Positions 1-64,000 of a DNA stretch of 64,000 bases are shown piece after piece; the first letter of the stretch is position 1; each line of letters starts with the position of its first letter. Source of the stretch: Paenibacillus sp. BIHB 4019 (GTDB lineage Bacteria; Bacillota; Bacilli; Paenibacillales; Paenibacillaceae); assembly GCF_002741035.1 (NCBI RefSeq), contig NZ_CP016808.1:4140501-4204500 (forward strand), written 5' to 3'. Made by a program: the position numbers and the translations under genes. The notes under the pieces were generated by a model. That model saw only the letters and a list, made by a program, of their open reading frames with translations. It had not been told where the DNA came from and did no database searches.

Positions 1-1889
1 TTCCGCGGCATGAAAAGTATACCGAATTAGCAAAGTCTTATGAGAAGAACTGGATTACGATTGTCTATTCCCAATTCGCCCGCAATTCCATTATTGATGG
101 CGCGCTTGTCGTAAATTTGAATCAGCAGATGCTGCAGCAGCTGGCAACGAAGGGAAGCGGCAGCGGCAGCTCGATTCAGTCGGTCATTATTAATGATAAG
201 GGAACGGTCATATCCCACAGCAATCCAAGCATGGTGAATAAAAATTTAAATGAGGAGCCGTATATTCGTACCATATTGGATTCTACAGCGGAAAGCGGCC
301 AACTGAGCGATACGATTAATAATCAAAGCGTCTTCGTTTCTTATTTTAAATCGGATCGTCTAGGCTGGAGCTTTATTGGCATTGCAGAAAATGAAAGCCT
401 GCTGCTGAAGGTCAATCATTTAAAGCAGTTTATTATCTGGATGACCGCTATTTTTGTCCTAATCGCCGCGGCCACGGCACTTTTTTCGATTCGCATGATT
501 TATATGCCGCTCAATACGATTATGAAGCGGGCAGGCTCATCGCTGCAGGTTGGACTTAAAGATGGCTCCCAGCTTAATGAGTATGAGCTGCTGACGAAAT
601 CCTTTTCCTATTTGGAGGGGAAGGTAACCGATCTGCAGCTTGACGTATCGGGCTATTTACCCGCCAAACGCAAGGAGGTGCTGCGCTCCGTTATTCAAGG
701 CGGGTACACGGGAAACGCAGGCGATAGCAAACTGACCGAGCTTGGGCTGCCTTTGCATGCTGCGGATTGCTTTCAAGTATGCGTTATTCGCCTTGATGAA
801 TATGACAAGCGTCTGCAGCAATTTGATTTGGCGGATATTTCCTTGTTCAAATACGCGATCTCCAACATAGCGGAGGAAATTATAACGTCGCCGATGCAGC
901 GCGAGGCTATGGACGATAACGATGATACGATCATGCTGCTTCTGAGCTGGAAGGATGGCGAGCTAAGCGATACGGCCGAGGTTGAGCAGCGGATGGCGGA
1001 TATTCAGTCTAAGGTTGCGCAGTTTCTGAAGCTGTCGGTCACGATTGCGATTGGGCCAGTTGTGCAAACGCTTAAGGCGATTCCGCTTTCATGGAATCAG
1101 GCTTACCATTCGTCGCGCTATCGTTTGATTTGCGGCTATGGCACTATTATTGCCAAGCAAGGCGAGGCGTCCTCCATCCATGCCGCTGCGGAACATGATT
1201 ATCCATTAGCGCTGGAGAAGCATATTACCGATCAGATGAAGCTGGGGGATAAGGAGAAATTCCAGCAGGCGGTTGAGCAGTTTTTTGCGGAAATCCGCAC
1301 CTATCAATATGATGAAATTATGCTGTATGTGTATCAATTGACGGTTATGGCGGTGCGCGCCAGCAAAGGGATGGTTAGCGAGGCCGAGTTGCTGCAGAGC
1401 GGGATGCTGTCGCTTCCAGAAACGATTCAGAAGCAGGAGACGCTGGAGCATATGATAACGGAGTTTGCTGCCGCATGCAGGCAAGTGATGAGCCAGCGCG
1501 ACTACAGCTCGTCGCAGACGAATGTGAAGGCGGTATCGCTTATTGAGGAACAGGTGCGCTCAGGCTATGCCGACCCGAATTTGTCAGTAGAGGGCTTGGC
1601 GGAAGCCGTGGGATTTTCAACAAACTATGCGAGGAAAGTATTTAAAGATTTTACAGGCAAAACAATTTCGCAGTATATTGCCGATTTCCGCTTCGACAAG
1701 GCGAAGGAGCTGCTGCTGTCTACCGATTTATCTGCGGGGAAGGTCGGAGAGCTGGTCGGGATGACGAATACGAATTATTTTTACGCCTCATTCAAGAAGC
1801 ATACGGGCAAATCGCCCGTTCATTATCGCAAGGCTTACATGCTGGACGCGATGCTGAAGGATGTTAAGGAAGACGAAACAACACTATGA
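1..1889 (+). CDS. AraC-family sensor-regulator, membrane-anchored (5' end outside window)
   Basis: The reading frame is open from base 3, so the start lies upstream of the window; 628 residues are visible. The first ~140 residues look like the end of an extracellular Cache-type sensor (FVSYFKSDRLGWSFIGIA). A membrane segment follows (~141-163, FIIWMTAIFVLIAAATALF), then a cytoplasmic linker, and the last ~110 residues form an AraC DNA-binding domain with two helix-turn-helix units (LSVEGLAEAVGFSTNYARKVF and VGELVGMTNTNYFYASFKKH). Such proteins in Paenibacillus-like bacteria usually sit beside LplABC-type sugar transporters and activate them in response to an external glycan. Here the transporter operon starts about 210 bp downstream, behind a terminator. 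Ligand unknown. Confidence 0.88.
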   Translation, partial: PRHEKYTELAKSYEKNWITIVYSQFARNSIIDGALVVNLNQQMLQQLATKGSGSGSSIQSVIINDKGTVISHSNPSMVNKNLNEEPYIRTILDSTAESGQLSDTINNQSVFVSYFKSDRLGWSFIGIAENESLLLKVNHLKQFIIWMTAIFVLIAAATALFSIRMIYMPLNTIMKRAGSSLQVGLKDGSQLNEYELLTKSFSYLEGKVTDLQLDVSGYLPAKRKEVLRSVIQGGYTGNAGDSKLTELGLPLHAADCFQVCVIRLDEYDKRLQQFDLADISLFKYAISNIAEEIITSPMQREAMDDNDDTIMLLLSWKDGELSDTAEVEQRMADIQSKVAQFLKLSVTIAIGPVVQTLKAIPLSWNQAYHSSRYRLICGYGTIIAKQGEASSIHAAAEHDYPLALEKHITDQMKLGDKEKFQQAVEQFFAEIRTYQYDEIMLYVYQLTVMAVRASKGMVSEAELLQSGMLSLPETIQKQETLEHMITEFAAACRQVMSQRDYSSSQTNVKAVSLIEEQVRSGYADPNLSVEGLAEAVGFSTNYARKVFKDFTGKTISQYIADFRFDKAKELLLSTDLSAGKVGELVGMTNTNYFYASFKKHTGKSPVHYRKAYMLDAMLKDVKEDETTL

Positions 1890-1909
1890 AAGGTCCAATC
1901 ATGCTGTGA

Positions 1910-1944
1910 AAAACGGCCGCTCCGCTTTAAGGGGCGGTTTTTTC
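1910..1944 (+). terminator. Intrinsic terminator after the AraC sensor gene
   Basis: A GC-rich stem (CCGCTCC paired with GGGGCGG, one G-U pair) is followed by TTTTTT. It separates the regulator from the transporter operon, which therefore needs its own promoter. Confidence 0.75.
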
Positions 1945-2102
1945 ATGCGAAAATTGCAGCTTTCAGTGAAAAAGTAACATTTTATAGCGTTAGCGAGCGA
2001 ACAATTTGCGGATATCGGAACATTTTATTCTAGCTGGACGCCTGCTGTTTCTGCCATGATGAGGGCACAAGAAAACGCAAGCAGCGTTAAGGAGGTCTAC
2101 AT

Positions 2103-3071
2103 GTGAGAGAAGCAGCATTACAAAAAACGGGCAGCAAAGCAGCCGGGCAGCAAAAGAAGGACTCCTTTTTTAGTGAACTTCATAAAAACGGCCTGCTCTA
2201 CTTGCTTACATTGCCGGGACTGTTAGTCGTATTTATCTTCTCGTATTTGCCCATAGGCGGCATCGTCATTGCCTTTCAGGATTTTAATCCAAGGCTGGGA
2301 CTGTTCAAAAGCGAATTTGTCGGCTTGAAAAATTTCAGCTTCTTCTTTGAATCCAGCGACACGATCAAGGTGATGGTGAACACGCTGTTTCTGAACACGC
2401 TGTTTATCGGAATCGGCACGCTCGCTTCCGTCGCTATCGCCATTATGCTCTCCGAGCTGGGCGGAAAATGGTTCAAGCGCATTACGCAAACGATTGTAAC
2501 GCTGCCTTATTTTTTATCCTGGACCGTTATTTCGATGTTTATCGTGGCGCTGCTGTCCAGTGAAAATGGCTTCATCAATAAAATATTAGGCGCATTCGGC
2601 ATCGCAGAAATTTCCTTCTTTAACGAAGCCGCCTATTGGCCAGCTATTCTTGTGCTGATCAAGCTTTGGCAGGGTGCAGGCTTTGGCTCAATCGTCTATA
2701 TGGCAACGATATCTGGCATTAATCCGGACATTTATGAATCCGCTTCAATTGACGGAGCAGGCCGGTGGAAAAAAATAAGATTTATTACGCTTCCCTTGCT
2801 CAAGCCAACGATCATATTAATGCTGCTGCTGGCTATGGGCGGAATTTTCTACGGCGACTTCGGCATGATCTTCGCGATTGTCGGACGCAATCCGATTCTT
2901 TACCCGACAACAGACGTCATTGATACGTACGTATACCGGGCGCTTATGGATTTGGGAGATATGAGCATGGCGGCTTCCGTAGGCGTTTTCCAATCGATGG
3001 TTGGTTTTATCCTTGTGCTGACCGCGAATCAAATGGCCAGAAAGTTCAGCCCGGATTCCGCTTTATTTTAA
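2103..3071 (+). CDS. Sugar ABC transporter permease, LplB type
   Basis: A 322-residue integral membrane protein with about six hydrophobic segments and the permease cytoplasmic-loop motif YESASIDGAGRWKKIRFITLP that contacts the ATPase. The start is a GTG at 2103, seven bases after a strong GGAGG. An ATG two bases earlier is followed at once by TGA and cannot be the start. It heads a three-gene operon with a second permease and a binding lipoprotein. No ATPase is encoded here; systems of this type usually share an MsmX-like ATPase encoded elsewhere. The imported sugar is not evident, but the nearby alpha-galactosidase makes a galactoside oligomer plausible (inference). Confidence 0.9.
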   Translation: MREAALQKTGSKAAGQQKKDSFFSELHKNGLLYLLTLPGLLVVFIFSYLPIGGIVIAFQDFNPRLGLFKSEFVGLKNFSFFFESSDTIKVMVNTLFLNTLFIGIGTLASVAIAIMLSELGGKWFKRITQTIVTLPYFLSWTVISMFIVALLSSENGFINKILGAFGIAEISFFNEAAYWPAILVLIKLWQGAGFGSIVYMATISGINPDIYESASIDGAGRWKKIRFITLPLLKPTIILMLLLAMGGIFYGDFGMIFAIVGRNPILYPTTDVIDTYVYRALMDLGDMSMAASVGVFQSMVGFILVLTANQMARKFSPDSALF

Positions 3072-3103
3072 AAATACTCGTTGCCGCACAGGAGGCGCCT
3101 CAC

Positions 3104-3985
3104 ATGATCAAAGAAAGCGCAGCGGACCGCATAGTGAAGCTGTCCATTTATGTACTGATAACCTTATTCGCCCTCTATTGCATTGTGCCGTTTCTCATGG
3201 TCATCAGCAGCTCGATGACGACGGAGACGTCCTTGCTCCGCGATGGCTACGGCCTGTGGCCGAAAGAGTTTTCGCTTAAGGCGTATGAGCTGATTTTTAA
3301 AGATGCAACGATCTATAAAGCATACGGAGTCACGCTGTTTGTAACGATTGTCGGTACAGCGCTTGCGATGCTCGTTACGTGTGCCCTTGCTTATCCGCTG
3401 TCCATTAAGACGCTCAAATACCGCAATGGCATTAACTTCTATGTCTACTTTACGATGCTGTTCCATGGCGGGCTTGTTGCCAACTATTTGCTTATTACTA
3501 AATATTTAGGCATGGCGAACTCCATATGGGTGCTCATTATTCCAGCGCTCGTAAGTCCCTGGAATATGTTCCTTATGCGCAACTTCTTCAAATCGATAGA
3601 CGAGTCGCTTGCTGAATCAGCAAAAATCGATGGCGCGAACGATCTATATATTTTATTCCGTATTATTTTGCCGATCTCGCTGCCTGCGATTGCCACGGTG
3701 GGCCTGTTCTATGCGCTCGCGTTCTGGAACAAATGGTTTGAGGCGATGCTCTATATTTCCAAGGAGGACTTGTTCCCGCTGCAATATTTAATTATGCGCA
3801 TTATGAGCAATGTGGAGTTTGCCAACACCATTTCGTCAAAGGTCAATATTCCCGGCTTTGCGACGCCGACTTATACGACGCGGCTTGCAACGACGGTCGT
3901 CACGATTGGCCCGATTATTTTCCTCTATCCCTTCCTGCAAAAATATTTTGTCAAAGGCTTGATGGTAGGCGCAGTCAAAGGCTAG
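3104..3985 (+). CDS. Sugar ABC transporter permease, LplC/YtcP type
   Basis: A 293-residue membrane protein with about six membrane segments, the EAA-type loop AESAKIDGANDLYILFRIILP, and the C-terminal VKGLMVGAVKG ending typical of LplC/YtcP-like permeases. It begins 32 bp after the first permease with GGAGGCGCCTCAC before the ATG, so the two are co-transcribed and should form the heterodimeric channel. Confidence 0.9.
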   Translation: MIKESAADRIVKLSIYVLITLFALYCIVPFLMVISSSMTTETSLLRDGYGLWPKEFSLKAYELIFKDATIYKAYGVTLFVTIVGTALAMLVTCALAYPLSIKTLKYRNGINFYVYFTMLFHGGLVANYLLITKYLGMANSIWVLIIPALVSPWNMFLMRNFFKSIDESLAESAKIDGANDLYILFRIILPISLPAIATVGLFYALAFWNKWFEAMLYISKEDLFPLQYLIMRIMSNVEFANTISSKVNIPGFATPTYTTRLATTVVTIGPIIFLYPFLQKYFVKGLMVGAVKG

Positions 3986-4059
3986 CTTATGCCCGGCTGA
4001 ATTCGCTTTCAAAAGGCGATTTAGTATATACTTTACACACATAAAAGGGAGGAAAAAAC

Positions 4060-5700
4060 ATGAAACAGGTGTTTAAATCATTTTTCCTGATGCTGGCCAT
4101 CGTCGCTTTGGTTGCAGCTTGCTCGAACAACAGCGGTGGCACAAACACACCGGCCGCTTCCAGCGCGACAGATGGCGGAGGAGCTTCGGCAAACACAGCT
4201 TTGAAACCGATTACTTTAAAGGTTATGCTGTTCGGTGACAAGCCGACGGATTTAGGCAGCGTGCTTGCAGAGTTCGAGAACCGAACGAAGGATACGCTGA
4301 ATACGAAGCTTGAGTTCGAATTTAATACAGGTGACGACCATAAGCAGAAGATGAAGCTGAAAATGTCTACTGGCGAGCAGGTCGATCTGGCCTTCGACGC
4401 GCCATGGCAGAACCTGAGCCAGCATGTCAGCCAAGGGCTGTATACGGAGCTGGATAAATATTTTAACAATGACGATTACCCTGGCCTGAAAGCCGCATTC
4501 TCGGAGGAGTTTCTCGCCAGCAATAAAATAGACGGCCATATTTATGCCATTCCGCTTACGCAATATTACACCGATATTGAAGCTGTTATGGTTCGTAAAG
4601 ACTTGCGTGAAAAATATGGCATGGACCCGATTGCAAGCTACGACGATTACAAGGTTTATTTGGACAATGTCAGAAAAAATGAAGGCAGCATGATCCCTCT
4701 GGCGCTTAAAGGAGCGCGCGGCTTCTTCAAAATGTTCGAGGTCGAAACGAATTCACAGACGTTCCGCGGAGCCAACTGGGCGGTCAACGGACTCGGCATT
4801 ACGGGAACAGGAGCCGACTTTAACGTCGCGTTGTCCGAGGATGGCAAAACCGTCGTTGGCGTAACGACAATCGGCGATCCTGTGTCCGAATATGCCAGCT
4901 TCCCGGAGCCGTTCAACAATCCAGATAATATTTATCAGGCTTACGACAAGTACGTGGCATTCAATTCCTATGTCCAGAAGGATTCACTTAGCGAGAAGGA
5001 TGCTATCGCGCTGTTCAAGGCGGGAAAAGCCGCTTCGTTTGAAGGCACGATTAACGATATTCCAAGTGTTAGACAAGAGCTGCAGAAGGCGGTTCCTGGC
5101 GCAGACGTCGAGCCGTTCGTCTACTTGTCCTGCGCAGCAGGCAAAAAAGCCGGCTGCATTCCTACCGATTACAAAGCATGGAACGATCTGGTCATTCCCA
5201 TTACGGCACAGGACCCAGACCGCACGATGAAGTTTATCGACTGGATTTTTGCCAGCCAGGAAAATCATGACCTGTTCGAGCTTGGCATCGAGGGAACCCA
5301 CTGGAAGGCGGAAGGCGAGAAGCAATACAGCCTGACAGAAGGCTCAACGAATTACATTTTCCCTAAATATGAATTGACTTGGAATCCGGTTTTGTCCCGC
5401 GTGGGCTCAGATAACGACCCGCTTACGCTCGACTACTTGAACTATCAAGGCAGCAATGACAGCTATTTCCGTATCCCGCTCTCGGGCTTTACCTTTAATT
5501 CCGATTCGGTCAAAACAGAAATTGCCAAGGTGCAGCCGAAGTTTGACCAAGCGGTGCAAATTTTCAGGCACGGGCTTGATCCGAACTGGAAGCAGTCCGC
5601 CGAGAAATTGAACAAGGAGCTTCGTGCGCTCGGACTGGATACCATCCGTGAAGAGCTCAAGAAGCAAATGCAGGCTTATCTGGACAATGGCGGTATCTAA
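4060..5700 (+). CDS. Extracellular sugar-binding lipoprotein, LplA type
   Basis: A 546-residue family 1-like solute-binding protein. The N-terminus is a lipoprotein signal peptide with lipobox LVAAC, Cys21 being the lipidation site, followed by a Ser/Thr/Ala/Gly linker. AGGGAGG lies nine bases before the ATG. The size (~540 aa) fits the large LplA-like binding proteins that take oligosaccharides. It is the third gene of the operon, 74 bp after the second permease. The ligand cannot be deduced. Confidence 0.9.
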   Translation: MKQVFKSFFLMLAIVALVAACSNNSGGTNTPAASSATDGGGASANTALKPITLKVMLFGDKPTDLGSVLAEFENRTKDTLNTKLEFEFNTGDDHKQKMKLKMSTGEQVDLAFDAPWQNLSQHVSQGLYTELDKYFNNDDYPGLKAAFSEEFLASNKIDGHIYAIPLTQYYTDIEAVMVRKDLREKYGMDPIASYDDYKVYLDNVRKNEGSMIPLALKGARGFFKMFEVETNSQTFRGANWAVNGLGITGTGADFNVALSEDGKTVVGVTTIGDPVSEYASFPEPFNNPDNIYQAYDKYVAFNSYVQKDSLSEKDAIALFKAGKAASFEGTINDIPSVRQELQKAVPGADVEPFVYLSCAAGKKAGCIPTDYKAWNDLVIPITAQDPDRTMKFIDWIFASQENHDLFELGIEGTHWKAEGEKQYSLTEGSTNYIFPKYELTWNPVLSRVGSDNDPLTLDYLNYQGSNDSYFRIPLSGFTFNSDSVKTEIAKVQPKFDQAVQIFRHGLDPNWKQSAEKLNKELRALGLDTIREELKKQMQAYLDNGGI

Positions 5701-5766
5701 TAGAAAGCAGAATTAGCATTCGTTGGCTGTATCATCAAGGCTAGCATGCCTGTCTATTCATAAACA

Positions 5767-5820
5767 AAGAAGTCCCCCCTCGTGTACGGCTGGGCAGCTG
5801 CCACAAGGGGGACTTCTTCT
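5767..5820. terminator. Bidirectional terminator between convergent genes
   Basis: A long inverted repeat (AAGAAGTCCCCC with GGGGGACTTCTT) lies between the convergent binding-protein and GH27 genes and can end transcripts from both sides. Confidence 0.75.
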
Positions 5821-5825
5821 TATTA

Positions 5826-7127
5826 TTAAATGGTGAGCTTCAGCAGAAGGGAGGCATGTGGAGCAAGCTGATAGGAAAGCGAGTCCTCGCATTGCCCTAG
5901 CTTCTCTTGCTGCCATACATCCCGCACGCTGCGCGTACCGTCAAGCCCAAGCTGGCTTAGCGATACCGATACGACAGCTGCTTCATCGCCCGCATTGAAC
6001 AGGGCGACATAGGCGGTGCCTTCGCCTTCAGCGGAGCCAGCCGTCCATACGATGCGGTCTGCGCTATCGCGGTAAACTTGGCGGGCATCGCGGCTGTTTT
6101 GATGCAGCGCAAGCACCTCCTTATTCGTGAGCAGCGACAGCGTCCATTCGTCATTATCGTTCAATTCCCCGCCGAACATGAGCGGTGAGCGGAAAATAGA
6201 CCATAGCGACATCATCGTTACCTGCTCGTCGCGGGTAAAGCGCGTCCAGCGGTCTGCGCCGCCGCCGTCTACGGAGCGAATGCCGAGATGGCCGAGCGGC
6301 AGCATGTCGCAATCCGGCCAGTGGCCGGGGCCGACATGGGGAGCCCATTTTTCACAGCGCTCGAACATTTCGTACAGCAGATGCCACAAATCCCAGTAGT
6401 CGTCCGTAATCCGCCACATGTTGGCGCCAGCAGTCAGCTCCTCGGCGTGCTCGACTGGAGCCGGGCCAGGGGAAAGACTGAGCACCATCGGCCGTCCGCA
6501 ACTATCAATCGCCTGGCGAATCATGCTGATTTCATCAGCCCGGATGCCATACAGCCTCGAAGCAGCGATATCATCGACTTTTACAAAGTCTACGCCCCAT
6601 GAAGCATACAGCTCAAACAGCGAGTTGTAATATTGCTGGGCGCCATCCTTGTTCGTATTGACGCCATACATGTCGGTATTCCACGGACAAATGCTGCCGT
6701 CACCGGCTTGTGCAATCGAGCGGGCAGTTGCGTCGGTGCCGAGAATTTTCGTATCGGCATGGGCGGCTTGGCGCGGAATGCCCCGCATAATATGAATGCC
6801 GAATTTAAGTCCAAGACTGTGTACATATTCGGAAAGCGGTTTAAAGCCTTGTCCATCCGCAGCGGATGGGAACCGGTTAACGGCGGGCAGCAAGCGGGAA
6901 TATTCGTCCATTTCCAGCGGCACGAAAGGGCGGTACGAGGAGGAATAGGCTCCTGGCTCATACCACTGAATATCCACCACGACATATTCCCAGCCAAAAG
7001 GCTTCAAATGCTCCGCCATATAACGAGCATTGGCACGTACTTCCTCTTCCTTCACACTTGCGCCATAACAATCCCAGCTATTCCAGCCCATCGGCGGCGT
7101 AACAGCCAGTTCGTGATGCTTCAACAT
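5826..7127 (-). CDS. Alpha-galactosidase, glycoside hydrolase family 27
   Basis: A 433-residue cytoplasmic enzyme (no signal peptide). The N-terminal GH27 signature TPPMGWNSWDCYG opens the TIM barrel. Asp185 in FVKVDD matches the catalytic nucleophile of the family's K-x-D strand, and Asp243 in the R-x3-D motif (WRITDDYWD) matches the acid/base. The C-terminal ~80 residues form the usual beta-sandwich. It would hydrolyse terminal alpha-galactosyl residues of imported oligosaccharides such as melibiose or galactomannan fragments. It is downstream of, and co-directional with, an AraC regulator. Some GH27 members act on beta-L-arabinopyranosides, so the exact sugar is open. Confidence 0.9.
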   Translation of the reverse strand: MLKHHELAVTPPMGWNSWDCYGASVKEEEVRANARYMAEHLKPFGWEYVVVDIQWYEPGAYSSSYRPFVPLEMDEYSRLLPAVNRFPSAADGQGFKPLSEYVHSLGLKFGIHIMRGIPRQAAHADTKILGTDATARSIAQAGDGSICPWNTDMYGVNTNKDGAQQYYNSLFELYASWGVDFVKVDDIAASRLYGIRADEISMIRQAIDSCGRPMVLSLSPGPAPVEHAEELTAGANMWRITDDYWDLWHLLYEMFERCEKWAPHVGPGHWPDCDMLPLGHLGIRSVDGGGADRWTRFTRDEQVTMMSLWSIFRSPLMFGGELNDNDEWTLSLLTNKEVLALHQNSRDARQVYRDSADRIVWTAGSAEGEGTAYVALFNAGDEAAVVSVSLSQLGLDGTRSVRDVWQQEKLGQCEDSLSYQLAPHASLLLKLTI

Positions 7128-7238
7128 CGATATCGTCCCCTTCGTCGCTTATATTGCGGTTCTATTCTTCCATGGTAAGCGAGAGGACGATAGGTTTCCA
7201 GCATAAAGTATTGCGTATACATGTAAAATATTGCGGTT

Positions 7239-8132
7239 TCAGTCAAACATAAACCGCCACGTGGCCGGCAGCTCCTGCGCCTCGCGAAACTCGCTGGGCG
7301 GAAAGCCCGTCCAGCTGCGGAACACCTTGCTGAAATAGCTGCCGCTCGTGTAGCCGACCGCAAGCGCAACCTCATGAACAGACAAGGGCGATTGCCGCAG
7401 CAGCTGGGTAGCCTTCTCCATGCGCAGCCGCGTCATATAGGCGAGCAGTGTCATGCCGGTCGCTTCGGCAAAGGTGCGTGTCAGATGGTATTTCGATGAT
7501 CCGGCGGCGGCCGCAATATCATCAAGGCTTTCCGGCCTGGTGTAATGCTGCTCCATATATGCAGCTGCACGCTGCACTTTATCAGGCCAGCTGCTGCGCT
7601 GTCTGCGCTCGGCAGAACGGCTGCGGCTCAGCTCCATCATAAACTGATACACTAGCGAGGAAGCTTGATGAACGTCTTCAATCCGGCCATGCCTGGCCTC
7701 GGCATAAATGAGCTGGAGCATGCGAATAACCGGAGAATCCATCGGAAAAGTCGGGAGCGGACCAAGCGAATCTAACATGGCTGACCATAGCTCCCCAAGA
7801 TGCTGCTGCCGGAACAGTACAAAATAAAACTCCCATGGGGTGCCGTTCTCGTCGTCATTTCCGTTGTCACCATTTCCATTATCCCGTGCAAAATAGCGAT
7901 GCTTCCCCGGTATTTCCACCATAAAGGCCGTTCCTGCCGGGACGGAGAAGCGCTGGTCACCCAGCTCCAGCTGGCCGCAGCCTGAAACGGTATATTGAAA
8001 TAAATAAAGCGGCCCGTCCGTTCGCTTCATGCCGTCCCATTCATACAGAAGGCTGTCCATTTTCTCATAGCCAGTCGCATAGAGCTGGTAGATAGGCTGT
8101 ACGGCGGGCTCCTGAAAGCGGTAGCCGAACAC
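7239..8132 (-). CDS. AraC-family regulator with N-terminal cupin
   Basis: 297 residues from a GTG start. The N-terminal half is a sugar-sensing cupin-like domain (LYLFQYTVSGCGQLELGDQRF); the C-terminal ~100 residues carry the two AraC helix-turn-helix units (LDDIAAAAGSSKYHLTRTFAE and VHEVALAVGYTSGSYFSKVF). A low-complexity Asp/Asn/Gly insert lies around residues 85-95. The GTG has no ribosome binding site. An upstream in-frame ATT (8159-8157) has AAGAAGG six bases before it and would add nine residues, so the true start may be non-canonical. It probably controls the GH27 gene 111 bp downstream. Confidence 0.88.
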   Translation of the reverse strand: MFGYRFQEPAVQPIYQLYATGYEKMDSLLYEWDGMKRTDGPLYLFQYTVSGCGQLELGDQRFSVPAGTAFMVEIPGKHRYFARDNGNGDNGNDDENGTPWEFYFVLFRQQHLGELWSAMLDSLGPLPTFPMDSPVIRMLQLIYAEARHGRIEDVHQASSLVYQFMMELSRSRSAERRQRSSWPDKVQRAAAYMEQHYTRPESLDDIAAAAGSSKYHLTRTFAEATGMTLLAYMTRLRMEKATQLLRQSPLSVHEVALAVGYTSGSYFSKVFRSWTGFPPSEFREAQELPATWRFMFD

Positions 8133-8182
8133 GCCATATTTTTCACTGGAGCTTATAATCGCGCACCTTCTTTTTTTAGTTT

Positions 8183-8212
8183 CATTATAAAGAAAGCAGC
8201 CAGTGGATGACA
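8183..8212 (-). promoter_or_regulatory. Likely promoter of the AraC gene
   Basis: On the minus strand a perfect TATAAT lies about 25 bp before the AAGAAGG ribosome binding site, with a weak -35 (TGTCAT) 17 bp upstream. Confidence 0.45.
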
Positions 8213-8227
8213 GCCCCGCATTAAAAA

Positions 8228-8277
8228 AATGAAATGGGCTGCATCGTTGCGCCTATGCGCAGATGCAGCCCATTTCA
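8228..8277 (-). terminator. Long perfect hairpin, terminator-like on the minus strand
   Basis: A 17-bp perfect inverted repeat (ATGAAATGGGCTGCATC and its complement) with an inner GCGC stem is followed on the minus strand by a T-run. It lies between two divergent genes, where no minus-strand transcript is expected, so it may insulate the AraC promoter from antisense transcription through the adjoining repeat. Confidence 0.6.
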
Positions 8278-8283
8278 TAAATT

Positions 8284-8292
8284 TGCTATAAT
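8284..8292 (+). promoter_or_regulatory. Extended -10 promoter for the GDPD gene
   Basis: TGCTATAAT is a consensus extended -10 element. Transcription from about 8299 would cross the dispersed repeat at 8296-8395 before reaching the gene at 8429. Confidence 0.5.
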
Positions 8293-8295
8293 AGC

Positions 8296-8395
8296 AAGCG
8301 TAAACGGCTGAAGCTGTCGACTGGCGGCAAAGCTTTCGTTTCGCGGGCGAAATATAAGCCCATTATAAGGGTAATGCTTATAAATGCTTATATTT
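8296..8395 (-). repeat. Dispersed two-part palindromic repeat, copy 1 (inverted orientation)
   Basis: Read on the minus strand it has an AT-rich half (AAATATAAGC ... GCTTATATTT) followed by a GC-rich half (CGCGAAACG ... GCCGCC ... GCCGTTTACGCTT). The same arrangement recurs at 13.56, 20.0, 24.9, 37.95, 43.26, 47.98 and 49.7 kb. It fills the leader of the downstream GDPD gene. Confidence 0.75.
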
Positions 8396-8428
8396 GCACT
8401 AATACGTAGTAGAGAGGATAGTGGAAGG

Positions 8429-9202
8429 ATGAATAAGCAGCAAGCAGGAGAAGCCGGAAACAACAAAGAAACAGCGAAGCGTCCGCTTATTATTGGGCAT
8501 CGGGGAGCCGCGGGCGAAGCCCCGGAAAATACGCTCGCATCCTTTCAATTAGCTGCCGAACAAGGCTGTGATATGGTCGAACTGGACATCCATCTTTCAG
8601 CTGATAATAAGCTGGTCGTCTGCCATGATGCGACGCTGGATCGGACGACGACGCAGACTGGCCTGATCCGCAGCATGAATTATGAGGCGATCAGCAAGGC
8701 GGATGCGGGCAGCAAATTTGCCGCAGCATTTAGCGGGGAACGGGCACCGCTGCTGGAGGAAGTCTATGCGCTGCTTCCGAAGCCTATTGAAATTAATGTA
8801 GAAGCGAAGGACTCCTATAACGGCGCGCTGGATGAAGCGCTGGACGCTTTTTTGCAGGAGCCTGGACGCATGGAGCGCACGATTGTGTCCTCCTTCGATC
8901 ATAAACTGCTGGCACGGCTGAAAGCACGGATGCCGGAGCTGCGGATCGGTCTGCTTTATGGGGCGGCATTAATTGCGCCAGCGGCGTATGCCGGGCTGAT
9001 GGGCTGCGAAGTATTTTCGCTGCATCCGCATTACAGCAGCATTGACGCCGAGGATACGGCGGAAGCCGCAAAGGCAAATATCGCTGTTTTTCCCTATACC
9101 GTGAATGAAGAGCAAGATTTTCTGGCTTTGCTAGACAAGCAGGTGGACGGCATTATTACGGATTTTCCCGGCCGCTTAAAGCAGCTGCTGGATAGGAGCT
9201 AG
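8429..9202 (+). CDS. Glycerophosphodiester phosphodiesterase
   Basis: 257 residues from the ATG at 8429 (GAGAGG 11 bases upstream); an earlier in-frame ATG at 8384 lies in the repeat and lacks a ribosome binding site. The GDPD motifs are clear: HRGAAGEAPENTLASF near the N-terminus, ELDIHLSADNKLVVCHD with the metal-binding Glu/Asp and catalytic His, then EINVEAKD and a C-terminal GIITDFPG. It hydrolyses glycerophosphodiesters to glycerol-3-phosphate and an alcohol. No signal peptide, so it acts in the cytoplasm. Confidence 0.9.
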   Translation: MNKQQAGEAGNNKETAKRPLIIGHRGAAGEAPENTLASFQLAAEQGCDMVELDIHLSADNKLVVCHDATLDRTTTQTGLIRSMNYEAISKADAGSKFAAAFSGERAPLLEEVYALLPKPIEINVEAKDSYNGALDEALDAFLQEPGRMERTIVSSFDHKLLARLKARMPELRIGLLYGAALIAPAAYAGLMGCEVFSLHPHYSSIDAEDTAEAAKANIAVFPYTVNEEQDFLALLDKQVDGIITDFPGRLKQLLDRS

Positions 9203-9263
9203 GGAAGAGGGCGATTCCTTTTGTGGTAGAATAAGGATATCTACTAGGAGGAAGAGGTGGCGC

Positions 9264-9446
9264 ATGATGGAGGAGAACAAGGAAAGAGAGCTGGATGAAA
9301 TTAAGCTGCGGCTGGAGAAGCTGGAGCAGGAGCACGGAAAACGGCAAGGCTTGCCTGGCGGGCTGAAATTCGCTATCGGTTTTGTTGTTGTCATGTTTTT
9401 GATGTTGATGTCTATTGGTGTCGTTCAATTTATTTCGGCAAAATAA
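9264..9446 (+). CDS. Small membrane protein, unknown function
   Basis: 60 residues with a convincing AGGAGGAAGAGG ribosome binding site. The N-terminal ~30 residues are charged and heptad-like (KERELDEIKLRLEKLEQE, probable coiled coil) and the C-terminal ~25 are one membrane helix (FAIGFVVVMFLMLMSIGVVQF). Not assigned to a family. It lies between the GDPD and monooxygenase-fold genes on the same strand. Confidence 0.7.
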   Translation: MMEENKERELDEIKLRLEKLEQEHGKRQGLPGGLKFAIGFVVVMFLMLMSIGVVQFISAK

Positions 9447-9486
9447 TAATAACAGGTTGAAAATATAGCGGGAGGGCCGTGCGCTT

Positions 9487-9780
9487 ATGATTTTGGAAGT
9501 TGCTATTTTACAAGTCAAGGCAGGGCTCGCAGATTCGTTCGAGGCCAGCTTCAAGGAAGCTTCGCAAATCATTTCCAGCATGAAAGGCTACGTGCATCAT
9601 GAGCTGCAGCGCTGCCTGGAGGAGCAAAATAAATACCTGCTGCTCGTGAAATGGGAGACGCTGGAGGACCATACAGAGGGCTTCCGCGGTTCCTCGGAAT
9701 ATCAGGAGTGGAAGCGGCTGCTGCATCATTATTATGATCCGTTTCCGGTCGTGGAGCATTACACGAGCATCGAGCTGTAG
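9487..9780 (+). CDS. Antibiotic biosynthesis monooxygenase (ABM) domain protein
   Basis: A 97-residue dimeric alpha/beta-barrel protein of the ABM/YgiN type: MILEVAILQVKAG at the start, the HHELQRCLEEQNKYLLLVKWE core, and a C-terminal HYTSIEL strand. A GGGAGG site precedes the ATG. Family members oxidise quinol-like compounds or bind small aromatics; nothing here fixes the substrate. The stop is directly followed by the start of the phosphatase-like gene, indicating translational coupling. Confidence 0.8.
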   Translation: MILEVAILQVKAGLADSFEASFKEASQIISSMKGYVHHELQRCLEEQNKYLLLVKWETLEDHTEGFRGSSEYQEWKRLLHHYYDPFPVVEHYTSIEL

Positions 9781-9781
9781 G

Positions 9782-10111
9782 ATGAGCAAGCTATTATTTA
9801 TATGCAGCCGGAACAAATGGCGCAGCTTGACAGCTGAAACGGTGCTGAATGGTGTAGATGGACATGAGGTGCGTTCTGCCGGAACAGAGCCGCAGGCTAG
9901 AGTGCGAGTGACCGAAGGCCACATCGGCTGGGCTGACGTTATTTTTGTCATGGAGAAAAAGCATTTGCGCCGCATGCAGGAGAAGTTTCCCCATGCGATA
10001 AGCGAGAAGCGGGTCATTTGCCTGCACATTCCTGATGAATACGAATAGATGAATGCCGATCTTATACAACTGCTGCAAGCTGCCGTTATAGAATATATGC
10101 CTGATGAATAA
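9782..10111 (+). pseudogene. Low-molecular-weight tyrosine phosphatase-like gene with in-frame amber codon
   Basis: Translation from the ATG at 9782 gives 88 residues beginning MSKLLFICSRNKWRSLTAE, the C-x-x-N-x-x-RS loop of the small COG4551-type predicted phosphatases, and ending IPDEYE at a TAG (10046-10048). The same frame continues with ATG and 19 more codons (NADLIQLLQAAVIEYMPDE) to TAA at 10111. The joined sequence DEYE-[TAG]-MNADLIQLL resembles the usual family C-terminus (DEYxYMDPELIELL), where a Tyr codon would stand at the TAG. So one TAT/TAC-to-TAG change appears to have removed the last helix. The shortened protein could still fold; whether it is active is unknown. The preceding gene's stop touches its start. 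Confidence 0.7.
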
Positions 10112-10157
10112 TGGCATAAAAGGAAAATTCATAAACAATGAAAGGAGGAACTTCAGC

Positions 10158-10580
10158 ATGCTGGTCAAAAGCTTGCGCGTGCTGCTCATGGTCGCGCTGC
10201 TTACTGCAATTGCTGTGCAGCCGCTTGCGGCAGCTGCGAAGACGGTGACGATTAAGGTTACCTTCGTTAGTGAGGATTTGGTGTCGAACGATTCTGTGGG
10301 GAATGAGTGGGAGACGCAGGTTTTGATCAATGGAAAGGCCGTAGCCGCTGGAGACAGCATTAAGCTGACGCTAAAGCCAAGCGAGCTTGTGAAGCTGGAG
10401 GCAACGGCAATCGAGCAGGACAAAATCCCTGATGTCGGCACAGCCAATAAGTCTTTCAAGGCTTCAACGGTGACGTCGAGCAAGAAGCATACGCTTGATG
10501 TAAAGGTCGTGGAAAACAGAGGCCGATACTCTGGCAACGCTGCAAAATGGAAGTTTGTTTTTAAAGTAGAGAAGGCGTAA
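10158..10580 (+). CDS. Secreted protein of unknown function
   Basis: 140 residues from the ATG at 10158 (AAAGGAGG nine bases upstream). Residues ~1-30 form a signal peptide (LRVLLMVALLTAIAVQPLAAAA), cleaved probably after the AAA. The mature ~110 residues are rich in beta-strand patterns, Lys and Thr, and contain no cysteine. No family recognised. Confidence 0.7.
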   Translation: MLVKSLRVLLMVALLTAIAVQPLAAAAKTVTIKVTFVSEDLVSNDSVGNEWETQVLINGKAVAAGDSIKLTLKPSELVKLEATAIEQDKIPDVGTANKSFKASTVTSSKKHTLDVKVVENRGRYSGNAAKWKFVFKVEKA

Positions 10581-10598
10581 GCGAGGAAATGCAGAGGT

Positions 10599-10630
10599 AG
10601 GCGGCGGGGCTATGGGGCTCCGCCTTTTTC
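10599..10630 (+). terminator. Intrinsic terminator
   Basis: AGGCGG pairs with CCGCCT and is followed by TTTTTC, just after the secreted-protein gene. Confidence 0.6.
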
Positions 10631-10724
10631 TTGGCTGGATAGGTAACTAGAGTTGGCCTGCTGCTCCTTGCGTAAGGGGCAAGCCTCATCTTATCGTTCC
10701 GAGGGTGGGAACAGCAGCATGCGA

Positions 10725-10848
10725 TCGTGGCTGAGAGCACCGTGGCTGAGAGCACCGTGGCTGAGAGCGCTGTTACTGAGGTCACTGTTGCTGAGAGCGC
10801 TGTTACTGAGGTCACTGTTGCTGAGATCACTATTGCTGATGGCGCGCA
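10725..10848 (+). repeat. 15-bp minisatellite
   Basis: About seven imperfect copies of a 15-bp unit of the type GCTGAGAGC(A/G)C(C/T)GTG/T, arranged partly as a 30-bp higher-order repeat (GAGAGCGCTGTTACTGAGG twice). Open in more than one frame (AESTV-like pentapeptides in one), but no frame has a convincing start. It abuts the four-module element on its left. Confidence 0.75.
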
Positions 10849-10873
10849 GCTCGGGAATACTCACTGTTTTTTT

Positions 10874-11055
10874 GAGGACCGAGGTTCCGCTATTGTGGCT
10901 TATTATTCGATTCCAGGCGGTAAGCGGACAGGAAAGCCGCTATGGCTCTCCTCATCCCGTCAAAATGGCTTTTGTCAGCACATTAGCTGCTCCTGAGTCC
11001 GCAGACAGTGCCTAATCCCGTGATTTTGTGTAAATAGCGGCTGCTGTGTCCACCA
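10874..11055 (+). repeat. Four-module inverted element, copy 1
   Basis: Four copies of a ~21-bp module: forward at 10876-10894 and 10924-10943 (GCGGACAGGAAAGCCGCTAT), reverse at 10982-11002 (ATTAGCTGCTCCTGAGTCCGC) and 11032-11051. Start-to-start spacings are ~50, 58 and 50 bp, the same as in the copy at 43.33-43.51 kb. Modules 1/4 and 2/3 can pair into a nested hairpin. Confidence 0.75.
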
Positions 11056-11156
11056 AATATCCTTGTGTCTTTGTGCTAGGAGCAAACCCGCGAAACAAAG
11101 AGTCCCACGGTGCCTTTGGTAAGTAGATTCACATTCACAAGGGGTGGCATTAAATT

Positions 11157-11561
11157 ATGGACAATAAACATCCCAGATATGTTACAAGAAGTGCTGTGGA
11201 GGGGCTTGTAGAGAAAATCAAGTTGCCACCCCCAGGTGAATTCACACAAGACTGGGAATATGAAGTTTCTTATTTTTCTAAAATTGGTGAATTTTTGCAT
11301 GCATATGAAAGCATGGATTTAAACCTCGAAGAAAAATTTGCTTTAATGATTATTATTGTTGAATCATACAACGATGCGATTTCGGGAAACAAGGCCGAAG
11401 AAAATATAGCTGAGCTCATAAAATATCATTTAATAAGGGATGTAAATATTCATATAAATACCATATGTTATTGGGCGAAACTTGATGAGGATGATATTGA
11501 AAATGTTTTTGCTATCACTCCCTTTATGAGGGAAATTGCTACTATAGATAAGACATTGTAG
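11157..11561 (+). CDS. AT-rich isolated gene, unknown; possibly an immunity-type protein
   Basis: 134 residues with AAGGGGTGG before the ATG. The protein is acidic, with a pattern W-x-Y-E-V ... EFLHAYESMDLNLEEKFALMIIIVES that resembles small orphan immunity proteins of polymorphic toxin systems, but this is a weak impression from pattern only. Base composition is markedly more AT-rich than the neighbours, suggesting acquisition. No toxin gene is adjacent. It lies directly right of the four-module element. Confidence 0.6.
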   Translation: MDNKHPRYVTRSAVEGLVEKIKLPPPGEFTQDWEYEVSYFSKIGEFLHAYESMDLNLEEKFALMIIIVESYNDAISGNKAEENIAELIKYHLIRDVNIHINTICYWAKLDEDDIENVFAITPFMREIATIDKTL

Positions 11562-11759
11562 CTAAGGCAGCTATTACGAAAAATAGTCGTTGAATTCCGC
11601 TCTTTTTCGTAAGCGATTGCAAGTGATGGCCCAATAATTTCTTGCGAATTTCGACATATTCGTTTAAAATCTTCAACATACATAGTGCTTGAAGCATGTT
11701 GGATTTGGGTAGCGGACTAGTAAAAAAGGCTGGGTTTGATGCGGGAGGAAGAGGATCGG

Positions 11760-13514
11760 ATGATCGGATTTTTCAGGAAACGTTTAGTGGCACGCATTGT
11801 TGCGGTAGTTACGCTAGTCATTGTTATTATCTCTGCCGGCAGCGTATTGCTGCAGCTTGCGAACATGAAGTCAGCTGCACAGGAGGCCATTTCCAGCTAT
11901 AACATCCAGATTGCTCAGAGCTACGTCAACCAGCTGGATACAGCTGCTTATGCGGAGTTTGCCAAAGAACCGAAGGAAAATGATTTATTTTTGACCATAC
12001 GAGATGAGCTTGATGATTTTCGCGTGCGCATCGGCGCCATGTATGTGTATTTCGTGAAAATCGATGACAAGGGCACGCCGCTTATTATGGTGGACGGCAT
12101 GAAGGATGCGGATAAGGCATCACCGATTAATGAAGTGACGGATATGCCGGGCGATGCGGTTCAGAAACTGCTGCAAGGAAGCCCAGCAAGCTCGCCGATT
12201 ATTGACAATGAGGAGTACGGCAAATATATTTCCTCGTACGCTCCCTTATTGGACAGCAGCGGCGCATTGATTGGCGTCATTGGCATTGATACGGCTGTGT
12301 CCGTTGTTAGCGATATTGAATCGGATATTATTAAGTCGAGCATTCCCTTTTATGTCCTGCTGCTGTTCATTACGGCTGCGGCCATTGCGATCGTATTGCG
12401 CTTTGTCGTAAAGGGGCTCAGACCGCTGAAAGTATTGAAGGCCAGTGTCGATAAAATGGCGCATGGCGAGCTGGCGCAGGCCAATCAGATTTTGACGGCG
12501 TATCATCTCAGAAGCGAGGATGAAATCGGCAGCACGTTTAAAGCGATGATTCATATGTCGGGCAACTTGAATAAAATCATTAGCGATATGGTTGCAGGTG
12601 TTGCGGCTACGACGAATATTTTAGTTGATTCGACAGAGCAATTCAGCCGCAATGCGGAGGAAATGCTGGTCATGAGCAAGACGGTTGACCATTCCGTCCA
12701 GCATATCCGGCAGGGCGCACATACGCAGAAGCAAGGCGCAAGCGACAGTGCGAATGCGATGGAGGAAATCGCTAAAGGAATCACTAATGTATCCGAGTCC
12801 TCAACCGCCGTTTCGGATGCGGCGACAAGCGCGCTGGCCACAGCGCAATCAGGCAAAGAAAGCATGACCCAGATGAAAAATCAGATGGAGAACATTTCCG
12901 TGGTAGCCGGAGATGTTGCCGCAATGGTCGATGTGCTTAGCGGCTACTCGCAGGAAATAGGCGGGGCGCTGCAAGCGGTACGGGATTTTGCTACCCAGAC
13001 GAAGCTGCTGGCGCTGAATGCTTCGATTGAAGCAGCCCATGCAGGCGAGCATGGCAAAGGCTTCGCTGTTGTAGCCGATGAAGTGCGGAAGCTGGCGGAG
13101 GCTTCAAGCTTATCGGTGCAGATGATATCGGATTTGCTGCTTGGCATTCAGCAGGAATCCCAGCACATCGGCACGAAGATGGGCGTAACAGCCAAAGAGA
13201 TTGGCCAAGGCGTAGCGATTACGGCGGAAGCGGAGCAAGCTTTTACCCATGTAGTGGACGCCTTCCGCACCGTGACGCAGCGCATTCAAGAGGTATCTGC
13301 AACGGCGGAGGAGATGACGGCAGGGTCTGAGGAGGCTGCGGCGTCCGTCCATGCGATTGCGCATATTGCATCGGGCGTTTCGGAACGCTCTGATGAGATT
13401 TACCGCTTGACCAGCGAGCAGTCGGTCATGTTCCAGAGGGTGGCGCAAACGTCGAGTCTGCTTCGGCAGCAGACGCATGAGATGAGCGAAGCCGTGAAAA
13501 AGGTTAACGTATAA
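11760..13514 (+). CDS. Methyl-accepting chemotaxis protein
   Basis: 584 residues from the ATG at 11760; an in-frame ATG at 11736 lies before the ribosome binding site GGGAGGAAGAGG and is rejected. Order: short cytoplasmic N-terminus, membrane helix (~10-30), extracellular Cache-like domain ([15 protein letters not shown] near its end), second membrane helix (~200-220), HAMP domain, then a long coiled-coil signalling domain with the conserved tip ([36 protein letters not shown]). It passes an external signal to CheA/CheW. No other chemotaxis gene is nearby and the ligand is unknown. Confidence 0.93.
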
Positions 13515-13522
13515 GGCAATCG

Positions 13523-13562
13523 AATAAGAGCGGGGCGCATGCGGCGTCCCGCTTATTTTTTA
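13523..13562 (+). terminator. Intrinsic terminator of the chemoreceptor gene
   Basis: AATAAGAGCGGGGCGC pairs with GCGTCCCGCTTATT and is followed by a T-run. The dispersed repeat begins at its 3' edge. Confidence 0.8.
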
Positions 13563-13650
13563 TATAAGCATTTATAAGTTTCATCCTTATAATGGGCTTA
13601 TAGTTCCCGGACTGAAACGCGCCGCGCCGCAAAAAGGAGGGCGACAGCCG
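13562..13650 (+). repeat. Dispersed two-part palindromic repeat, copy 2
   Basis: AT-rich half (ATATAAGCATTTATAAG ... CTTATAATGGGCTTATA) followed by a GC-rich half (GACTGAAACGCGCCGCGCCGC ... GGGCGACAGCCGTTTAACCTT). It belongs to the subtype whose GC half reads GACTGAAACGCGCCGC, shared with the copies at 24.9, 37.95 and 49.7 kb. Confidence 0.75.
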
Positions 13651-13742
13651 TTTAACCTTGGTTCAGCAATAGAAACAGGTATAATAGACAGGAGGAAAGA
13701 GCACGAAACTATAGAGGAACATAAAAAGAAGAGGAGGAGCTT

Positions 13743-14723
13743 ATGCGCAAGTTGCTCAAAAGAGTAGGGATATTCATAGCCGCTGCAGCTGCTATCATCG
13801 TTTTTCTTTATTTTCAAAATAATGCTTTGACGGTGTCGTCATTTCAGCTTTCGTCGGCGAAGCTGCCGCAAGGGCTGAAAGACTTTACCATTGTGCAGCT
13901 GTCCGATGTGCATGGCAAAAGATTTGGCGACCATCAGCAGCGGCTCGTCCGCAAGGTGGAAAATCAGCAGCCGAACATCATCGTCGTTACAGGCGATTTA
14001 ATTGATAGCAGGCGTGGAGGCGAGGCGGAAAGCCTTGAGCTAATGGCAGAAATCGTGAAGCTGGCCCCTGTTTATTATGTGACGGGCAATCATGAATATG
14101 CTTACGCGCGTTACCCGGAGCTGGAGAAAAAGCTGCTGGAGCTTGGCGTTCATGTCCTGCGAAATGAAACGGAAAGCATCTCTGTTGGAAGTAGTAATGG
14201 AACGGGGACTGGAAGTAGAGCAGGGAGCGGGGCTGAGACTGGGGCTGTGGCCGGAGCTGGAGAAATCCGATTGCTAGGCATCGATGATCCGAAATTTTCA
14301 TCGTTTGCTGGACATGATGCAGAGGCGGCGGAGCAAAATATTCAAACAGCTATTGAAGACTTTGCCAACATAGCCGGGAAAGAGAAGGCGGGTGCCGCAA
14401 CGAAAGCGGAGGCGGGAAAGCAATCCGAAGAAGGGCTTTACACGATACTTCTGTCCCATCGTCCTGAACTGTTTGACGTCTATGTTCGTGAAGATATCGA
14501 TCTGGCCTTCTCGGGCCATGCCCATGGCGGGCAAGTCAGGCTGCCGTTCATTGGCGGGCTCGTCGCTCCGGGGCAGGGTTTACTGCCCGTATACGATGCG
14601 GGCCAATATGTAAACGGACAGACGAATATGCTGGTCAGCAGAGGGCTTGGCAACAGCGTCGTTCCCCAGCGCTTGTTCAATCGCCCGAATATTGTCGTCG
14701 TTAAGCTGTCAGCTGCAAGCTAG
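13743..14723 (+). CDS. Membrane-anchored metallophosphoesterase, YkuE/YaeI type
   Basis: 326 residues with AGAGGAGG before the ATG. An N-terminal membrane helix (~8-26) anchors an extracytoplasmic calcineurin-like domain carrying all five metal motifs: QLSDVHG, VTGDLIDS, VTGNHEYAY, LSHRPELF and FSGHAHGGQVRLP. Related enzymes hydrolyse lipid-linked or lipid A-like phosphates. Two low-complexity Gly/Ala/Ser/Thr inserts (about residues 145-175 and 215-235) interrupt the domain and are unusual; the first is encoded by a purine-rich stretch at ~14180-14260. Confidence 0.88.
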   Translation: MRKLLKRVGIFIAAAAAIIVFLYFQNNALTVSSFQLSSAKLPQGLKDFTIVQLSDVHGKRFGDHQQRLVRKVENQQPNIIVVTGDLIDSRRGGEAESLELMAEIVKLAPVYYVTGNHEYAYARYPELEKKLLELGVHVLRNETESISVGSSNGTGTGSRAGSGAETGAVAGAGEIRLLGIDDPKFSSFAGHDAEAAEQNIQTAIEDFANIAGKEKAGAATKAEAGKQSEEGLYTILLSHRPELFDVYVREDIDLAFSGHAHGGQVRLPFIGGLVAPGQGLLPVYDAGQYVNGQTNMLVSRGLGNSVVPQRLFNRPNIVVVKLSAAS

Positions 14724-14739
14724 CGTCCGCCTGTGGGGG

Positions 14740-15336
14740 TTATAGCTCTTCTACTACATGTAATTGAGAAATCCCGCCAATGATTAATGGAACGATTTTG
14801 CGGGCTAAGGCGGATGGGGATTCCAGTCTGCCTTCCTGGTTCCATTGATAGGTGATGCCATAAATCGACCAGCTTAACAAGGTGGCAGCATGCTCCAGCG
14901 TTTTTTGATCTTTATGGGGGTTTTCGCTCGTCAGCAGTTGAACAATAAAATCATCCAACTGTTTTTTAATATTTTTTTCAATAATAGGTGCGACTGAATT
15001 GTATTTCTTGACGCATTTATTGCTGGATTCATGATAATCGCATAGTGAATAAATCAGCTCCTGAACCGTATCCTCCGTCAAAGGCGCCCCGGCATCGACC
15101 CGCTTCAGAACATATTCCATAAAGGCATCCGCTAATAAAGCTTCAAGCAAGGCATATTTATCTGGAAAATGGGCATAAAACGTCGCCCGGTTAATCGTCG
15201 CTTTTTTTGCAATGTCCATAATGGTCATCGTATGAAAGTCCGTATGATTTAACTGCCACATGAAAGCATCTAATATTAATTGGCGTGTTCGAATGACTCG
15301 CGGGTCATGGGGGTTGGGCGCAAAAACACCTGGCAT
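14740..15336 (-). CDS. TetR-family repressor of the adjacent flavin oxidoreductase
   Basis: 198 residues from the ATG at 15336, which has AAAGGAGG nine bases upstream; the frame is open further but without a start signal. The N-terminal helix-turn-helix (MTIMDIAKKATINRATFYAHFPDKYALLEALL) is typical of TetR. It is divergent from an old-yellow-enzyme gene, and the shared region holds TTTAAGCAACA motifs, so it probably represses that gene and itself until an electrophile or quinone binds (inference). Confidence 0.88.
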   Translation of the reverse strand: MPGVFAPNPHDPRVIRTRQLILDAFMWQLNHTDFHTMTIMDIAKKATINRATFYAHFPDKYALLEALLADAFMEYVLKRVDAGAPLTEDTVQELIYSLCDYHESSNKCVKKYNSVAPIIEKNIKKQLDDFIVQLLTSENPHKDQKTLEHAATLLSWSIYGITYQWNQEGRLESPSALARKIVPLIIGGISQLHVVEEL

Positions 15337-15388
15337 TATAAGAAGCCTCCTTTTTCGTACACTGAAGTTTTCTCCTATTATAAACATC

Positions 15389-15453
15389 TGTTGTTTAAGC
15401 AACAAGCGATTTTTGAAAAGCAACAATGTTATTCTCGCCTCGCTTAAGCAACA
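15389..15453. promoter_or_regulatory. Candidate TetR operators
   Basis: The palindrome TGTTGTTTAAGCAACA (15389-15404) and a related half-site CGCTTAAGCAACA (15441-15453) share the core TTAAGCAACA. They lie between the divergent TetR and oxidoreductase genes. Confidence 0.55.
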
Positions 15454-15471
15454 TATCGGGCAACTTGTCGG

Positions 15472-15500
15472 TTGAATGAGGCCATAAACCTTGTTACTAT
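15472..15500 (+). promoter_or_regulatory. Promoter of the flavin oxidoreductase gene
   Basis: TTGAAT and TACTAT with a 17-bp spacer, 75 bp before the start codon and just downstream of the second candidate operator. Confidence 0.5.
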
Positions 15501-15575
15501 TTCACTCGTACCCCATTTGATTGCGTGCAATGAAGCGCAATTAATGGCACAGCCCAAATAGAGGAGGCGTTACCC

Positions 15576-16700
15576 ATGAGCAATAAACAGCAGGAAATTC
15601 ATTTAACCGAAGCCTTATTTCAACCTTATACGATTCATAATTTGACTATACCGACTCGTATTGTAATGGCGCCTATGTCACGTGGTTTTTCACCAAATGG
15701 TGTGCCAGGACCGGATGTCGCTGCCTATTATCGTCGCCGTGCAGAAAATGGTGTCGGCCTTATCGTGACCGAAGGAACCGTCATTAACCACCCAGCTGCG
15801 ACGAGTGAGCCAACTTTGCCGCATATTTATGGAGAAGCGGCTTTAAACGGTTGGGGGGAAGCAGTCAGACAGGTCCATGAAGCGGGCGGCAAAATTTTTC
15901 CGCAAATTTGGCATATGGGCATTGCGCGTCCTGCGGGCTCCCAGCCCAACCCGGATGTGCTGTCGATCAGTCCATCGGGTCTTGATCTGGATGGCAATAA
16001 AGTGGGCGAGCCAATGACAGAAGAAGAAATCGCTAACGTCATTCAGAGCTACGTCGATGCAGCAGTAAACGCGCAAAAAATAGGCTTTGACGGTATTGAG
16101 CTGCACGGTGCCCACGGGTATCTCATTGATCAATTTTTATGGGAGCAGACGAATGTGCGCACGGATCGTTATGGCGGCAATAGGATGAAGCGCACGCAAT
16201 TTGCCGTTGAGTTGATCCAGTCTATCCGCGCTGCCGTAGGTCCTGACTATCCGATTGCTATCCGCATATCGCAATGGAAAATGAACGATTACAACGCGAA
16301 GCTGGTTGATACGCCGGAGCAGCTGGAGCAATTGCTGCATGTATTGGTGCAAGCGGGAGTGGACATTTTTCACTGCTCAACGCGCCGGTTCTGGGAGCCT
16401 GAATTCGAAGGCTCTGAGCTTAACTTTGCAGGTTGGGTGAAGAAGCTGTCGGGCAAAACGACGATTACCGTTGGCTCAGTAGGGCTGGATACGGATTATG
16501 TGTCGCTTTACACAGAAGGCAAAGGGGCAGGCCATACGGATATCGATGCGTTGCTAGAGCGGCTAAGCAACGATGAATTTGATCTCGTAGCTGTTGGACG
16601 CGCACTGTTGGGCGATCCGGAATGGGCCGCGAAAATACGCGATGGCCGACTGAATGAGCTTCAAGCTTTCACGCCGGAGGCGCTTGCAGCGCTAGTATAA
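15576..16700 (+). CDS. NADH:flavin oxidoreductase, old yellow enzyme family
   Basis: A 374-residue FMN-dependent TIM-barrel enzyme. Seen: N-terminal LTIPTRIVMAPMSR, the substrate/FMN motif ELHGAHGYLIDQFLWEQTNVRTDRYGG, and C-terminal DLVAVGRALLGDPEW. GAGGAGG precedes the ATG. Family members reduce alpha,beta-unsaturated carbonyls, nitro compounds or quinones, and are often induced by electrophiles through a neighbouring TetR or MarR regulator, which fits the divergent TetR gene. Confidence 0.92.
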   Translation: MSNKQQEIHLTEALFQPYTIHNLTIPTRIVMAPMSRGFSPNGVPGPDVAAYYRRRAENGVGLIVTEGTVINHPAATSEPTLPHIYGEAALNGWGEAVRQVHEAGGKIFPQIWHMGIARPAGSQPNPDVLSISPSGLDLDGNKVGEPMTEEEIANVIQSYVDAAVNAQKIGFDGIELHGAHGYLIDQFLWEQTNVRTDRYGGNRMKRTQFAVELIQSIRAAVGPDYPIAIRISQWKMNDYNAKLVDTPEQLEQLLHVLVQAGVDIFHCSTRRFWEPEFEGSELNFAGWVKKLSGKTTITVGSVGLDTDYVSLYTEGKGAGHTDIDALLERLSNDEFDLVAVGRALLGDPEWAAKIRDGRLNELQAFTPEALAALV

Positions 16701-16738
16701 TGTATTCGGACTGGCGATAAGGATAGCCGTATGGGATA

Positions 16739-16792
16739 AAACAAAGAAGCTCTCGCTCCCCGTCAATATAGGGGCGAAAGCTTCTTTGTTGT
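16739..16792. terminator. Bidirectional terminator between convergent genes
   Basis: AACAAAGAAGCT pairs with AGCTTCTTTGTT around a CCCC/GGGG inner stem. It serves both the oxidoreductase and the leftward amino-acid transporter operon. Confidence 0.75.
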
Positions 16793-16811
16793 TGGCAGCC
16801 CATATTTTAGC

Positions 16812-17534
16812 CTACAGCACCTTGCTTAGAAAAGCTTGCGTACGCTCATGCTGGGGTGTATCGAAAATGGCAGCGGGCGGACCCTGCTCAACAATATAAC
16901 CGCCATCCATGAAAATAACGCGGTCTGCAACTTCGCGGGCGAAGCCCATTTCATGCGTCACGACTACCATCGTAATCCCTTCATGAGCCAAATCCTTCAT
17001 CACCTGAAGCACCTCGCCGACCATTTCCGGATCGAGTGCCGAGGTTGGCTCGTCGAACAGCATGACCCGCGGGTTCATCGCCAGCGCGCGGGCGATAGCG
17101 ACACGCTGCTGCTGTCCGCCGGACAAGCGGGCGGGGTATTCATCCTTTTTGGCGGCAAGACCGACTTTATCCAGCAGCGCTAAAGCCTGCTTCTCGTTTT
17201 CCGCCTTGCTTGCTTTCTTAATATGCTTAGGCGCCAGCATAATGTTCTCCAGCACCGTCAAATGCGGAAATAGATTAAACTGCTGGAACACCATGCCGAC
17301 ATTTTGCCGCAGCTTGTCTATATTCGTTTTTGGAGCTGTGACGGTAACGTCGCCGATGGTTACAACGCCGGACGTCACTTCCTCCAGCAAATTAAGACAA
17401 CGCAGGAAGGTGCTTTTGCCTGAACCGGAAGGGCCAATGATGCAGACGACTTCCTTCTCGGTAATGGTAGTGGAAATATCCCGCAGCACCTCGTTGTCGC
17501 CAAACTTTTTCTGCAAACCTTCGACAATAATCAT
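16812..17534 (-). CDS. glnQ: Polar amino acid ABC transporter ATPase, GlnQ type
   Basis: 240 residues with Walker [10 protein letters not shown], signature [15 protein letters not shown], Walker B VMLFDEP and the H-loop VVTHEMGFA. The closest style is GlnQ/ArtM-like ATPases of the polar amino acid uptake family. Its start overlaps the permease stop by four bases, so it is the last gene of a binding protein - permease - ATPase operon. Glutamine is the favoured substrate because of the binding protein's sequence and the nearby GlnK/GlnL-like sensor, but cystine or arginine are possible. Confidence 0.9.
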
Positions 17535-18196
17535 TTCAGGCTCAGCCTCCTTTCAAGCACACGGGACAGGCGTGAAATACCGTAAATAATGATGAAATAC
17601 AAGACGCCAACCGTTCCCCATATTTCAAAAGCGCGGTAGTTGGTAGAGATGATAATTTCACCGCTTTGGGTCAGTTCCCTTATTCCGATAACGGATAATA
17701 GCGACGTATCCTTGATGCTGATTGTACACTGATTGACGAAAGCGGGAATCATGCGGCGAAACGCCTGCGGCAAAATGACGAGGCGCATCGTCTGCACCTG
17801 GCTGAGACCGAGGGAGCGGGCGGCTTCCCGCTGCCCTTTATCTATCGACGAGATGCCGGCGCGGAAAATTTCCGCAATATAAGCACCGGCATTGGCGCTG
17901 ATTGCGATGATCCCCGCTGTCTCCGCTGGAATACGGATGTCGAGAAATGCCGGCAAGGCGAAATAAATGAAAAACACTTGGACGAGCAGCGGCGTACCGC
18001 GAATAATATCGATATAAAGCGTTGCAATAAACTTTAAAATTTTGCTCGTTGATGTATTCATCAATCCCGTAATTAATCCGATTACGAATGCAATCAGCAG
18101 CGAGATGACGACAATTTTGACCGTTATCCATAACCCTTGCAACAGCAAGGGCATCGCATCCACAATAACTTGCCACGAGGACATCATGAAATTCAC
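17531..18196 (-). CDS. Polar amino acid ABC transporter permease, GlnP/GlnM type
   Basis: 221 residues, about five membrane segments, with the His/Glu/Gln-family loop [22 protein letters not shown] that contacts the ATPase. The middle gene of the operon, 31 bp after the binding protein and overlapping the ATPase start. Confidence 0.9.
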
Positions 18197-18227
18197 AGCT
18201 CCTTCATTTCACAGGATGTCTTCGTCT

Positions 18228-19028
18228 TTATTTTGCAGACGTTCCTATATATTTGTTAATGATTTCATCGTATTTGCCGCTTTCCTTCAGCTTCTTGATG
18301 CCGTCATTGATTTTTTGCAGCAGTTCTTCGTTGTCTTTGCTCACTGCGATGCCATATAGGTCGCCTGTCAGCCTTTCGCCAACGATTTTCAAATTGGCGT
18401 TTGGATCAACCGCCAGTTTATAAGAGATAACGGGGTAATCTTCAATGGTAGCATCGGCATTTTTGTTCACAACCTCTTGGAACATCGCCGGACTATCGTC
18501 AAAATAATTGAGGGTAATGTTGTATTCCTTCGCTAATTCCTCGGCTTTTTTAGAGCCTGCCGTCCCTTTTTTAATCGCAATGACTTTGCCTTTCAAATCC
18601 TCTGGCTTCGTAATCGTGTCATTATCCGAACGTACGACCAGCGACAAACCCGCTTCAAAATACGTATCGGACAGGTTCACAACCTGCTTTCGCTCATCCG
18701 TAATACTGATGCCGGCAATGGCAGCATCGAGCTGTTTGGCAGAAATCGCCGGAATAATGCCTTTAAAGTTCATAGGCTTCAAATCAACCTTAAAGCCTTC
18801 CAGCTCGCCAATGGCATTGATGATATCGATGTCGATGCCGACATATTTGCCATCCTGCTGGTATTCGAAAGGAGGGAATGTAGCGTCTGTTCCAATGGTG
18901 TACGTCACAACCTCATTCGAAGCACCCGTGCCGTCCGTAGCGGATGGCGTTTTTTCATTGCTGCTGCCGCATGCGCTAAGGGTAAGAGCAAGCAGGCCGG
19001 TAATTAAAAGTGATCCGATTTTCTTCAT
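18228..19028 (-). CDS. Amino acid-binding lipoprotein, GlnH type
   Basis: 266 residues from the ATG at 19028 (GGGG nine bases upstream); an in-frame ATG 21 bases earlier has no ribosome binding site. Lipobox LTLSAC near residue 19. The mature protein has the family 3 binding-protein pattern GTDATFPPFEYQQDGKYVGID, the amino-acid carboxylate site (Arg in SITDERKQVVNLSDTYFE), and domain II GKVIAIKKGTAGSKKA. Resembles GlnH most. Confidence 0.9.
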   Translation of the reverse strand: MKKIGSLLITGLLALTLSACGSSNEKTPSATDGTGASNEVVTYTIGTDATFPPFEYQQDGKYVGIDIDIINAIGELEGFKVDLKPMNFKGIIPAISAKQLDAAIAGISITDERKQVVNLSDTYFEAGLSLVVRSDNDTITKPEDLKGKVIAIKKGTAGSKKAEELAKEYNITLNYFDDSPAMFQEVVNKNADATIEDYPVISYKLAVDPNANLKIVGERLTGDLYGIAVSKDNEELLQKINDGIKKLKESGKYDEIINKYIGTSAK

Positions 19029-19338
19029 AAATGAAAACCCCATTTCCATTAATGTTAGACTTATTGACCTTCTGCCACCTATTTTAAAGATCCGACTATA
19101 AAAAATAATAAAATCCGACAGAAAATAATGTCGAAGAAATTTGTAAGCGTTTTACATTTACCGTTTCGCCATAAACTCTGTCAGATAAGGTTACGCAAGT
19201 GGGAGCAGCTATTCGCTAAAGCAGAAAAAGACCCAAACTTTGCTCGAAGCTTAGTATAGCCTAGCGTTATTGACATATAGGAATAGTATAGTGTATATAT
19301 ACTATATATACATCAAACAGCTAAGCATGGTGATGGAA
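19029..19338. promoter_or_regulatory. Divergent regulatory region: glutamine-type transporter and GntR gene
   Basis: Leftward promoter: TCGACA and TATTAT on the minus strand (19134-19105, spacer 18). A direct repeat ATCCGAC (19090-19096 and 19113-19119) overlaps it and may bind a regulator. A loose cre-like sequence TGTAAGCGTTTTACA lies at 19142-19156. Rightward promoter: TTGACA at 19270-19275 and TATATA at 19294-19299, with the palindrome TAGTATA-N7-TATACTA (19284-19304) covering the -10. Confidence 0.5.
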
Positions 19339-19725
19339 ATGAACATTATTTTATCCAACGCTTCGAATGATCCGATCTATGTACAAATTACCCGGCAAAT
19401 TCGCAATCAGATTTTAAGCGGGAAACTTGGCTCAGGACAATCGCTGCCCTCCATTAGGCAGTTAGCTAAGGATTTGCAGATTAGCGTCATTACGACGAAG
19501 CGGGCTTATGAGGAATTGGAGAAGGAAGGGCTTATTGACTCTGTCGTTGGCAAAGGCTCATTCGTAACCGGCATAAACGCCGATTTTGTTAGAGAGCAGC
19601 GAATGAAACGGCTGGAGCAGCAAATGCTGGCGGTCATTAAGGAGGGGAAGGCGCTCTGCCTGAGCCTGAGTGAAATTCAGCAGCATATGCAGCTGCTATA
19701 TGAGGAAGGAGATTTGGACATATGA
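19339..19725 (+). CDS. GntR-family regulator, YtrA subfamily
   Basis: 128 residues: winged helix ([45 protein letters not shown]) plus only a short C-terminal dimerisation helix, which defines the YtrA group. Such regulators lead operons encoding ABC transporters and repress them. The stop overlaps the start of the ABC ATPase gene (ATGA). The palindromic AT-rich site over its own promoter suits autorepression. The transporter it should control is largely missing here. Confidence 0.85.
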
Positions 19726-20030
19726 GCGACATCATTAAACTGACCGAAGTATCCAAGCAGTATAAAATGTTCGGCATCGAGTCCCTGTCCAGCACGTTCA
19801 AGCAGGGGTACATAACCGGGCTGATTGGCCCGAATGGAGCAGGCAAAACGACATTAATTAAAATGATTATGGGCATTACCCGGCCGGATAAGGGGGAAAT
19901 CACGATTTTTGGACAGTCTCAAAGCTTGAAGGAGGCGGAAATAAAGCAGCGAATCGGCTTCGTATCGGATGAGTGCCATTATTACGAGCATTTATCGATC
20001 CATTCTCTCTATTTCACCGCGAAACGTTAG
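19722..20030 (+). pseudogene. ABC transporter ATPase, truncated at a dispersed repeat
   Basis: Only 102 residues remain: a normal N-terminus with Walker A ([19 protein letters not shown]) and the start of the helical region ([16 protein letters not shown]). The frame then runs into the repeat at ~20007 and stops at a TAG inside it. The Q-loop surroundings, signature motif, Walker B and H-loop (about 130-190 residues) are gone, as are any permease genes. It cannot hydrolyse ATP alone, so it is a decayed remnant. Confidence 0.85.
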
Positions 20031-20068
20031 CTTTGCCGCCAGAGGATGGCGACAGCCGTTTACGCTTG
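20007..20068 (+). repeat. Dispersed palindromic repeat, copy 3 (GC half only)
   Basis: CTATTTCACCGCGAAACG, then GCTTTGCCGCCAGAGGATGG, then CGACAGCCGTTTACGCTTG. Nearly identical to the copy at 43.26 kb. It supplies the stop codon of the truncated ATPase gene and, on the other strand, the last two sense codons and stop (CAAGCGTAA) of the response regulator gene. Confidence 0.8.
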
Positions 20069-20956
20069 CTTTATTTTTTCCATCGCTTCCATAAAAAACA
20101 CTTGAAGAAACTTTTTGATATTGACCTTGCCTTTATCGGGCGCAGCTTCCTCGTCCATCATTTTCATTTTGAGGCGGACATCCTTAAAGTCAAAATATAA
20201 CGGGGCATAATGCTCGAATTTCGGATTGCTGTAATCCGTCAGCCCGATTGAGGCGATATTCGTTAGCGCCGACATGACGGCGCGGCGCATTCGCTGCTCT
20301 ATGGCTTTGCTTTCCTTGTCAATGTCGCTTTGGCTTTGCTTGCTGATACGCGCCACCGCCTCATATAATCCCTTTAATGAAGGGAAAGCAGCTGGCTGCG
20401 GCTGCGCGGCCAAATATTCGACGGCGGCAATCATATCGCGGCTTCCGGCTTCACTAATAATGCCCATGTCCATTAAAATGTGGCGGGCAGCTTCGCGGAT
20501 GCTGCGCTCCTGCACAGCTGGCGGGCGCTCGATAATATCGAGCTTGGCGAGCGACTGCTTCATTTCGGTTACATAACGCTCATATTTCCAGCTTTCATTC
20601 ATCTTATGTAGAACAGCTTGCACTTCAACGCGGTTAATGGGCTTATGGATGAAAAATTCAATTCCGCTGCGATAGGCTTTTCCAACCATATCCTTGTTAT
20701 CGATTTGCGAGATCATAATAAACTTGCCGCTGTAGCGGATAGCCCGGAGCTGGTCGATCGTCGTAATGCCGTCCTGATCGGGCATGAGCAGATCGATCAG
20801 CACAACATCGGGCTTTAGCTCATCGATAAGCATTACGGCCTCGACTCCCCCTCCGGCTGTACCCAATACTTCGCCTAAGCCAGATTGTTCTATTATATTG
20901 TGCAGCATCCGTCTGCTGACGGCATCATCATCTACGATTACGAAGCTAATGGACAT
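20060..20956 (-). CDS. glnL: Response regulator, GlnL/YcbB type
   Basis: 298 residues with AAGGAGG six bases before the ATG. N-terminal receiver domain (FVIVDDDAVSRRML, phospho-acceptor Asp in VVLIDLLMPDQDG, Lys in FFIHKPINR), then a ~170-residue C-terminal YcbB-type DNA-binding domain. In Bacillus the GlnK-GlnL pair activates glutamine uptake and utilisation. The start overlaps the kinase gene by 11 bases. The final codons lie inside the dispersed repeat, so the C-terminal tail may be altered relative to relatives. Confidence 0.85.
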   Translation of the reverse strand: MSISFVIVDDDAVSRRMLHNIIEQSGLGEVLGTAGGGVEAVMLIDELKPDVVLIDLLMPDQDGITTIDQLRAIRYSGKFIMISQIDNKDMVGKAYRSGIEFFIHKPINRVEVQAVLHKMNESWKYERYVTEMKQSLAKLDIIERPPAVQERSIREAARHILMDMGIISEAGSRDMIAAVEYLAAQPQPAAFPSLKGLYEAVARISKQSQSDIDKESKAIEQRMRRAVMSALTNIASIGLTDYSNPKFEHYAPLYFDFKDVRLKMKMMDEEAAPDKGKVNIKKFLQVFFMEAMEKIKQA

Positions 20957-22259
20957 GGAGGGCCTCCTTCAAGTTTGGCGTTGTATCATGATGGTTTAGC
21001 GCAGCAAGCGACAACTCGGCGATAAAAGCGGTGCCCGGCCTATCATCCAGCTGTTCTGCGCGAATCGAGCCTTTAAATGAACAAATAATATCTCGCACAT
21101 GGGATAATCCGATGCCGGTGGCTGCAATTCCCGTTTGATCAAATTTGGTCGTAAAGCCCGGCTCGAACACAAGCTCTAATTCCTCAGGCGGTATGCCTTT
21201 GCCGGAATCGGCAACGATCATAATCAGCTTGCCGCTGTGCTGGCTGATTTCAATGTCAATGGAGCCGCTATATTCAATGGCTTCAACGGCATTTGCCACC
21301 AAGTTGTTCAGAATCGTGAGCAGCGCAATATAATGAGGCGTAATCAGATCAAGCGCCACCTGCTGCTTGAAAACAATCCTTTTCCCCAGCATTTCGCTAT
21401 ATTCCACATTGCCTTTCCTCACATAATGCACAACCTCTTCAAGGCTCATCTGGGTAAGCGTCTCATTATGGAACAGCTTCAGCAGCCCGGCGAGAATGCG
21501 CTGTGTATCTTTTTTAACCTCATGAATTTGCTGGGTGACGACGAGCGCCTGCTTGCCAAGCTCAGGCTGCTCCTGCCGCAGCTTGTCGTACAGCTCGAAG
21601 CTGCTCGCTGTAATGCCTTCAATATTATCCATCGATTTCCGCAGGTAGAATGCTTCTCCATACAAGCTGGAACCGACATTCAGCATTTGCTCCATACGTT
21701 TCTCCTGCTCGGCATGAAGCATCTTGAACTGCTGGATCGCCATGCTGTTGTATAGCCCGATGACAAAATAGCTGCGTATGACGGCCGTAATGAGCAGCAG
21801 AGCCAGTTCATTAAAGTGATAGGGCGCTGTGCCGAGAAACATATTTCGAAACAAGAGCTCCAGCAAATTGGAGGAAAAATCTACAAGCGTAACGAATGCG
21901 CCCAGCGCCAGCGGCTGAATTTCCTTGGACCGTTCGAGCAGCTTGCCGATACACCAGGCAAAGAACGTATAGTACAGGGCGGCGGGAGCATTATTTTGCA
22001 GGCTCGCCAAAATGGATGTGGAATGCGTGTAGATCAGCCACTCCACGGATTGGAAAATGACAGCGGCAATGCCGGCCAGAAAGCCTGTTTTCACAAACGA
22101 AAGATGGCGAAATTGCAGCAGACAAAACAAAAAGATGCTGACGCCAAGTCCAATGCGGTAAAAATCCCCGCTAAATGGTGTAATTCTAAATTCGGCGCCT
22201 ATAGCTGTTGCAAGCGCGATGCCGACCATTTGTATTTTTTCATTGCGAAATAAAGCATG
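20946..22259 (-). CDS. glnK: Sensor histidine kinase, GlnK/YcbA type
   Basis: About 437 residues from the ATG at 22259 (CGGAG eight bases upstream); the frame is open to 22313 without a good start. Five or six N-terminal membrane helices, then a coiled region with the phospho-accepting His in VVTQQIHEVKKDTQRI, and an HATPase domain (N-box NNLVANAVEAIE, ADSGKGIPPEE, FTTK, GIGLSHVRDI). Partner of the overlapping response regulator. The glutamine-type ABC operon 2 kb away is a plausible target (inference). Confidence 0.85.
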   Translation of the reverse strand, partial: HALFRNEKIQMVGIALATAIGAEFRITPFSGDFYRIGLGVSIFLFCLLQFRHLSFVKTGFLAGIAAVIFQSVEWLIYTHSTSILASLQNNAPAALYYTFFAWCIGKLLERSKEIQPLALGAFVTLVDFSSNLLELLFRNMFLGTAPYHFNELALLLITAVIRSYFVIGLYNSMAIQQFKMLHAEQEKRMEQMLNVGSSLYGEAFYLRKSMDNIEGITASSFELYDKLRQEQPELGKQALVVTQQIHEVKKDTQRILAGLLKLFHNETLTQMSLEEVVHYVRKGNVEYSEMLGKRIVFKQQVALDLITPHYIALLTILNNLVANAVEAIEYSGSIDIEISQHSGKLIMIVADSGKGIPPEELELVFEPGFTTKFDQTGIAATGIGLSHVRDIICSFKGSIRAEQLDDRPGTAFIAELSLAALNHHDTTPNLKEALHVH

Positions 22260-22386
22260 CATGCAACTCGCTCCGCTCCTATAGGCGATCTTTAATGATA
22301 TATACCCTAACATAAAAAAGGGCGTTTTTGAATAGTGTGGCTGCGCCCCCGCAAATAGATATAAACGAAAAATACGGTAATTTGTA

Positions 22387-22436
22387 TTGTTTAAGTTTGA
22401 AAAAGTGTGTTATTATTAAAACGAACATTTTCAAAC
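22387..22436 (+). promoter_or_regulatory. kdu operon promoter with palindromic operator
   Basis: TTGTTT and TATTAT (22411-22416) with an 18-bp spacer. A perfect 9-bp inverted repeat, GTTTGAAAA (22395-22403) and TTTTCAAAC (22428-22436), flanks the -10 and is a good candidate site for the DeoR-type regulator in the operon. Confidence 0.6.
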
Positions 22437-22493
22437 CTATTCAGGTGCGCCTGACCCCATTTATTTTATTATCCTTGAGGAGGAACAATTACT

Positions 22494-23324
22494 ATGGAAA
22501 TTCGCCACACCACTAACCCAACGGATGTTAAGCAATATACGACGGAGCGTCTTCGTCAAGAATTTTTGATCGAGAGCCTGTTTGAGCAGGATCGTCTTAC
22601 TTCGGTTTACACGCACTATGACCGCATGGTTGTTGGCGGCGCGTTCCCTGTGAACGAGAAGCTGGCACTGGAAGCGGGAGATACGCTGAAAACCGAATAT
22701 TTTCTGGAGCGCCGCGAAATTGGCTTCCTGAACATTGGCGGCGATGCCGTTATTACGGTTGATGGCGAGTCGTACGAGCTGAGCCGTCTTGATGTTTTAT
22801 ATGTAGGCAAAGGCAAGCGCGATGTGCAGCTGGCAAGCAAGGACAAAGCGAATCCAGCGAAGCTGTATTTCTGTTCGGCACTGGCGCATGCGGAATATCC
22901 GACTCGCAAAATGACGATGGAAGAAGCGAATCCGACTCACCTCGGTTCCCTGGAAACATCCAACGAGCGCGTATTGTACAAGTATATCCATGGCGATGGC
23001 ATTCAAAGCTGTCAATTAATGCTGGGCGTAACAAGCCTCAAAACAGGAAGCGTTTGGAACACGATGCCTTCGCACGTGCATGACCGTCGTATGGAAGCTT
23101 ACCTCTACTTCGATGTGAACCAAGATGCACGCGTATTCCATATGATGGGCGAGCCTTCGGAGACGAGACATCTGGTCGTTGCCAATGAGCAGGCGATTAT
23201 TTCGCCGCCATGGTCAATCCACTCGGGCGTGGGCACAAGCAACTATACGTTCTGCTGGTCGATGGCAGGCGAGAACTACACGTTCACGGATATGGATGCT
23301 GTGAAAATGGAAGAGCTTAAGTAA
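22494..23324 (+). CDS. kduI: 5-keto-4-deoxyuronate isomerase (4-deoxy-L-threo-5-hexosulose-uronate ketol-isomerase)
   Basis: 276 residues, full family length. Converts 4-deoxy-L-threo-5-hexosulose uronate, produced from pectin or glycosaminoglycan lyase products, to 3-deoxy-D-glycero-2,5-hexodiulosonate. Seen: FERREIGFLNIGG-like N-terminal cupin, PTHLGSLETSNERVLYKYIHG, and the metal-binding stretch PSHVHDRRMEAYLYF with the later ISPPWSIHSG His. GAGGAGG precedes the ATG. First gene of kduI - deoR - kduD. Confidence 0.95.
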   Translation: MEIRHTTNPTDVKQYTTERLRQEFLIESLFEQDRLTSVYTHYDRMVVGGAFPVNEKLALEAGDTLKTEYFLERREIGFLNIGGDAVITVDGESYELSRLDVLYVGKGKRDVQLASKDKANPAKLYFCSALAHAEYPTRKMTMEEANPTHLGSLETSNERVLYKYIHGDGIQSCQLMLGVTSLKTGSVWNTMPSHVHDRRMEAYLYFDVNQDARVFHMMGEPSETRHLVVANEQAIISPPWSIHSGVGTSNYTFCWSMAGENYTFTDMDAVKMEELK

Positions 23325-23325
23325 C

Positions 23326-24078
23326 ATGCTTGCCGCTGAACGTCATCGACAAATTATTATTCAGCTGGAGGAGAAGGGCAGCGTCAAAGTATCCGAGCTG
23401 AGCGAGCGTTTCAAGGTGACGGAAAAGACGGTACGCGAGGATTTGGAGCGGCTGGAGGAGAAGGGACTGCTCAAGCGCATGCATGGCGGAGCGGTGCTTC
23501 CTCCAGATGATGAGAGCTTGCTGCCTTTGCAATATCCGAACAGCAAGCATCAGCAAGAGAAGGCGGCAATCGCCGAGCAGGCGTTAACCCATATTGCTGA
23601 AAATGATATTATTGCGCTGGATGCTGGCAGCACGACGCTGGAAATCGCGCGGCGGCTCAAAAACATGCCGCTGACTGTACTGACCAACGACTTGCTTATT
23701 ATTCGCGAGCTGACGGCGAAGGAACAGATCCGCCTCGTTATTCCGGGCGGATACCGTTTTCAAAATTTGCTCATCGGTACGGACTGGCAGGAGTGGGTCA
23801 AGCGGCTGAATGTCCATAAGCTGTTTTTATCGACGACGGGTATTCATCTGGAGTATGGGCTGACGATTTTCACCGAGGAGCTGGCCAAGCTCAAGCAGGT
23901 TTATATGGAATGCTCGCGCGATATTTATTGCGTAGCTGACCACAGCAAGTTCGACAAGGGTGCGCTGCTTACGTTTGCCGAATTGAAGGATGTCCATACG
24001 ATCATTACCGATTCGCACATAGATCCGGCTGTCGCTGCCAAATACGAGCAGCAGGGCGTGCGAATTGAAAAGGCCTGA
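23326..24078 (+). CDS. DeoR-family regulator of the kdu operon
   Basis: 250 residues. N-terminal winged helix (VKVSELSERFKVTEKTVREDLERLEEKG) with the DeoR HGGAV motif, then the DeoRC sugar-phosphate sensing domain (DAGSTTLEIARRL). It starts one base after the kduI stop, so the two are translationally coupled. It probably represses the operon until a uronate intermediate binds (inference from position). Confidence 0.9.
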   Translation: MLAAERHRQIIIQLEEKGSVKVSELSERFKVTEKTVREDLERLEEKGLLKRMHGGAVLPPDDESLLPLQYPNSKHQQEKAAIAEQALTHIAENDIIALDAGSTTLEIARRLKNMPLTVLTNDLLIIRELTAKEQIRLVIPGGYRFQNLLIGTDWQEWVKRLNVHKLFLSTTGIHLEYGLTIFTEELAKLKQVYMECSRDIYCVADHSKFDKGALLTFAELKDVHTIITDSHIDPAVAAKYEQQGVRIEKA

Positions 24079-24108
24079 TTTTGAAGGATAGATAAGGATG
24101 GTGTAAAG

Positions 24109-24864
24109 ATGAGCTTTTTCGATTTGACAGGAAAAACTGCAATTGTGACAGGCGCCGGACGTGGTCTGGGCGCGGCAATTGCGATAGGCTTGGCGAGAGC
24201 GGGAGCAGATATTGCGCTGGTTACGAACAGCACGCCTCCTGCAGACGTTGAGAAGGAAATTCAGGCGCTTGGCCGCAAAACGGTATCGATTCAAGCGGAC
24301 GTATCTGACCGCAGCCTGCTGCCGGGCATTATCGATCAGACGCTGGCGGGACTTGGACGCCTCGACATCTTGGTCAATAACGCGGGCATTATCCGCCGCA
24401 CGCCTGCTGCTGATCACAGCTTTGAGGATTGGCAAGCGGTGCTTGACGTCAATCTGAACTCGGTCTATGTGCTCAGCCAGCTGGCTGGCCGCCATATGAT
24501 TGAGCAGGGCTCAGGCAAAATCATCAACATCGCTTCGATGCTGTCCTTCCAAGGAGGCATCAATGTGCCGGGCTACACAGCGAGCAAGCACGCGGTTGCT
24601 GGTTTGACCAAGGCGCTTGGCAACGAGTGGGCTTCGAAAAACGTGCAGGTGAACGCGATTGCTCCGGGCTACATGAGCACGGACAACACCGAGGCGCTTC
24701 GCGAGGACCCGGTGCGCAGCAAGCAAATTCTCGACCGTATCCCTGCCGCTCGTTGGGGCGAATCCGAAGACATGATGGGGCCGGCGATTTTCCTCGCCTC
24801 CGCTGCATCAAACTATATGAATGGCCACGTCCTCTGCGTAGATGGCGGTTGGATGAACCGCTAG
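24109..24864 (+). CDS. kduD: 2-deoxy-D-gluconate 3-dehydrogenase / 3-deoxy-hexodiulosonate reductase
   Basis: A 251-residue short-chain dehydrogenase with TGAGRGLG nucleotide motif, NNAG, catalytic Ser in NIASMLSFQGG and YTASKHAVAG (Tyr-x3-Lys), and a C-terminal CVDGGW. The sequence style and the neighbouring kduI identify it as KduD, which reduces 3-deoxy-hexodiulosonate to 2-keto-3-deoxygluconate. The kinase and aldolase that complete the pathway are not in the window. Confidence 0.93.
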   Translation: MSFFDLTGKTAIVTGAGRGLGAAIAIGLARAGADIALVTNSTPPADVEKEIQALGRKTVSIQADVSDRSLLPGIIDQTLAGLGRLDILVNNAGIIRRTPAADHSFEDWQAVLDVNLNSVYVLSQLAGRHMIEQGSGKIINIASMLSFQGGINVPGYTASKHAVAGLTKALGNEWASKNVQVNAIAPGYMSTDNTEALREDPVRSKQILDRIPAARWGESEDMMGPAIFLASAASNYMNGHVLCVDGGWMNR

Positions 24865-24878
24865 TCTTTGTATTGTGG

Positions 24879-24978
24879 ATCAAGGTGAAACGGCTCTTTC
24901 CGTCCTCTGGCGGCGCGCGGCGTTTCAGTCCGAGAAATATAGAGAAAGTATGGCAAAATCATATACGTTCCTATATTT
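24879..24978 (-). repeat. Dispersed two-part palindromic repeat, copy 4 (inverted orientation)
   Basis: Read on the minus strand: AAATATAGG ... CTATATTTCTCGGACTGAAACG, then GCCGCCAGAGGACGGAAAGA, then GCCGTTTCACCTTGAT. Starts 15 bp after the kduD stop and precedes the terminator. Confidence 0.75.
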
Positions 24979-24985
24979 TAAAAAA

Positions 24986-25037
24986 GTAACCGCCATGGCG
25001 GCTCTCTTATGGAGCTGCTGTTGGCGGTTATTTTTTT
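24986..25037 (+). terminator. Terminator of the kdu operon
   Basis: TAACCGCCA and TGGCGGTTA enclose an inner GAGC-containing stem and are followed by TTTTTTT. Confidence 0.75.
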
Positions 25038-25076
25038 AATAGGCCTCTGTTTGTTCAAATAGCATTAACTTATTCA

Positions 25077-25958
25077 TTACAAACGCGAGTCACCGCTAAA
25101 ATTGGCTATAAAGGGATTGTTGGGATCGTACACATTAAACTCATAGCCCGCCTCTTGGAGGAACTTCAAAATGCGTGGTAAGGCCTCCAAGGTTTGCTTG
25201 CGTTCATGCATTAAAATCACTTCCCGATCTCGATGCACGTTATTACGTACCAGCTCTACTATTTTGTCCGGCTCCCCTGCAAAACTCCAGTCCATAGAAT
25301 CCACGGTCCAATCCCACATTCGAAAACCGGATGCGGATATATCTCCGCGAAACTCCTCATCGATCTGTGGTTCACTCCCATATGGGGCTCGAATCAGATT
25401 CGGGGCGAAACCTACAATGTCTTCCACTAGCTGCTGTTCTCTTTGAAATTCCTCAATAAACGGAGTTGAACTACCACTCTTATACAATATGTTGAAGTCA
25501 TGCGACATACTATGTAGTCCAGGATAGCTGCCTTCGATGACCATTCGCTGAACTTCGTTCTTGTGCCCATCCAACTGTGCTCCAATCATGAAGAAAGTTG
25601 CTCTTGCTTGATACTCTTTTAGAATATCCAGAATCTCGTTTGTATATTTGCTTGGCCCATCATCAAACGTGAGGTATACCACCTTATGGGAAACAGGAAC
25701 TTCATCCGGCGTTCGAGATGAATGGATATTTAGGCTTTGCATGGATGGTTGTTTCTTAGAAATCGGGTATAAATCGCCCCGAATCTCGTCGGTAGCGCAG
25801 CTGAATAATAGATAGATGATTCCAAAAATCATGCTTGCGAGTACGATTACAACGATACTAATTCTTCGGTATCGAAGTTTTCTCTTTCGCGATAGACGAG
25901 GTTTGTTTCCTGGATTGATTTCTCCAGTCGATTTTTCTAGTTCGGGTTTGAATTTCAA
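25077..25958 (-). CDS. Polysaccharide deacetylase (NodB domain), membrane-anchored
   Basis: 293 residues. A basic N-terminus and one membrane helix (~33-52) precede an extracellular NodB homology domain with VVYLTFDDGPSKYTNEIL (catalytic Asp pair), the metal motif HSMSH, RAPYGSEP, WDWTVDSMDW and EVILMHERKQT. Likely deacetylates peptidoglycan or another cell-surface amino sugar polymer. More AT-rich than surrounding genes. It lies 42 bp after an EamA-type exporter on the same strand. Confidence 0.88.
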   Translation of the reverse strand: MKFKPELEKSTGEINPGNKPRLSRKRKLRYRRISIVVIVLASMIFGIIYLLFSCATDEIRGDLYPISKKQPSMQSLNIHSSRTPDEVPVSHKVVYLTFDDGPSKYTNEILDILKEYQARATFFMIGAQLDGHKNEVQRMVIEGSYPGLHSMSHDFNILYKSGSSTPFIEEFQREQQLVEDIVGFAPNLIRAPYGSEPQIDEEFRGDISASGFRMWDWTVDSMDWSFAGEPDKIVELVRNNVHRDREVILMHERKQTLEALPRILKFLQEAGYEFNVYDPNNPFIANFSGDSRL

Positions 25959-26000
25959 TTTGAGACACTTCCTTACTACTCCATATCTTTTACTCTTTTC

Positions 26001-26975
26001 TTACACATTATCCTGAGTTGCCCTTAACTCAACCTTCATATGAGATTTTACTATTTTCCGCTGATTGAAATTATTTTGAATCAAGGCGAAGATCACGAGT
26101 AAAGCACCATAAAATTCATTAAGGCTTATCGAATATCCCTGAAAACTCATGATAATAAACGTTGTTATAGGGACTAAGCTAATAAACAGGATGCCATTGA
26201 CGGGAGCCAATGCTTTAAGGCCCGCATTCCAGCTTAGTAAAGCTACAAGCCCAGGCATGAGAGCCATGAACGACATCTCGTATTTAACAGATACGAGTGT
26301 GCTCCAGTCTGGAACTGTGATCAGATGGAATAGGGATGCGAATACAACGATGATCATTGATGTTGTCGTTCCCAACAAACAGGTTAGTGTTGAATATCTT
26401 AGCGTCGACCAGCTTTTAAACTCGCTGCCGCCTAAAGAATAAAGCACCCAGCCCACGACACCGAAGAAAATGAGCAGTACGGGGAGAAGCTGTTGTGCAG
26501 CCGCTGTAAAGAATAAAAGGCTCCCATTCGTTATTACGAGCAACGCGCCGATTAAAGCGATACTAATCGTAATCAACGTAGATTTAGTAGGTTTGTTTTT
26601 TGTTCTGTACCAAATAATAAGGATGGAAATCAAGGGCATTAGCACTTCCATAATGGAGGCTGTAATTGTGCCCGATTCTCCCATGAGATGCTGACCCGAG
26701 AAAACCAAAAAATTATACACTGTAAATGCCATTGTCCCATAAAAGAGGAGCTTCAGACCTTTTCCTTCAAAACGAAAAGCCGGCCTTCCCTCTTTCAGCA
26801 ACAAAAAACAGATGAGAATAACGGTAACGATGAAATATCGAATCATTGAAAAATACAGCGGATCCATATGTTGCAGTGCGCTATGCGCTACCGGGAACAT
26901 GGCTCCCCATGAAACGCTTGCGGTCAGACATAGTGCTGATCCTAAAAAAACGGTCTTTCTAGTCAATTTCTTCAT
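26001..26975 (-). CDS. EamA/DMT-family transporter
   Basis: 324 residues with ten predicted membrane segments in two EamA repeats (SVSWGAMFPVAHSAL in the first, GVVGWVLYSLGGSEFKSW in the second). Family members export amino acids, metabolites or nucleobases. It is divergent from a LysR regulator, a common pairing in which LysR activates the exporter. Substrate unknown. Confidence 0.88.
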   Translation of the reverse strand: MKKLTRKTVFLGSALCLTASVSWGAMFPVAHSALQHMDPLYFSMIRYFIVTVILICFLLLKEGRPAFRFEGKGLKLLFYGTMAFTVYNFLVFSGQHLMGESGTITASIMEVLMPLISILIIWYRTKNKPTKSTLITISIALIGALLVITNGSLLFFTAAAQQLLPVLLIFFGVVGWVLYSLGGSEFKSWSTLRYSTLTCLLGTTTSMIIVVFASLFHLITVPDWSTLVSVKYEMSFMALMPGLVALLSWNAGLKALAPVNGILFISLVPITTFIIMSFQGYSISLNEFYGALLVIFALIQNNFNQRKIVKSHMKVELRATQDNV

Positions 26976-27042
26976 CTCCTATGATGTTTAATCCATGTAA
27001 CATGTTTAATCATAAGAGATTCATCATCCGAGGTAAAATGAT

Positions 27043-27075
27043 TGATAGTACTATTTACTATCATTTATAATGATA
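27043..27075. promoter_or_regulatory. Two overlapping palindromes between the EamA and LysR genes
   Basis: TGATAGT-N7-ACTATCA (27043-27063) and TATCATT-TAT-AATGATA (27059-27075) overlap by five bases. Perfect dyads of this size between divergent genes are expected for LysR binding sites. Confidence 0.6.
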
Positions 27076-27122
27076 TTTACTTTGTATTTGTTTCATACTG
27101 GAATGCTCATGGGGGAAGAAAA

Positions 27123-27971
27123 ATGGAACTCAATGACTTGAAAATTTTTAAAACAGTTGCTGATTTAGGCAGTGTTAGTCAAGCCGCAATTGAATTAAAT
27201 TATGTTCAGTCCAACGTAACCGCAAGAATAAAGCGGCTGGAAAAAGAACTTCAGACAGAATTGTTTTATCGACATAAGCGGGGAATGGTGTTAAATACGG
27301 AGGGAAAACGATTAATTGTATACGTGGAAGAAGTATTAGGGAAATTGGAAGAAATACAGCGTGTTTTTCAGGATACAGCTGCCCCATCAGGGGTCCTCAA
27401 TATTGGTATTGTAGAAACGGTAATGAGACTGCCAGGAATTTTATCCTCGTACCTTGAAAAGCACCCGAATGTAGATTTGTCGCTGACGGTCGGTGTGACC
27501 GAGCAATTGCTTCAAGATGTGACGAGCATGAAGTTAGACGGCGCTTTTGTTACGGGGCCTGTGAAGCATCCGTTAATCGATTGCCACGAGGTTTTACGAG
27601 AAGAACTTATTCTCGTCTCAAAGAGCGACACTTTTTCCATGCAAGACATCACGGTAAAGCCGCTGTTGCTATTCAACAAAGGATGCGGTTATCGGGAAAG
27701 ACTGGAAAGCTGGTTGAAAGAAGAGGGGATTATTCCAAGGCAGATCATGCAGTTCGGATCGTTTGAAACCATTATTGGAAGCATTACGGCTGGAATCGGT
27801 ATTACAGTTGTTCCTAAATCCTCTGTACGACGATTGGTTGATGAAGGAATGATCCATGGTTTCAGTATGCCTCAATCCTATAATGAGATTACGACTGTAT
27901 TTATTCGTCGAAAAGATTCGTTATTAACGAACACGCTTCGTTCATTTATAGAAGAATTGCAGCTTGTCTAA
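27123..27971 (+). CDS. LysR-family regulator
   Basis: 282 residues from the ATG at 27123 (GGGGGAAG just upstream); the frame is open to 27042 without a signal. N-terminal helix-turn-helix (LKIFKTVADLGSVSQAAIELNYVQSNVTARIKRLE) and a periplasmic-binding-like effector domain (VLNIGIVETVMRLPGILSSYL). Divergent from the EamA transporter, which it probably controls. Confidence 0.9.
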   Translation: MELNDLKIFKTVADLGSVSQAAIELNYVQSNVTARIKRLEKELQTELFYRHKRGMVLNTEGKRLIVYVEEVLGKLEEIQRVFQDTAAPSGVLNIGIVETVMRLPGILSSYLEKHPNVDLSLTVGVTEQLLQDVTSMKLDGAFVTGPVKHPLIDCHEVLREELILVSKSDTFSMQDITVKPLLLFNKGCGYRERLESWLKEEGIIPRQIMQFGSFETIIGSITAGIGITVVPKSSVRRLVDEGMIHGFSMPQSYNEITTVFIRRKDSLLTNTLRSFIEELQLV

Positions 27972-28424
27972 AATACCTAATTCAGTTCGTTCTGAAACGT
28001 CACAGTCATGTTCAAAATCAGTACTAACAGGGAGTGACTTTTGTGATATGATAGTAGTAATGTTCAAATGAAGTTTTGATATTCCTTTCTCCCCTGAGAA
28101 TGTAAGTTTTCTGCTCTCAGGCTGATTTTTGCTGTTGAAATCGCTTTTTTTTCAAGTTGTTTGAGAGTAAAACTTATTGGGGATGATCGGATATCCAAAA
28201 CTGACGATATAACAACGAGGCGATAGGATTGTAACCTATTCCCTATTCTTGTGAATGATTTGTAAAGGCTTTATAATAGTAAATATCTTAACACTTTAAT
28301 AATAAGGTTAGCTTTGATCAGGAAATACGTGAATCAGAAAAGGTGTTTGTTTAGCCCGCATAGCAGTTTAAGCAGGCAGGAAGCCTACATTTTTTCTTCA
28401 AATATTAGTGTAAGGACGGTAGAA
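27972..28424 (+). other. 453-bp intergenic region upstream of mqo
   Basis: No gene seen. It contains an extended -10 (TGATATGAT, 28044-28052), a hairpin CCTGAGA/TCTCAGG (28094-28121) followed by a T-rich tail, and nearer mqo a promoter TTGTGA (28249-28254) - 17 bp - TATAAT (28272-28277). The first two could define a ~75-nt RNA, or the hairpin may simply terminate the LysR transcript. Confidence 0.45.
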
Positions 28425-29936
28425 ATGAGCAACAGACAAACCAAAACAGACGTTATCTTAATTGGTGCCGGTATTATGAGTGCGACTTTGGGGTCACTGC
28501 TGAAGGAATTAGTACCGGACTGGGAAATCACAGTAATTGAGCGGCTTGCAAGCGCAGGGGAAGAAAGCTCGAATGAATGGAATAATGCAGGAACAGGCCA
28601 TTCTTCCTTGTGCGAGCTTAACTACACCGTCGAGAAAGCAGACGGCTCCGTAGACATTAGCAAAGCTATAAAAGTAAATGAAGAGTATCAGGTTTCCAAG
28701 CAGTTTTGGTCCTATCTTGTGGACAGCAATTTAATCCGCAATCCGCGGGACTTTATTACGCCATTGCCTCATATGAGCTTAGTCCAAGGGGATAAAGATG
28801 TAACGTTTTTGAAGAAGCGTTTTGAAGCGTTGTCTAACAATCCTTTGTTTCAAGGAATGGAGTATTCCGAAGATCCGGGCAAGCTGCTGGAATGGATTCC
28901 GCTAATTATGAAGGACCGGACCTTGAATGGGCCTATAGCGGCTACAAGAATTGAATCCGGTACGGATGTTAACTTTGGCGCTTTAACGCGCATGTTGTTT
29001 ACCCACTTGAAGAGCAAAAATGTCGATATCAAATACAAGCATAATGTGGATGATATTAAACGTGCTAGCGACGGCTCGTGGGAATTGAAAGTACGCAATG
29101 TAGATAATGGTGCTGTTGAGCGACAGCATGCGAAATTCGTCTTTATCGGCGGCGGGGGCGGAAGCCTGCATTTGCTGCAAAAATCCGGCATTCCTGAAGG
29201 AAGAGGCATTGGAGGATTTCCGGTAAGCGGCATATTCATGGTGTGTAAAAAACCGGAAATCGTCGCGCAGCATCATGCAAAAGTTTACGGCCAAGCTCCA
29301 GTTGGCGCGCCACCGATGTCGGTTCCGCATCTGGACACTAGGTTTATCGACAAGAAGGAATCGTTGTTTTTTGGTCCCTTTGCCGGTTTCTCGCCAAAGT
29401 TTTTGAAAAACGGCTCGATGATGGACTTGCTGGCTTCCGTAAAAACGGATAATTTGGTTACGATGATGGCAGCAGGCGTGAAAAATATGTCATTGACCCA
29501 ATATTTGATCAAGGAAGTTATGCAATCGAAAGAACAGCGCATGGAAGCTTTACGCCAATTTGTCCCGAACGCCAAAAGCGAAGATTGGGAGCTAGTTATA
29601 GCCGGCCAGCGTGTGCAAGTCATTAAAGATACAGCTGCCGGCAAAGGAACGCTGCAGTTTGGTACGGAAGTCATTAATGCCGCTGATGGCTCGATAGCTG
29701 CCTTGCTCGGCGCATCTCCGGGTGCTTCAACCGCTGTTTCCGTTATGCTTGAGCTGATGGGGAAATGCTTCCCGCAGCATATGAAAGCATGGGAACCGAA
29801 AATTAAAGAAATGATTCCTTCCTATGGCGTGCAGCTGTTGAACAATCCAGAGCTTATAAGCGAAATTCATACTTCAACAGCACGGACGCTTGATCTGGGC
29901 AGTGAACGGGACCCAGTCAAGCAGGCTTCTTTCTAA
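28425..29936 (+). CDS. mqo: Malate:quinone oxidoreductase
   Basis: 503 residues from the ATG at 28425 (AAGGACGG upstream). FAD-dependent, membrane-associated enzyme that oxidises malate to oxaloacetate and reduces quinone. Seen: FAD motif [21 protein letters not shown], the Mqo signature [39 protein letters not shown], and the C-terminal [17 protein letters not shown]. Monocistronic, with its own promoter and terminator. Confidence 0.95.
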
Positions 29937-30000
29937 AACCCGCGAGGCTAAAGGCCGTTTCGCATCACAAGCAATAGAATAAGGTAAATTATAAATGAAT

Positions 30001-30033
30001 GGCGTCCGGAAATCCGGGCGCTTTTTATTTTTG
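30001..30033 (+). terminator. Terminator of mqo
   Basis: GGCGTCCGGA pairs with TCCGGGCGCT and is followed by a T-run. Confidence 0.75.
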
Positions 30034-30129
30034 TTGCTGGACTCCTTAAGCGGTTATGGACAGGACGATTTTAAAAAAAGATCAACACTTTGGCCCTCAT
30101 TTGTTCGTTATAAAAGATTAACATACAGA

Positions 30130-30206
30130 ACGGTTTTAATCCGTTGCTAAACGTACAAAAGCGCTTTCATTTGCCGATTGAGAACGCTCTAAATCCTCCT
30201 TATACT
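30130..30206 (+). promoter_or_regulatory. Promoter and possible operator of the SDR gene
   Basis: TTGAGA (30178-30183) - 17 bp - TATACT (30201-30206). Upstream lie an ACGG-N7-CCGT dyad (~30130-30144) and GCTAAACGT, which recurs inverted at about 31829-31837, upstream of the TetR gene. Confidence 0.5.
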
Positions 30207-30235
30207 ATAGTTGTCAGATAGAAAGGATGATCAGA

Positions 30236-31006
30236 ATGGGTAGATTGACAGGTAAAGTAGCCATTATTACAGGGGCGGCCAGCGGCATGGGGCTTGCTGG
30301 AGCACAATTATTTGCCAAAGAAGGCGCAAAGGTTGTCGTAACGGATGTAGTCGAGGACGTGCTGCAAGCTAAAGTGAGCGAAATGGTGGAAAATGGCGGA
30401 GACGCAATTGCATTGAAGCTGGACGTATCCAGTCCTGAATCGTGGAACGCGGTTGTAGAAGCAACGATTGCCAAATACGGAAAAATCGATATTCTCGTTA
30501 ACAATGCGGGCATTCATATCGCCAAGGGCGTTTTGGAAGCTGAGTTGGCGGATTGGGATAAAGTGATGTCCATTAACACTTCAGGCGTATGGCTTGGCAT
30601 GAAAGCAGTCATTCCGCATATGCAAAAAAATGGACGAGGGTCGATTGTGAATACGTCGTCCATTGCAGCGATTATCGGCGGAATTGCTGATGCGCAGGGT
30701 GCGGCATACAGTGCATCCAAAGGTGCGGTACGCTCACTGACTAAACATACAGCTCAATGGTTTGCCAAAGATAACATTCGTGTCAATTCCGTACATCCGG
30801 GAGCGGTATTTACGGGGATGGTCGAGAAAGCCGGCATTAAATCGCAGGTTGAAATGGGCGAGCATTACAAAAACCTGGCGCCTTTGCCTCCACATGCCGG
30901 CGAATCGCTGGATATTGCCTATGCTTACTTGTATTTGGCTTCGGACGAATCCAAGTTCGTAACGGGTATTGAACTGCCTGTCGATGGCGGTTGGATCAGC
31001 AACTAA
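30236..31006 (+). CDS. Short-chain dehydrogenase/reductase
   Basis: 256 residues from the ATG at 30236 (AAAGG nine bases upstream). Classical SDR: TGAASGMG cofactor motif, NNAG, Ser in NTSSIAAIIGG and YSASKGAVRS (Tyr-x3-Lys), C-terminal LPVDGGW. Asp in VVTDVVEDV at the end of strand two favours NAD(H). Substrate unknown; related enzymes act on cyclohexanol, steroids or 3-oxoacyl groups. Convergent with a TetR gene that may control it. Confidence 0.9.
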   Translation: MGRLTGKVAIITGAASGMGLAGAQLFAKEGAKVVVTDVVEDVLQAKVSEMVENGGDAIALKLDVSSPESWNAVVEATIAKYGKIDILVNNAGIHIAKGVLEAELADWDKVMSINTSGVWLGMKAVIPHMQKNGRGSIVNTSSIAAIIGGIADAQGAAYSASKGAVRSLTKHTAQWFAKDNIRVNSVHPGAVFTGMVEKAGIKSQVEMGEHYKNLAPLPPHAGESLDIAYAYLYLASDESKFVTGIELPVDGGWISN

Positions 31007-31023
31007 CAAGGAATAGGATGATA

Positions 31024-31058
31024 AGAGCTTCTGGCGATAGCCGGGCTCTTTTTTTTAT
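31024..31058 (+). terminator. Terminator of the SDR gene
   Basis: AGAGC-TT-CTGGC pairs with GCCGGGCTCT, followed by eight Ts. Confidence 0.75.
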
Positions 31059-31110
31059 TTTGCCGGATGTTTAGGCGTCTGTTTATTGCCCAAATGCAGG
31101 TGGCCAGAGT

Positions 31111-31722
31111 CTAGGCTTGGGCGAGATTCGAACGGTAAACTTCATGAGCGCGGTTTAAACGCGTAAATTCTAATAACTGCTCTGCCATATAAGAGGAGCT
31201 GTATTTAAAATGGCTCTGCACCCATTCGGCAATGAGGCCGAAGACAGCATTAGCCTGATAACAGGCAAGCAGCTCTTTATCAATTTTCGGGTTTGGAGAC
31301 ATTTCAGTAACATCGTCCAAATACAATCTTTTGAGCGTTTCGTAAACGGTGTTGCGGAAGTTCGCCAAAATGCCCGTTGTTACCAATAATGTATAAACAG
31401 TAGCATTGGCAAGCACGTGATCAAAAATTTTGATAGCTGAAGCACTTAAGCTCTGTATGTCGAAATTTTGATAATGCAAATATGGAGAACGGTAGGACTG
31501 GATAAGATCAGTCATCACATCAGCCAAAATATCATCAAGCAGCTCTTCTTTGATCGCATAATGTTTATAAAACGTGCCACGATTCAAGTCGGCAGCCTTC
31601 ACGATATCGGTAATCGAAATATCCTCGAACGATTTACGGAGCATGTTTTCGAGCAGGGCCTGTTTTAGAGCTGCCTTCGACTTGTGGACTCTTCGATCTA
31701 TGGATGGCGATGAATGGCGCAT
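31111..31722 (-). CDS. TetR-family regulator
   Basis: 203 residues from the ATG at 31722, preceded by GGGAGGATATAT. N-terminal helix-turn-helix (EDISITDIVKAADLNRGTFYKHYAIKEELL) with a TetR_C-type effector half (AcrR-like, LLVTTGILANFRNTVYETLK). Convergent with the SDR gene; the shared upstream motif GCTAAACGT suggests that it regulates both itself and SDR. Confidence 0.87.
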   Translation of the reverse strand: MRHSSPSIDRRVHKSKAALKQALLENMLRKSFEDISITDIVKAADLNRGTFYKHYAIKEELLDDILADVMTDLIQSYRSPYLHYQNFDIQSLSASAIKIFDHVLANATVYTLLVTTGILANFRNTVYETLKRLYLDDVTEMSPNPKIDKELLACYQANAVFGLIAEWVQSHFKYSSSYMAEQLLEFTRLNRAHEVYRSNLAQA

Positions 31723-31891
31723 ATATATCCTCCCTCTGTAAAAGCATGTATTCTCAGTCATCCGGTTGATTATCATTATACAAGAAAACAATCGATGCCA
31801 AAAGACAGAAGCGCTAACCAAGTTAAGCGTGGACGTTTAGCTTTTTTTTGAAGGAAGGTGGTGTTACACTAAATGGGGGAGGCGAAGAAAA

Positions 31892-32260
31892 ATGAACATA
31901 ACTATCGACCAGCAAGGGAGCTCCAAGGTTGCCGTTATAGAAAGCTCTGACGTGATCATCCGCGATGTTCAGGATGCGCTCGATTTAATGGCTTCTGTTA
32001 ATTACAATCACGAATGCCATAAAATCATCCTCCAAAAAGCAAACATAACGGAGGATTTCTTCGAGCTCAAAACTAAGCTGGCGGGCGAGATTTTGCAGAA
32101 ATATGTGAACTACAAGGTGAAGCTGGCCATCGTTGGAGATTTTGATGCTTATGACAGCAAGAGCTTGAAGGATTTTATTTATGAATGCAATAACGGCAAG
32201 CAGGTACTATTTTTACGGGACAAACAAGAGGCCGTTAACGCTTTGCACAATATAACTTAA
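31892..32260 (+). CDS. DUF4180 domain protein
   Basis: 122 residues with a GGGGGAGG site. Whole-length match by eye to the DUF4180 pattern: an alpha/beta fold resembling STAS-like domains, with HKIILQKANITEDFFELKTKLAGEILQK and the terminal FLRDKQEA. Function unknown. It has its own terminator (32344-32372). Confidence 0.75.
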   Translation: MNITIDQQGSSKVAVIESSDVIIRDVQDALDLMASVNYNHECHKIILQKANITEDFFELKTKLAGEILQKYVNYKVKLAIVGDFDAYDSKSLKDFIYECNNGKQVLFLRDKQEAVNALHNIT

Positions 32261-32343
32261 CAATACATTCCGAGAAGCCCAGCAGCGCTTATCATGTAGT
32301 GACTGACGATTCGTCTGCCGCTGCTCTTATTCTCGATTACTGA

Positions 32344-32372
32344 AAGCACAGGCAGCTGGCCTGTGTTTTTTA
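32344..32372 (+). terminator. Intrinsic terminator
   Basis: CACAGGC and GCCTGTG with an AGCTG loop, followed by TTTTTT. Confidence 0.75.
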
Positions 32373-32399
32373 TATTTTTAGTAATGGAGGAATTAGACA

Positions 32400-32579
32400 A
32401 TGAGTGAACAGCTATAGCATGCTAACGCAAATTATATTGCTTTTGCGGTCAGCAAGTGGAAAGTTTTAACGGTCGCCAAGTATTCATTTGATGAGGATCG
32501 CATTTACGAATTGGCTAAACTAGAGGTAGAAAGAAGCAGCAACCACTATTTTGGCTGTCATGAAGTATTTCGATTCTAG
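32400..32579 (+). pseudogene. Small gene with amber codon at position 6
   Basis: ATG at 32400 has a strong GGAGG nine bases upstream. The frame reads MSEQL, then TAG (32415-32417), then 53 more sense codons ending in FGCHEVFRF and TAG at 32579. The downstream part is protein-like (AVSKWKVLTVAKYSFDEDRI) and contains no alternative ATG with a ribosome binding site. Either a recently inactivated small gene or chance; no family recognised. Confidence 0.45.
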
Positions 32580-32641
32580 AGGGGCTGTGCTACAATAGAT
32601 TAACAAAGTATACCGCTTAACTTGTTCTAATTGCGTTGAAA

Positions 32642-32655
32642 TGGTAACGCTTACA
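32642..32655 (+). promoter_or_regulatory. cre-like site before the AraC sensor gene
   Basis: TGGTAACGCTTACA differs from the CcpA cre consensus (TGWNANCGNTNWCA) at one position. It lies 30 bp before the start codon, where CcpA binding would block expression when glucose is plentiful. Confidence 0.5.
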
Positions 32656-32684
32656 AAAATTGTTGTCATTGTAGGGGGTTTAAC

Positions 32685-34919
32685 ATGCTTAAGCTAAACA
32701 ACTGGTACTTCCGGTTGCTTGTGTCTTATTTTCCAATTTTGGTGCTTACTGTGTCAATGATTATTTTTTTATCGTTCATTGCACTTAATGAGATATCACG
32801 GTCCGAGACTGCAAAGGCAGACAACATCACCACCGGCTATGTGGTGGAAAGCGTCGAACGCGCTATACGTGGAGCGGAGTTTAACGCGATGAACGAAGCC
32901 GTCAAAAATAAAAGCTACACTGCGTTTTTGAACGGCTCCTCCGAAACGAGCGACAGATACAGCGTCGTTCATAGTTTGCGTTCGCTTGTAGAAGAAAACG
33001 ACTTTATCGAATCGGCCTATCTTTATAGGGAATCCGACGATACGGTGCTTACAGCGAGCGGGCAGACCGATCTTCCGGATTTTGGCGATCGTGATTTTAT
33101 TCAGCTGGCGAAAAAAAATCTTGATTACCAAGGATGGTCGGCAAGCCGGGAGTATCGGGAATATGACCGCCTGAAGCCTGTCAGGGTCATTACGATGCAT
33201 AAGCGGACGCCGTTCCCGTTCGGAAAGGAAGGCATACTGGTCATCAATGTCGATTTGTACGTAGTTGAACAAATGATCGGCAGTATGACAAGCCATCAGG
33301 TTTCGTTCATGCGAATTACCGATGGGGCTAACAAGCCTATTTATCCCGTCAACAATGGCTCAGACGAATCAGGCGGCGGCAGCGTTCTGACAACTGTCAC
33401 TTCGGATTCTCTAGGCTGGACTTTCGAGAGTGGGATTCAGGACGGCCATTTGCTCGGCTGGGTATCGGTCGTATCCTATGCATGGGTCGTTATGGCTATT
33501 CTGACATTCGTGGCGGCTATTATTTATATCATTTGGGTAACGCGCCGAAACTATAAGCCGATCCGGTTAATGATGAATCGTATTCAGGCGCTGCAGCTGC
33601 GGAGCGGCGACGGGGGAGCGGTTTTGACAGATGATTTGACGATGATTGACCGTGCGCTTGAAAACTTAATTGTGCAGTCGTTGGATCACGAAAAGAAGCA
33701 GCGTGAAAGTATGATGCTTCAGCGCAGGCAGCTTTTTAATGAGCTTATTAGCGGGGAACAAAATGGGCAAACTAACGAGCGGATGCGCAAGCTGGATTTG
33801 CTGCCGAGCGCCGGACAGTATGCCGTAATGGTTGTAAAGCTCAACCGTTATGATGATTTTCAGTCCGAAAATACGCTTAACGAGCAAAATGTTCTGAAAT
33901 TTGCGCTCGGCAATGTTATGCAAGAGCTGGCTCACAACGAAGGCTTGCAGGGCTGGGGAGAATGGCTGGCGCCGGATCTTATCGCCTTTGTGTTTGCGGT
34001 TTCGGATGACGAATCTCGAATGCTGGATCAGCTTCGAACTTCTGCAATCGTTGCACAGCAGTGGGTAGGCGAGCATTTGCGTTTTATGCTGTCAATTGGG
34101 ATTGGTACGATTGTAAACGAATGGAGTCGAATCGGACAATCTTACCGCGATGCCCTCTCTGGTATGGAATATCAGCTCTGTATCGGACGCGAGGCGGTTA
34201 CGTTCAGCGGCGACATTCCGCAGGGCAAACAGTACGGTACGTTTCATTACATTCAAATGTGTACCGATTGCGTGCAGGAATTTAGGCAGACGAATGAAAG
34301 CTGGCGCAATACGTTTGAGCAATTATTCAAGCGGCTCAATACGGATACGCTCAAGGATGAAGATATTCATTCGCTCATGCAAATATTTATGCAAATGCTC
34401 AGCCGTGAGCTAAAGGATTTGTCGGAATCACTGAATGAATTTCTGGAAGGCGATCGCTCATCTGCACTGCTTGCCAAGCTAAAGACAGCTTCGACTTTGG
34501 CAGAAATGAAGGAACAGCTGCTAGAATATTTGGCTGATCTATTCGATGCATATGTGGCGATGAGCGAGACGAAAAGCTACAAAACGATGATAACGGATAT
34601 GAGAGCCTACATTCAGGAAAACTTTGCCGATCCAGACCTTTCTCTCAATCATTTGAGCGACCGCTTCCAAATATCGGGCAAGTATGCAAGCTACCTGTTT
34701 AAGCTGGAGTACGATATGAAGTTCGTCGATTTTCTTGTGCAGCTTCGAATCCAGCAGGCTGAGCGTCTGCTCGCGAATACCGACGAGACGGTTCAAGGTA
34801 TTGCTCTTCAGGTTGGGTACGCCAATTCTATCACCTTCGGCCGGGTATTCAAACGGATAACCGGTGTAACGCCAGGCGAATTCCGAAAGCTCAAAATGCG
34901 GCCTTCAGTTTTGAACTAA
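32685..34919 (+). CDS. AraC-family sensor-regulator, membrane-anchored
   Basis: 744 residues with AGGGGG before the ATG. Order: membrane helix (~10-32), extracellular Cache-type sensor (~35-255), second membrane helix (~263-285), cytoplasmic linker with a degenerate GGDEF-like region (~350-510), and a C-terminal AraC domain (LSLNHLSDRFQISGKYASYLFK, VQGIALQVGYANSITFGRVFKR). Same architecture as the regulator at the left window edge. It precedes a seven-gene polysaccharide locus that it most likely activates when oligosaccharide is sensed outside. Confidence 0.92.
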   Translation: MLKLNNWYFRLLVSYFPILVLTVSMIIFLSFIALNEISRSETAKADNITTGYVVESVERAIRGAEFNAMNEAVKNKSYTAFLNGSSETSDRYSVVHSLRSLVEENDFIESAYLYRESDDTVLTASGQTDLPDFGDRDFIQLAKKNLDYQGWSASREYREYDRLKPVRVITMHKRTPFPFGKEGILVINVDLYVVEQMIGSMTSHQVSFMRITDGANKPIYPVNNGSDESGGGSVLTTVTSDSLGWTFESGIQDGHLLGWVSVVSYAWVVMAILTFVAAIIYIIWVTRRNYKPIRLMMNRIQALQLRSGDGGAVLTDDLTMIDRALENLIVQSLDHEKKQRESMMLQRRQLFNELISGEQNGQTNERMRKLDLLPSAGQYAVMVVKLNRYDDFQSENTLNEQNVLKFALGNVMQELAHNEGLQGWGEWLAPDLIAFVFAVSDDESRMLDQLRTSAIVAQQWVGEHLRFMLSIGIGTIVNEWSRIGQSYRDALSGMEYQLCIGREAVTFSGDIPQGKQYGTFHYIQMCTDCVQEFRQTNESWRNTFEQLFKRLNTDTLKDEDIHSLMQIFMQMLSRELKDLSESLNEFLEGDRSSALLAKLKTASTLAEMKEQLLEYLADLFDAYVAMSETKSYKTMITDMRAYIQENFADPDLSLNHLSDRFQISGKYASYLFKLEYDMKFVDFLVQLRIQQAERLLANTDETVQGIALQVGYANSITFGRVFKRITGVTPGEFRKLKMRPSVLN

Positions 34920-35350
34920 CTAAGGGTTACGAAGCAACAGGGTTATCGTTTTTTCAATCGTTCATGCAAATGGATAAGTTGTTTGTTGAAGCGGCAGTTC
35001 GAACAAGGAAAGATGTTCGGACTGCTGCTCTATTTGTTTAGCCGGAATATAGTTTACCTGCGGAAATGGCTTTATGACGGGCTTTTTCAGCATTGATGGA
35101 AAACGGTTTATGTCGGGAAAATGATCTATTCTAATTGCCAAAAGCCTTGCTGGGCAAGGATTCGGCTTAACGGTTTGCCGCGCCGAAACTGGTTTATTGT
35201 CAGCGTATTGCAAATCGTGTCATACTGAGGCCACTTCCTAATCACGGTTTGCAAGCGACGAATGAAAGCGCGTTCAACAATGCTTCATTCTTCGGTTCAT
35301 AATCGAGTACAGGAAACAAATTAACGAAAAAGAAAGAGGGGTTGAATCAA
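34920..35350 (+). other. 431-bp intergenic region before the binding-protein gene
   Basis: Contains a 15-bp imperfect hairpin (34991-35005 with 35014-35028, GCGGCAGTTCGAACA and complement) that probably ends the regulator transcript, and a weak promoter TTGTCA (35197-35202) - 18 bp - CATACT (35221-35226). The ~120-nt leader to the start codon has no obvious structure. No gene seen. Confidence 0.45.
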
Positions 35351-36958
35351 ATGATGAAAGTTGTGAAGGGGAAAAAGAAAACCAGCGTTTTGCTAGCACT
35401 TACGCTTGCAGGTACTATGCTTCTTGGTGCATGCGGCAGCAACAATGAAACTGGAAACAAAACGACAGGTGGCGAAGCAGCCTCCGGTAAGCCAGTAACA
35501 CTTAAGGTGGAAGTATTCGATCGTGGCAATTCTCCTTCTGGTTCGACTATTACAAAAAACTATTTGACGACATATGTACAGGATAACTTCGGCAAGGCAA
35601 ATAACGTTGATGTGCAATTTGTACCGATTCCACGTTCAGAGGAAGTACAGAAGCTTAACGTTCTAATGGCGAGCGGAAGCGATGTTCCTGATATCGTATT
35701 CACTTATGATTCGGGTACGTTTTACCGTTATGCGCAGCAAGGCGGTTTGACTGACCTTGGCGAGCTGCTTGATCAATACGGTCCGAACCTCAAAAAATTT
35801 CTAGGCGACGATACGCTAGCTTATGGTAATTATCAAGGCCAGCAATTCGCACTGCCAGCAAAACGTGCGCATTTAGGGAAATATTCATCTTTCGTCCGTC
35901 AAGACTGGCTCGACAAGCTAGGCCTGCCTGTGCCGCAAACGACAGATGAGCTTTACACGACTTTGAAAGCGTTTAAAGAAAAAGATCCGGGTCAAACTGG
36001 CGGCAAAGTGATTCCGCTCGGAATGGCGCTAGCATCTGCACAATATGAGCCGCTTCTATGGTCCTTCATTCAGCCCGTTACTGAAGAACAGCGCTACACG
36101 CTGACACAGCAGCTCGGATCCAATGACTTCCCGATTCTGCTTCCTGGCTTTAAAGACGCTTTGCAATTCATGAACAAGCTCTATAACGAAGGTCTGATGA
36201 GCAAAGACTTCAGCCTTGATGAAGACAAGAAGAAGCTGAACGAAGATGCAGCTAAAGGCTTGGTCGGTTTCTTCAGCGAAGACGATATGAACCCGTTCTA
36301 TCCAGATGGTTTGTACTCGACACTGCAAACGAACATTCCTGACGCTAAGCTTTCCTCTGTTGATGTTTACTCGAACTCCGAGGGCAAACATCCGAAGCCG
36401 GAATATGCGCCAGTTGGTCTGTACCTTATGATTCCGAAAAGCAGCAAAAATGCAGTAGAGGCAATTAAGTACCTGGATTGGATGGCTTCTGGAGACAACC
36501 TGCTTAACATTCAAAATGGTGTAGCTGGCGAAAACTATGATCTTCAAGACGGTATCCCGGTAGCTAAAGCCGATGCTCCAGATGATATCAAAAATCGCGT
36601 ATACAACTGGGGTGACATGGCCATTATCTCCAACGGCAAACAGTTGGGTGATACGGAGAAAAACGTAGAGGCTTATGTACTAGGCATGCCTGAGCAATTC
36701 CAAGAAGAAACTCGCAAAGCACTGACGATTTCCAGATCTGATACGATCAAGCCGGTCTTGTTCGACCATCCGATCGAAGCCCAAGCCAAATATGGTTCGG
36801 CGCTGCGTGACAAGTTCAATGAAATTGTCGTTAAAGCAACGATGGTGAAGCCGGATCAATTCGAAAGCACATTCGAATCGATCATGAAGGATTATATGGC
36901 TAACGGCGGTCAAGCGATTTTGGATGAACGCACAAAAGCTTATGAGGCCATGAAATAA
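35351..36958 (+). CDS. Extracellular sugar-binding lipoprotein, LplA type
   Basis: 535 residues from the ATG at 35351 (AGAGGGG nine bases upstream; an in-frame TTG at 35342 is less likely). Lipoprotein signal with lipobox LLGAC. The large family 1-like fold and C-terminal TMVKPDQFESTFESIMKDYM fit LplA-like oligosaccharide-binding proteins. First structural gene of the locus; a hairpin follows it. Confidence 0.9.
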   Translation: MMKVVKGKKKTSVLLALTLAGTMLLGACGSNNETGNKTTGGEAASGKPVTLKVEVFDRGNSPSGSTITKNYLTTYVQDNFGKANNVDVQFVPIPRSEEVQKLNVLMASGSDVPDIVFTYDSGTFYRYAQQGGLTDLGELLDQYGPNLKKFLGDDTLAYGNYQGQQFALPAKRAHLGKYSSFVRQDWLDKLGLPVPQTTDELYTTLKAFKEKDPGQTGGKVIPLGMALASAQYEPLLWSFIQPVTEEQRYTLTQQLGSNDFPILLPGFKDALQFMNKLYNEGLMSKDFSLDEDKKKLNEDAAKGLVGFFSEDDMNPFYPDGLYSTLQTNIPDAKLSSVDVYSNSEGKHPKPEYAPVGLYLMIPKSSKNAVEAIKYLDWMASGDNLLNIQNGVAGENYDLQDGIPVAKADAPDDIKNRVYNWGDMAIISNGKQLGDTEKNVEAYVLGMPEQFQEETRKALTISRSDTIKPVLFDHPIEAQAKYGSALRDKFNEIVVKATMVKPDQFESTFESIMKDYMANGGQAILDERTKAYEAMK

Positions 36959-36982
36959 AAATAACGCCTGCATTAAGCAGCT

Positions 36983-37017
36983 CGGAGACGATGGATATTT
37001 CTTAAGTCCCGTCTCCG
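36983..37017 (+). promoter_or_regulatory. Intercistronic hairpin between binding protein and permease
   Basis: CGGAGACG and CGTCTCCG form a perfect 8-bp stem (extended by AGC/GCT) without a T-run. Such structures often protect the upstream mRNA end, giving more binding protein than permease. Confidence 0.5.
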
Positions 37018-37050
37018 GGCTTAATCGTAAGCAGATAGGAGTGGATAATA

Positions 37051-37953
37051 TTGAACATGCGCGTGTATTTACGCAGATACTGGCAATTATATATGCTGCT
37101 TATTTTACCGGTTACCTATTTCTTGGTTTTCAAATATGGACCGATGTACGGCATTATTATTGCGTTTAAGGATTTTAACTTTTTCCAAGGGATTAATGGT
37201 TCTGAATGGATCGGACTTGATGCTTTCAAGGAAGTATTCGCCATGTCGGACTTTTACAAGACACTGCGCAATACGCTCATGCTTAATTTTTTGGATCTGC
37301 TTTTCTCTTTCCCGGCTCCTTTGTTTATCGCTATTATGCTATATGAGCTCAAATCAGCTTGGTTCAAAAAGATTTCGCAAACGATTTTGTACATTCCGCA
37401 TTTCATTTCGTGGGTTATTATCGGCGGGATCGTCTACCAAGTGTTTGGTACGCAATCCGGTATGGTTAACAATTTCGTAACTTCGTTAGGCTTTGAAGCG
37501 ATTCCTTTTCTTACGGACAAAAACGATTGGTTAATTACGTATTTAATCGTCGGAGTTTGGCAAAGTGCCGGCTGGGGGACGATCATTTATTTGGCGGCTC
37601 TTACAGGCATCAACAGGGAGTTGTTCGAGGCGGCTGACGTTGACGGAGCAGGCAGACTGAGAAAAATTTGGAGCATTACGCTGCCATCCTTAAAACCAAC
37701 GATTGTTACGCTTCTCATTATTAACGTGGGCAATATGATTGCCATCGGATTTGAACGTCCTTATATTATCGGAAATACCGCTGTACGTGATTATTCGGAC
37801 GTGCTCAGCACCTTCGTATACCGTATCGGCATTGAATCTGGACAATATACGCTTGCTACGGTCGTCGGCTTGTTCCAGGCAGTTGTCGGACTTGTGTTCG
37901 TCTTAGGCGCCAACTACTTATCCAAGAAACTGGCAGACCAAAGCATTATTTAA
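37051..37953 (+). CDS. Sugar ABC transporter permease, LplB type
   Basis: 300 residues. The TTG at 37051 has AGGAG nine bases upstream; an ATG at 37057 is the alternative. About six membrane helices and the loop FEAADVDGAGRLRKIWSITLP. Co-transcribed with the binding protein. A dispersed repeat begins at its stop codon and separates it from its partner permease. Confidence 0.9.
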   Translation: MNMRVYLRRYWQLYMLLILPVTYFLVFKYGPMYGIIIAFKDFNFFQGINGSEWIGLDAFKEVFAMSDFYKTLRNTLMLNFLDLLFSFPAPLFIAIMLYELKSAWFKKISQTILYIPHFISWVIIGGIVYQVFGTQSGMVNNFVTSLGFEAIPFLTDKNDWLITYLIVGVWQSAGWGTIIYLAALTGINRELFEAADVDGAGRLRKIWSITLPSLKPTIVTLLIINVGNMIAIGFERPYIIGNTAVRDYSDVLSTFVYRIGIESGQYTLATVVGLFQAVVGLVFVLGANYLSKKLADQSII

Positions 37954-38055
37954 AATATAAGAATTTATAAGTTTTACACGTATAAATAGGCTTATATTTC
38001 TCTGACTGAAACGCGCCGCACCGCCAAAGGACGGCGACAGCTGTTTCACCTTGAT
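37953..38055 (+). repeat. Dispersed two-part palindromic repeat, copy 5, inside an operon
   Basis: AAATATAAGAATTTATAAG ... TATAAATAGGCTTATATTTC, then GACTGAAACGCGCCGCACCG, then GACGGCGACAGCTGTTTCACC. It fills almost the entire gap between two permease genes that are normally adjacent. Confidence 0.8.
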
Positions 38056-38100
38056 TATAAACTTTTATTTTCTATGAAAATTGGAAAGGAGCGATAAGAC

Positions 38101-38976
38101 ATGAGAGATCAACAAGCCAGCCGATCATTTGATATTGTCAATACGATCGCCATTTTATTATTCGTGCTGCTATGTTTGGCTCCGTTTCTTCATATAATCG
38201 CTATCTCGCTCAGCTCAACACGTTCCATCATGTCTGGTGAGGTCAGCCTTATTCCTGTCGAAATCAATTGGGATGCCTACAAGAAGGTATTTTCAGATGC
38301 GTCGATGATCCGGTCACTCGGTTTTACCGTTCTGCTGACGGTTTTATTTACAATCATGTGCATGATAATGACGATTGCGGCGGCTTACCCGCTTGCTAAA
38401 ACAAAATTAAAAGGCCGCAAGCTGGTCATGTTCATTATTATCATTACGATGTTTTTCAGCGGCGGACTTATTCCAGAGTATATGCTCGTGCGCAATTTGG
38501 GCTTGCTCGACTCGATATGGGCGCTTATGCTACCAGGTCTCGTTAGTCCGTTTTATTTAATTATTTTGATTACGTTTTTTCAAAATATTCCCGATTCGCT
38601 GGAGGAGTCAGCGGAGATTGACGGAAGCTCGTACCTCCGCACTTTGGTTAGCATTATTGTGCCGCTGTCGCTGCCCGTTATTGCTACGCTGAGCTTGTTT
38701 TATGCAGTAGGCCGCTGGAACGGTTTTACGGATACGCTCATGTATATTACGAGTCCAGAGATGTATCCGCTGCAATTGAAGCTTTATCAGCTGGTTCAAA
38801 ACAACATGGTCAGCGAGCTGCTGGTAATGGAAGGCGCAAACGGACAGGCGAAGCTGCAGCCGGAAAGCTTGAAGGCGGCGAGCGTTATTTTCGCAACTGT
38901 GCCAATTATGATTGTTTATCCGTGGCTTCAACGGTATTTCGTTAGTGGCGTTATGCTCGGTGCGGTCAAAGGTTAA
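38101..38976 (+). CDS. Sugar ABC transporter permease, LplC type
   Basis: 291 residues, about six membrane helices, loop EESAEIDGSSYLRTLVSIIVP and the VSGVMLGAVKG C-terminus. GAAAGGAGCG precedes the ATG. Partner of the LplB-type permease upstream despite the 147-bp gap filled by a repeat. Confidence 0.9.
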   Translation: MRDQQASRSFDIVNTIAILLFVLLCLAPFLHIIAISLSSTRSIMSGEVSLIPVEINWDAYKKVFSDASMIRSLGFTVLLTVLFTIMCMIMTIAAAYPLAKTKLKGRKLVMFIIIITMFFSGGLIPEYMLVRNLGLLDSIWALMLPGLVSPFYLIILITFFQNIPDSLEESAEIDGSSYLRTLVSIIVPLSLPVIATLSLFYAVGRWNGFTDTLMYITSPEMYPLQLKLYQLVQNNMVSELLVMEGANGQAKLQPESLKAASVIFATVPIMIVYPWLQRYFVSGVMLGAVKG

Positions 38977-39002
38977 CCGAATCTATATTTCAGGAGGAGC
39001 TT

Positions 39003-39953
39003 ATGGGAAACGACAAAGGCCAATATTCGTTCTCGACATGCTGGAATATTAAACGCCACAACGTCGGCAGCAGCATGATCGATGAAATTCGGGAGCTCGG
39101 CTTTCGCTACGTTGAGCTGAACTATAACGTCACGCAGGAGCTGTTGTCGACGATTGAGCCGATGATTGAACGGGGAGAAATTGGAGTGTCGAGCGTCCAC
39201 AATACGTTTCCGCATGTTGCGGACCCCGACTATGGTACCGATTCTGTGCTGCTCGGCTTTGAAGACGAGGAAAAGCGGCAGCGTGCAATCGAGCTGCTGA
39301 TCCGTTCGGCGGAATATGCGAATCGCTATGGTGCGAAGGCGGTTGTCGTGCATCCAGGCGAGGTGCCGTTCGACTATAACATCGATAATGAGCTCAAAAA
39401 AATTTATCATGACCATGGGCCAGACTCCCCTGCATACGTAAAGCTGTGGAACGAGATGCTGGAGCGCAGGGAATCATTGTCGGAACATTACCTGCAGCGA
39501 ATAGGCGATAGTCTGGAAGATATTTGCGACCAGATCGCGGCTAAGGGCTGGGACGTATCGATTGGCATTGAAACGCGTTCGCGCTGTTATCAGATGCCGA
39601 CGCTGCGCGAGGCGAAGTCGGTTTTTGACCGGCTGAAGGGTGCACCGGTCGGCTTGTGGTATGATTTTGGCCATGGCATGATGATGGAGCGTATGGGCTT
39701 GTACGATAACGCGCGGGATATGGAAGCCATCAAGGACAATGTAGTCGGTATACACATCCATGAGACGGTTGGATTGTCGGATCACTGGTGTCCGTATGTA
39801 CACAGCGGCGACATGAGCTATTTCGATCGTTTCCTGCCTATTATCGCAGCAGCTCCTGTGAAGGTGTATGAGCTAAAAGCGGCATGTACACCGGAGGAAA
39901 TCGAACAGAGCCACGAGCTGCTGCTCGCCAAGCTGTCCGAGCGCGAGGTGTAG
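39003..39953 (+). CDS. Sugar isomerase/epimerase-like TIM-barrel protein (AP endonuclease 2 superfamily)
   Basis: 316 residues. Xylose-isomerase-like barrel with plausible metal ligands: VVVHPGEVPFD, Glu in VSIGIETRSR, Asp/His in WYDFGHG, His in IHIHETVG, and a final Glu in VKVYELKAA. CAGGAGGAG precedes the ATG. Probably isomerises or epimerises a sugar released from the imported oligosaccharide; substrate not deducible. Its stop is one base from the start of the next gene. Confidence 0.8.
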   Translation: MGNDKGQYSFSTCWNIKRHNVGSSMIDEIRELGFRYVELNYNVTQELLSTIEPMIERGEIGVSSVHNTFPHVADPDYGTDSVLLGFEDEEKRQRAIELLIRSAEYANRYGAKAVVVHPGEVPFDYNIDNELKKIYHDHGPDSPAYVKLWNEMLERRESLSEHYLQRIGDSLEDICDQIAAKGWDVSIGIETRSRCYQMPTLREAKSVFDRLKGAPVGLWYDFGHGMMMERMGLYDNARDMEAIKDNVVGIHIHETVGLSDHWCPYVHSGDMSYFDRFLPIIAAAPVKVYELKAACTPEEIEQSHELLLAKLSEREV

Positions 39954-39954
39954 G

Positions 39955-40653
39955 ATGATGGACATTAAGCATCTGGCGTCCTATGCCCCACGGCTTTTTT
40001 TTGATCAAAAAGAGCCGTTTTATCCGGTGCGGGTCGGTGTTTCCGTCCTGCGCGAAGGCGAGCAATCGCCGTCGTTTCGGCGCAAATTTGAACGGCTGGA
40101 TGCTATTGTCGATTATGTGATCGAGTTCGCGATTTATTGGGATTATGACATTCAGCATCTGTACGAGCTGGAGCATGTATGGATTTATGTAGGCAAGGAC
40201 GGCGCCGTAGTGGATGCGGAAGCGAGCTTTCACGGCAAATACATGAAGGCGCTGCTGCCTGACCGCTCCAATCTGGCGGGGAAAACAGCAAGCCTGTACT
40301 CGCAGCCTGGAAAGCACGCCTTCTCGCCGCTGCCGATTATTTTCGAGCTGCTGCCGAATGTGCGCACTGCTACAGACCGCGATGCCGGGCTGGATGGTCT
40401 TACATTGCCGGAGTGGTACAAGGCGCTGGGGCAGTATGATGAAGAGACGAATGTGCTAGTTCGAGCCTATCAGCAGGCGTATCATCGGTTCACGCCATCG
40501 TTTGAGTTCGTTCCTTACGAGCTTGCGGAGCGTGAGCCGTTGTTCGTTCCATGGGAAACGCTGTATGAAGAAATACCTGAGCGAATTGAGGCGGAGCTGG
40601 TTATTATTAGGCATACGCTTAGCGGATCAACGGAGAATGAGGAAGGAAGATGA
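39955..40653 (+). CDS. Unrecognised protein of the polysaccharide locus
   Basis: 232 residues (a second ATG follows at once). No family recognised. Features: many aromatic residues, a central stretch LYELEHVWIYVGKDGAVVDA followed by SFHGKYM, no signal peptide, no membrane helix. The start is one base after the preceding stop and the end overlaps the next start by four bases, so it is firmly part of the operon. The His- and acid-rich centre could be a binding or catalytic site, but this is speculation. Confidence 0.8.
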   Translation: MMDIKHLASYAPRLFFDQKEPFYPVRVGVSVLREGEQSPSFRRKFERLDAIVDYVIEFAIYWDYDIQHLYELEHVWIYVGKDGAVVDAEASFHGKYMKALLPDRSNLAGKTASLYSQPGKHAFSPLPIIFELLPNVRTATDRDAGLDGLTLPEWYKALGQYDEETNVLVRAYQQAYHRFTPSFEFVPYELAEREPLFVPWETLYEEIPERIEAELVIIRHTLSGSTENEEGR

Positions 40654-42419
40654 ACATGCATGAGAAGCTGGTTGCCGTCAACGATGGCTGGGTCAAGCAA
40701 GGAATCGATAATCAAATAATGGACAGCGGCAGCCGCTTCTACGGCGGTGTAGCCGATCCGGACAATGGGGTTGCTTGGCCAACCCACATGGGAACGCCAA
40801 CGTTTATGGCGATATGGGCATGCTCACTTGTTGATGAAAGCTCCAACTATTATCATGACGAACAGCTGCTGCGGCGTTTGGAGCTGGCGGCGGCCTTCAC
40901 GGTCCGCGAACAGCATGAGGACGGCACAATATCGCCGGGTTGGACCAATATGCATTCCCCTCCCGATACCGCGTTTGCGGTCGTTGGACTTGCTCAATTG
41001 CATGAGCTGCTGGTGCAGCATGAATGGGCGGAGCTTGAGCGTGTTCGAGCGGACATTAGAAAGTTTCTAGAGCGGTCTGTACCTGCGCTGCTGACCGGTG
41101 GCTGCCACACGCCGAACCATCGTTGGGTGCTGACAGCGGCGCTTGCCTTCTTGCACAGGCTGACGGGCAATGCAGAGCTTGTAGCTCGTGCCGACCAATG
41201 GCTGGCTGAAGGCATGGATTGCACGGAGGATGGGGAATGGACGGAACGCAGCAACGGCATTTATAACGGCGTCAGCGACATTATGCTGTTTCATGCGGCC
41301 GAGCTGCTTGGCCGTCCCGAGCTCTTGGAGCCGGTTCGCCGCAATCTGCGAATGATGGCTTATCTGATCCATCCTGACGGCGAAGTCGTTACGGATTATT
41401 CTGGGCGCCAGGACTTTGGTCAAGCGTTCGATATGTCCGGCTATACACTCGCGTCCTGCCTTATGGCACAGCGCGATCAGAATGCTTTATTCGCTGCCTT
41501 GGCGGAGCTGGGAATCGCAGCGCTTAACCATCCGGGACCAATCCCAAACAATGTTTTGCTCGGATTTTTGCTTCATCCGGAGCTGAGAGAGCCAGGTGTG
41601 AAAAGCGGCAGTCTGCCAGACCATTACCGCGTTGTCATCAACGGGCAATTTAATCGGCAGCATTATTTAAGTCAGATGGAGTCGGCTGGACATGGCGGGC
41701 GGATTTATCACAGCCGTCTGCATCCTGATTTCGGCGCTCCGGTTGCCCGGCAGCGGGATGGGGAAACGAGCGTTACGGTCATGACGGAGACGAATTCGTT
41801 TTTTGCGCTTCGACATGGGGCGGCGCGGCTGCTTGGTGTGCAGGTCAGCAGCTCGTTTGATCCGGGGTTCATCAAGATGAACCATTTGGAGCAGCTTGAA
41901 TCCGGTTATGTTCTGACGGGGACGGAATCAAAAGGCTACTACGGGCCGATCGCAACGGATCGTTTGCCTGAAATAGCAAGCCATTCCGTCAGCCCATGGT
42001 ATTTGCTGCCGCATCAGCTGCGTGAGGTAACACATTTGCAGCAGCATGATGTCCGAATTGAGTTGACGGAAACGTATGATGGCTGGCAGCTGCGTGTTCA
42101 ATGCGACAAGCCGGATGTGCTGCTAACCCAAATTTCCTTCGTATTTGGGAAGGAAGGGCAATTCGCTGGCGGCGAATTGGCTCCTGCCGAGACAGGTACG
42201 CAATTTTGGAAAGCAGGCACTGTTAAATTTACGGCTGGCGGCGACTGGATCGAGATGGACGGCGGTGCACACGAGCATTGGGCCAAATCGATCCGCGGGG
42301 CTGCATTCCCGGCAGATTGCCAGACGCTGGTCGTCAACGTGCTGACTCCTTATGATCGGACGTTTCATATCCGTTTGTCTCCCAGCCCAAGCGAGGGGAA
42401 TGGGGCAGACGGGCAGTAA
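40650..42419 (+). CDS. Putative glycan-active enzyme, (alpha/alpha)-barrel plus beta-sandwich, family not recognised
   Basis: 589 residues, cytoplasmic. The first ~320 residues are helical with paired-helix spacing as in (alpha/alpha)6 toroids (for example LELAAAFTVREQHEDGTISPGW, WVLTAALAFLHRLTG, GIYNGVSDIMLFHAAELLG); the last ~260 are beta-rich. This domain order is known from heparinase II/III-like and related lyases and some hydrolases. Conserved-looking polar groups occur in GGCHTPNHRWV, NGIYNGVSD and VVTDYSGRQDFGQAFD. In the operon it would cleave the imported oligosaccharide. No confident CAZy family assignment. Confidence 0.7.
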   Translation: MNMHEKLVAVNDGWVKQGIDNQIMDSGSRFYGGVADPDNGVAWPTHMGTPTFMAIWACSLVDESSNYYHDEQLLRRLELAAAFTVREQHEDGTISPGWTNMHSPPDTAFAVVGLAQLHELLVQHEWAELERVRADIRKFLERSVPALLTGGCHTPNHRWVLTAALAFLHRLTGNAELVARADQWLAEGMDCTEDGEWTERSNGIYNGVSDIMLFHAAELLGRPELLEPVRRNLRMMAYLIHPDGEVVTDYSGRQDFGQAFDMSGYTLASCLMAQRDQNALFAALAELGIAALNHPGPIPNNVLLGFLLHPELREPGVKSGSLPDHYRVVINGQFNRQHYLSQMESAGHGGRIYHSRLHPDFGAPVARQRDGETSVTVMTETNSFFALRHGAARLLGVQVSSSFDPGFIKMNHLEQLESGYVLTGTESKGYYGPIATDRLPEIASHSVSPWYLLPHQLREVTHLQQHDVRIELTETYDGWQLRVQCDKPDVLLTQISFVFGKEGQFAGGELAPAETGTQFWKAGTVKFTAGGDWIEMDGGAHEHWAKSIRGAAFPADCQTLVVNVLTPYDRTFHIRLSPSPSEGNGADGQ

Positions 42420-42496
42420 CCGTATATATGGAGTTGCAGCTAACTGATTGACTATCGCGCTTCAGGAAGATGCTCCCCCAGAAGGGGTGATTACAA

Positions 42497-43168
42497 TTGT
42501 TTGTACTTAAATTGGGGGCGGCTTTGCTGCTTGGGCTGCTGATCGGTGTAGACCGCCAGCTTCGGCACAAGCCGCTTGGCATCAAGACGAGCATGGTGAT
42601 CGCGGTCGCAAGCTGCCTAATTACGATGGTGTCGATCGAAGCGTCGACTGAGCTTGCCCACCCGGGCATGACTAACATGGACCCGATGCGGCTGGCGGCA
42701 CAAATTGTGAGCGGCATCGGCTTTATTGGCGCAGGCGTCATCCTGAGAAGAAATAACGATGTCATCTCCGGCCTGACGACAGCTGCAATGGTCTGGTCGG
42801 CGTCGGCGCTTGGGATTGCGGCAGGAGCAGGCTTCTATAAAGAAGCGTTCACTGCCGTAGGCTTCATCATCATGGCGGTCAATCTGGTGCCGTTCGTGGT
42901 TCGGGCATTAGGACCGAGAAAGCTGCGCGAGCGCGACCTATCGGTCTGCATGACGTTTGACCGTTCGGCTGAGCTGGACGGCTTGATGACGAAAATTCGA
43001 TCGGAGCACCAGATCAAGCATACGAAAATCAAAGATATTGGCGACGGCCGCAAAGAAATTCAGCTCGTGCTGTCATCGCGGGAATTGCACCCGACAACAT
43101 CTGTCTACGAGGATCTTCGGCGCTATAAAAATGTCGTCTCCGTCGAGGTCGAAAACATTAGCTCATAG
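42497..43168 (+). CDS. MgtC/SapB-family membrane protein
   Basis: 223 residues from a TTG with GAAGGGGTG upstream. Four or five membrane helices with the family motifs LLLGLLIGVDRQLRHKPLGIKTSM and QIVSGIGFIGAGVILR, then a cytoplasmic ACT-like domain. MgtC homologues modulate ATP synthase or Mg2+ homeostasis. Monocistronic, ended by a very strong terminator. Confidence 0.88.
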   Translation: MFVLKLGAALLLGLLIGVDRQLRHKPLGIKTSMVIAVASCLITMVSIEASTELAHPGMTNMDPMRLAAQIVSGIGFIGAGVILRRNNDVISGLTTAAMVWSASALGIAAGAGFYKEAFTAVGFIIMAVNLVPFVVRALGPRKLRERDLSVCMTFDRSAELDGLMTKIRSEHQIKHTKIKDIGDGRKEIQLVLSSRELHPTTSVYEDLRRYKNVVSVEVENISS

Positions 43169-43213
43169 GAGCATTTTTTCATACTAGGTAAAGCGCTTAA
43201 CTTGAAATTGAAA

Positions 43214-43262
43214 AAGGCAGCCGTTTGTCATGAGCAAGGAGAATGACAAACGGCTGCCTTAT
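43214..43262 (+). terminator. Strong perfect-stem terminator
   Basis: An 18-bp perfect inverted repeat (AAGGCAGCCGTTTGTCAT and complement). The 3' side runs into the next dispersed repeat, whose TTATATTT serves as the T-rich tail. Confidence 0.8.
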
Positions 43263-43322
43263 ATTTCACCCGCGAAACGGCAGCTTTGCCGCCAGAGGAT
43301 GGCGCCAGCCGTTTACGCCTGG
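43257..43322 (+). repeat. Dispersed palindromic repeat, copy 6 (GC half only)
   Basis: CTTATATTTCACCCGCGAAACG, then GCAGCTTTGCCGCCAGAGGA, then GGCGCCAGCCGTTTACGCCTG. Nearly identical to the copy at 20.0 kb and likewise lacking the left part of the AT-rich half. Confidence 0.8.
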
Positions 43323-43327
43323 TCTAG

Positions 43328-43508
43328 GCGGACTCAGCAGCAGCTATTTGCCCATTTTAGGCGATTTTGGCGGATAAGCGGACAGGAAAGCCGTTAATGA
43401 GGTTTTTCTCGCTATAAATGATCATAATGGGGGCGATTAGCGGCTTCTGAGTCCGCGAACCTGCTCATGCCCCTTTATCTGCAACAAATAGCAGCTGCTG
43501 TGTCCGCC
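43328..43508 (+). repeat. Four-module inverted element, copy 2
   Basis: Modules: forward 43328-43349 (GCGGACTCAGCAGCAGCTAT) and 43378-43398, reverse 43436-43456 (ATTAGCGGCTTCTGAGTCCG) and 43486-43508. Spacings 50, 58, 50 bp, identical to the copy at 10.87-11.05 kb, while spacer sequences differ. Confidence 0.78.
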
Positions 43509-43739
43509 AAATTTCTATTTACTTTTCTGTTGTTACTATAGCCTTCATCAGTGCCCGTCCACGCTACACTCGATCCGTTTGAGCTCCTTTATTGAAAGTC
43601 AAAAAATACTTCCTCATCTTTAATTTGAAATATCCTCTTGGAAGAGACATTTAAATAAACCTATTTTATCTATCTGATGGAGCTTTATTTAATGACAGTA
43701 AAAAAGGATAAAAGTTTAAAAATTATCCTAAGTCATTGA

Positions 43740-44300
43740 AAGAAGAAACTATGTGCATACACAGTGAAGAAGGCTGGAGTTATAGAATACTCGTATAACA
43801 TTTAGGCGAACAAAATAAAAATCTGTGTAAAGTATGGATGAGAAAGTATCGTGAAGGCGACCAATAAGTGTTGGAGGAGCGATGAGGAGAATCTTATCGG
43901 ATGGAAATTGTATATGATCGAGTGATTCGACATCTTTAGTTAGAGGTGGACATTCTATAAGAGTGGTTACAAATTTTGAATGAGGGATTACCCACCACAA
44001 GCATATTATCATTTACTTAATGAATAACTAACAAGCCATTAAACGGTTATGCGGATACCTAGGTTTTAGTCTCAGTGGCTATTACAATTACCATAGCCGA
44101 AGCATGAAACTCCTACTGCGAATTGGAAGACGAAGATGACAGTGATTTATGAACAGAGGGATATGAAGGTAGTGTATTTTAGTATAAGGTAGGGGATATA
44201 TCCTCTATTCCATAATTGTGGTTAATCCTAAAATAGTTCTTTATCTGATGCAAGAAATGGGTATTCAATCCTACTGTGCGTCGAAAAAGCCGTGACGTTG
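43740..44300 (+). mobile_element. Decayed IS3-family insertion sequence
   Basis: No intact frame, but translated fragments in order match IS3/IS150-type transposase: OrfA-like CKVWMRKYREGD near 43804-43866 (followed by an in-frame stop), OrfB N-terminus-like AIKRLCGYLGFSLSGYYNYH near 44036-44105, and VNPKIVLYLMQEMGIQS near 44221-44271 (compare VNHKRVxRLMxExGIxS of OrfB). Multiple stops and frameshifts separate them. Ends not identified. Confidence 0.65.
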
Positions 44301-44337
44301 CTGTATGGGACGGTAGGATTGCAGGAAAGGCTTTTAT

Positions 44338-44378
44338 AACATAAAAGACGTATCTGGATCCAGTATACGTCTTATGTT
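44338..44378. terminator. Hairpin, possible terminator of the leftward membrane-gene pair
   Basis: AAGACGTAT and ATACGTCTT around CTGGATCCAG. On the minus strand the stem is followed by TTTTATGTTAT. It lies 165 bp beyond the stop of the 303-residue gene. Confidence 0.5.
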
Positions 44379-44541
44379 AACCAAGACATGCAGCCACAGG
44401 CATCTGAATCAGTTTTCTTTATTTTTTGACCTTAATACGTAATTTATTATTTTATTGTAATAAATCAAATCATTATTATTTAATTTCGCAATATGATTGT
44501 GTATATTGGCGGAATTAGGGAAACGATTCACTGAAAAACTG

Positions 44542-45453
44542 TTACTCAAATTTGAAGAATTCTTCTTCTTGGCTAATAACAACCCATTGGTTTTTATTCA
44601 CCTCGTCACTTTTTTGTAAAGTATATTTAACATGGAAAATATCATTATTCCAATGTTCTTTCACATATACAGTCTTAAGAGTAGTATCATTATTTTCAGA
44701 TTCTGGTATAGAGAAATCATTTCCAAAATGCTCTGTGATATTTTTAGAACGGAATGATTTATTACTGAGATATTTTAAAATTATTGGATCCGAAGCATCA
44801 AAGTTATGTTTGAAGTAAGTATTGGAAAGTAAGCTTTTAAATTCTTCATATTCGTTGCAAACAGTTGTACATTTTGCTATGAGATCTGGTGCGTTGATTT
44901 TAAAATAATAATAGCTTTGTAACGTGCTGATAATATTTTTATCCTCATCATTCAAGTTTTCAAAGCTGATTAGCTGCTTTTTGATTCCCTTTGAAGATTG
45001 GAAATTTTCTATTTTTATGATTTTGTCCTTGGGAATGACAACAGTCTTATTTGCATTAGTATCATATCCAATATAATAATCATTTGAGATATCTAATTTA
45101 ACCATGGTTATCGTACTTCCGTTTTCTAATTGCAGCTTACTTAACTCAATTGTACGATTATTTGTTTGATACTGAGCTAAATTTATTGTTTGTGCGTATA
45201 CACTATGAAAATATAATGATACTGAGAATGTAAGAAAAGAAATTACAAATAAAACTGATTTATTGTATTTTCTAAATTTATTTGAAAGAAGAGTGAATTT
45301 ATATAGATAAAAAATCAGTAAGAAATAAATACCGTATGAGACGAAAAAAACTATAAATGAGGTGGAATTAGAAAATGAAGCTAATACTTTCAATTGTAAA
45401 TAAAAAAAACAAAAAATCAGAATAGATGGTAATAAAATATGAAGCAATTTCAT
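44542..45453 (-). CDS. AT-rich membrane protein with extracellular domain, unknown
   Basis: 303 residues. Three N-terminal membrane helices (~4-22, 30-52, 65-82), then ~215 residues predicted outside, rich in Asn, Lys and Thr, with a Cys pair in IAKCTTVCNEYEEF. The start lies three bases after the stop of the upstream gene with only a weak Shine-Dalgarno, so translation is probably coupled. Strongly AT-rich compared with the window, suggesting transfer. No family recognised. Confidence 0.7.
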   Translation of the reverse strand: MKLLHILLPSILIFCFFYLQLKVLASFSNSTSFIVFFVSYGIYFLLIFYLYKFTLLSNKFRKYNKSVLFVISFLTFSVSLYFHSVYAQTINLAQYQTNNRTIELSKLQLENGSTITMVKLDISNDYYIGYDTNANKTVVIPKDKIIKIENFQSSKGIKKQLISFENLNDEDKNIISTLQSYYYFKINAPDLIAKCTTVCNEYEEFKSLLSNTYFKHNFDASDPIILKYLSNKSFRSKNITEHFGNDFSIPESENNDTTLKTVYVKEHWNNDIFHVKYTLQKSDEVNKNQWVVISQEEEFFKFE

Positions 45454-45456
45454 TGG

Positions 45457-45795
45457 TCAGGAATGCCGACGCCTTTCAATTAAATACTTTACACTTCTTA
45501 TTGATTTACTTAAAAATTTCAGGCTAGACGTTTGCTTTTTTATTCTTTTGTTTGAGGGGAGTGCGATTAAAAATACGATAGGTATTGCTATAAAAATAAC
45601 AAGAAAAATGCCATTAATTAAATACAGACTTTGTGATACTGGGTAGACTGTCAAAAAATCTTTGGCGATAAACAGATCACCGGTATAGGGAGCAAAATAA
45701 CCTTGAACATAAATAAAGCCAACATAGTAAACAACAAACGGTAGGTACCACAACTCCTTGAGAATTTCTAACAATTTCTTCAACTTTTCAGACAT
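45457..45795 (-). CDS. AT-rich small membrane protein, unknown
   Basis: 112 residues with AAGGGAG before the ATG. Two membrane helices (~15-33 and 56-80) with a conserved-looking loop GYFAPYTGDLFIAKDF between, and a basic C-terminal tail. First gene of a two-gene unit with the 303-residue protein; both sit beside a decayed insertion sequence. Function unknown. Confidence 0.7.
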   Translation of the reverse strand: MSEKLKKLLEILKELWYLPFVVYYVGFIYVQGYFAPYTGDLFIAKDFLTVYPVSQSLYLINGIFLVIFIAIPIVFLIALPSNKRIKKQTSSLKFLSKSIRSVKYLIERRRHS

Positions 45796-45892
45796 TCATC
45801 TAATCTCCCTTGCAGCATCTTAGTAAAATAGTCCTACCCTTTTTTTATCGGAATTCGCATGCCAAAAATGTATAATACTAGTTTTTCAGCGT

Positions 45893-45937
45893 AAAAAAAT
45901 ACTCTGAGGGCTGAAGGCATTCAGCTAGCTCAGAGCA
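45893..45937 (-). terminator. Terminator of the ktrB-ydcF-like unit
   Basis: On the minus strand CTCTGAG ... CTCAGAG, with an inner GCTGAA/TTCAGC stem, is followed by TATTTTTTT. Confidence 0.75.
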
Positions 45938-46533
45938 TATATAATTCGATAGCTTGTATAATAAAACAGCTCGCGGAAGAAAAAGGGCAGCTTTGTGCGC
46001 ATGCTGCTGTATGCGGAGGTCGTAGTTGGCGAGGAGTATGCCGTCATTCCCAGCTCGCTGGCCATCATGAGTGCGCGCTTCATATGAAGCGGATCGCTGA
46101 CAATTATGTAGGTTTCTAGCTTATATGGCTTCGCTACAATTAGCGAATATTCGAAATTTTCCTCTGTAATAAGAGATTGGTCTTCGATCAAAATATGCTC
46201 AGGCTTCACGCCTTTTTCAATCGCATAGCTCCGTGATACTTCTGACTCTGCCAGCTCATTCGCAGACCTGCGTCCTCCGGTGAAAATAATATATTTTGCG
46301 TAACCTTGCTCGTACAGCTTTATAGCATGGTTCAGGCGTTCCCGCAGCACGGGAGATGGCTGATCACCCCAGACCGCCGTGCCGAGAACTAAAATCGCAT
46401 CAGCTGGCTTCGCTTCATCCTTCATGCTGAACGACCAAATTTCATAGGAAAACCAGCATAGTACCGCTGCGATAAATACTGAAACGCAAAGCAACAGCGT
46501 TATGTTTTTTTTCGAAACAAGCCTTTTTTTCAT
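45925..46533 (-). CDS. YdcF/SanA-like DUF218 protein
   Basis: 202 residues. One N-terminal membrane helix (~11-30), then an extracytoplasmic DUF218 domain: ADAILVLGTAVWGDQPSPVLRERL, IIFTGGRRSANELAES, YIIVSDPLHMKRA. Homologues (SanA, YdcF, ElyC) influence envelope integrity or peptidoglycan precursor use. 41 bp after ktrB, same strand. Confidence 0.88.
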   Translation of the reverse strand: MKKRLVSKKNITLLLCVSVFIAAVLCWFSYEIWSFSMKDEAKPADAILVLGTAVWGDQPSPVLRERLNHAIKLYEQGYAKYIIFTGGRRSANELAESEVSRSYAIEKGVKPEHILIEDQSLITEENFEYSLIVAKPYKLETYIIVSDPLHMKRALMMASELGMTAYSSPTTTSAYSSMRTKLPFFFRELFYYTSYRIIYALS

Positions 46534-46574
46534 GAACTTCCCTTTCCTTAAAAATGATTTTTCCTCGCCGCATG

Positions 46575-47933
46575 TTATCCGATCATAATTTTTCCTTCCG
46601 GATAGCGATACAGCTCCTTCTTCTCCTGCGCAGGAACGAGTGTGAACGCCAGCGTCAGCGGGCCAAGCCGCCCCGCGAACATCATAATAATAATCAGCAC
46701 CTTGCCGATCACCGTCAAATGCGGCGTTAAGCCAAGCGACAATCCGGTTGTACCGAATGCGGACGTTACTTCAAACAGCAGAACGAGGAAATCGACATCC
46801 TCGGTGGTAGATAAAATCATCGTAAATAAAATAATCGCCGCCAGAGAGGCTATCGTAATCGTCAGCGCTTTGTACACCCGGTCCTTTGCCAGCCTTCTGC
46901 GGAAAAAGACGACATCCTCGCGGCCGCGAATCATCGCAAACACCGCACCGATGAGAATCGCAAACGTCGTCACCTTAATGCCGCCACCCGCAGAGCCCGG
47001 GGATGCACCGATGAACATGAGCAAAATAATGAGAAACTGCGTCGCATGCCGCAGCGAAGCAATATCCAGCGTATTTGCGCCGCCCGAGCGCGGCGATATG
47101 CTTTGGAACAACGAGCTGTACAGCTTGCCGCTTATGCTAAGCGGTTCTAGTGTTTTGGCATTTGTGAACTCGAAAATAAAAATAACGGCTGCACCTGCGA
47201 CAAACAGAATGCCTGTCGCATACAGCACAACCTTGGAATGAAAAGACAGCTTGCGTGTTTTTGGATAATCCCACATTTCCGCCAATACGATAAAGCCGAT
47301 TCCGCCGAGAAAAATGAGCGCAATGACGATCACATTAATAATGGGATCGTTGACGTGATTCACAAAGCTGCTGAATGGACCGTTCATCGGTCCCATAATA
47401 TCAAATCCGGCGTTGGTGAACATCGACACGCTATGGAAAATGCCGAAATACAGCGCTTTGCCAAAAGGCATTTCCGTTGACCAGCGCAGTGCCAGAACAA
47501 GGGCGCCTATTCCTTCGATGGCAAAAGCATAAATAAGCACGCGCCGAATGAAGCGGACGATCCCTTCCAGCGAAGATTGATTCATGGATTCCTGCAGCAG
47601 CAGCCGCTCGCGCAGCGATATCCGTTTGCGCAGGGCAAGGGCGAACAGCGTAGACATCGTCATAAAGCCGAGTCCGCCAACCTGCATAAGCACGAGAATG
47701 ACGAGCTCGCCAAAGGTTGAATAGTGGATGCCGGTATCGACGACGACAAGCCCCGTTACGCAAACAGCGGATGTGGCAGTGAATAACGCGTCAATGAGCG
47801 GCGTTGCCTGATGGGTTGACGAAGCCAAAGGCAGAGAAAGCAATAGGGTACCCGCCGCAATAATCGCGAGAAAGCCAAGCGTAAGAATTTGCGGCGGAGT
47901 CATTTTTAGAAAAATGGTTCGTAGTTTGAGCAC
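46575..47933 (-). CDS. ktrB: Potassium uptake channel subunit KtrB/TrkH type
   Basis: 452 residues from a GTG at 47933, which has AAGGAG nine bases upstream; an in-frame open stretch to 48008 lacks signals. Four TM-pore-TM repeats with filter-like segments (TSAVCVTGL, FTNAGFDIMGP, SPRSGGANTLD, TSAFGTTGLSLG). K+ translocating subunit that works with a cytosolic KtrA/C regulator, not encoded here. Confidence 0.92.
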   Translation of the reverse strand: MLKLRTIFLKMTPPQILTLGFLAIIAAGTLLLSLPLASSTHQATPLIDALFTATSAVCVTGLVVVDTGIHYSTFGELVILVLMQVGGLGFMTMSTLFALALRKRISLRERLLLQESMNQSSLEGIVRFIRRVLIYAFAIEGIGALVLALRWSTEMPFGKALYFGIFHSVSMFTNAGFDIMGPMNGPFSSFVNHVNDPIINVIVIALIFLGGIGFIVLAEMWDYPKTRKLSFHSKVVLYATGILFVAGAAVIFIFEFTNAKTLEPLSISGKLYSSLFQSISPRSGGANTLDIASLRHATQFLIILLMFIGASPGSAGGGIKVTTFAILIGAVFAMIRGREDVVFFRRRLAKDRVYKALTITIASLAAIILFTMILSTTEDVDFLVLLFEVTSAFGTTGLSLGLTPHLTVIGKVLIIIMMFAGRLGPLTLAFTLVPAQEKKELYRYPEGKIMIG

Positions 47934-47978
47934 ACAATTAATCTCCTTTATATGTAACGAAACAATGGTGTAGTTGAA

Positions 47979-48312
47979 AAACGGGCTTGTGCTGCCAAAG
48001 GCAGGCACAGCCGTTTACGCTTGAAATATAAGAAGAATAGGTTTGACTCTTATTAACGCTTATATTTCTACGCGAAACGAGCTTGTGCTGCCGAAGGCAG
48101 GCACAGCCGTTTACGCTTGAAATATAAGAAGAATAAGTTTGACTCTTATTAACGCTTATATTTCTACGCGAAACGAGCTTGTGCTGCCGAAGGCAGGCAC
48201 AGCCGTTTACGCTTGAAATATAAGAAGAATAAGTTTGACTCTTATTAACGCTTATATTTCTACGCGAAACGGGATTGTACTGCCAAAGGCAGGCACAGCC
48301 GTTTACGCTTGC
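47979..48312 (+). repeat. Dispersed repeat, copy 7, expanded to a 96-bp tandem array
   Basis: Three full 96-bp units (start 47979, 48075, 48171) and a 46-bp partial unit (48267). Each unit holds the GC half (AAACG ... TGCTGCC - GGCAGGCACAGCCGTTTACG) and an AT half (GAAATATAAG ... CTTATATTTC). Units 2 and 3 are almost identical, so amplification is recent. Because 96 is divisible by three, one frame stays open throughout, but it is not a gene. It fills the gap between divergent ktrB and DUF445 genes. Confidence 0.9.
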
Positions 48313-48324
48313 CACCTCATTATC

Positions 48325-48333
48325 TGGTATAAT
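48325..48333 (+). promoter_or_regulatory. Extended -10 promoter of the DUF445 gene
   Basis: TGGTATAAT; any -35 contact would fall in the last repeat unit. Confidence 0.5.
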
Positions 48334-48384
48334 AGGGCAATATGCAACAGGAGGGCGCTGGGGCCCGCGATTAGGAGGACAACG

Positions 48385-49620
48385 ATGAAATCAAGATATA
48401 TAGCAGGTATTTCGCTTGCCGTTATGGGGGCAGGCTTCATTACTACGAGATGGTGGCTGCCAGACAACACGTGGACGCATCTACTGGAAAGCGGCTTTGA
48501 AGCAGGGCTGGTCGGCGGAATTGCCGACTGGTTTGCGGTGACGGCACTGTTCCGCCATCCGATGGGCATTCCCATTCCGCATACGTCCTTGCTGCTCAAA
48601 AACCGGGCGAAAATCGTCAACTCGCTCATCAGCGCTATGGAAAATGAACTGCTGAATAAAGAAAGCATTACCCGCAAGCTGTCTGGCTTTCAACTGTTCG
48701 CAGGAGCAGCATCGGCGGCGACCCGGCTGATTGGCAAGCGCAAATTCAGGCTGGCAGCGGTTGATTTTGCCCAGTCGGCAGTAGAGCGCGTGCCTTTGGA
48801 GCGGGTTAGCGGCGTGCTGCATGGATTTTTGGCGGATTATGTGAAAAAGCAGGATTTTACGCCAATCGTTCGCAAGCTGGCGGATCGTTTCGTCCATGAG
48901 CGCTGGGATGAACGGGCGCTGGATTACGGCCTGGAGCATGTAGGCCACTGGATTCGCAAGCGTGAAACCGAGGAAATGCTCGGCAAGCTCGCCTTCAAAA
49001 AGCTGGAGGAGCTTAAGGTTGGCGGCTTCATGGGGTTTGCACTGCAAGCTTTCGTCGGCTTTATGAACGAGGAGAAGCTCGGCGGCTTGATCCAGAACAT
49101 GCTGCTCTCAACGATGCAGGAGCTCTCCCATCCTGGAAGCCCGCATCGGCAAAAGCTGCTGCTTGAGGTGAGAGCCCAGGCGGAGAAGCTTGCCGATAAC
49201 GAAGAGCTGATGCTCAAGCTGAAGCAGCTCATTGAACAGGGTGTGGACAGCGTAGAAACGGAACGCTTCATCCATTTGCGTCTGGAGGAGCTGAGACAGC
49301 TCGTGCTGGACAAGCTGGAGGAGCAGCATCGCAGCGGAGGGCGCGCCATTGTGCAGGGATACCGTTTTGCAACGGATTATTTGAACGGCAAGCAGGAAAT
49401 GCTCGCCAATTGGGAAGAGGGCATTCGCGGTTATCTCGTTCGTCTTATTGAGAATAATCACTATCGCATTGGTGCGCTCGTTCGGGATAATCTCGACCGG
49501 ATGGATGACAAGGCGCTCGTCTCCATGCTGGAGGAAAAAGTCGGCAACGATTTGCAGTGGATTCGCGTCAACGGCGCATTATGCGGTTTTGTCGTAGGCG
49601 TTATTTTGTCCTTCTTCTAA
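48385..49620 (+). CDS. DUF445 family membrane protein (YheB-like)
   Basis: 411 residues from the ATG at 48385 (AGGAGG upstream); the earlier open frame is repeat DNA. N-terminal membrane helix, then the family signature FEAGLVGGIADWFAVTALFRHPMGIPIPHTSL, a long amphipathic helical region, and a C-terminal membrane helix (GALCGFVVGVILSFF). Function unknown; membrane-associated in relatives. Confidence 0.88.
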   Translation: MKSRYIAGISLAVMGAGFITTRWWLPDNTWTHLLESGFEAGLVGGIADWFAVTALFRHPMGIPIPHTSLLLKNRAKIVNSLISAMENELLNKESITRKLSGFQLFAGAASAATRLIGKRKFRLAAVDFAQSAVERVPLERVSGVLHGFLADYVKKQDFTPIVRKLADRFVHERWDERALDYGLEHVGHWIRKRETEEMLGKLAFKKLEELKVGGFMGFALQAFVGFMNEEKLGGLIQNMLLSTMQELSHPGSPHRQKLLLEVRAQAEKLADNEELMLKLKQLIEQGVDSVETERFIHLRLEELRQLVLDKLEEQHRSGGRAIVQGYRFATDYLNGKQEMLANWEEGIRGYLVRLIENNHYRIGALVRDNLDRMDDKALVSMLEEKVGNDLQWIRVNGALCGFVVGVILSFF

Positions 49621-49699
49621 CAGGGAAGTAGCCGTTTACATTTATAGGGGACAGCCTGAATTTTTTGTGATAAGATCAAACTACAAAATGACCCATGAA

Positions 49700-49800
49700 T
49701 ACAAGGTGAAACGGCTGTCTCCGTCCTTTGGCGGCGCGGCGTGTTTTAAGTCCAAGAAATATAGACAAGGGATTGGAACATCAGATCCTTTCCTATATTT
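49700..49800 (-). repeat. Dispersed two-part palindromic repeat, copy 8 (inverted orientation)
   Basis: Read on the minus strand: AAATATAGG ... CTATATTTCTTGGACTTAAAAC, then GCCGCGCCGCCAAAGGACGG, then AGACAGCCGTTTCACCTTGT. It ends 19 bp before the cobalamin riboswitch. Confidence 0.75.
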
Positions 49801-49818
49801 TGAAAAAATGATTCAAAT

Positions 49819-50002
49819 GGAACGAGGTGCCTTTGCGCACGTCAAAGGGTAACAGGGAATCGGGTGCAAATCCCGAGCGGTCCCGCCACTGTAATCGGGG
49901 AGTTTTCCTTCACCAGCAGGAGTCACTTGGCCTAAGCTTTAGGGCAGCCAGGGAAGACGAAGGAAAATAATGATCCGCTAGCCAGGAGACCTACCTCGTT
50001 CC
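49819..50002 (+). promoter_or_regulatory. Cobalamin riboswitch upstream of cbiMNQO
   Basis: Closing stem GGAACGAGGT / ACCTCGTTCC. Conserved elements in order: AAAGGGTAACAGGGAATC, GGTGCAAATCCCGAGCGGTC, CCGCCACTGTAA, and the B12 box GCCAGGAGACCTACC. Binding of adenosylcobalamin should stop expression of the cobalt transporter. Confidence 0.95.
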
Positions 50003-50097
50003 AGCACCACATTGCCTTCGCGGAAAGGATAGGTGTACGAACGAAAGCGATTGCTACCAGTCTGTTTGCTGGCGCAACCGTCTATTTCTGCGTACAC

Positions 50098-50137
50098 ATG
50101 GCCGTTTTCCCAGCGAAGGGAAAGCGGTCATTTTTTG
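50098..50137 (+). terminator. Terminator of the cbi riboswitch expression platform
   Basis: ATGGCCGTTTTCCC pairs with GGGAAAGCGGTCAT (two G-U pairs), then TTTTTT. It lies between the aptamer and cbiM, so control is by premature termination. Confidence 0.85.
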
Positions 50138-50179
50138 TTGTCTTCAGGCATGAACACATTGGGGAGGGTATTGAAACGA

Positions 50180-50953
50180 ATGGTCAAGTTAAAAAGAAAG
50201 ACAGCAGTTAGCACCGCTTTGCTGGTTATTGGGTTTACGCTTTTTTTACTGGTGAATGAGCCGCAATCCGCTTATGCGATGCACATTATGGAAGGATTTT
50301 TGCCTGTGGGGTGGGCGATTTTTTGGTGGGCGGCCTTTATTCCTTTTTTCATTCTGGGTGTACGCGCCATTCGGAAAATTACAAAGGAAGCACCAGAGCT
50401 TAAGCTGATGCTGGGCTTGGCGGCTGCCTTCACCTTCGTGCTGTCCGCGCTTAAGATTCCTTCCGTTACAGGCAGCAGCTCGCACCCGACGGGAACGGGG
50501 CTTGGCACGGTTATGTTCGGGCCGCTGCCCATGAGCGTATTAGGTTCTATGGTATTGCTGTTTCAAGCGGTGCTGCTTGCACATGGCGGGCTGACGACGC
50601 TTGGCGCGAATGCTTTTTCAATGGCGGTTGCAGGTCCCGCGGCGGGCTATGCCGTCTATCGGCTGCTGATGCGTTCAGGCAGCAAGCAAGGCGTGGCGAT
50701 TTTTTCTGCTGCCGCTGTTGCTGATTTGGCCACTTATATCGTTACTTCGGTTCAGCTGGCTGTTGCTTTTCCGGCTGTTGAGGGCGGCATACTCGCATCC
50801 TTTATGAAATTTGGCGGTATTTTTGCGATTACCCAGGTTCCGCTTGCGATTAGCGAAGGCTTGCTGACGGTATTGATCTGGAACTGGCTGCAATCTTTTA
50901 ATACAGACGAGCTGTCTATTTTGAAGCGGAGAATGAAAGGGGAGCGCGTATAA
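50180..50953 (+). CDS. cbiM: Cobalt ECF transporter, substrate-specific component
   Basis: 257 residues from the ATG at 50180 (GGGGAGGG upstream; an in-frame TTG at 50171 is possible). A cleavable signal ([20 protein letters not shown]) exposes the metal-binding N-terminus beginning [17 protein letters not shown], as in CbiM/NikM. Also [18 protein letters not shown], the His motif of the Co2+ site. First gene of cbiMNQO, riboswitch controlled. Confidence 0.96.
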
Positions 50954-51237
50954 TGAGCCGCAGCGCCAAAAATATTTGGATTTTAGCCATTGTTGTTTTG
51001 CTTGCCGTTGCGCCTTTACTATTCATTAACGCCGAATTTGGCGGCGCGGATGGCGCAGCGGAGGAAATGATCCAGACGATTGCGCCGCATTATGAGCCAT
51101 GGGCGTCCCCGCTGGCTGAGTTGCCGGGAGAAACGGAAAGCATGCTGTTTGCGCTGCAAGCTGCGATTGGCGCCGGAGTAATCGGCTATGTAATTGGCCT
51201 TATTAAAGGGAAATCAGGGAAAACGAAGCAGCAATGA
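50953..51237 (+). CDS. cbiN: Cobalt transport auxiliary protein
   Basis: 94 residues. Two membrane helices flank the extracellular loop with AEFGGADGAAEEMIQTIAP and YEPWASP, diagnostic of CbiN. Its presence argues for cobalt rather than nickel as substrate. Starts at the last base of cbiM. Confidence 0.95.
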   Translation: MSRSAKNIWILAIVVLLAVAPLLFINAEFGGADGAAEEMIQTIAPHYEPWASPLAELPGETESMLFALQAAIGAGVIGYVIGLIKGKSGKTKQQ

Positions 51238-52049
51238 TGAAATGGATTGATACGATTTCTTATTCCAATAAGCTGCGGGATTTATCCGCCCTTTGGAAAT
51301 GCGGGCTTGCAGCCCTTCTGCTGCTGCTTGCCTATATCGCTCATCCGCTCGTACAGCTTGCCATTTTCGCATGGCTTGCGCTGTGGACGGTCGGCTATGC
51401 GAAAGTGCCTGCCAAGCTTTATGCGGCGCTGCTTTTCTCCTCTTGCCTGCTGTTCATTCTCAGCTTGCCCGCTCTGCTCATTGAATTTACTAATAGCAGC
51501 GGCAGTGCAGCAGGAAGCTTGGCGGCAGCGAAAGCAGGCTGGGTGCTCGTTTCATGGGAGCCGCTTAGCCTGTATGTGCCAGAGGCATCGTTAGGGCTGG
51601 CCGGACATATTTTTACACGTATTCTTGCTTGTCTGGCATGCATGTTTTTCATCACCTTGACGACCCCCTTCCCGGATCTGCTGCAAGTGCTGAAGCGGTT
51701 GAAAATGCCGCAAATTGTACTGGAGCTCATGATCATTATGTATCGCTTCATCTTTCTGCTGCTGGATACGGCGGGGGCTATGCTGCTCGCGCAGCGTGCA
51801 CGGGGCGGTCAACACGGTTTTAAAGGCAAATTGCGAGATACGGCGGCGATTGCTGTGCGGCTCTTCGTCAAAACGATGCATCGATACAAGGGGCTGTCGA
51901 ATGGGCTTATGGCAAGAGGATTTACGAATGAAATCCGCCTTGCGCCTGCTGTAAAGCGGAAGGTTCGCCTCCGGCATTGGGCGGAAGCGGGGCTCGGCTT
52001 AACGATTTTACTGGCAGCAGAGCTATGGCTTCGGTATGGAGGTGAATAA
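51234..52049 (+). CDS. cbiQ: Cobalt ECF transporter transmembrane coupling protein
   Basis: 271 residues, about five membrane helices, and the ATPase-coupling motifs near LAQRARGGQHG and KGLSNGLMARGF (Ala-Arg-Gly). Overlaps cbiN (ATGATG) and the start of cbiO, so the four genes are translationally linked. Confidence 0.94.
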   Translation: MMKWIDTISYSNKLRDLSALWKCGLAALLLLLAYIAHPLVQLAIFAWLALWTVGYAKVPAKLYAALLFSSCLLFILSLPALLIEFTNSSGSAAGSLAAAKAGWVLVSWEPLSLYVPEASLGLAGHIFTRILACLACMFFITLTTPFPDLLQVLKRLKMPQIVLELMIIMYRFIFLLLDTAGAMLLAQRARGGQHGFKGKLRDTAAIAVRLFVKTMHRYKGLSNGLMARGFTNEIRLAPAVKRKVRLRHWAEAGLGLTILLAAELWLRYGGE

Positions 52050-52905
52050 GCTGGCGGATAACGATCGGGCATCAACCATTATGGAAATGAACCAAGTGAG
52101 CTATGCTTATCCCGGAACGGACAAGTCTGCTTTAAACGGGCTAGAGCTGCGCATTCCTGCGAACAAAAAGGTAGCGCTGTGCGGGCATAATGGCTCGGGC
52201 AAGTCGACGCTTTTTTTGCAGCTTATTGGCATTAATCGTCCGCAATCCGGTTTCGTAAGCTGGCGCGGCGAGCCGCTCTCTTACAAGCCTAGAGAGCTCG
52301 CCAGCTTGAGACGGCGCGTCGGGCTTGTTTTTCAGGACCCGGAGCATCAGCTCATTCTGAATACCGCTTATGAGGATATTTCCTATGGGCTGCGCAATGC
52401 AGGGCTTCAAGAAGAGGAAATTGACAGACGTACGGCGCGCATCGTTCAGCAGCTGAACTTGCAGGAACTGGCGCATAAGCCGCTGCATCATCTCAGCCTT
52501 GGGCAAAAGAAGCGAGTTGCTCTTGCTGGCGTACTGGCGCTGGAGCCGGAGTTAGTGCTGCTTGATGAGCCGGCTGCTTATCTCGATCCGATATCGGAGC
52601 AGCGGCTGATGGCTGAGCTGGACCGCATTCATGCCAGCGGCATAACGCCGGTTATGGCGACGCATGACATGAATATGGCCTATGCTTGGGCGGATTGGAT
52701 TTTCATCATGAATGAGGGCCGCTGTATATTGGAGGGCACGCCGGAATCGGTATTTCGCGAAGGCGAGCGCCTCAGAAGCCTTGGACTCACGCTGCCAATG
52801 GTGCTGGAGGCTTGGGAGGCACTGCCGCCTGAGCTGCGAGGAGAACAGCAGGCGCCGCGTACGCTTGCCCAGTTTAAAGCGGCTGTAAAATCTTTTATTG
52901 TTTAA
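52036..52905 (+). CDS. cbiO: Cobalt ECF transporter ATPase
   Basis: 289 residues from the ATG at 52036; an alternative ATG at 52081 would begin directly at the ABC domain. Walker A GHNGSGKST, Q-loop VFQDPEHQ, signature LSLGQKKRVALAG, Walker B LVLLDEP, H-loop ATHDMNMAY. The stop codon is part of an AAAT tetranucleotide run (about five copies, 52903-52925). Confidence 0.94.
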   Translation: MEVNKLADNDRASTIMEMNQVSYAYPGTDKSALNGLELRIPANKKVALCGHNGSGKSTLFLQLIGINRPQSGFVSWRGEPLSYKPRELASLRRRVGLVFQDPEHQLILNTAYEDISYGLRNAGLQEEEIDRRTARIVQQLNLQELAHKPLHHLSLGQKKRVALAGVLALEPELVLLDEPAAYLDPISEQRLMAELDRIHASGITPVMATHDMNMAYAWADWIFIMNEGRCILEGTPESVFREGERLRSLGLTLPMVLEAWEALPPELRGEQQAPRTLAQFKAAVKSFIV

Positions 52906-52947
52906 ATAAATAAATAAATAAATAAAGAACGACCAACTAAATAGCGA

Positions 52948-53120
52948 GGAATAGGGTGCTCTTGCGTAACGTCTTGAGCTTAAAAGGGAAGTCCGGTGCA
53001 ATACCGGCGCGGTCCCGCCACTGTAACAGCGGAGTTTTGCGCAATAAAGCCACTGGCATGATGCCGGGAAGGCGAGCGCAGCGATGATGATGCTGGAGCC
53101 AGGAGACCTGCCTTATTCTA
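52948..53120 (+). promoter_or_regulatory. Cobalamin riboswitch upstream of metE
   Basis: Closing stem around GAATAGGGT / GCCTTATTC. Core elements AAAAGGGAAGTCCGGTGCAA, CGGCGCGGTCCCGCCACTGT, and the B12 box GAGCCAGGAGACCTGCC. With B12 present the B12-independent methionine synthase is not needed, so this is the expected target. Confidence 0.95.
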
Positions 53121-53159
53121 TACACTGCAGTACCTACGGGAGATAGGGAGGTGTTAAAG

Positions 53160-53180
53160 ATGGCAGCCATCGTTTGTTGA
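53160..53180 (+). CDS. Six-codon open frame in the metE leader (MAAIVC)
   Basis: ATG at 53160 has a near-perfect GGGAGGTG six bases upstream and ends with TGA at 53180, just before the attenuator stem. It could be a leader peptide that couples translation to termination, or its Shine-Dalgarno could be a by-product of the riboswitch platform. No direct evidence of translation. Confidence 0.35.
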   Translation: MAAIVC

Positions 53181-53181
53181 A

Positions 53182-53231
53182 ACGAGGGGCGTCTTTACCC
53201 ACATTTCTGTACAGGGTAGGACGTCCCTTTT
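53182..53231 (+). terminator. Terminator of the metE riboswitch expression platform
   Basis: GGGGCGTCTTTACCC and GGGTAGGACGTCCC pair (with G-U and one mismatch), then TTTTT, about 160 bp before metE. Confidence 0.8.
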
Positions 53232-53393
53232 TGCAGTTTCTGGCTGGCAGCAAATTGGATGTATAGGGAAAGGCCGCCGCGAAGAAATTCGCTCGCACTG
53301 CCATAAGTATATATCTGAGTTTGTTGATGAAATAACAAAGGATTATAACTTCCATCCACACGGATGAATAATGAAAAACAGGAGGCAACAACA

Positions 53394-55682
53394 ATGAGTC
53401 AAGTAAAAAGCAGCAGTTTGGGATATCCGCGTATCGGTGAAAACAGAGAATGGAAAAAAGCGCTGGAGGCGTTCTGGAGCGGCAAGCTTGCGGAAGCGGC
53501 TTTCTTGAAGCAGCTGGAGACGATTCGTCTAAACCATCTCCAATTGCAAAAACAGGCTGGCATTGATCTCATTCCGGTAAATGATTTTTCGTATTATGAC
53601 CATATCCTTGATACAGCTGCGATGTTTGGCGTCGTGCCAGAGCGCTTTGGCTATACAGGCGGTCCGGTATCGGTAACGACTTATTATGCAATGGCGAGAG
53701 GCAACAAAACCGCTTCTGCATCCGAGATGACAAAATGGTTCAATACGAACTATCACTACATTGTTCCTGAGCTGAAGGGCATTACGCCGGCGCTGACCGA
53801 GAACCGTCCGCTGATCGCTTACCGCGAGGCAAAGGAAAAGCTGGGCATCGAAGGCAAACCAGTCATTGTTGGACCTTATACATTCCTCAAGCTGTCTAAA
53901 GGCTATGCCGCTTCTGAGCTTGCTGCGGTTGCTGCCCAGTATGTGCCGCTGTATGCACAGGTGCTGCGCGAGCTGGAGCAAGAAGGCGTACAATGGGTGC
54001 AAATGGACGAGCCTTCGCTCGTAACGGACGTATCCGAAGCAGATCTGGCGATTGTGCAAAGCATTTATGCCCAGCTTCATGAAGCGGCACCTAAGCTCAA
54101 TTTGCTGCTGCAAACGTATTTCGAATCCGTTCAGCATTATGCTGCAATCGCGGCTTTGCCTGTACAGGGCTTAGGTCTGGACTTCACAGCTGGCGCTGAA
54201 AAGAACCTGCAGCAGCTGGAGTCAATCGGCTTCCCGCAGGACAAAGTGCTGGGTGCAGGCGTTATTGACGGCCGCAACATTTGGCGGGCCGATCTTCAGG
54301 AGCGCAAAGCGCTGCTTGCCCGTATTGCAAAAGTCGTGCCAAACGACCGCCTGATTGTAAGCTCCTCTTGCAGCCTGCTGCATGTGCCTGTATCAGCGGC
54401 TCTTGAAACGGCACTGCCGGCAGAGCTTGCAGGCGCACTGGCCTATGCCAATGAGAAGCTGGAGGAAATTGCCGTTCTTGCAACTGCGCTGAATGAAGGA
54501 GAAGCAGCCGTAAAAGAGGCATTTGATCGCAATGCAGCAGCTTTGGCTGCACTTGCTGCATCGCCGTCCCGTGGCCGTGCAAGCGTCCATGCCGCTGTAG
54601 CGAGCATCGATGCACAGCCGTCGGAACGTAAAGCAGTATTTGCAGAGCGCCAAGTGAGCCAGAAGGAACGCTGGCAGCTGCCATTCTTGCCGACAACGAC
54701 AATCGGCAGCTTCCCGCAAACGGCGGAAGTACGCCAAGCGAGACAGCAATGGCGTCGTGGTGATTTGGGCGAGGAGCAATACCGCGTATTCATTAAGGAG
54801 CAAATTCAGCATTGGATCAAGCTGCAGGAAGAGATCGGCCTTGACGTGCTCGTTCATGGAGAGTTTGAGCGTACGGATATGGTAGAGTTTTTCGGAGAGA
54901 AGCTGGAAGGCTTTGCTTTCACGAAAAATGGCTGGGTGCAATCCTATGGCTCGCGCTGCGTAAAACCGCCGGTCATTTACGGCGACGTGCAGTTCAGCAA
55001 GCCGATGACTGTTGAAGAAACCGTTTATGCGCAGTCGCTGACTTCTAAACCAGTGAAAGGCATGCTGACGGGCCCGATTACGATTTTGAACTGGTCGTTT
55101 GTCCGCAGCGACTTGACTCGTGAGCAGGTTGCTTACCAAATCGCGCTTGCCCTGGCAGAAGAAGTGAAGGCGCTGGAGGAAGCGGGCATTGAAATGATTC
55201 AAGTGGATGAGCCTGCCCTTCGTGAAGGCTTGCCGCTAAAACGTGAAGATTGGGAGCACTATTTGAACTGGGCAGTACTTTCGTTCCGCTTGTCCACTTC
55301 TGACGTTAAGGATACGACGCAAATTCACACGCATATGTGCTATTGCGAGTTCCATGACATCATTGACTCCATTCGCGCGCTGGATGCCGACGTTATTTCC
55401 ATCGAAACGTCCCGCAGCCACGGCGAGCTGATTCACAGCTTCGAGGAGCACACGTATGAGCTGGGTATTGGCCTTGGCGTATACGACATTCACAGCCCTC
55501 GCGTGCCGGAGGTAGAGGAAATGACATCGATGATCAAGCGCGCCCTGAACGTGCTTGAGCCAGAATTGTTCTGGATTAACCCGGACTGCGGACTTAAGAC
55601 ACGTGGTGTAGACGAGACTGTGGCGTCGCTGCGCAACATGATCCAAGCGACTGAGCAAGTACGGGAACAGTTGGCTAAGTAA
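53394..55682 (+). CDS. metE: Cobalamin-independent methionine synthase
   Basis: 762 residues from the ATG at 53394 (CAGGAGGC upstream). Transfers a methyl group from 5-methyltetrahydropteroyl-triglutamate to homocysteine. N-terminal domain SLGYPRIGENREWKKALE; C-terminal catalytic domain TTTIGSFPQTAEVRQAR, HGEFERTDMVEFFGE, IQVDEPALREG, and the zinc ligands in HTHMCYCEF (His, Cys), Glu in SIETSRSHGE, and Cys in NPDCGLKTRG. Full length. Confidence 0.97.
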   Translation: MSQVKSSSLGYPRIGENREWKKALEAFWSGKLAEAAFLKQLETIRLNHLQLQKQAGIDLIPVNDFSYYDHILDTAAMFGVVPERFGYTGGPVSVTTYYAMARGNKTASASEMTKWFNTNYHYIVPELKGITPALTENRPLIAYREAKEKLGIEGKPVIVGPYTFLKLSKGYAASELAAVAAQYVPLYAQVLRELEQEGVQWVQMDEPSLVTDVSEADLAIVQSIYAQLHEAAPKLNLLLQTYFESVQHYAAIAALPVQGLGLDFTAGAEKNLQQLESIGFPQDKVLGAGVIDGRNIWRADLQERKALLARIAKVVPNDRLIVSSSCSLLHVPVSAALETALPAELAGALAYANEKLEEIAVLATALNEGEAAVKEAFDRNAAALAALAASPSRGRASVHAAVASIDAQPSERKAVFAERQVSQKERWQLPFLPTTTIGSFPQTAEVRQARQQWRRGDLGEEQYRVFIKEQIQHWIKLQEEIGLDVLVHGEFERTDMVEFFGEKLEGFAFTKNGWVQSYGSRCVKPPVIYGDVQFSKPMTVEETVYAQSLTSKPVKGMLTGPITILNWSFVRSDLTREQVAYQIALALAEEVKALEEAGIEMIQVDEPALREGLPLKREDWEHYLNWAVLSFRLSTSDVKDTTQIHTHMCYCEFHDIIDSIRALDADVISIETSRSHGELIHSFEEHTYELGIGLGVYDIHSPRVPEVEEMTSMIKRALNVLEPELFWINPDCGLKTRGVDETVASLRNMIQATEQVREQLAK

Positions 55683-55750
55683 TCGTAATAAGCAAGACGA
55701 TTCGTATTGTTATTAAGAAGGTATCGTTATTATGATGGTATGGATATCAA

Positions 55751-55791
55751 AAAAACTCCGCTTGCGCTGATTGGCGCAAGCGGAGTTTTTG
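55751..55791 (+). terminator. Terminator of metE
   Basis: AAACTCCGCTTGCGC and its complement with a TGATTG loop, followed by TTTTT; near-perfect 15-bp stem. Confidence 0.85.
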
Positions 55792-55840
55792 CTTTACTTG
55801 GAAGCGGGGAGGGTCAAAGCCGGGGAGCGGCGCGCCACAA

Positions 55841-55888
55841 CAGGCAGGCAAAAGCATGCCATTAGGAGGGGATGTTTTTGCCTGTCTG
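55841..55888 (-). terminator. Inverted repeat downstream of the response regulator gene
   Basis: CAGGCAGGCAAAA and TTTTTGCCTGTCTG can pair. No proper U-run on the minus strand, so terminator function is uncertain. Confidence 0.4.
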
Positions 55889-55902
55889 CTCCAGCCGCCT
55901 GC

Positions 55903-56634
55903 TTAAATGGTCTCTGCCGCAGGATTCATCAGGCAATAGCCAATGCCCCATACCGTCTGAATCAAGGAGGCAGATTCGGGGTGGACGCGGTTCAGCTTCT
56001 CTCTGATCCGCTTCACATGCGTATCAATCGTCCGGTAATCGCCGAGCGATTGATAGCCCCAAATTCGCCGCATTAAATCTTCGCGGGAAATGGGCTGATT
56101 GATGTTGGCTGCCATAAATCTGAGCAGCTCGTATTCGCGGAACGTCAGCTTCACCTTGCTGTTTCCGGCAATGACTTGCCGCGAATCATAATCGAAGACG
56201 AGTCCTGGCAGCGTGAGATCGGGCGTCTGCTTGCGCTGCAAGGCGCGATAAGCAAACTCCGAGGTGCGGCGGATGATCGCCTTAATTCGGTACATCAGCT
56301 CGCGCGGGCTGAATGGCTTAACGACATAATCATCGGAGCCGGCTTGGAAGCCGTCGAGCCGGTCATCCTCTTCGCCACAGGCGGAAAGCATAATGACAGG
56401 CGTCGATTTTTTCTTCTTAAGCTCGCGGCAAAATTCAAGCCCGTCCATTCCCGGCAAATTACGATCGAGCAAAATCATCGAATAATTGTATTGCATCGCC
56501 TTGAACAAGCCGTTGATGCCGTCCGAAGCTTCTTCGACGATCCAGCCTTCTTTTTTCAAAAATAACTTGAGCAGCTTGCGAATATGCTCCTCATCATCAA
56601 CAATCAAAATGCTATATGGTTGCTGAAATGCCAT
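55903..56634 (-). CDS. OmpR/PhoB-family response regulator (orphan)
   Basis: 243 residues. Receiver domain (SILIVDDEEHIRKLL, phospho-Asp in MILLDRNLPGMDG, Lys in VVKPFSPREL) and a C-terminal winged helix (LTFREYELLRFMAANINQPISREDLM, YRTIDTHVKRIREKL). No histidine kinase gene is adjacent. Its promoter is overlapped by a Fur-like box, linking it to iron status. Confidence 0.9.
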   Translation of the reverse strand: MAFQQPYSILIVDDEEHIRKLLKLFLKKEGWIVEEASDGINGLFKAMQYNYSMILLDRNLPGMDGLEFCRELKKKKSTPVIMLSACGEEDDRLDGFQAGSDDYVVKPFSPRELMYRIKAIIRRTSEFAYRALQRKQTPDLTLPGLVFDYDSRQVIAGNSKVKLTFREYELLRFMAANINQPISREDLMRRIWGYQSLGDYRTIDTHVKRIREKLNRVHPESASLIQTVWGIGYCLMNPAAETI

Positions 56635-56670
56635 GGCTCAACACCTCATCTTTATCTTTTAATTCATTAC

Positions 56671-56717
56671 TGATAACAATTATCATTATCATTACATGCG
56701 ATCCCCATTGTTGTCAA
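56671..56717 (-). promoter_or_regulatory. Promoter with Fur-like box for the orphan response regulator
   Basis: Minus strand: TTGACA (56717-56712) - 17 bp - TAATGA (56694-56689). The sequence TGATAACAATTATCA at 56671-56685 matches the Bacillus Fur 7-1-7 consensus (TGATAATNATTATCA) at 13 of 14 defined positions and covers the expected transcription start. Confidence 0.7.
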
Positions 56718-56857
56718 CAAAAAAACCGCTGTTTCTTGTCACAATACCCGAAGGATAGTCGCGAAAAAGACACAATTGCCTATGATAGCGGATACAGCGG
56801 AGCTGCTGCTCCCAGCTACTATCGGGCTGTCCTCTTTCGAGCTGGCGGGGAGCAGAG

Positions 56858-56863
56858 TATAAT
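56858..56863 (+). promoter_or_regulatory. -10 element of the fetAB-like operon
   Basis: Perfect TATAAT 37 bp before the GTG start; the -35 (TTTCGA, 17 bp upstream) is weak. Confidence 0.45.
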
Positions 56864-56899
56864 GGTGGAATGCAGGTTACGGATGAAGGAGAGAGACAG

Positions 56900-57652
56900 G
56901 TGGCCCCGTTATTAACATTGGACAACGTATCAAAATATAGAAAAAATCCCGAATGGCTTTTTGAAGGGATTACAGCGCAGGTGCAGGCCGGGGAGCGTAT
57001 TGCGCTGCTGGGCACATCCGGTCAGGGCAAAAGCACGCTGCTGCGCATCGTATCGCTGCTAGGCGAGCTGGATGCGGGAGAGCTTAGGCTCCAAGGACGG
57101 ACAAGCAGCGAGTGGAAGCCTGAGGAGTGGCGGCGCAGTGTGTGTTACGTGGCACAGACGCCGATAATGCTGCCGGGAACGGTCGAGTACAATTTACGCA
57201 CGGTCAGTGAGCTGCAGGGGAAGACGTTTGATGAAGCGCTGGCGAGACGCTGTATGGAAGGCGTTGGCCTAGGGCATATCGAATGGAGCAAGGAGGCGGA
57301 AAGCTTGTCCGGCGGCGAGAAGCAGCGTACGGCGCTCGCGCGGGCCTTATTGCTCCGTTCGCCGCTGCTGCTGCTTGATGAGACGACGTCATCGCTTGAT
57401 CCAAAAAGCAAGCGGCAGGTGGAGCAGTTTCTAAGCGAATGGTGCTCAGAGGAAGGCACGGCGTTCATCTGGATTACCCATGATCTGGAGCAGGCGCGGC
57501 AAGAAAGCGAGCGTATCTGGTTTATGGCGGAGGGCAGGCTGCTGGAGCAAAGCGCTACGGAAGCTTTTTTCACAAATCCCGGATCGGAGCAGGCACGCAG
57601 CTTTTTAGACAGCCAGCATGCGCCGGAGCAGGGGGATGACCAGCATGAATAA
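56900..57652 (+). CDS. fetA: ABC transporter ATPase, FetA/YbbL type
   Basis: 250 residues from a GTG at 56900, with AAGGAG eight bases upstream; an in-frame ATG at 56870 has no site. Walker A GTSGQGKST, signature LSGGEKQRTALARAL, Walker B LLLLDET, H-loop WITHDLEQA. Paired with a UPF0014 permease, as in FetAB, which exports iron in E. coli. The stop overlaps the permease start. Confidence 0.88.
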   Translation: MAPLLTLDNVSKYRKNPEWLFEGITAQVQAGERIALLGTSGQGKSTLLRIVSLLGELDAGELRLQGRTSSEWKPEEWRRSVCYVAQTPIMLPGTVEYNLRTVSELQGKTFDEALARRCMEGVGLGHIEWSKEAESLSGGEKQRTALARALLLRSPLLLLDETTSSLDPKSKRQVEQFLSEWCSEEGTAFIWITHDLEQARQESERIWFMAEGRLLEQSATEAFFTNPGSEQARSFLDSQHAPEQGDDQHE

Positions 57653-58391
57653 TATTGCGCTCGCCTGCACGCTAGTATTCGTCGCCATAACGACATTTAT
57701 CTCGATGAAGCAGAAGCTTGGCTTAGAGAAGGAAATCATTACTGGCACGATCCGCTCCGCTGTGCAGCTGCTGTTTATCGGTTTTTTGCTTCATTTTATT
57801 TTTGAAACGAATCATCCGATTTTTATTGTGCTCATTATTATTTCAATGGTTACGGTGGCGTCGTGGAATGCCGGCTCCCGCGCCATGCCGATTAAGGGGA
57901 TTCGGCTGCGCATTGCGCTGGCATTGGCAGGCACGGAGGCGGTAACGCTCGCACTCCTGCTCTCGCTCCGCATTATTGAGGCTGAGCCACGGTATATTAT
58001 TCCGGTCAGCGGGATGATTATCGGCAGCTCCATGATTGTATGCGGCCTCTATTTGAACCATATGAAACGCGAGCTTGAAGCGTCGCGGGGCGAGATTGAG
58101 ACGCTGCTGGCGCTTGGAGCGACGACGAAGCAGGCGATTCGCCAAGCGGTGCGCCGGGCCGTGCGCTCCAGCCTCATACCGACGCTGGACGGCATGAAGA
58201 CGGTCGGCCTCGTGCAGCTGCCAGGCATGATGACAGGAATGATCGTCGCCGGGGCCGATCCGATTGAAGCGGTCCGCTATCAAATTTTAATCGTCTTTGC
58301 GATGTCGGCTTCCTCGTCGCTGACGTCTATTGTGCTCAGCGTGCTGACGATGCGGCTGTGGTTCGCTAAAGATAACGGCAGGCTGCTGTAG
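57636..58391 (+). CDS. fetB: UPF0014 permease, FetB/YbbM type
   Basis: About 251 residues; the ATG at 57636 (GGAG seven bases upstream) or 57645 could be used. Seven membrane helices with family motifs RSAVQLLFIGFLLHFIFE, TVASWNAGSRAMP, PVSGMIIGSSMIVCGL, and the coupling region ETLLALGATTKQAIRQAVRR. Probable metal exporter with FetA. The Fur-like box 220 bp upstream, on the divergent side, supports an iron link. Confidence 0.88.
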   Translation: MTSMNNIALACTLVFVAITTFISMKQKLGLEKEIITGTIRSAVQLLFIGFLLHFIFETNHPIFIVLIIISMVTVASWNAGSRAMPIKGIRLRIALALAGTEAVTLALLLSLRIIEAEPRYIIPVSGMIIGSSMIVCGLYLNHMKRELEASRGEIETLLALGATTKQAIRQAVRRAVRSSLIPTLDGMKTVGLVQLPGMMTGMIVAGADPIEAVRYQILIVFAMSASSSLTSIVLSVLTMRLWFAKDNGRLL

Positions 58392-58429
58392 CAGCTTGGA
58401 AGGCGTTCAATTAGAGGAGGGACGATGAA

Positions 58430-59308
58430 GTGGAAAGACGAGGCATTTTTCAGGGGCAATTGATGCAGGCCGAGCAGTATCCGCGAGTGGTAGCCTATTA
58501 TTTTAAGGAGTGGAATGGCTTTGAAATGGCATACCATCAGCATAGCGCAGTGGAAATTATGTATGTTATATCGGGCGATTGCACGGTAGAGCTGCTCAAT
58601 AAATCCATCCCGATGGAAAAAGGGCATTTCATCGTCATCGACTCAATGGTCGCTCACCGACTTCACGTCGCTCAGGGCACGGCATGCCGGATGCTTAATG
58701 TTGAATTTATTTTTAGCCATACCGGTGTGGGGCTCCCTTCCCTTAAGCGGCTGGCGGAGACTGACCGTGCGCTCGCGGATTTGTTCGCAGTGAAGCATGA
58801 TTATTTGCTGCTTTACGATCCGAGCGATGTGTATCAAATGCTGAAGGCACTCGTGCTGGAGCTGGACGGCAAGCGGCGCGCGGAGCAGCTTCTCACAGCG
58901 CTTCAGCTGACGCAGCTGCTCGTGCAGATCGGCAGGCTGGCACAGGAAGCCTCCAGCCAGTCGCATGATGCGGCGGAGTTTTATGTGGGCGAGAGCATCG
59001 CCTATATTCAGCAAAATTATGACCGCGACATTCAGGTCAAGGATATTGCGGCGGCTGTAAGGCTGCACCCGGGGTATTTTCACCGCATATTTAAAGCGGG
59101 AACGGGCTGCTCGGTTATGGATTATGTGATGCGCTTTCGGATGGAGAAGGGGCGGATGCTGCTGGAGCAGACCGATATTCCGGTCAGCGATATTTGTCAT
59201 TATGTCGGCGTAAACAGCAGCCAATATTTCAGTACCCTTTTCAAAAAATATACGAATGAGACGCCGCTCGCCTATCGCCGCGCTGTGCGCAAAGAAGTGG
59301 AGCGCTGA
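58430..59308 (+). CDS. AraC-family regulator with N-terminal cupin
   Basis: 292 residues from a GTG with GAGGAGGG upstream. N-terminal cupin (YHQHSAVEIMYVISGDCTVE) and C-terminal AraC domain (VKDIAAAVRLHPGYFHRIFK, VSDICHYVGVNSSQYFSTLFKK). Lies upstream of, and on the same strand as, a GH4 glycosidase gene that it probably activates. Confidence 0.9.
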   Translation: MERRGIFQGQLMQAEQYPRVVAYYFKEWNGFEMAYHQHSAVEIMYVISGDCTVELLNKSIPMEKGHFIVIDSMVAHRLHVAQGTACRMLNVEFIFSHTGVGLPSLKRLAETDRALADLFAVKHDYLLLYDPSDVYQMLKALVLELDGKRRAEQLLTALQLTQLLVQIGRLAQEASSQSHDAAEFYVGESIAYIQQNYDRDIQVKDIAAAVRLHPGYFHRIFKAGTGCSVMDYVMRFRMEKGRMLLEQTDIPVSDICHYVGVNSSQYFSTLFKKYTNETPLAYRRAVRKEVER

Positions 59309-59411
59309 GATGGCGTCCTAATCTAGTCGGTCGTTCAACTTATATAGTTAGGATTTTATACAAGAAAGCAAAATAGAAGTTACAATTGTGCAAACGCCTC
59401 CACGCTGCTGG

Positions 59412-59420
59412 TGCTACAAT
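59412..59420 (+). promoter_or_regulatory. Extended -10 promoter of the GH4 gene
   Basis: TGCTACAAT about 50 bp before the start codon; no good -35, as expected for an activator-dependent promoter. Confidence 0.5.
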
Positions 59421-59468
59421 TAGCGTATTGTTCACCACTATATTGCAAGCCATTGGAGGCGTTAATCA

Positions 59469-60977
59469 ATGTCATTTAAAGTTGCGTTTATTGGAGCAGG
59501 AAGTATTGGTTTTACTAGGGGATTGCTGCGTGATTTGCTGACCGTCCCAGAATTCAACAACATCAAAGTTGCGTTTCAGGATATTAATCCGCAAAATCTC
59601 GATATGGTTACCCAGCTTTGCCAACGGGATATTCATGAAAATGGCCTTGCGATTGAAATCGAGCCTACGACCGATCGCCGGGAAGCATTGAAGGATGCAC
59701 GTTACATTTTTGTAACGATTCGTGTCGGTGGCCTGGAAGCTTTTCAGACCGATGTCGACATCCCGCTCAAATATGGCATTGACCAATGCGTGGGCGATAC
59801 GATTTGTGCAGGCGGCATCATGTATGGACAGCGGGGCATCGCCGAAATGATGAATATTTGCAAAGATATTCGCGAGGTAGCGGAGCCGAACTGCCTGCTG
59901 ATGAACTATGCTAACCCAATGGCGATGCTTACATGGGCATGCAATAAATATGGCGGAGTGCGGACGATTGGCTTATGCCACGGTGTTCAGGGCGGACATG
60001 CGCAAATTGCCGAAGTATTTGGCCTTCCGCGTGAAGAAGTAGACATTATTTGTGCAGGAATCAACCATCAGACGTGGTATGTGCAAATTAAACATAATGG
60101 CGAGGATATGACGGGCAAGCTGTTGGAGGCATTTGAACAGCATCCGGAATTCAGCAAAACCGAGAAAGTCCGCATTGATATGATGCGCCGCTTCGGCTAT
60201 TACAGCACCGAATCCAACGGCCACTTGAGCGAATATGTGCCTTGGTACCGCAAGCGTCCGGAGGAAATTCGCGACTGGATTGACCTTGGAACGTGGATCA
60301 ACGGAGAAACGGGCGGCTACTTGCGCGTATGTACGGAAGGCCGCAATTGGTTCGAGACGGACTTCCCGAATTGGATGAAGGAAGAACCGAAAGTGTATGC
60401 CAAGGAGCATCGCGGCCAAGAGCATGGCTCGTACATTATCGAGGGGCTGGAGACGGGACGGGTGTACCGCGGCCATTTCAACGTCGTCAACAATGGCGTA
60501 ATTTCCAATTTGCCGGATGATGCGATTATCGAAGCGCCGGGCTACGCGGATCGCAACGGCATCAGCATGCCGCATGTAGGCGATTTGCCGCTGGGCTGCG
60601 CGGCTGTGTGCAATGTCAGCATTTCCGTTCAGCGTCTGGCTGTTGAAGCAGCGATCCAAGGCGATGACAAGCTGCTGCGCCAAGCGATGATGATGGACCC
60701 GCTGGTTGGAGCGGTATGCAATCCGAATGAGATTTGGCAAATGGTCGATGAAATGCTCGTTGCCCAGGAGCAATGGCTTCCACAATACGGTGAGGCGATT
60801 GCTGCCGCGAAAAAACGTCTGGAAAACGGCCTTGCCATCCCAGTGCGAAGCTATGAAGGCGCGGCTCGTCTAAAAACGAAATCGGTTGAAGAAATGCAAA
60901 GCAATCGCGAGGAAGCTAGCCGCAATGCGGGCGAGTCCGATAAGGCGATCGATCGCCCAGCTGCCGCTGTCGAATAG
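59469..60977 (+). CDS. Glycoside hydrolase family 4 (alpha-galactosidase / alpha-galacturonidase type)
   Basis: 502 residues with TTGGAGGCG before the ATG. NAD+- and Mn2+-dependent glycosidase. Seen: Rossmann motif VAFIGAGSIGFTRGLLRDLL, NYANPMAML, metal-binding Cys in GLCHGVQGGHAQ and His in AGINHQTWYV. Resembles MelA/LplD-type members, which act on alpha-galactosides or alpha-galacturonides. A C-terminal tail of ~40 charged residues exceeds the usual length. Substrate not fixed. Confidence 0.9.
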   Translation: MSFKVAFIGAGSIGFTRGLLRDLLTVPEFNNIKVAFQDINPQNLDMVTQLCQRDIHENGLAIEIEPTTDRREALKDARYIFVTIRVGGLEAFQTDVDIPLKYGIDQCVGDTICAGGIMYGQRGIAEMMNICKDIREVAEPNCLLMNYANPMAMLTWACNKYGGVRTIGLCHGVQGGHAQIAEVFGLPREEVDIICAGINHQTWYVQIKHNGEDMTGKLLEAFEQHPEFSKTEKVRIDMMRRFGYYSTESNGHLSEYVPWYRKRPEEIRDWIDLGTWINGETGGYLRVCTEGRNWFETDFPNWMKEEPKVYAKEHRGQEHGSYIIEGLETGRVYRGHFNVVNNGVISNLPDDAIIEAPGYADRNGISMPHVGDLPLGCAAVCNVSISVQRLAVEAAIQGDDKLLRQAMMMDPLVGAVCNPNEIWQMVDEMLVAQEQWLPQYGEAIAAAKKRLENGLAIPVRSYEGAARLKTKSVEEMQSNREEASRNAGESDKAIDRPAAAVE

Positions 60978-61031
60978 TAAAATATTCCTATATTTTAGCT
61001 TGTGTACAGGGAGGAGTGGATTTGTTATGAT

Positions 61032-61047
61032 AAACAATAAATTGTTT
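61032..61047 (+). promoter_or_regulatory. Palindrome before the LacI gene
   Basis: AAACAAT-AA-ATTGTTT, a perfect dyad 53 bp before the start. Possible autoregulatory site. Confidence 0.4.
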
Positions 61048-61099
61048 GGTTTACAAAATACGAGTTGACTACAGCTGTTTGGACTTGGAGTGATAGGCC

Positions 61100-62155
61100 G
61101 TGGGGAAGCAAAAAAAGATTACGATGCAGGAAATAGCGGATCGGGTAGGCGTATCTAAATATGCGGTATCCAAAGCTTTATCGGGAAAATCGGGCATTAG
61201 CGCCGTTACGCGCAGCAAAATATTTGAAATGGCCTCGCAGCTTGGCTACATGAATCAGAAAAGCGCCAAAAAAACGGTAAGCAGCAAGCAGGCGGATGAG
61301 GAAGAGCATCAAATCGTCGGCATTCTCATACCGAATATTCGCAGCCAAAATCAGGAATCGGGCTATTGGGGGAAGGTGCTTGACGGCATTTCCAAAAGCT
61401 TGGAGGCGAAGGGGCTTGGCTCCGTCCTCATTTCCGATGATTCGCCGCGAAATTTCAACCTCGTCATGAAGCCTGAAGGCTTAATGGGCATTATTGGTGT
61501 TGGATTGATCGCTACGCCGATGCTGGTTGAGCTGCGAAACAAGGCGATTCCGTTTATTTTAGTTGACCATGAGGACGAGCTGCTGGAATGCGACAGCATC
61601 TTTATGAACAACTATGATATTATTCGCAAGCTGGTCAAGTTTTTGCTTGGCAAAGGCCATACCCGAATTCAATTTATCGGGGAGCTCGGCTATTCCCGCA
61701 GCTTTATTGACCGCTGGAGCGGCTTCCGCTCGGTTATGGACGAGAGCCGGCTTGACTATGTGCCAAGCGAGGGCTTGCTTAAAGTAAAACCGACGCTGGA
61801 TGCGCATAATCTGAATTTGCTGCAAGCCAGTCTCAAAGAGCTGGAGGCGAGCCGTTTTCCAACTGCATTCGTATGTGCGAATGACCAGATTGCCCTGCTC
61901 GCAATGAGCGCATTGCAGCAGCTTGGCAAGCAGGTTCCCGAGCAATGCTCCTTAACGGGCTTTGACAACAATCTTGAAATATTAGGCGAAACGCCAATCA
62001 TTACGACGGTAAATGCAGAGAAAGAGGCGCTTGGCATAAAGGCCGTTGATCTGCTGCAATGGCGGCTGGAAAATAGTCATATGCCATTTGAGAAAGTTTT
62101 GCTGCAAAGCGATCTCATTATTCGGGAGAGTGTAGGCGATCCTGTAAATCAGTAA
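61100..62155 (+). CDS. LacI-family regulator
   Basis: 351 residues from a GTG (GGAG nine bases upstream). N-terminal helix-turn-helix with hinge (ITMQEIADRVGVSKYAVSKALSGKSGIS), then the periplasmic-binding-like effector domain (IVGILIPNIRSQNQESGYWGKV, CSLTGFDNNLEI). Located between the GH4 gene and a sugar ABC operon, both plausible targets. Confidence 0.92.
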   Translation: MGKQKKITMQEIADRVGVSKYAVSKALSGKSGISAVTRSKIFEMASQLGYMNQKSAKKTVSSKQADEEEHQIVGILIPNIRSQNQESGYWGKVLDGISKSLEAKGLGSVLISDDSPRNFNLVMKPEGLMGIIGVGLIATPMLVELRNKAIPFILVDHEDELLECDSIFMNNYDIIRKLVKFLLGKGHTRIQFIGELGYSRSFIDRWSGFRSVMDESRLDYVPSEGLLKVKPTLDAHNLNLLQASLKELEASRFPTAFVCANDQIALLAMSALQQLGKQVPEQCSLTGFDNNLEILGETPIITTVNAEKEALGIKAVDLLQWRLENSHMPFEKVLLQSDLIIRESVGDPVNQ

Positions 62156-62211
62156 TCGTTTTGTTGTTAGGTTTTTAGTTTTCATTCAGCTATGCAAAAA
62201 TGGCATGAGCA

Positions 62212-62255
62212 AGACGGTTATCGAGGGACATTCCTCGCATAACCGTCTTTTTTTG
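62212..62255 (+). terminator. Terminator of the LacI gene
   Basis: AGACGGTTATCGAGG and CCTCGCATAACCGTCT pair, then TTTTTTT. Confidence 0.85.
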
Positions 62256-62288
62256 TGCAATAAGCAGGTATTTTTTATTTGTTATTGT

Positions 62289-62380
62289 TGTAAACGCTTT
62301 AAGTAAACTTTTATTATTTATTGTAAACATAACAATTATAAAAATTTAGGTTGACAATGTTTACGCTTTCATACTACTAT
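62289..62380 (+). promoter_or_regulatory. Sugar ABC operon promoter with two cre/LacI-like sites
   Basis: TTGACA (62351-62356) - 18 bp - TACTAT (62375-62380). TGTTTACGCTTTCA (62358-62371) sits inside the spacer and TGTAAACGCTTTAA (62289-62302) lies 49 bp upstream. Each is one mismatch from the cre consensus; LacI-family operators look alike, so either CcpA or the adjacent LacI protein may bind. Confidence 0.6.
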
Positions 62381-62446
62381 TGGTTTACGTCATACACGGT
62401 TCAACAAAGTTCGACCATTTATCCCGCGCTGAAAAGAGGTCTTGCC

Positions 62447-63364
62447 ATGCTTAATAAAAAACAAAGCCGCTGGAAAATTACGGGGCACGATATTGCTGGC
62501 TACGTATTTATCTCCCCTTGGCTGATCGGCTTTCTGCTGCTGACGCTGTGGCCGATTTTACAATCGTTTTACTTGTCTTTCACCGATTATTCGCTGCTGG
62601 ATTCGCCTACTTGGACCGGGACGGATAATTACGAGAGCATCTTTACGAAAGACCGGCTGTTTGTGAAATCATTGACGGTCACCTTCACCTTCGTTTTGCT
62701 GGCTGTGCCGATTAAGCTGTTTTTCTCGCTAATGGTTGCGATGCTGCTTAACAAGAAGGTGAGAGGGCTTAACTGGTACCGGACGGCGATTTATTTTCCT
62801 TCGCTAATCGGCGGCAGCATCGCGGTATCCGCGCTGTGGAGAAACATGTTCGGCCTGGATGGCTACGTCAACCACGTGCTTAGCTGGTTTGGCATTGAAG
62901 GAATTGGCTGGATATCCAACCCGGATACGGCGCTGGGCACATTGATTTTGCTGAATGCTTGGCAATTCGGATCAACGATGGTTATTTTTCTGGCAGGGCT
63001 CAAGCAGATCCCGAAAGATCTTTATGAATCTGCTTCCGTCGATGGAGCGAGCAAGCTGCGCCAGTTTTTCAAAATTACGATTCCGATGCTTTCGCCCGTT
63101 ATGTTTTTCAACCTTGTATTAGGCATTATTAATGCCTTCCAAATGTTCACCTCGGCATTCGTCATTACGCAGGGCGGACCGGCGAACGGCACCTACATGT
63201 ACGTGCTATTCCTGTACGAGAAGGCATTCAAGCAGTACGAGATGGGTTATGCATCGGCGCTTGCTTGGATATTGCTCGTCATTATCGCGGCCTTTACGGC
63301 CATTAATTTCCTAGTGTCGAAATATTGGGTATTTTATGAATCGGATGGGGGGAAATCGAAATGA
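62447..63364 (+). CDS. Sugar ABC transporter permease, MalF/MsmF type
   Basis: 305 residues from the ATG at 62447 (AGAGGT upstream); the longer frame lies over the promoter. Six membrane helices and the loop YESASVDGASKLRQFFKITIP. Unlike the two LplB-type permeases in the window this is of the MalF/UgpA kind. Its stop overlaps the next start (ATGA). Confidence 0.9.
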   Translation: MLNKKQSRWKITGHDIAGYVFISPWLIGFLLLTLWPILQSFYLSFTDYSLLDSPTWTGTDNYESIFTKDRLFVKSLTVTFTFVLLAVPIKLFFSLMVAMLLNKKVRGLNWYRTAIYFPSLIGGSIAVSALWRNMFGLDGYVNHVLSWFGIEGIGWISNPDTALGTLILLNAWQFGSTMVIFLAGLKQIPKDLYESASVDGASKLRQFFKITIPMLSPVMFFNLVLGIINAFQMFTSAFVITQGGPANGTYMYVLFLYEKAFKQYEMGYASALAWILLVIIAAFTAINFLVSKYWVFYESDGGKSK

Positions 63365-64000
63365 GACCAGAAAAGGCAGCTGCACTTCGCAGCCATTTGA
63401 TTTTGCTCCCGTTCTCGCTGCTCATGCTTTATCCGGTTATTTGGTGGATTGGAGCATCGTTCAAAAGCACGGCTGAGCTGGGGGAGCCGTCGCTATGGCC
63501 AACTGTTTTCATGTGGGAAAACTATACGAATGGCTGGAGCTTCTCGCCACAGTTTACCTTTGCCACTTTCTTCGCCAACACCTTAATGATGGAAGTGTTT
63601 AACGTCATTGGCGGCGTTGCTACAGCTGCGCTTGTCGGCTATGGCTTTGGGCGTCTGAACTTCAAGCTTCGCAATTTCTGGTTTTCGATTCTGCTGCTCA
63701 CGATGATGCTCCCGGCTCAGGTAACCGTCGTACCGCAATATATATTGTTCAACAAGCTAGGTTTCACGGACAGCTACGTTCCGCTTGTTCTCCCGCATTT
63801 CTTCGGCGGCGGCGCCTTCTTCGTCTTCCTTGTCGTCCAGTTCGTGCGGGGCATTCCGCGAGAGCTTGATGAAGCGGCGCAAATTGATGGCGCATCGGTG
63901 TATGGCATTTTCTTCCGCATCATCGCACCGCTCATTAAGCCGGCGCTCGTCACCGTAGGGATTTTCACCTTCCTATGGAGCTGGGACGACTTCTTCTCGC
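63361..64000 (+). CDS. Sugar ABC transporter permease, MalG/MsmG type (3' end outside window)
   Basis: 213 residues visible and still open at the window edge. N-terminal membrane helix (SHLILLPFSLLMLYPVIWWI), further helices, and the loop LDEAAQIDGASVYGIFFRIIAP. Partner of the preceding permease; a binding protein gene was not seen in this cluster and may lie beyond the edge. Confidence 0.9.
   Translation, partial: MRPEKAAALRSHLILLPFSLLMLYPVIWWIGASFKSTAELGEPSLWPTVFMWENYTNGWSFSPQFTFATFFANTLMMEVFNVIGGVATAALVGYGFGRLNFKLRNFWFSILLLTMMLPAQVTVVPQYILFNKLGFTDSYVPLVLPHFFGGGAFFVFLVVQFVRGIPRELDEAAQIDGASVYGIFFRIIAPLIKPALVTVGIFTFLWSWDDFFS

What the first reader, a model, noticed from the sequence alone, without database searches (positions are those of the whole stretch)
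10874..11055. Two-copy element of four ~21-bp modules in + + - - order with exactly conserved spacing
Modules like GCGGACAGGAAAGCCGCTAT occur twice forward then twice reversed here and again at 43328-43508. Start-to-start distances are 50, 58 and 50 bp in the second copy and the same, within 2 bp for the trimmed first module, in the first copy. The spacers between modules have diverged. Conserved distance with diverged spacer suggests selection on geometry: a nested hairpin (modules 1/4 and 2/3 pairing) or a protein that binds four sites in phase. I do not know a named element with this plan.
Basis: partly seen in the sequence, partly recalled or inferred. Interest (0 to 1): 0.7.

Follow-up and report, generated by a model that had tools for sequence, protein, structure and literature searches.

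The report
Nuclease with a phased four-palindrome repeat
The two odd four-part DNA elements are copies of a dispersed repeat whose four evenly phased palindromes also sit right behind a gene for a DNA-cutting, DNA-binding type of protein in many Bacilli, which suggests an undescribed partnership of an enzyme and its repeat.

Summary
Both window loci carry four ~21-bp modules in + + - - order with identical steps, and the own genome holds dozens more (58 inner-pair matches, 4 for the reversed control). The geometry persists where spacers and even module sequences are unrelated. Modules are imperfect palindromes with centres 50-51, 62 and 50-51 bp apart, roughly 5, 6 and 5 helical turns. The array belongs to a ~214-aa protein: 99 of 109 homologue loci scored have one just behind the gene (at least seven loci counted twice). 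The own genome has one such gene, outside the window. Its protein is modelled as a VSR/I-Bth0305I-like nuclease domain plus winged helix. Module base 4 (G/A) tracks winged-helix residue 184 (Arg/Gln), but on only one or two evolutionary switches. Dispersed copies differ in presence between relatives; in orthologous copies modules diverge half as fast as spacers. Nested hairpins get little support. Best reading: the cognate four-site platform of a sequence-specific nuclease, dispersed as gene-less copies, working like REPIN-RAYT with an unrelated enzyme. Binding, cutting and mobilisation are inferred, not shown.

The parts
10868..11060 (+). Copy 1, whole four-module element (close to the own-genome consensus)
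   Evidence: homology to G031 begins at 10868, to G010 at 10867, to G060 at 10868
10874..10894 (+). Copy 1 module 1
   Evidence: score 24
10924..10944 (+). Copy 1 module 2
   Evidence: score 26
10982..11002 (-). Copy 1 module 3
   Evidence: score 30
11033..11053 (-). Copy 1 module 4
   Evidence: score 30
43322..43514 (+). Copy 2, whole four-module element (diverged lineage of the family)
43328..43348 (+). Copy 2 module 1
   Evidence: score 31
43378..43398 (+). Copy 2 module 2
   Evidence: score 27
43436..43456 (-). Copy 2 module 3
   Evidence: score 32
43487..43507 (-). Copy 2 module 4
   Evidence: score 29

Best explanation
The window elements are gene-less, dispersed copies of a cis element that belongs to a ~214-aa chromosomal protein with an N-terminal VSR/DUF559/I-Bth0305I-like nuclease domain and a C-terminal winged helix (the own genome's one such gene lies outside the window, at G000:C1:3656500-3657141). 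Shown by sequence: the family, its fixed geometry, its place behind the gene, the change of module sequence from clade to clade of the protein, and presence or absence of dispersed copies between relatives. Inferred: the winged helix binds each imperfect palindrome as a dimer; four dimers about 5, 6 and 5 helical turns apart lie on roughly the same face and, by the two-fold symmetry of + + - -, can fold the element into one complex in which modules 1-2 meet modules 3-4; the nuclease cuts or nicks at or near the element. Such breaks multiply the array in tandem beside the gene and, in some lineages, seed copies elsewhere, so the gene serves its repeats in trans as RAYT is proposed to serve REPINs. 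Whether copying is by excision and insertion or by break repair is unknown.
Against: No binding, cutting or movement was measured. No target-site duplication or sharp insertion end was found, gain and loss were not polarised. The residue-base match rests on two changes on the tree, one not excluded. 10 of 109 loci have no array at the threshold. In most congeners with the gene the GCGGAC-type pair count is at background, though their own modules differ and were not counted; in G083 the array is tandem at the gene with hardly any copies elsewhere. In G031 the gene is interrupted while 43 pair matches exist. Half-speed evolution of modules in dispersed copies would also fit a regulatory or architectural role.
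Confidence: 0.62

Rival explanations
1. Architectural or regulatory sites: the protein is chiefly a DNA-binding protein that autoregulates and bridges DNA at four-site platforms, and copies spread by ordinary recombination. The nuclease domain has another or no cutting role.
For: Modules are held in place in orthologous dispersed copies; both window copies are kept at corresponding places in three relatives; phased palindromes suit a bridging complex.
Against: The array lies behind the gene, not at its promoter, in 73 of 80 loci; the nuclease motif is invariant; presence/absence differences and tandem copies point to DNA breaks or movement.
Confidence: 0.22
2. A selfish homing-type or genome-conflict system: the nuclease recognises arrays or array-less alleles and the array is the immunity or drive part rather than a mobile unit.
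For: Best structural match is a homing endonuclease catalytic domain; arrays in tandem beside the gene.
Against: Dispersed arrays carry no gene (own genome has one gene and dozens of arrays), which a homing gene would not explain.
Confidence: 0.1
3. Nested-hairpin RNA or a transcription terminator / small RNA.
For: Inverted order of modules; 9 of 500 shuffles reach the covariation score.
Against: 70.6% against 70.5% of cells paired; one compensated pair of 20; no Rfam family; strict step lengths with unrelated spacers are not needed for hairpins.
Confidence: 0.04
4. Ordinary miniature transposon of an unrelated transposase.
For: Dispersed copies with presence/absence between relatives.
Against: The array accompanies the nuclease gene in 99 of 109 loci with clade-specific modules; no target duplication seen.
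Confidence: 0.02

Closest known systems
REPIN-RAYT (PMC3116915 and PMC3733652, passages read)
   Same: Palindromic modules in inverted order, conserved distance with less conserved spacer, dispersed copies without a gene, partner gene single per genome and next to cognate repeats.
   Different: Partner is modelled as a PD-(D/E)XK-type nuclease with winged helix, not an HUH tyrosine transposase; four modules, not two; no GTAG tag; array on the 3' side of the gene; no clear hairpin covariation.
VSR / EDxHD homing endonucleases (I-Bth0305I) and DUF559 proteins
   Different: Fused to a winged helix and tied to a four-palindrome array; I know of no such array for these families (recall).
Multi-site transposon ends (Tn7, Mu; recalled)
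   Same: Several protein sites in inverted order at two ends.

Membership tests
REPIN-RAYT | partner is an HUH/Y1 tyrosine transposase | tested here: not met
   The gene next to the arrays has no Y1_Tnp match in Pfam and its N-domain models as VSR-like. A RAYT elsewhere in the own genome was not searched for.
REPIN-RAYT | GTAG-tagged (or CGTC-tagged) palindromic REP | tested here: not met
   Module profile is NCGGA-N7-TCCGN-TATT; tags as described in PMC3733652 (abstract passage).
REPIN-RAYT | unit is two inverted REPs forming a hairpin with compensatory changes | tested here: not met
   Four modules with 50/78/50 steps; 70.6% vs 70.5% shuffled pairing, covariation score reached by 9 of 500 shuffles.
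REPIN-RAYT | repeats dispersed without the gene, gene single and beside its repeats | tested here: met
MITE of a DNA transposon | terminal inverted repeats with target-site duplication | tested here: inconclusive
   Inverted ends present; no duplication recognisable at nine empty stretches, junctions diverged.
VSR / EDxHD homing endonuclease fold | catalytic-domain fold | tested here: met
VSR / EDxHD homing endonuclease fold | cuts DNA | not testable with these tools
   D71, E84, H91 invariant in 47 rows; activity not measured.
DUF559 (PF04480) | reaches the curated cut-off | tested here: inconclusive
   No DUF559 match in the main clade; of six distant relatives two are above and one equals the cut-off.

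The most novel reading that the evidence does not exclude
A new class of self-spreading DNA in Bacilli: a ~190-bp array of four phased palindromes is assembled by a VSR-like nuclease with a winged helix into an intasome-like complex and copied to new sites without any known transposase, integrase or reverse transcriptase; distant relatives run the same plan with different palindromes, so enzyme and array form orthogonal co-evolving pairs.
Probability: 0.4. Interest if true: 0.93.

Novelty: categorically new. Interest (0 to 1): 0.86.

Why it matters
It would be a second, independently evolved partnership of an enzyme with its dispersed repeat beside REPIN-RAYT, with a nuclease of the homing-endonuclease/VSR fold, and would explain a repeat family of dozens of copies in Paenibacillus-like genomes. 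Natural enzyme-array pairs with different palindromes give ready tests of DNA recognition and of how a four-site protein-DNA complex works.

Tried and rejected
Nested hairpin: folded and counted on 37 own-genome copies, little support. Known RNA family: none at the window elements. Mere duplication of two loci: rejected. Protein-family filing of the main clade: Pfam, NCBIfam, PADLOC and PHROGs give weak winged-helix-type matches and no nuclease assignment; a PDB sequence search with the domain profile found only two serine hydroxymethyltransferases at E 0.93. The full-length fold search saw only the winged helix, so the nuclease domain was modelled alone. Foldseek's own top hits for it were R2 retrotransposon proteins (E 5e-4 and 1.4e-3, low TM-scores), while VIA-align ranked I-Bth0305I first. 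A palindrome-only scan of eight distant relatives was too weak: only L208 (51/62/51) and L213 (51/51/51) stood above their gene-body controls clearly; for the others the repeat-based scan stands. A 2-mismatch count of inner modules was swamped by chance (342 against 422 for the control). L050's flanks lie 9 kb (G031) and 42 kb (G010) apart, so that site was useless as an empty site. One of 16 control loci scored 90 (L086), an array of GATCTA-type palindromes at 51/88/51; not explained. The intergenic placing of all dispersed copies was not tested.

Print: searches listed no paper that describes this system; the library holds open papers only, and beyond passages of two REPIN papers I saw listings.

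Rows dropped: alignments A1 and A2 use 37 of 40 places (L012 and L029 lack one outer module, L026 has one module). L022 could not be oriented automatically and was set by hand. L116 was left out of A3 (partial), L146 out of A4 (stop in frame), L117 out of the tree (register uncertain), L168 out (contig ends). In one search the downstream stretch searched was longer than the gene body it is compared with.

Full report
WHAT IS THERE. The window is G000:C1:4140501-4204500 of a 7.25-Mb chromosome. Eight modules lie in the window as two + + - - sets with identical steps. A scan that assumes no module sequence puts the same two loci first (97, 86; third 65). In the own genome 40 places match copy 2 (40 of 99 candidates scored); 36 of 40 show four modules and the inner step is 78 in 39 of 39. 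The element has a direction; after orientation 37 copies align over ~193 bp, with modules far better kept than spacers. Counts of GCGGAC-N66..68-GTCCGC against the reversed control are 58 vs 4 (own), 62 vs 3 (G010), 43 vs 3 (G031), 26 vs 1 (G060), 17 vs 3 (G004) and 9 vs 2 (G051); the other 45 of the 51 genomes have at most 6.

THE GEOMETRY OUTLASTS THE SEQUENCE. In three further congeners the same plan occurs with unrelated spacers and other module interiors: three full sets in G002 (50/78/50 twice, 50/77/50 once), one full set in G040 (50/77/50), and three-module sets in G039 (two) and G040 (one) with the same steps. In the free-spacing search of the own genome one listed element has an inner step of 79 and one of 77, so the step is tight but not absolute.

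THE PARTNER GENE. In G002 the three arrays surround a 215-aa frame. Homologues occur in 50 of 51 genomes of the genus searched, one of them in the own genome at C1:3656500-3657141, whose own array begins about 45 bp behind its stop codon. A scan free of module sequence finds an array scoring >= 78 at 24 of 30 homologue loci fetched from the genus. In named genomes (Paenibacillus, Cohnella, Fontibacillus, Bacillus, Virgibacillus, Oceanobacillus, Aquibacillus, Halalkalibacter, Evansella and others; 308 relatives found, best 80 kept) it finds one downstream of the gene in 73 of 80, upstream in 13 of 80, and inside the gene in 1 of 80, an error of the interval used for L172. Pooled and put in register: 99 of 109 loci; inner step 78 in 87, 77 in 9 and other values in 3 of 99; median distance from the end of the matched coding stretch to module 1 of 60 bp, 5th to 95th percentile -4 to 359 (at least seven loci counted twice). 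A sweep of the outer step from 30 to 70 on 79 loci gives scores >= 75 in 36 at 50 and 10 at 51, and in one locus each at 33, 38 and 46. Controls: 0 of 79 locally shuffled stretches and 1 of 16 chance loci reach 78.

MODULES ARE PALINDROMES THAT FOLLOW THE PROTEIN. Over the 99 systems the module is NCGGA-N7-TCCGN with a TATT tail, self-complementary about position 9 (positions 3/15 pair in 83%, 4/14 in 69%, 2/16 in 63%, 1/17 in 52%, 5/13 in 44% of modules). Centres are thus 50-51, 62 and 50-51 bp apart in the great majority, near 5, 6 and 5 helical turns. Module starts differ by clade: GCGGAC, ACGGAC, ACGGAA, ACGGTT, ACGAAC, ACGAAT, ACGAAA. Winged-helix residue 184 is Arg with G4 in 79 and Gln with A4 in 14 of 99 loci; the other six are Pro-A, Arg-A (L117, register uncertain), two Asn-G, Cys-G and His-G. 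In 65 proteins under 85% identity it is 50 and 9, other six the same kinds; it is the strongest of the residue-position associations scanned. On a tree of 74 nuclease domains the G/A state needs two changes and one is not excluded, so this is suggestive, not replicated. Relatives at about 30% identity, and one in another family of the phylum, carry arrays of quite different palindromes. Of eight such loci scanned with wide freedom of spacing, six have an array downstream (L206, L207, L208, L210, L212, L213), one upstream (L211), and one is not clear (L209, 76 against a next best of 68).

DISPERSED COPIES. Both window copies are at the corresponding place in G010, G031 and G060; no such place was found for them in G004 and G051. 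They are therefore old. Of 13 other own-genome copies whose flanks were sought in G010, G031 and G060, five are absent from a site with both flanks present in one to three of these genomes: nine fetched stretches without element, with 9 to about 400 other bases between the flanks; three fetched stretches hold the element. Gain or loss is thus going on, but no target duplication is recognisable and direction was not polarised. In ten comparisons of orthologous copies modules differ at 67 of 839 sites, spacers at 167 of 947 and flanks at 319 of 2037 (Fisher, modules vs spacers, p = 1e-9; sites and comparisons are not independent, flanks counted only where alignable). Around the gene the array is often tandem: five copies 371-395 bp apart in G083, with only weak matches elsewhere in that genome. 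Some own-genome copies have longer shared arms. In G031 the gene is interrupted (two partial matches in different frames) although 43 pair matches exist.

HOW IT MOST LIKELY WORKS. Sequence shows a fixed multi-site element, its gene, and their joint change. From the fold and the Arg/Gln switch I infer that a dimer reads each palindrome as double-stranded DNA. From phasing and two-fold symmetry I infer one compact complex of the four sites. From the conserved nuclease site, the tandem copies and the presence/absence pattern I infer that cutting at or near the array multiplies and sometimes disperses it. The last step is the weakest; an architectural or regulatory role is the main rival.

NOVELTY. 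It resembles REPIN-RAYT in what it seems to do (passages of PMC3116915 and PMC3733652 read) but fails tests of membership: enzyme fold, tag, number of modules, hairpin covariation. The print searches named under Tried and rejected found no description. I rate it categorically new because neither the enzyme-array pairing nor the four-palindrome plan belongs to a kind I could find or recall; if movement in trans is proven, one may equally call it an analogue of REPIN-RAYT.

Noticed in passing
window 43258-43322: A separate ~64-bp dispersed repeat just upstream of copy 2, with some 40 matches listed in each of G010, G031 and G060 (listing capped) and a few in G051.
   Followed up: no
window 10740-10840: Short tandem repeats of the GCTGAGAGC type directly upstream of copy 1; homology to three relatives is lost here and resumes exactly at the element's left edge.
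   Followed up: partly
window 49808-50012 and 52937-53129: Two cobalamin riboswitches.
   Followed up: no
L061 against L056: At corresponding places G010 lacks ~230 bp, including the end of a coding frame, right up to the element's left edge; a deletion that abuts the element.
   Followed up: partly
L086:1039 (G045:C14): A four-module array of GATCTATTTTTTAGATC palindromes (51/88/51, score 90) turned up in a control locus; its partner gene, if any, is unknown.
   Followed up: no
L208 (G083:C1:2764139-2765865): Five tandem arrays 371-395 bp apart behind a ~30%-identity relative of the nuclease gene.
   Followed up: partly
L050 1266-1384 and similar: Some own-genome copies share extra arms to about -230 and +90 bp around the core, so the dispersed unit may be longer than 190 bp.
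   Followed up: partly
G031:C15:178251-178891: The nuclease homologue is interrupted (two partial matches in different frames) next to an array pair at 178987-179065.
   Followed up: no
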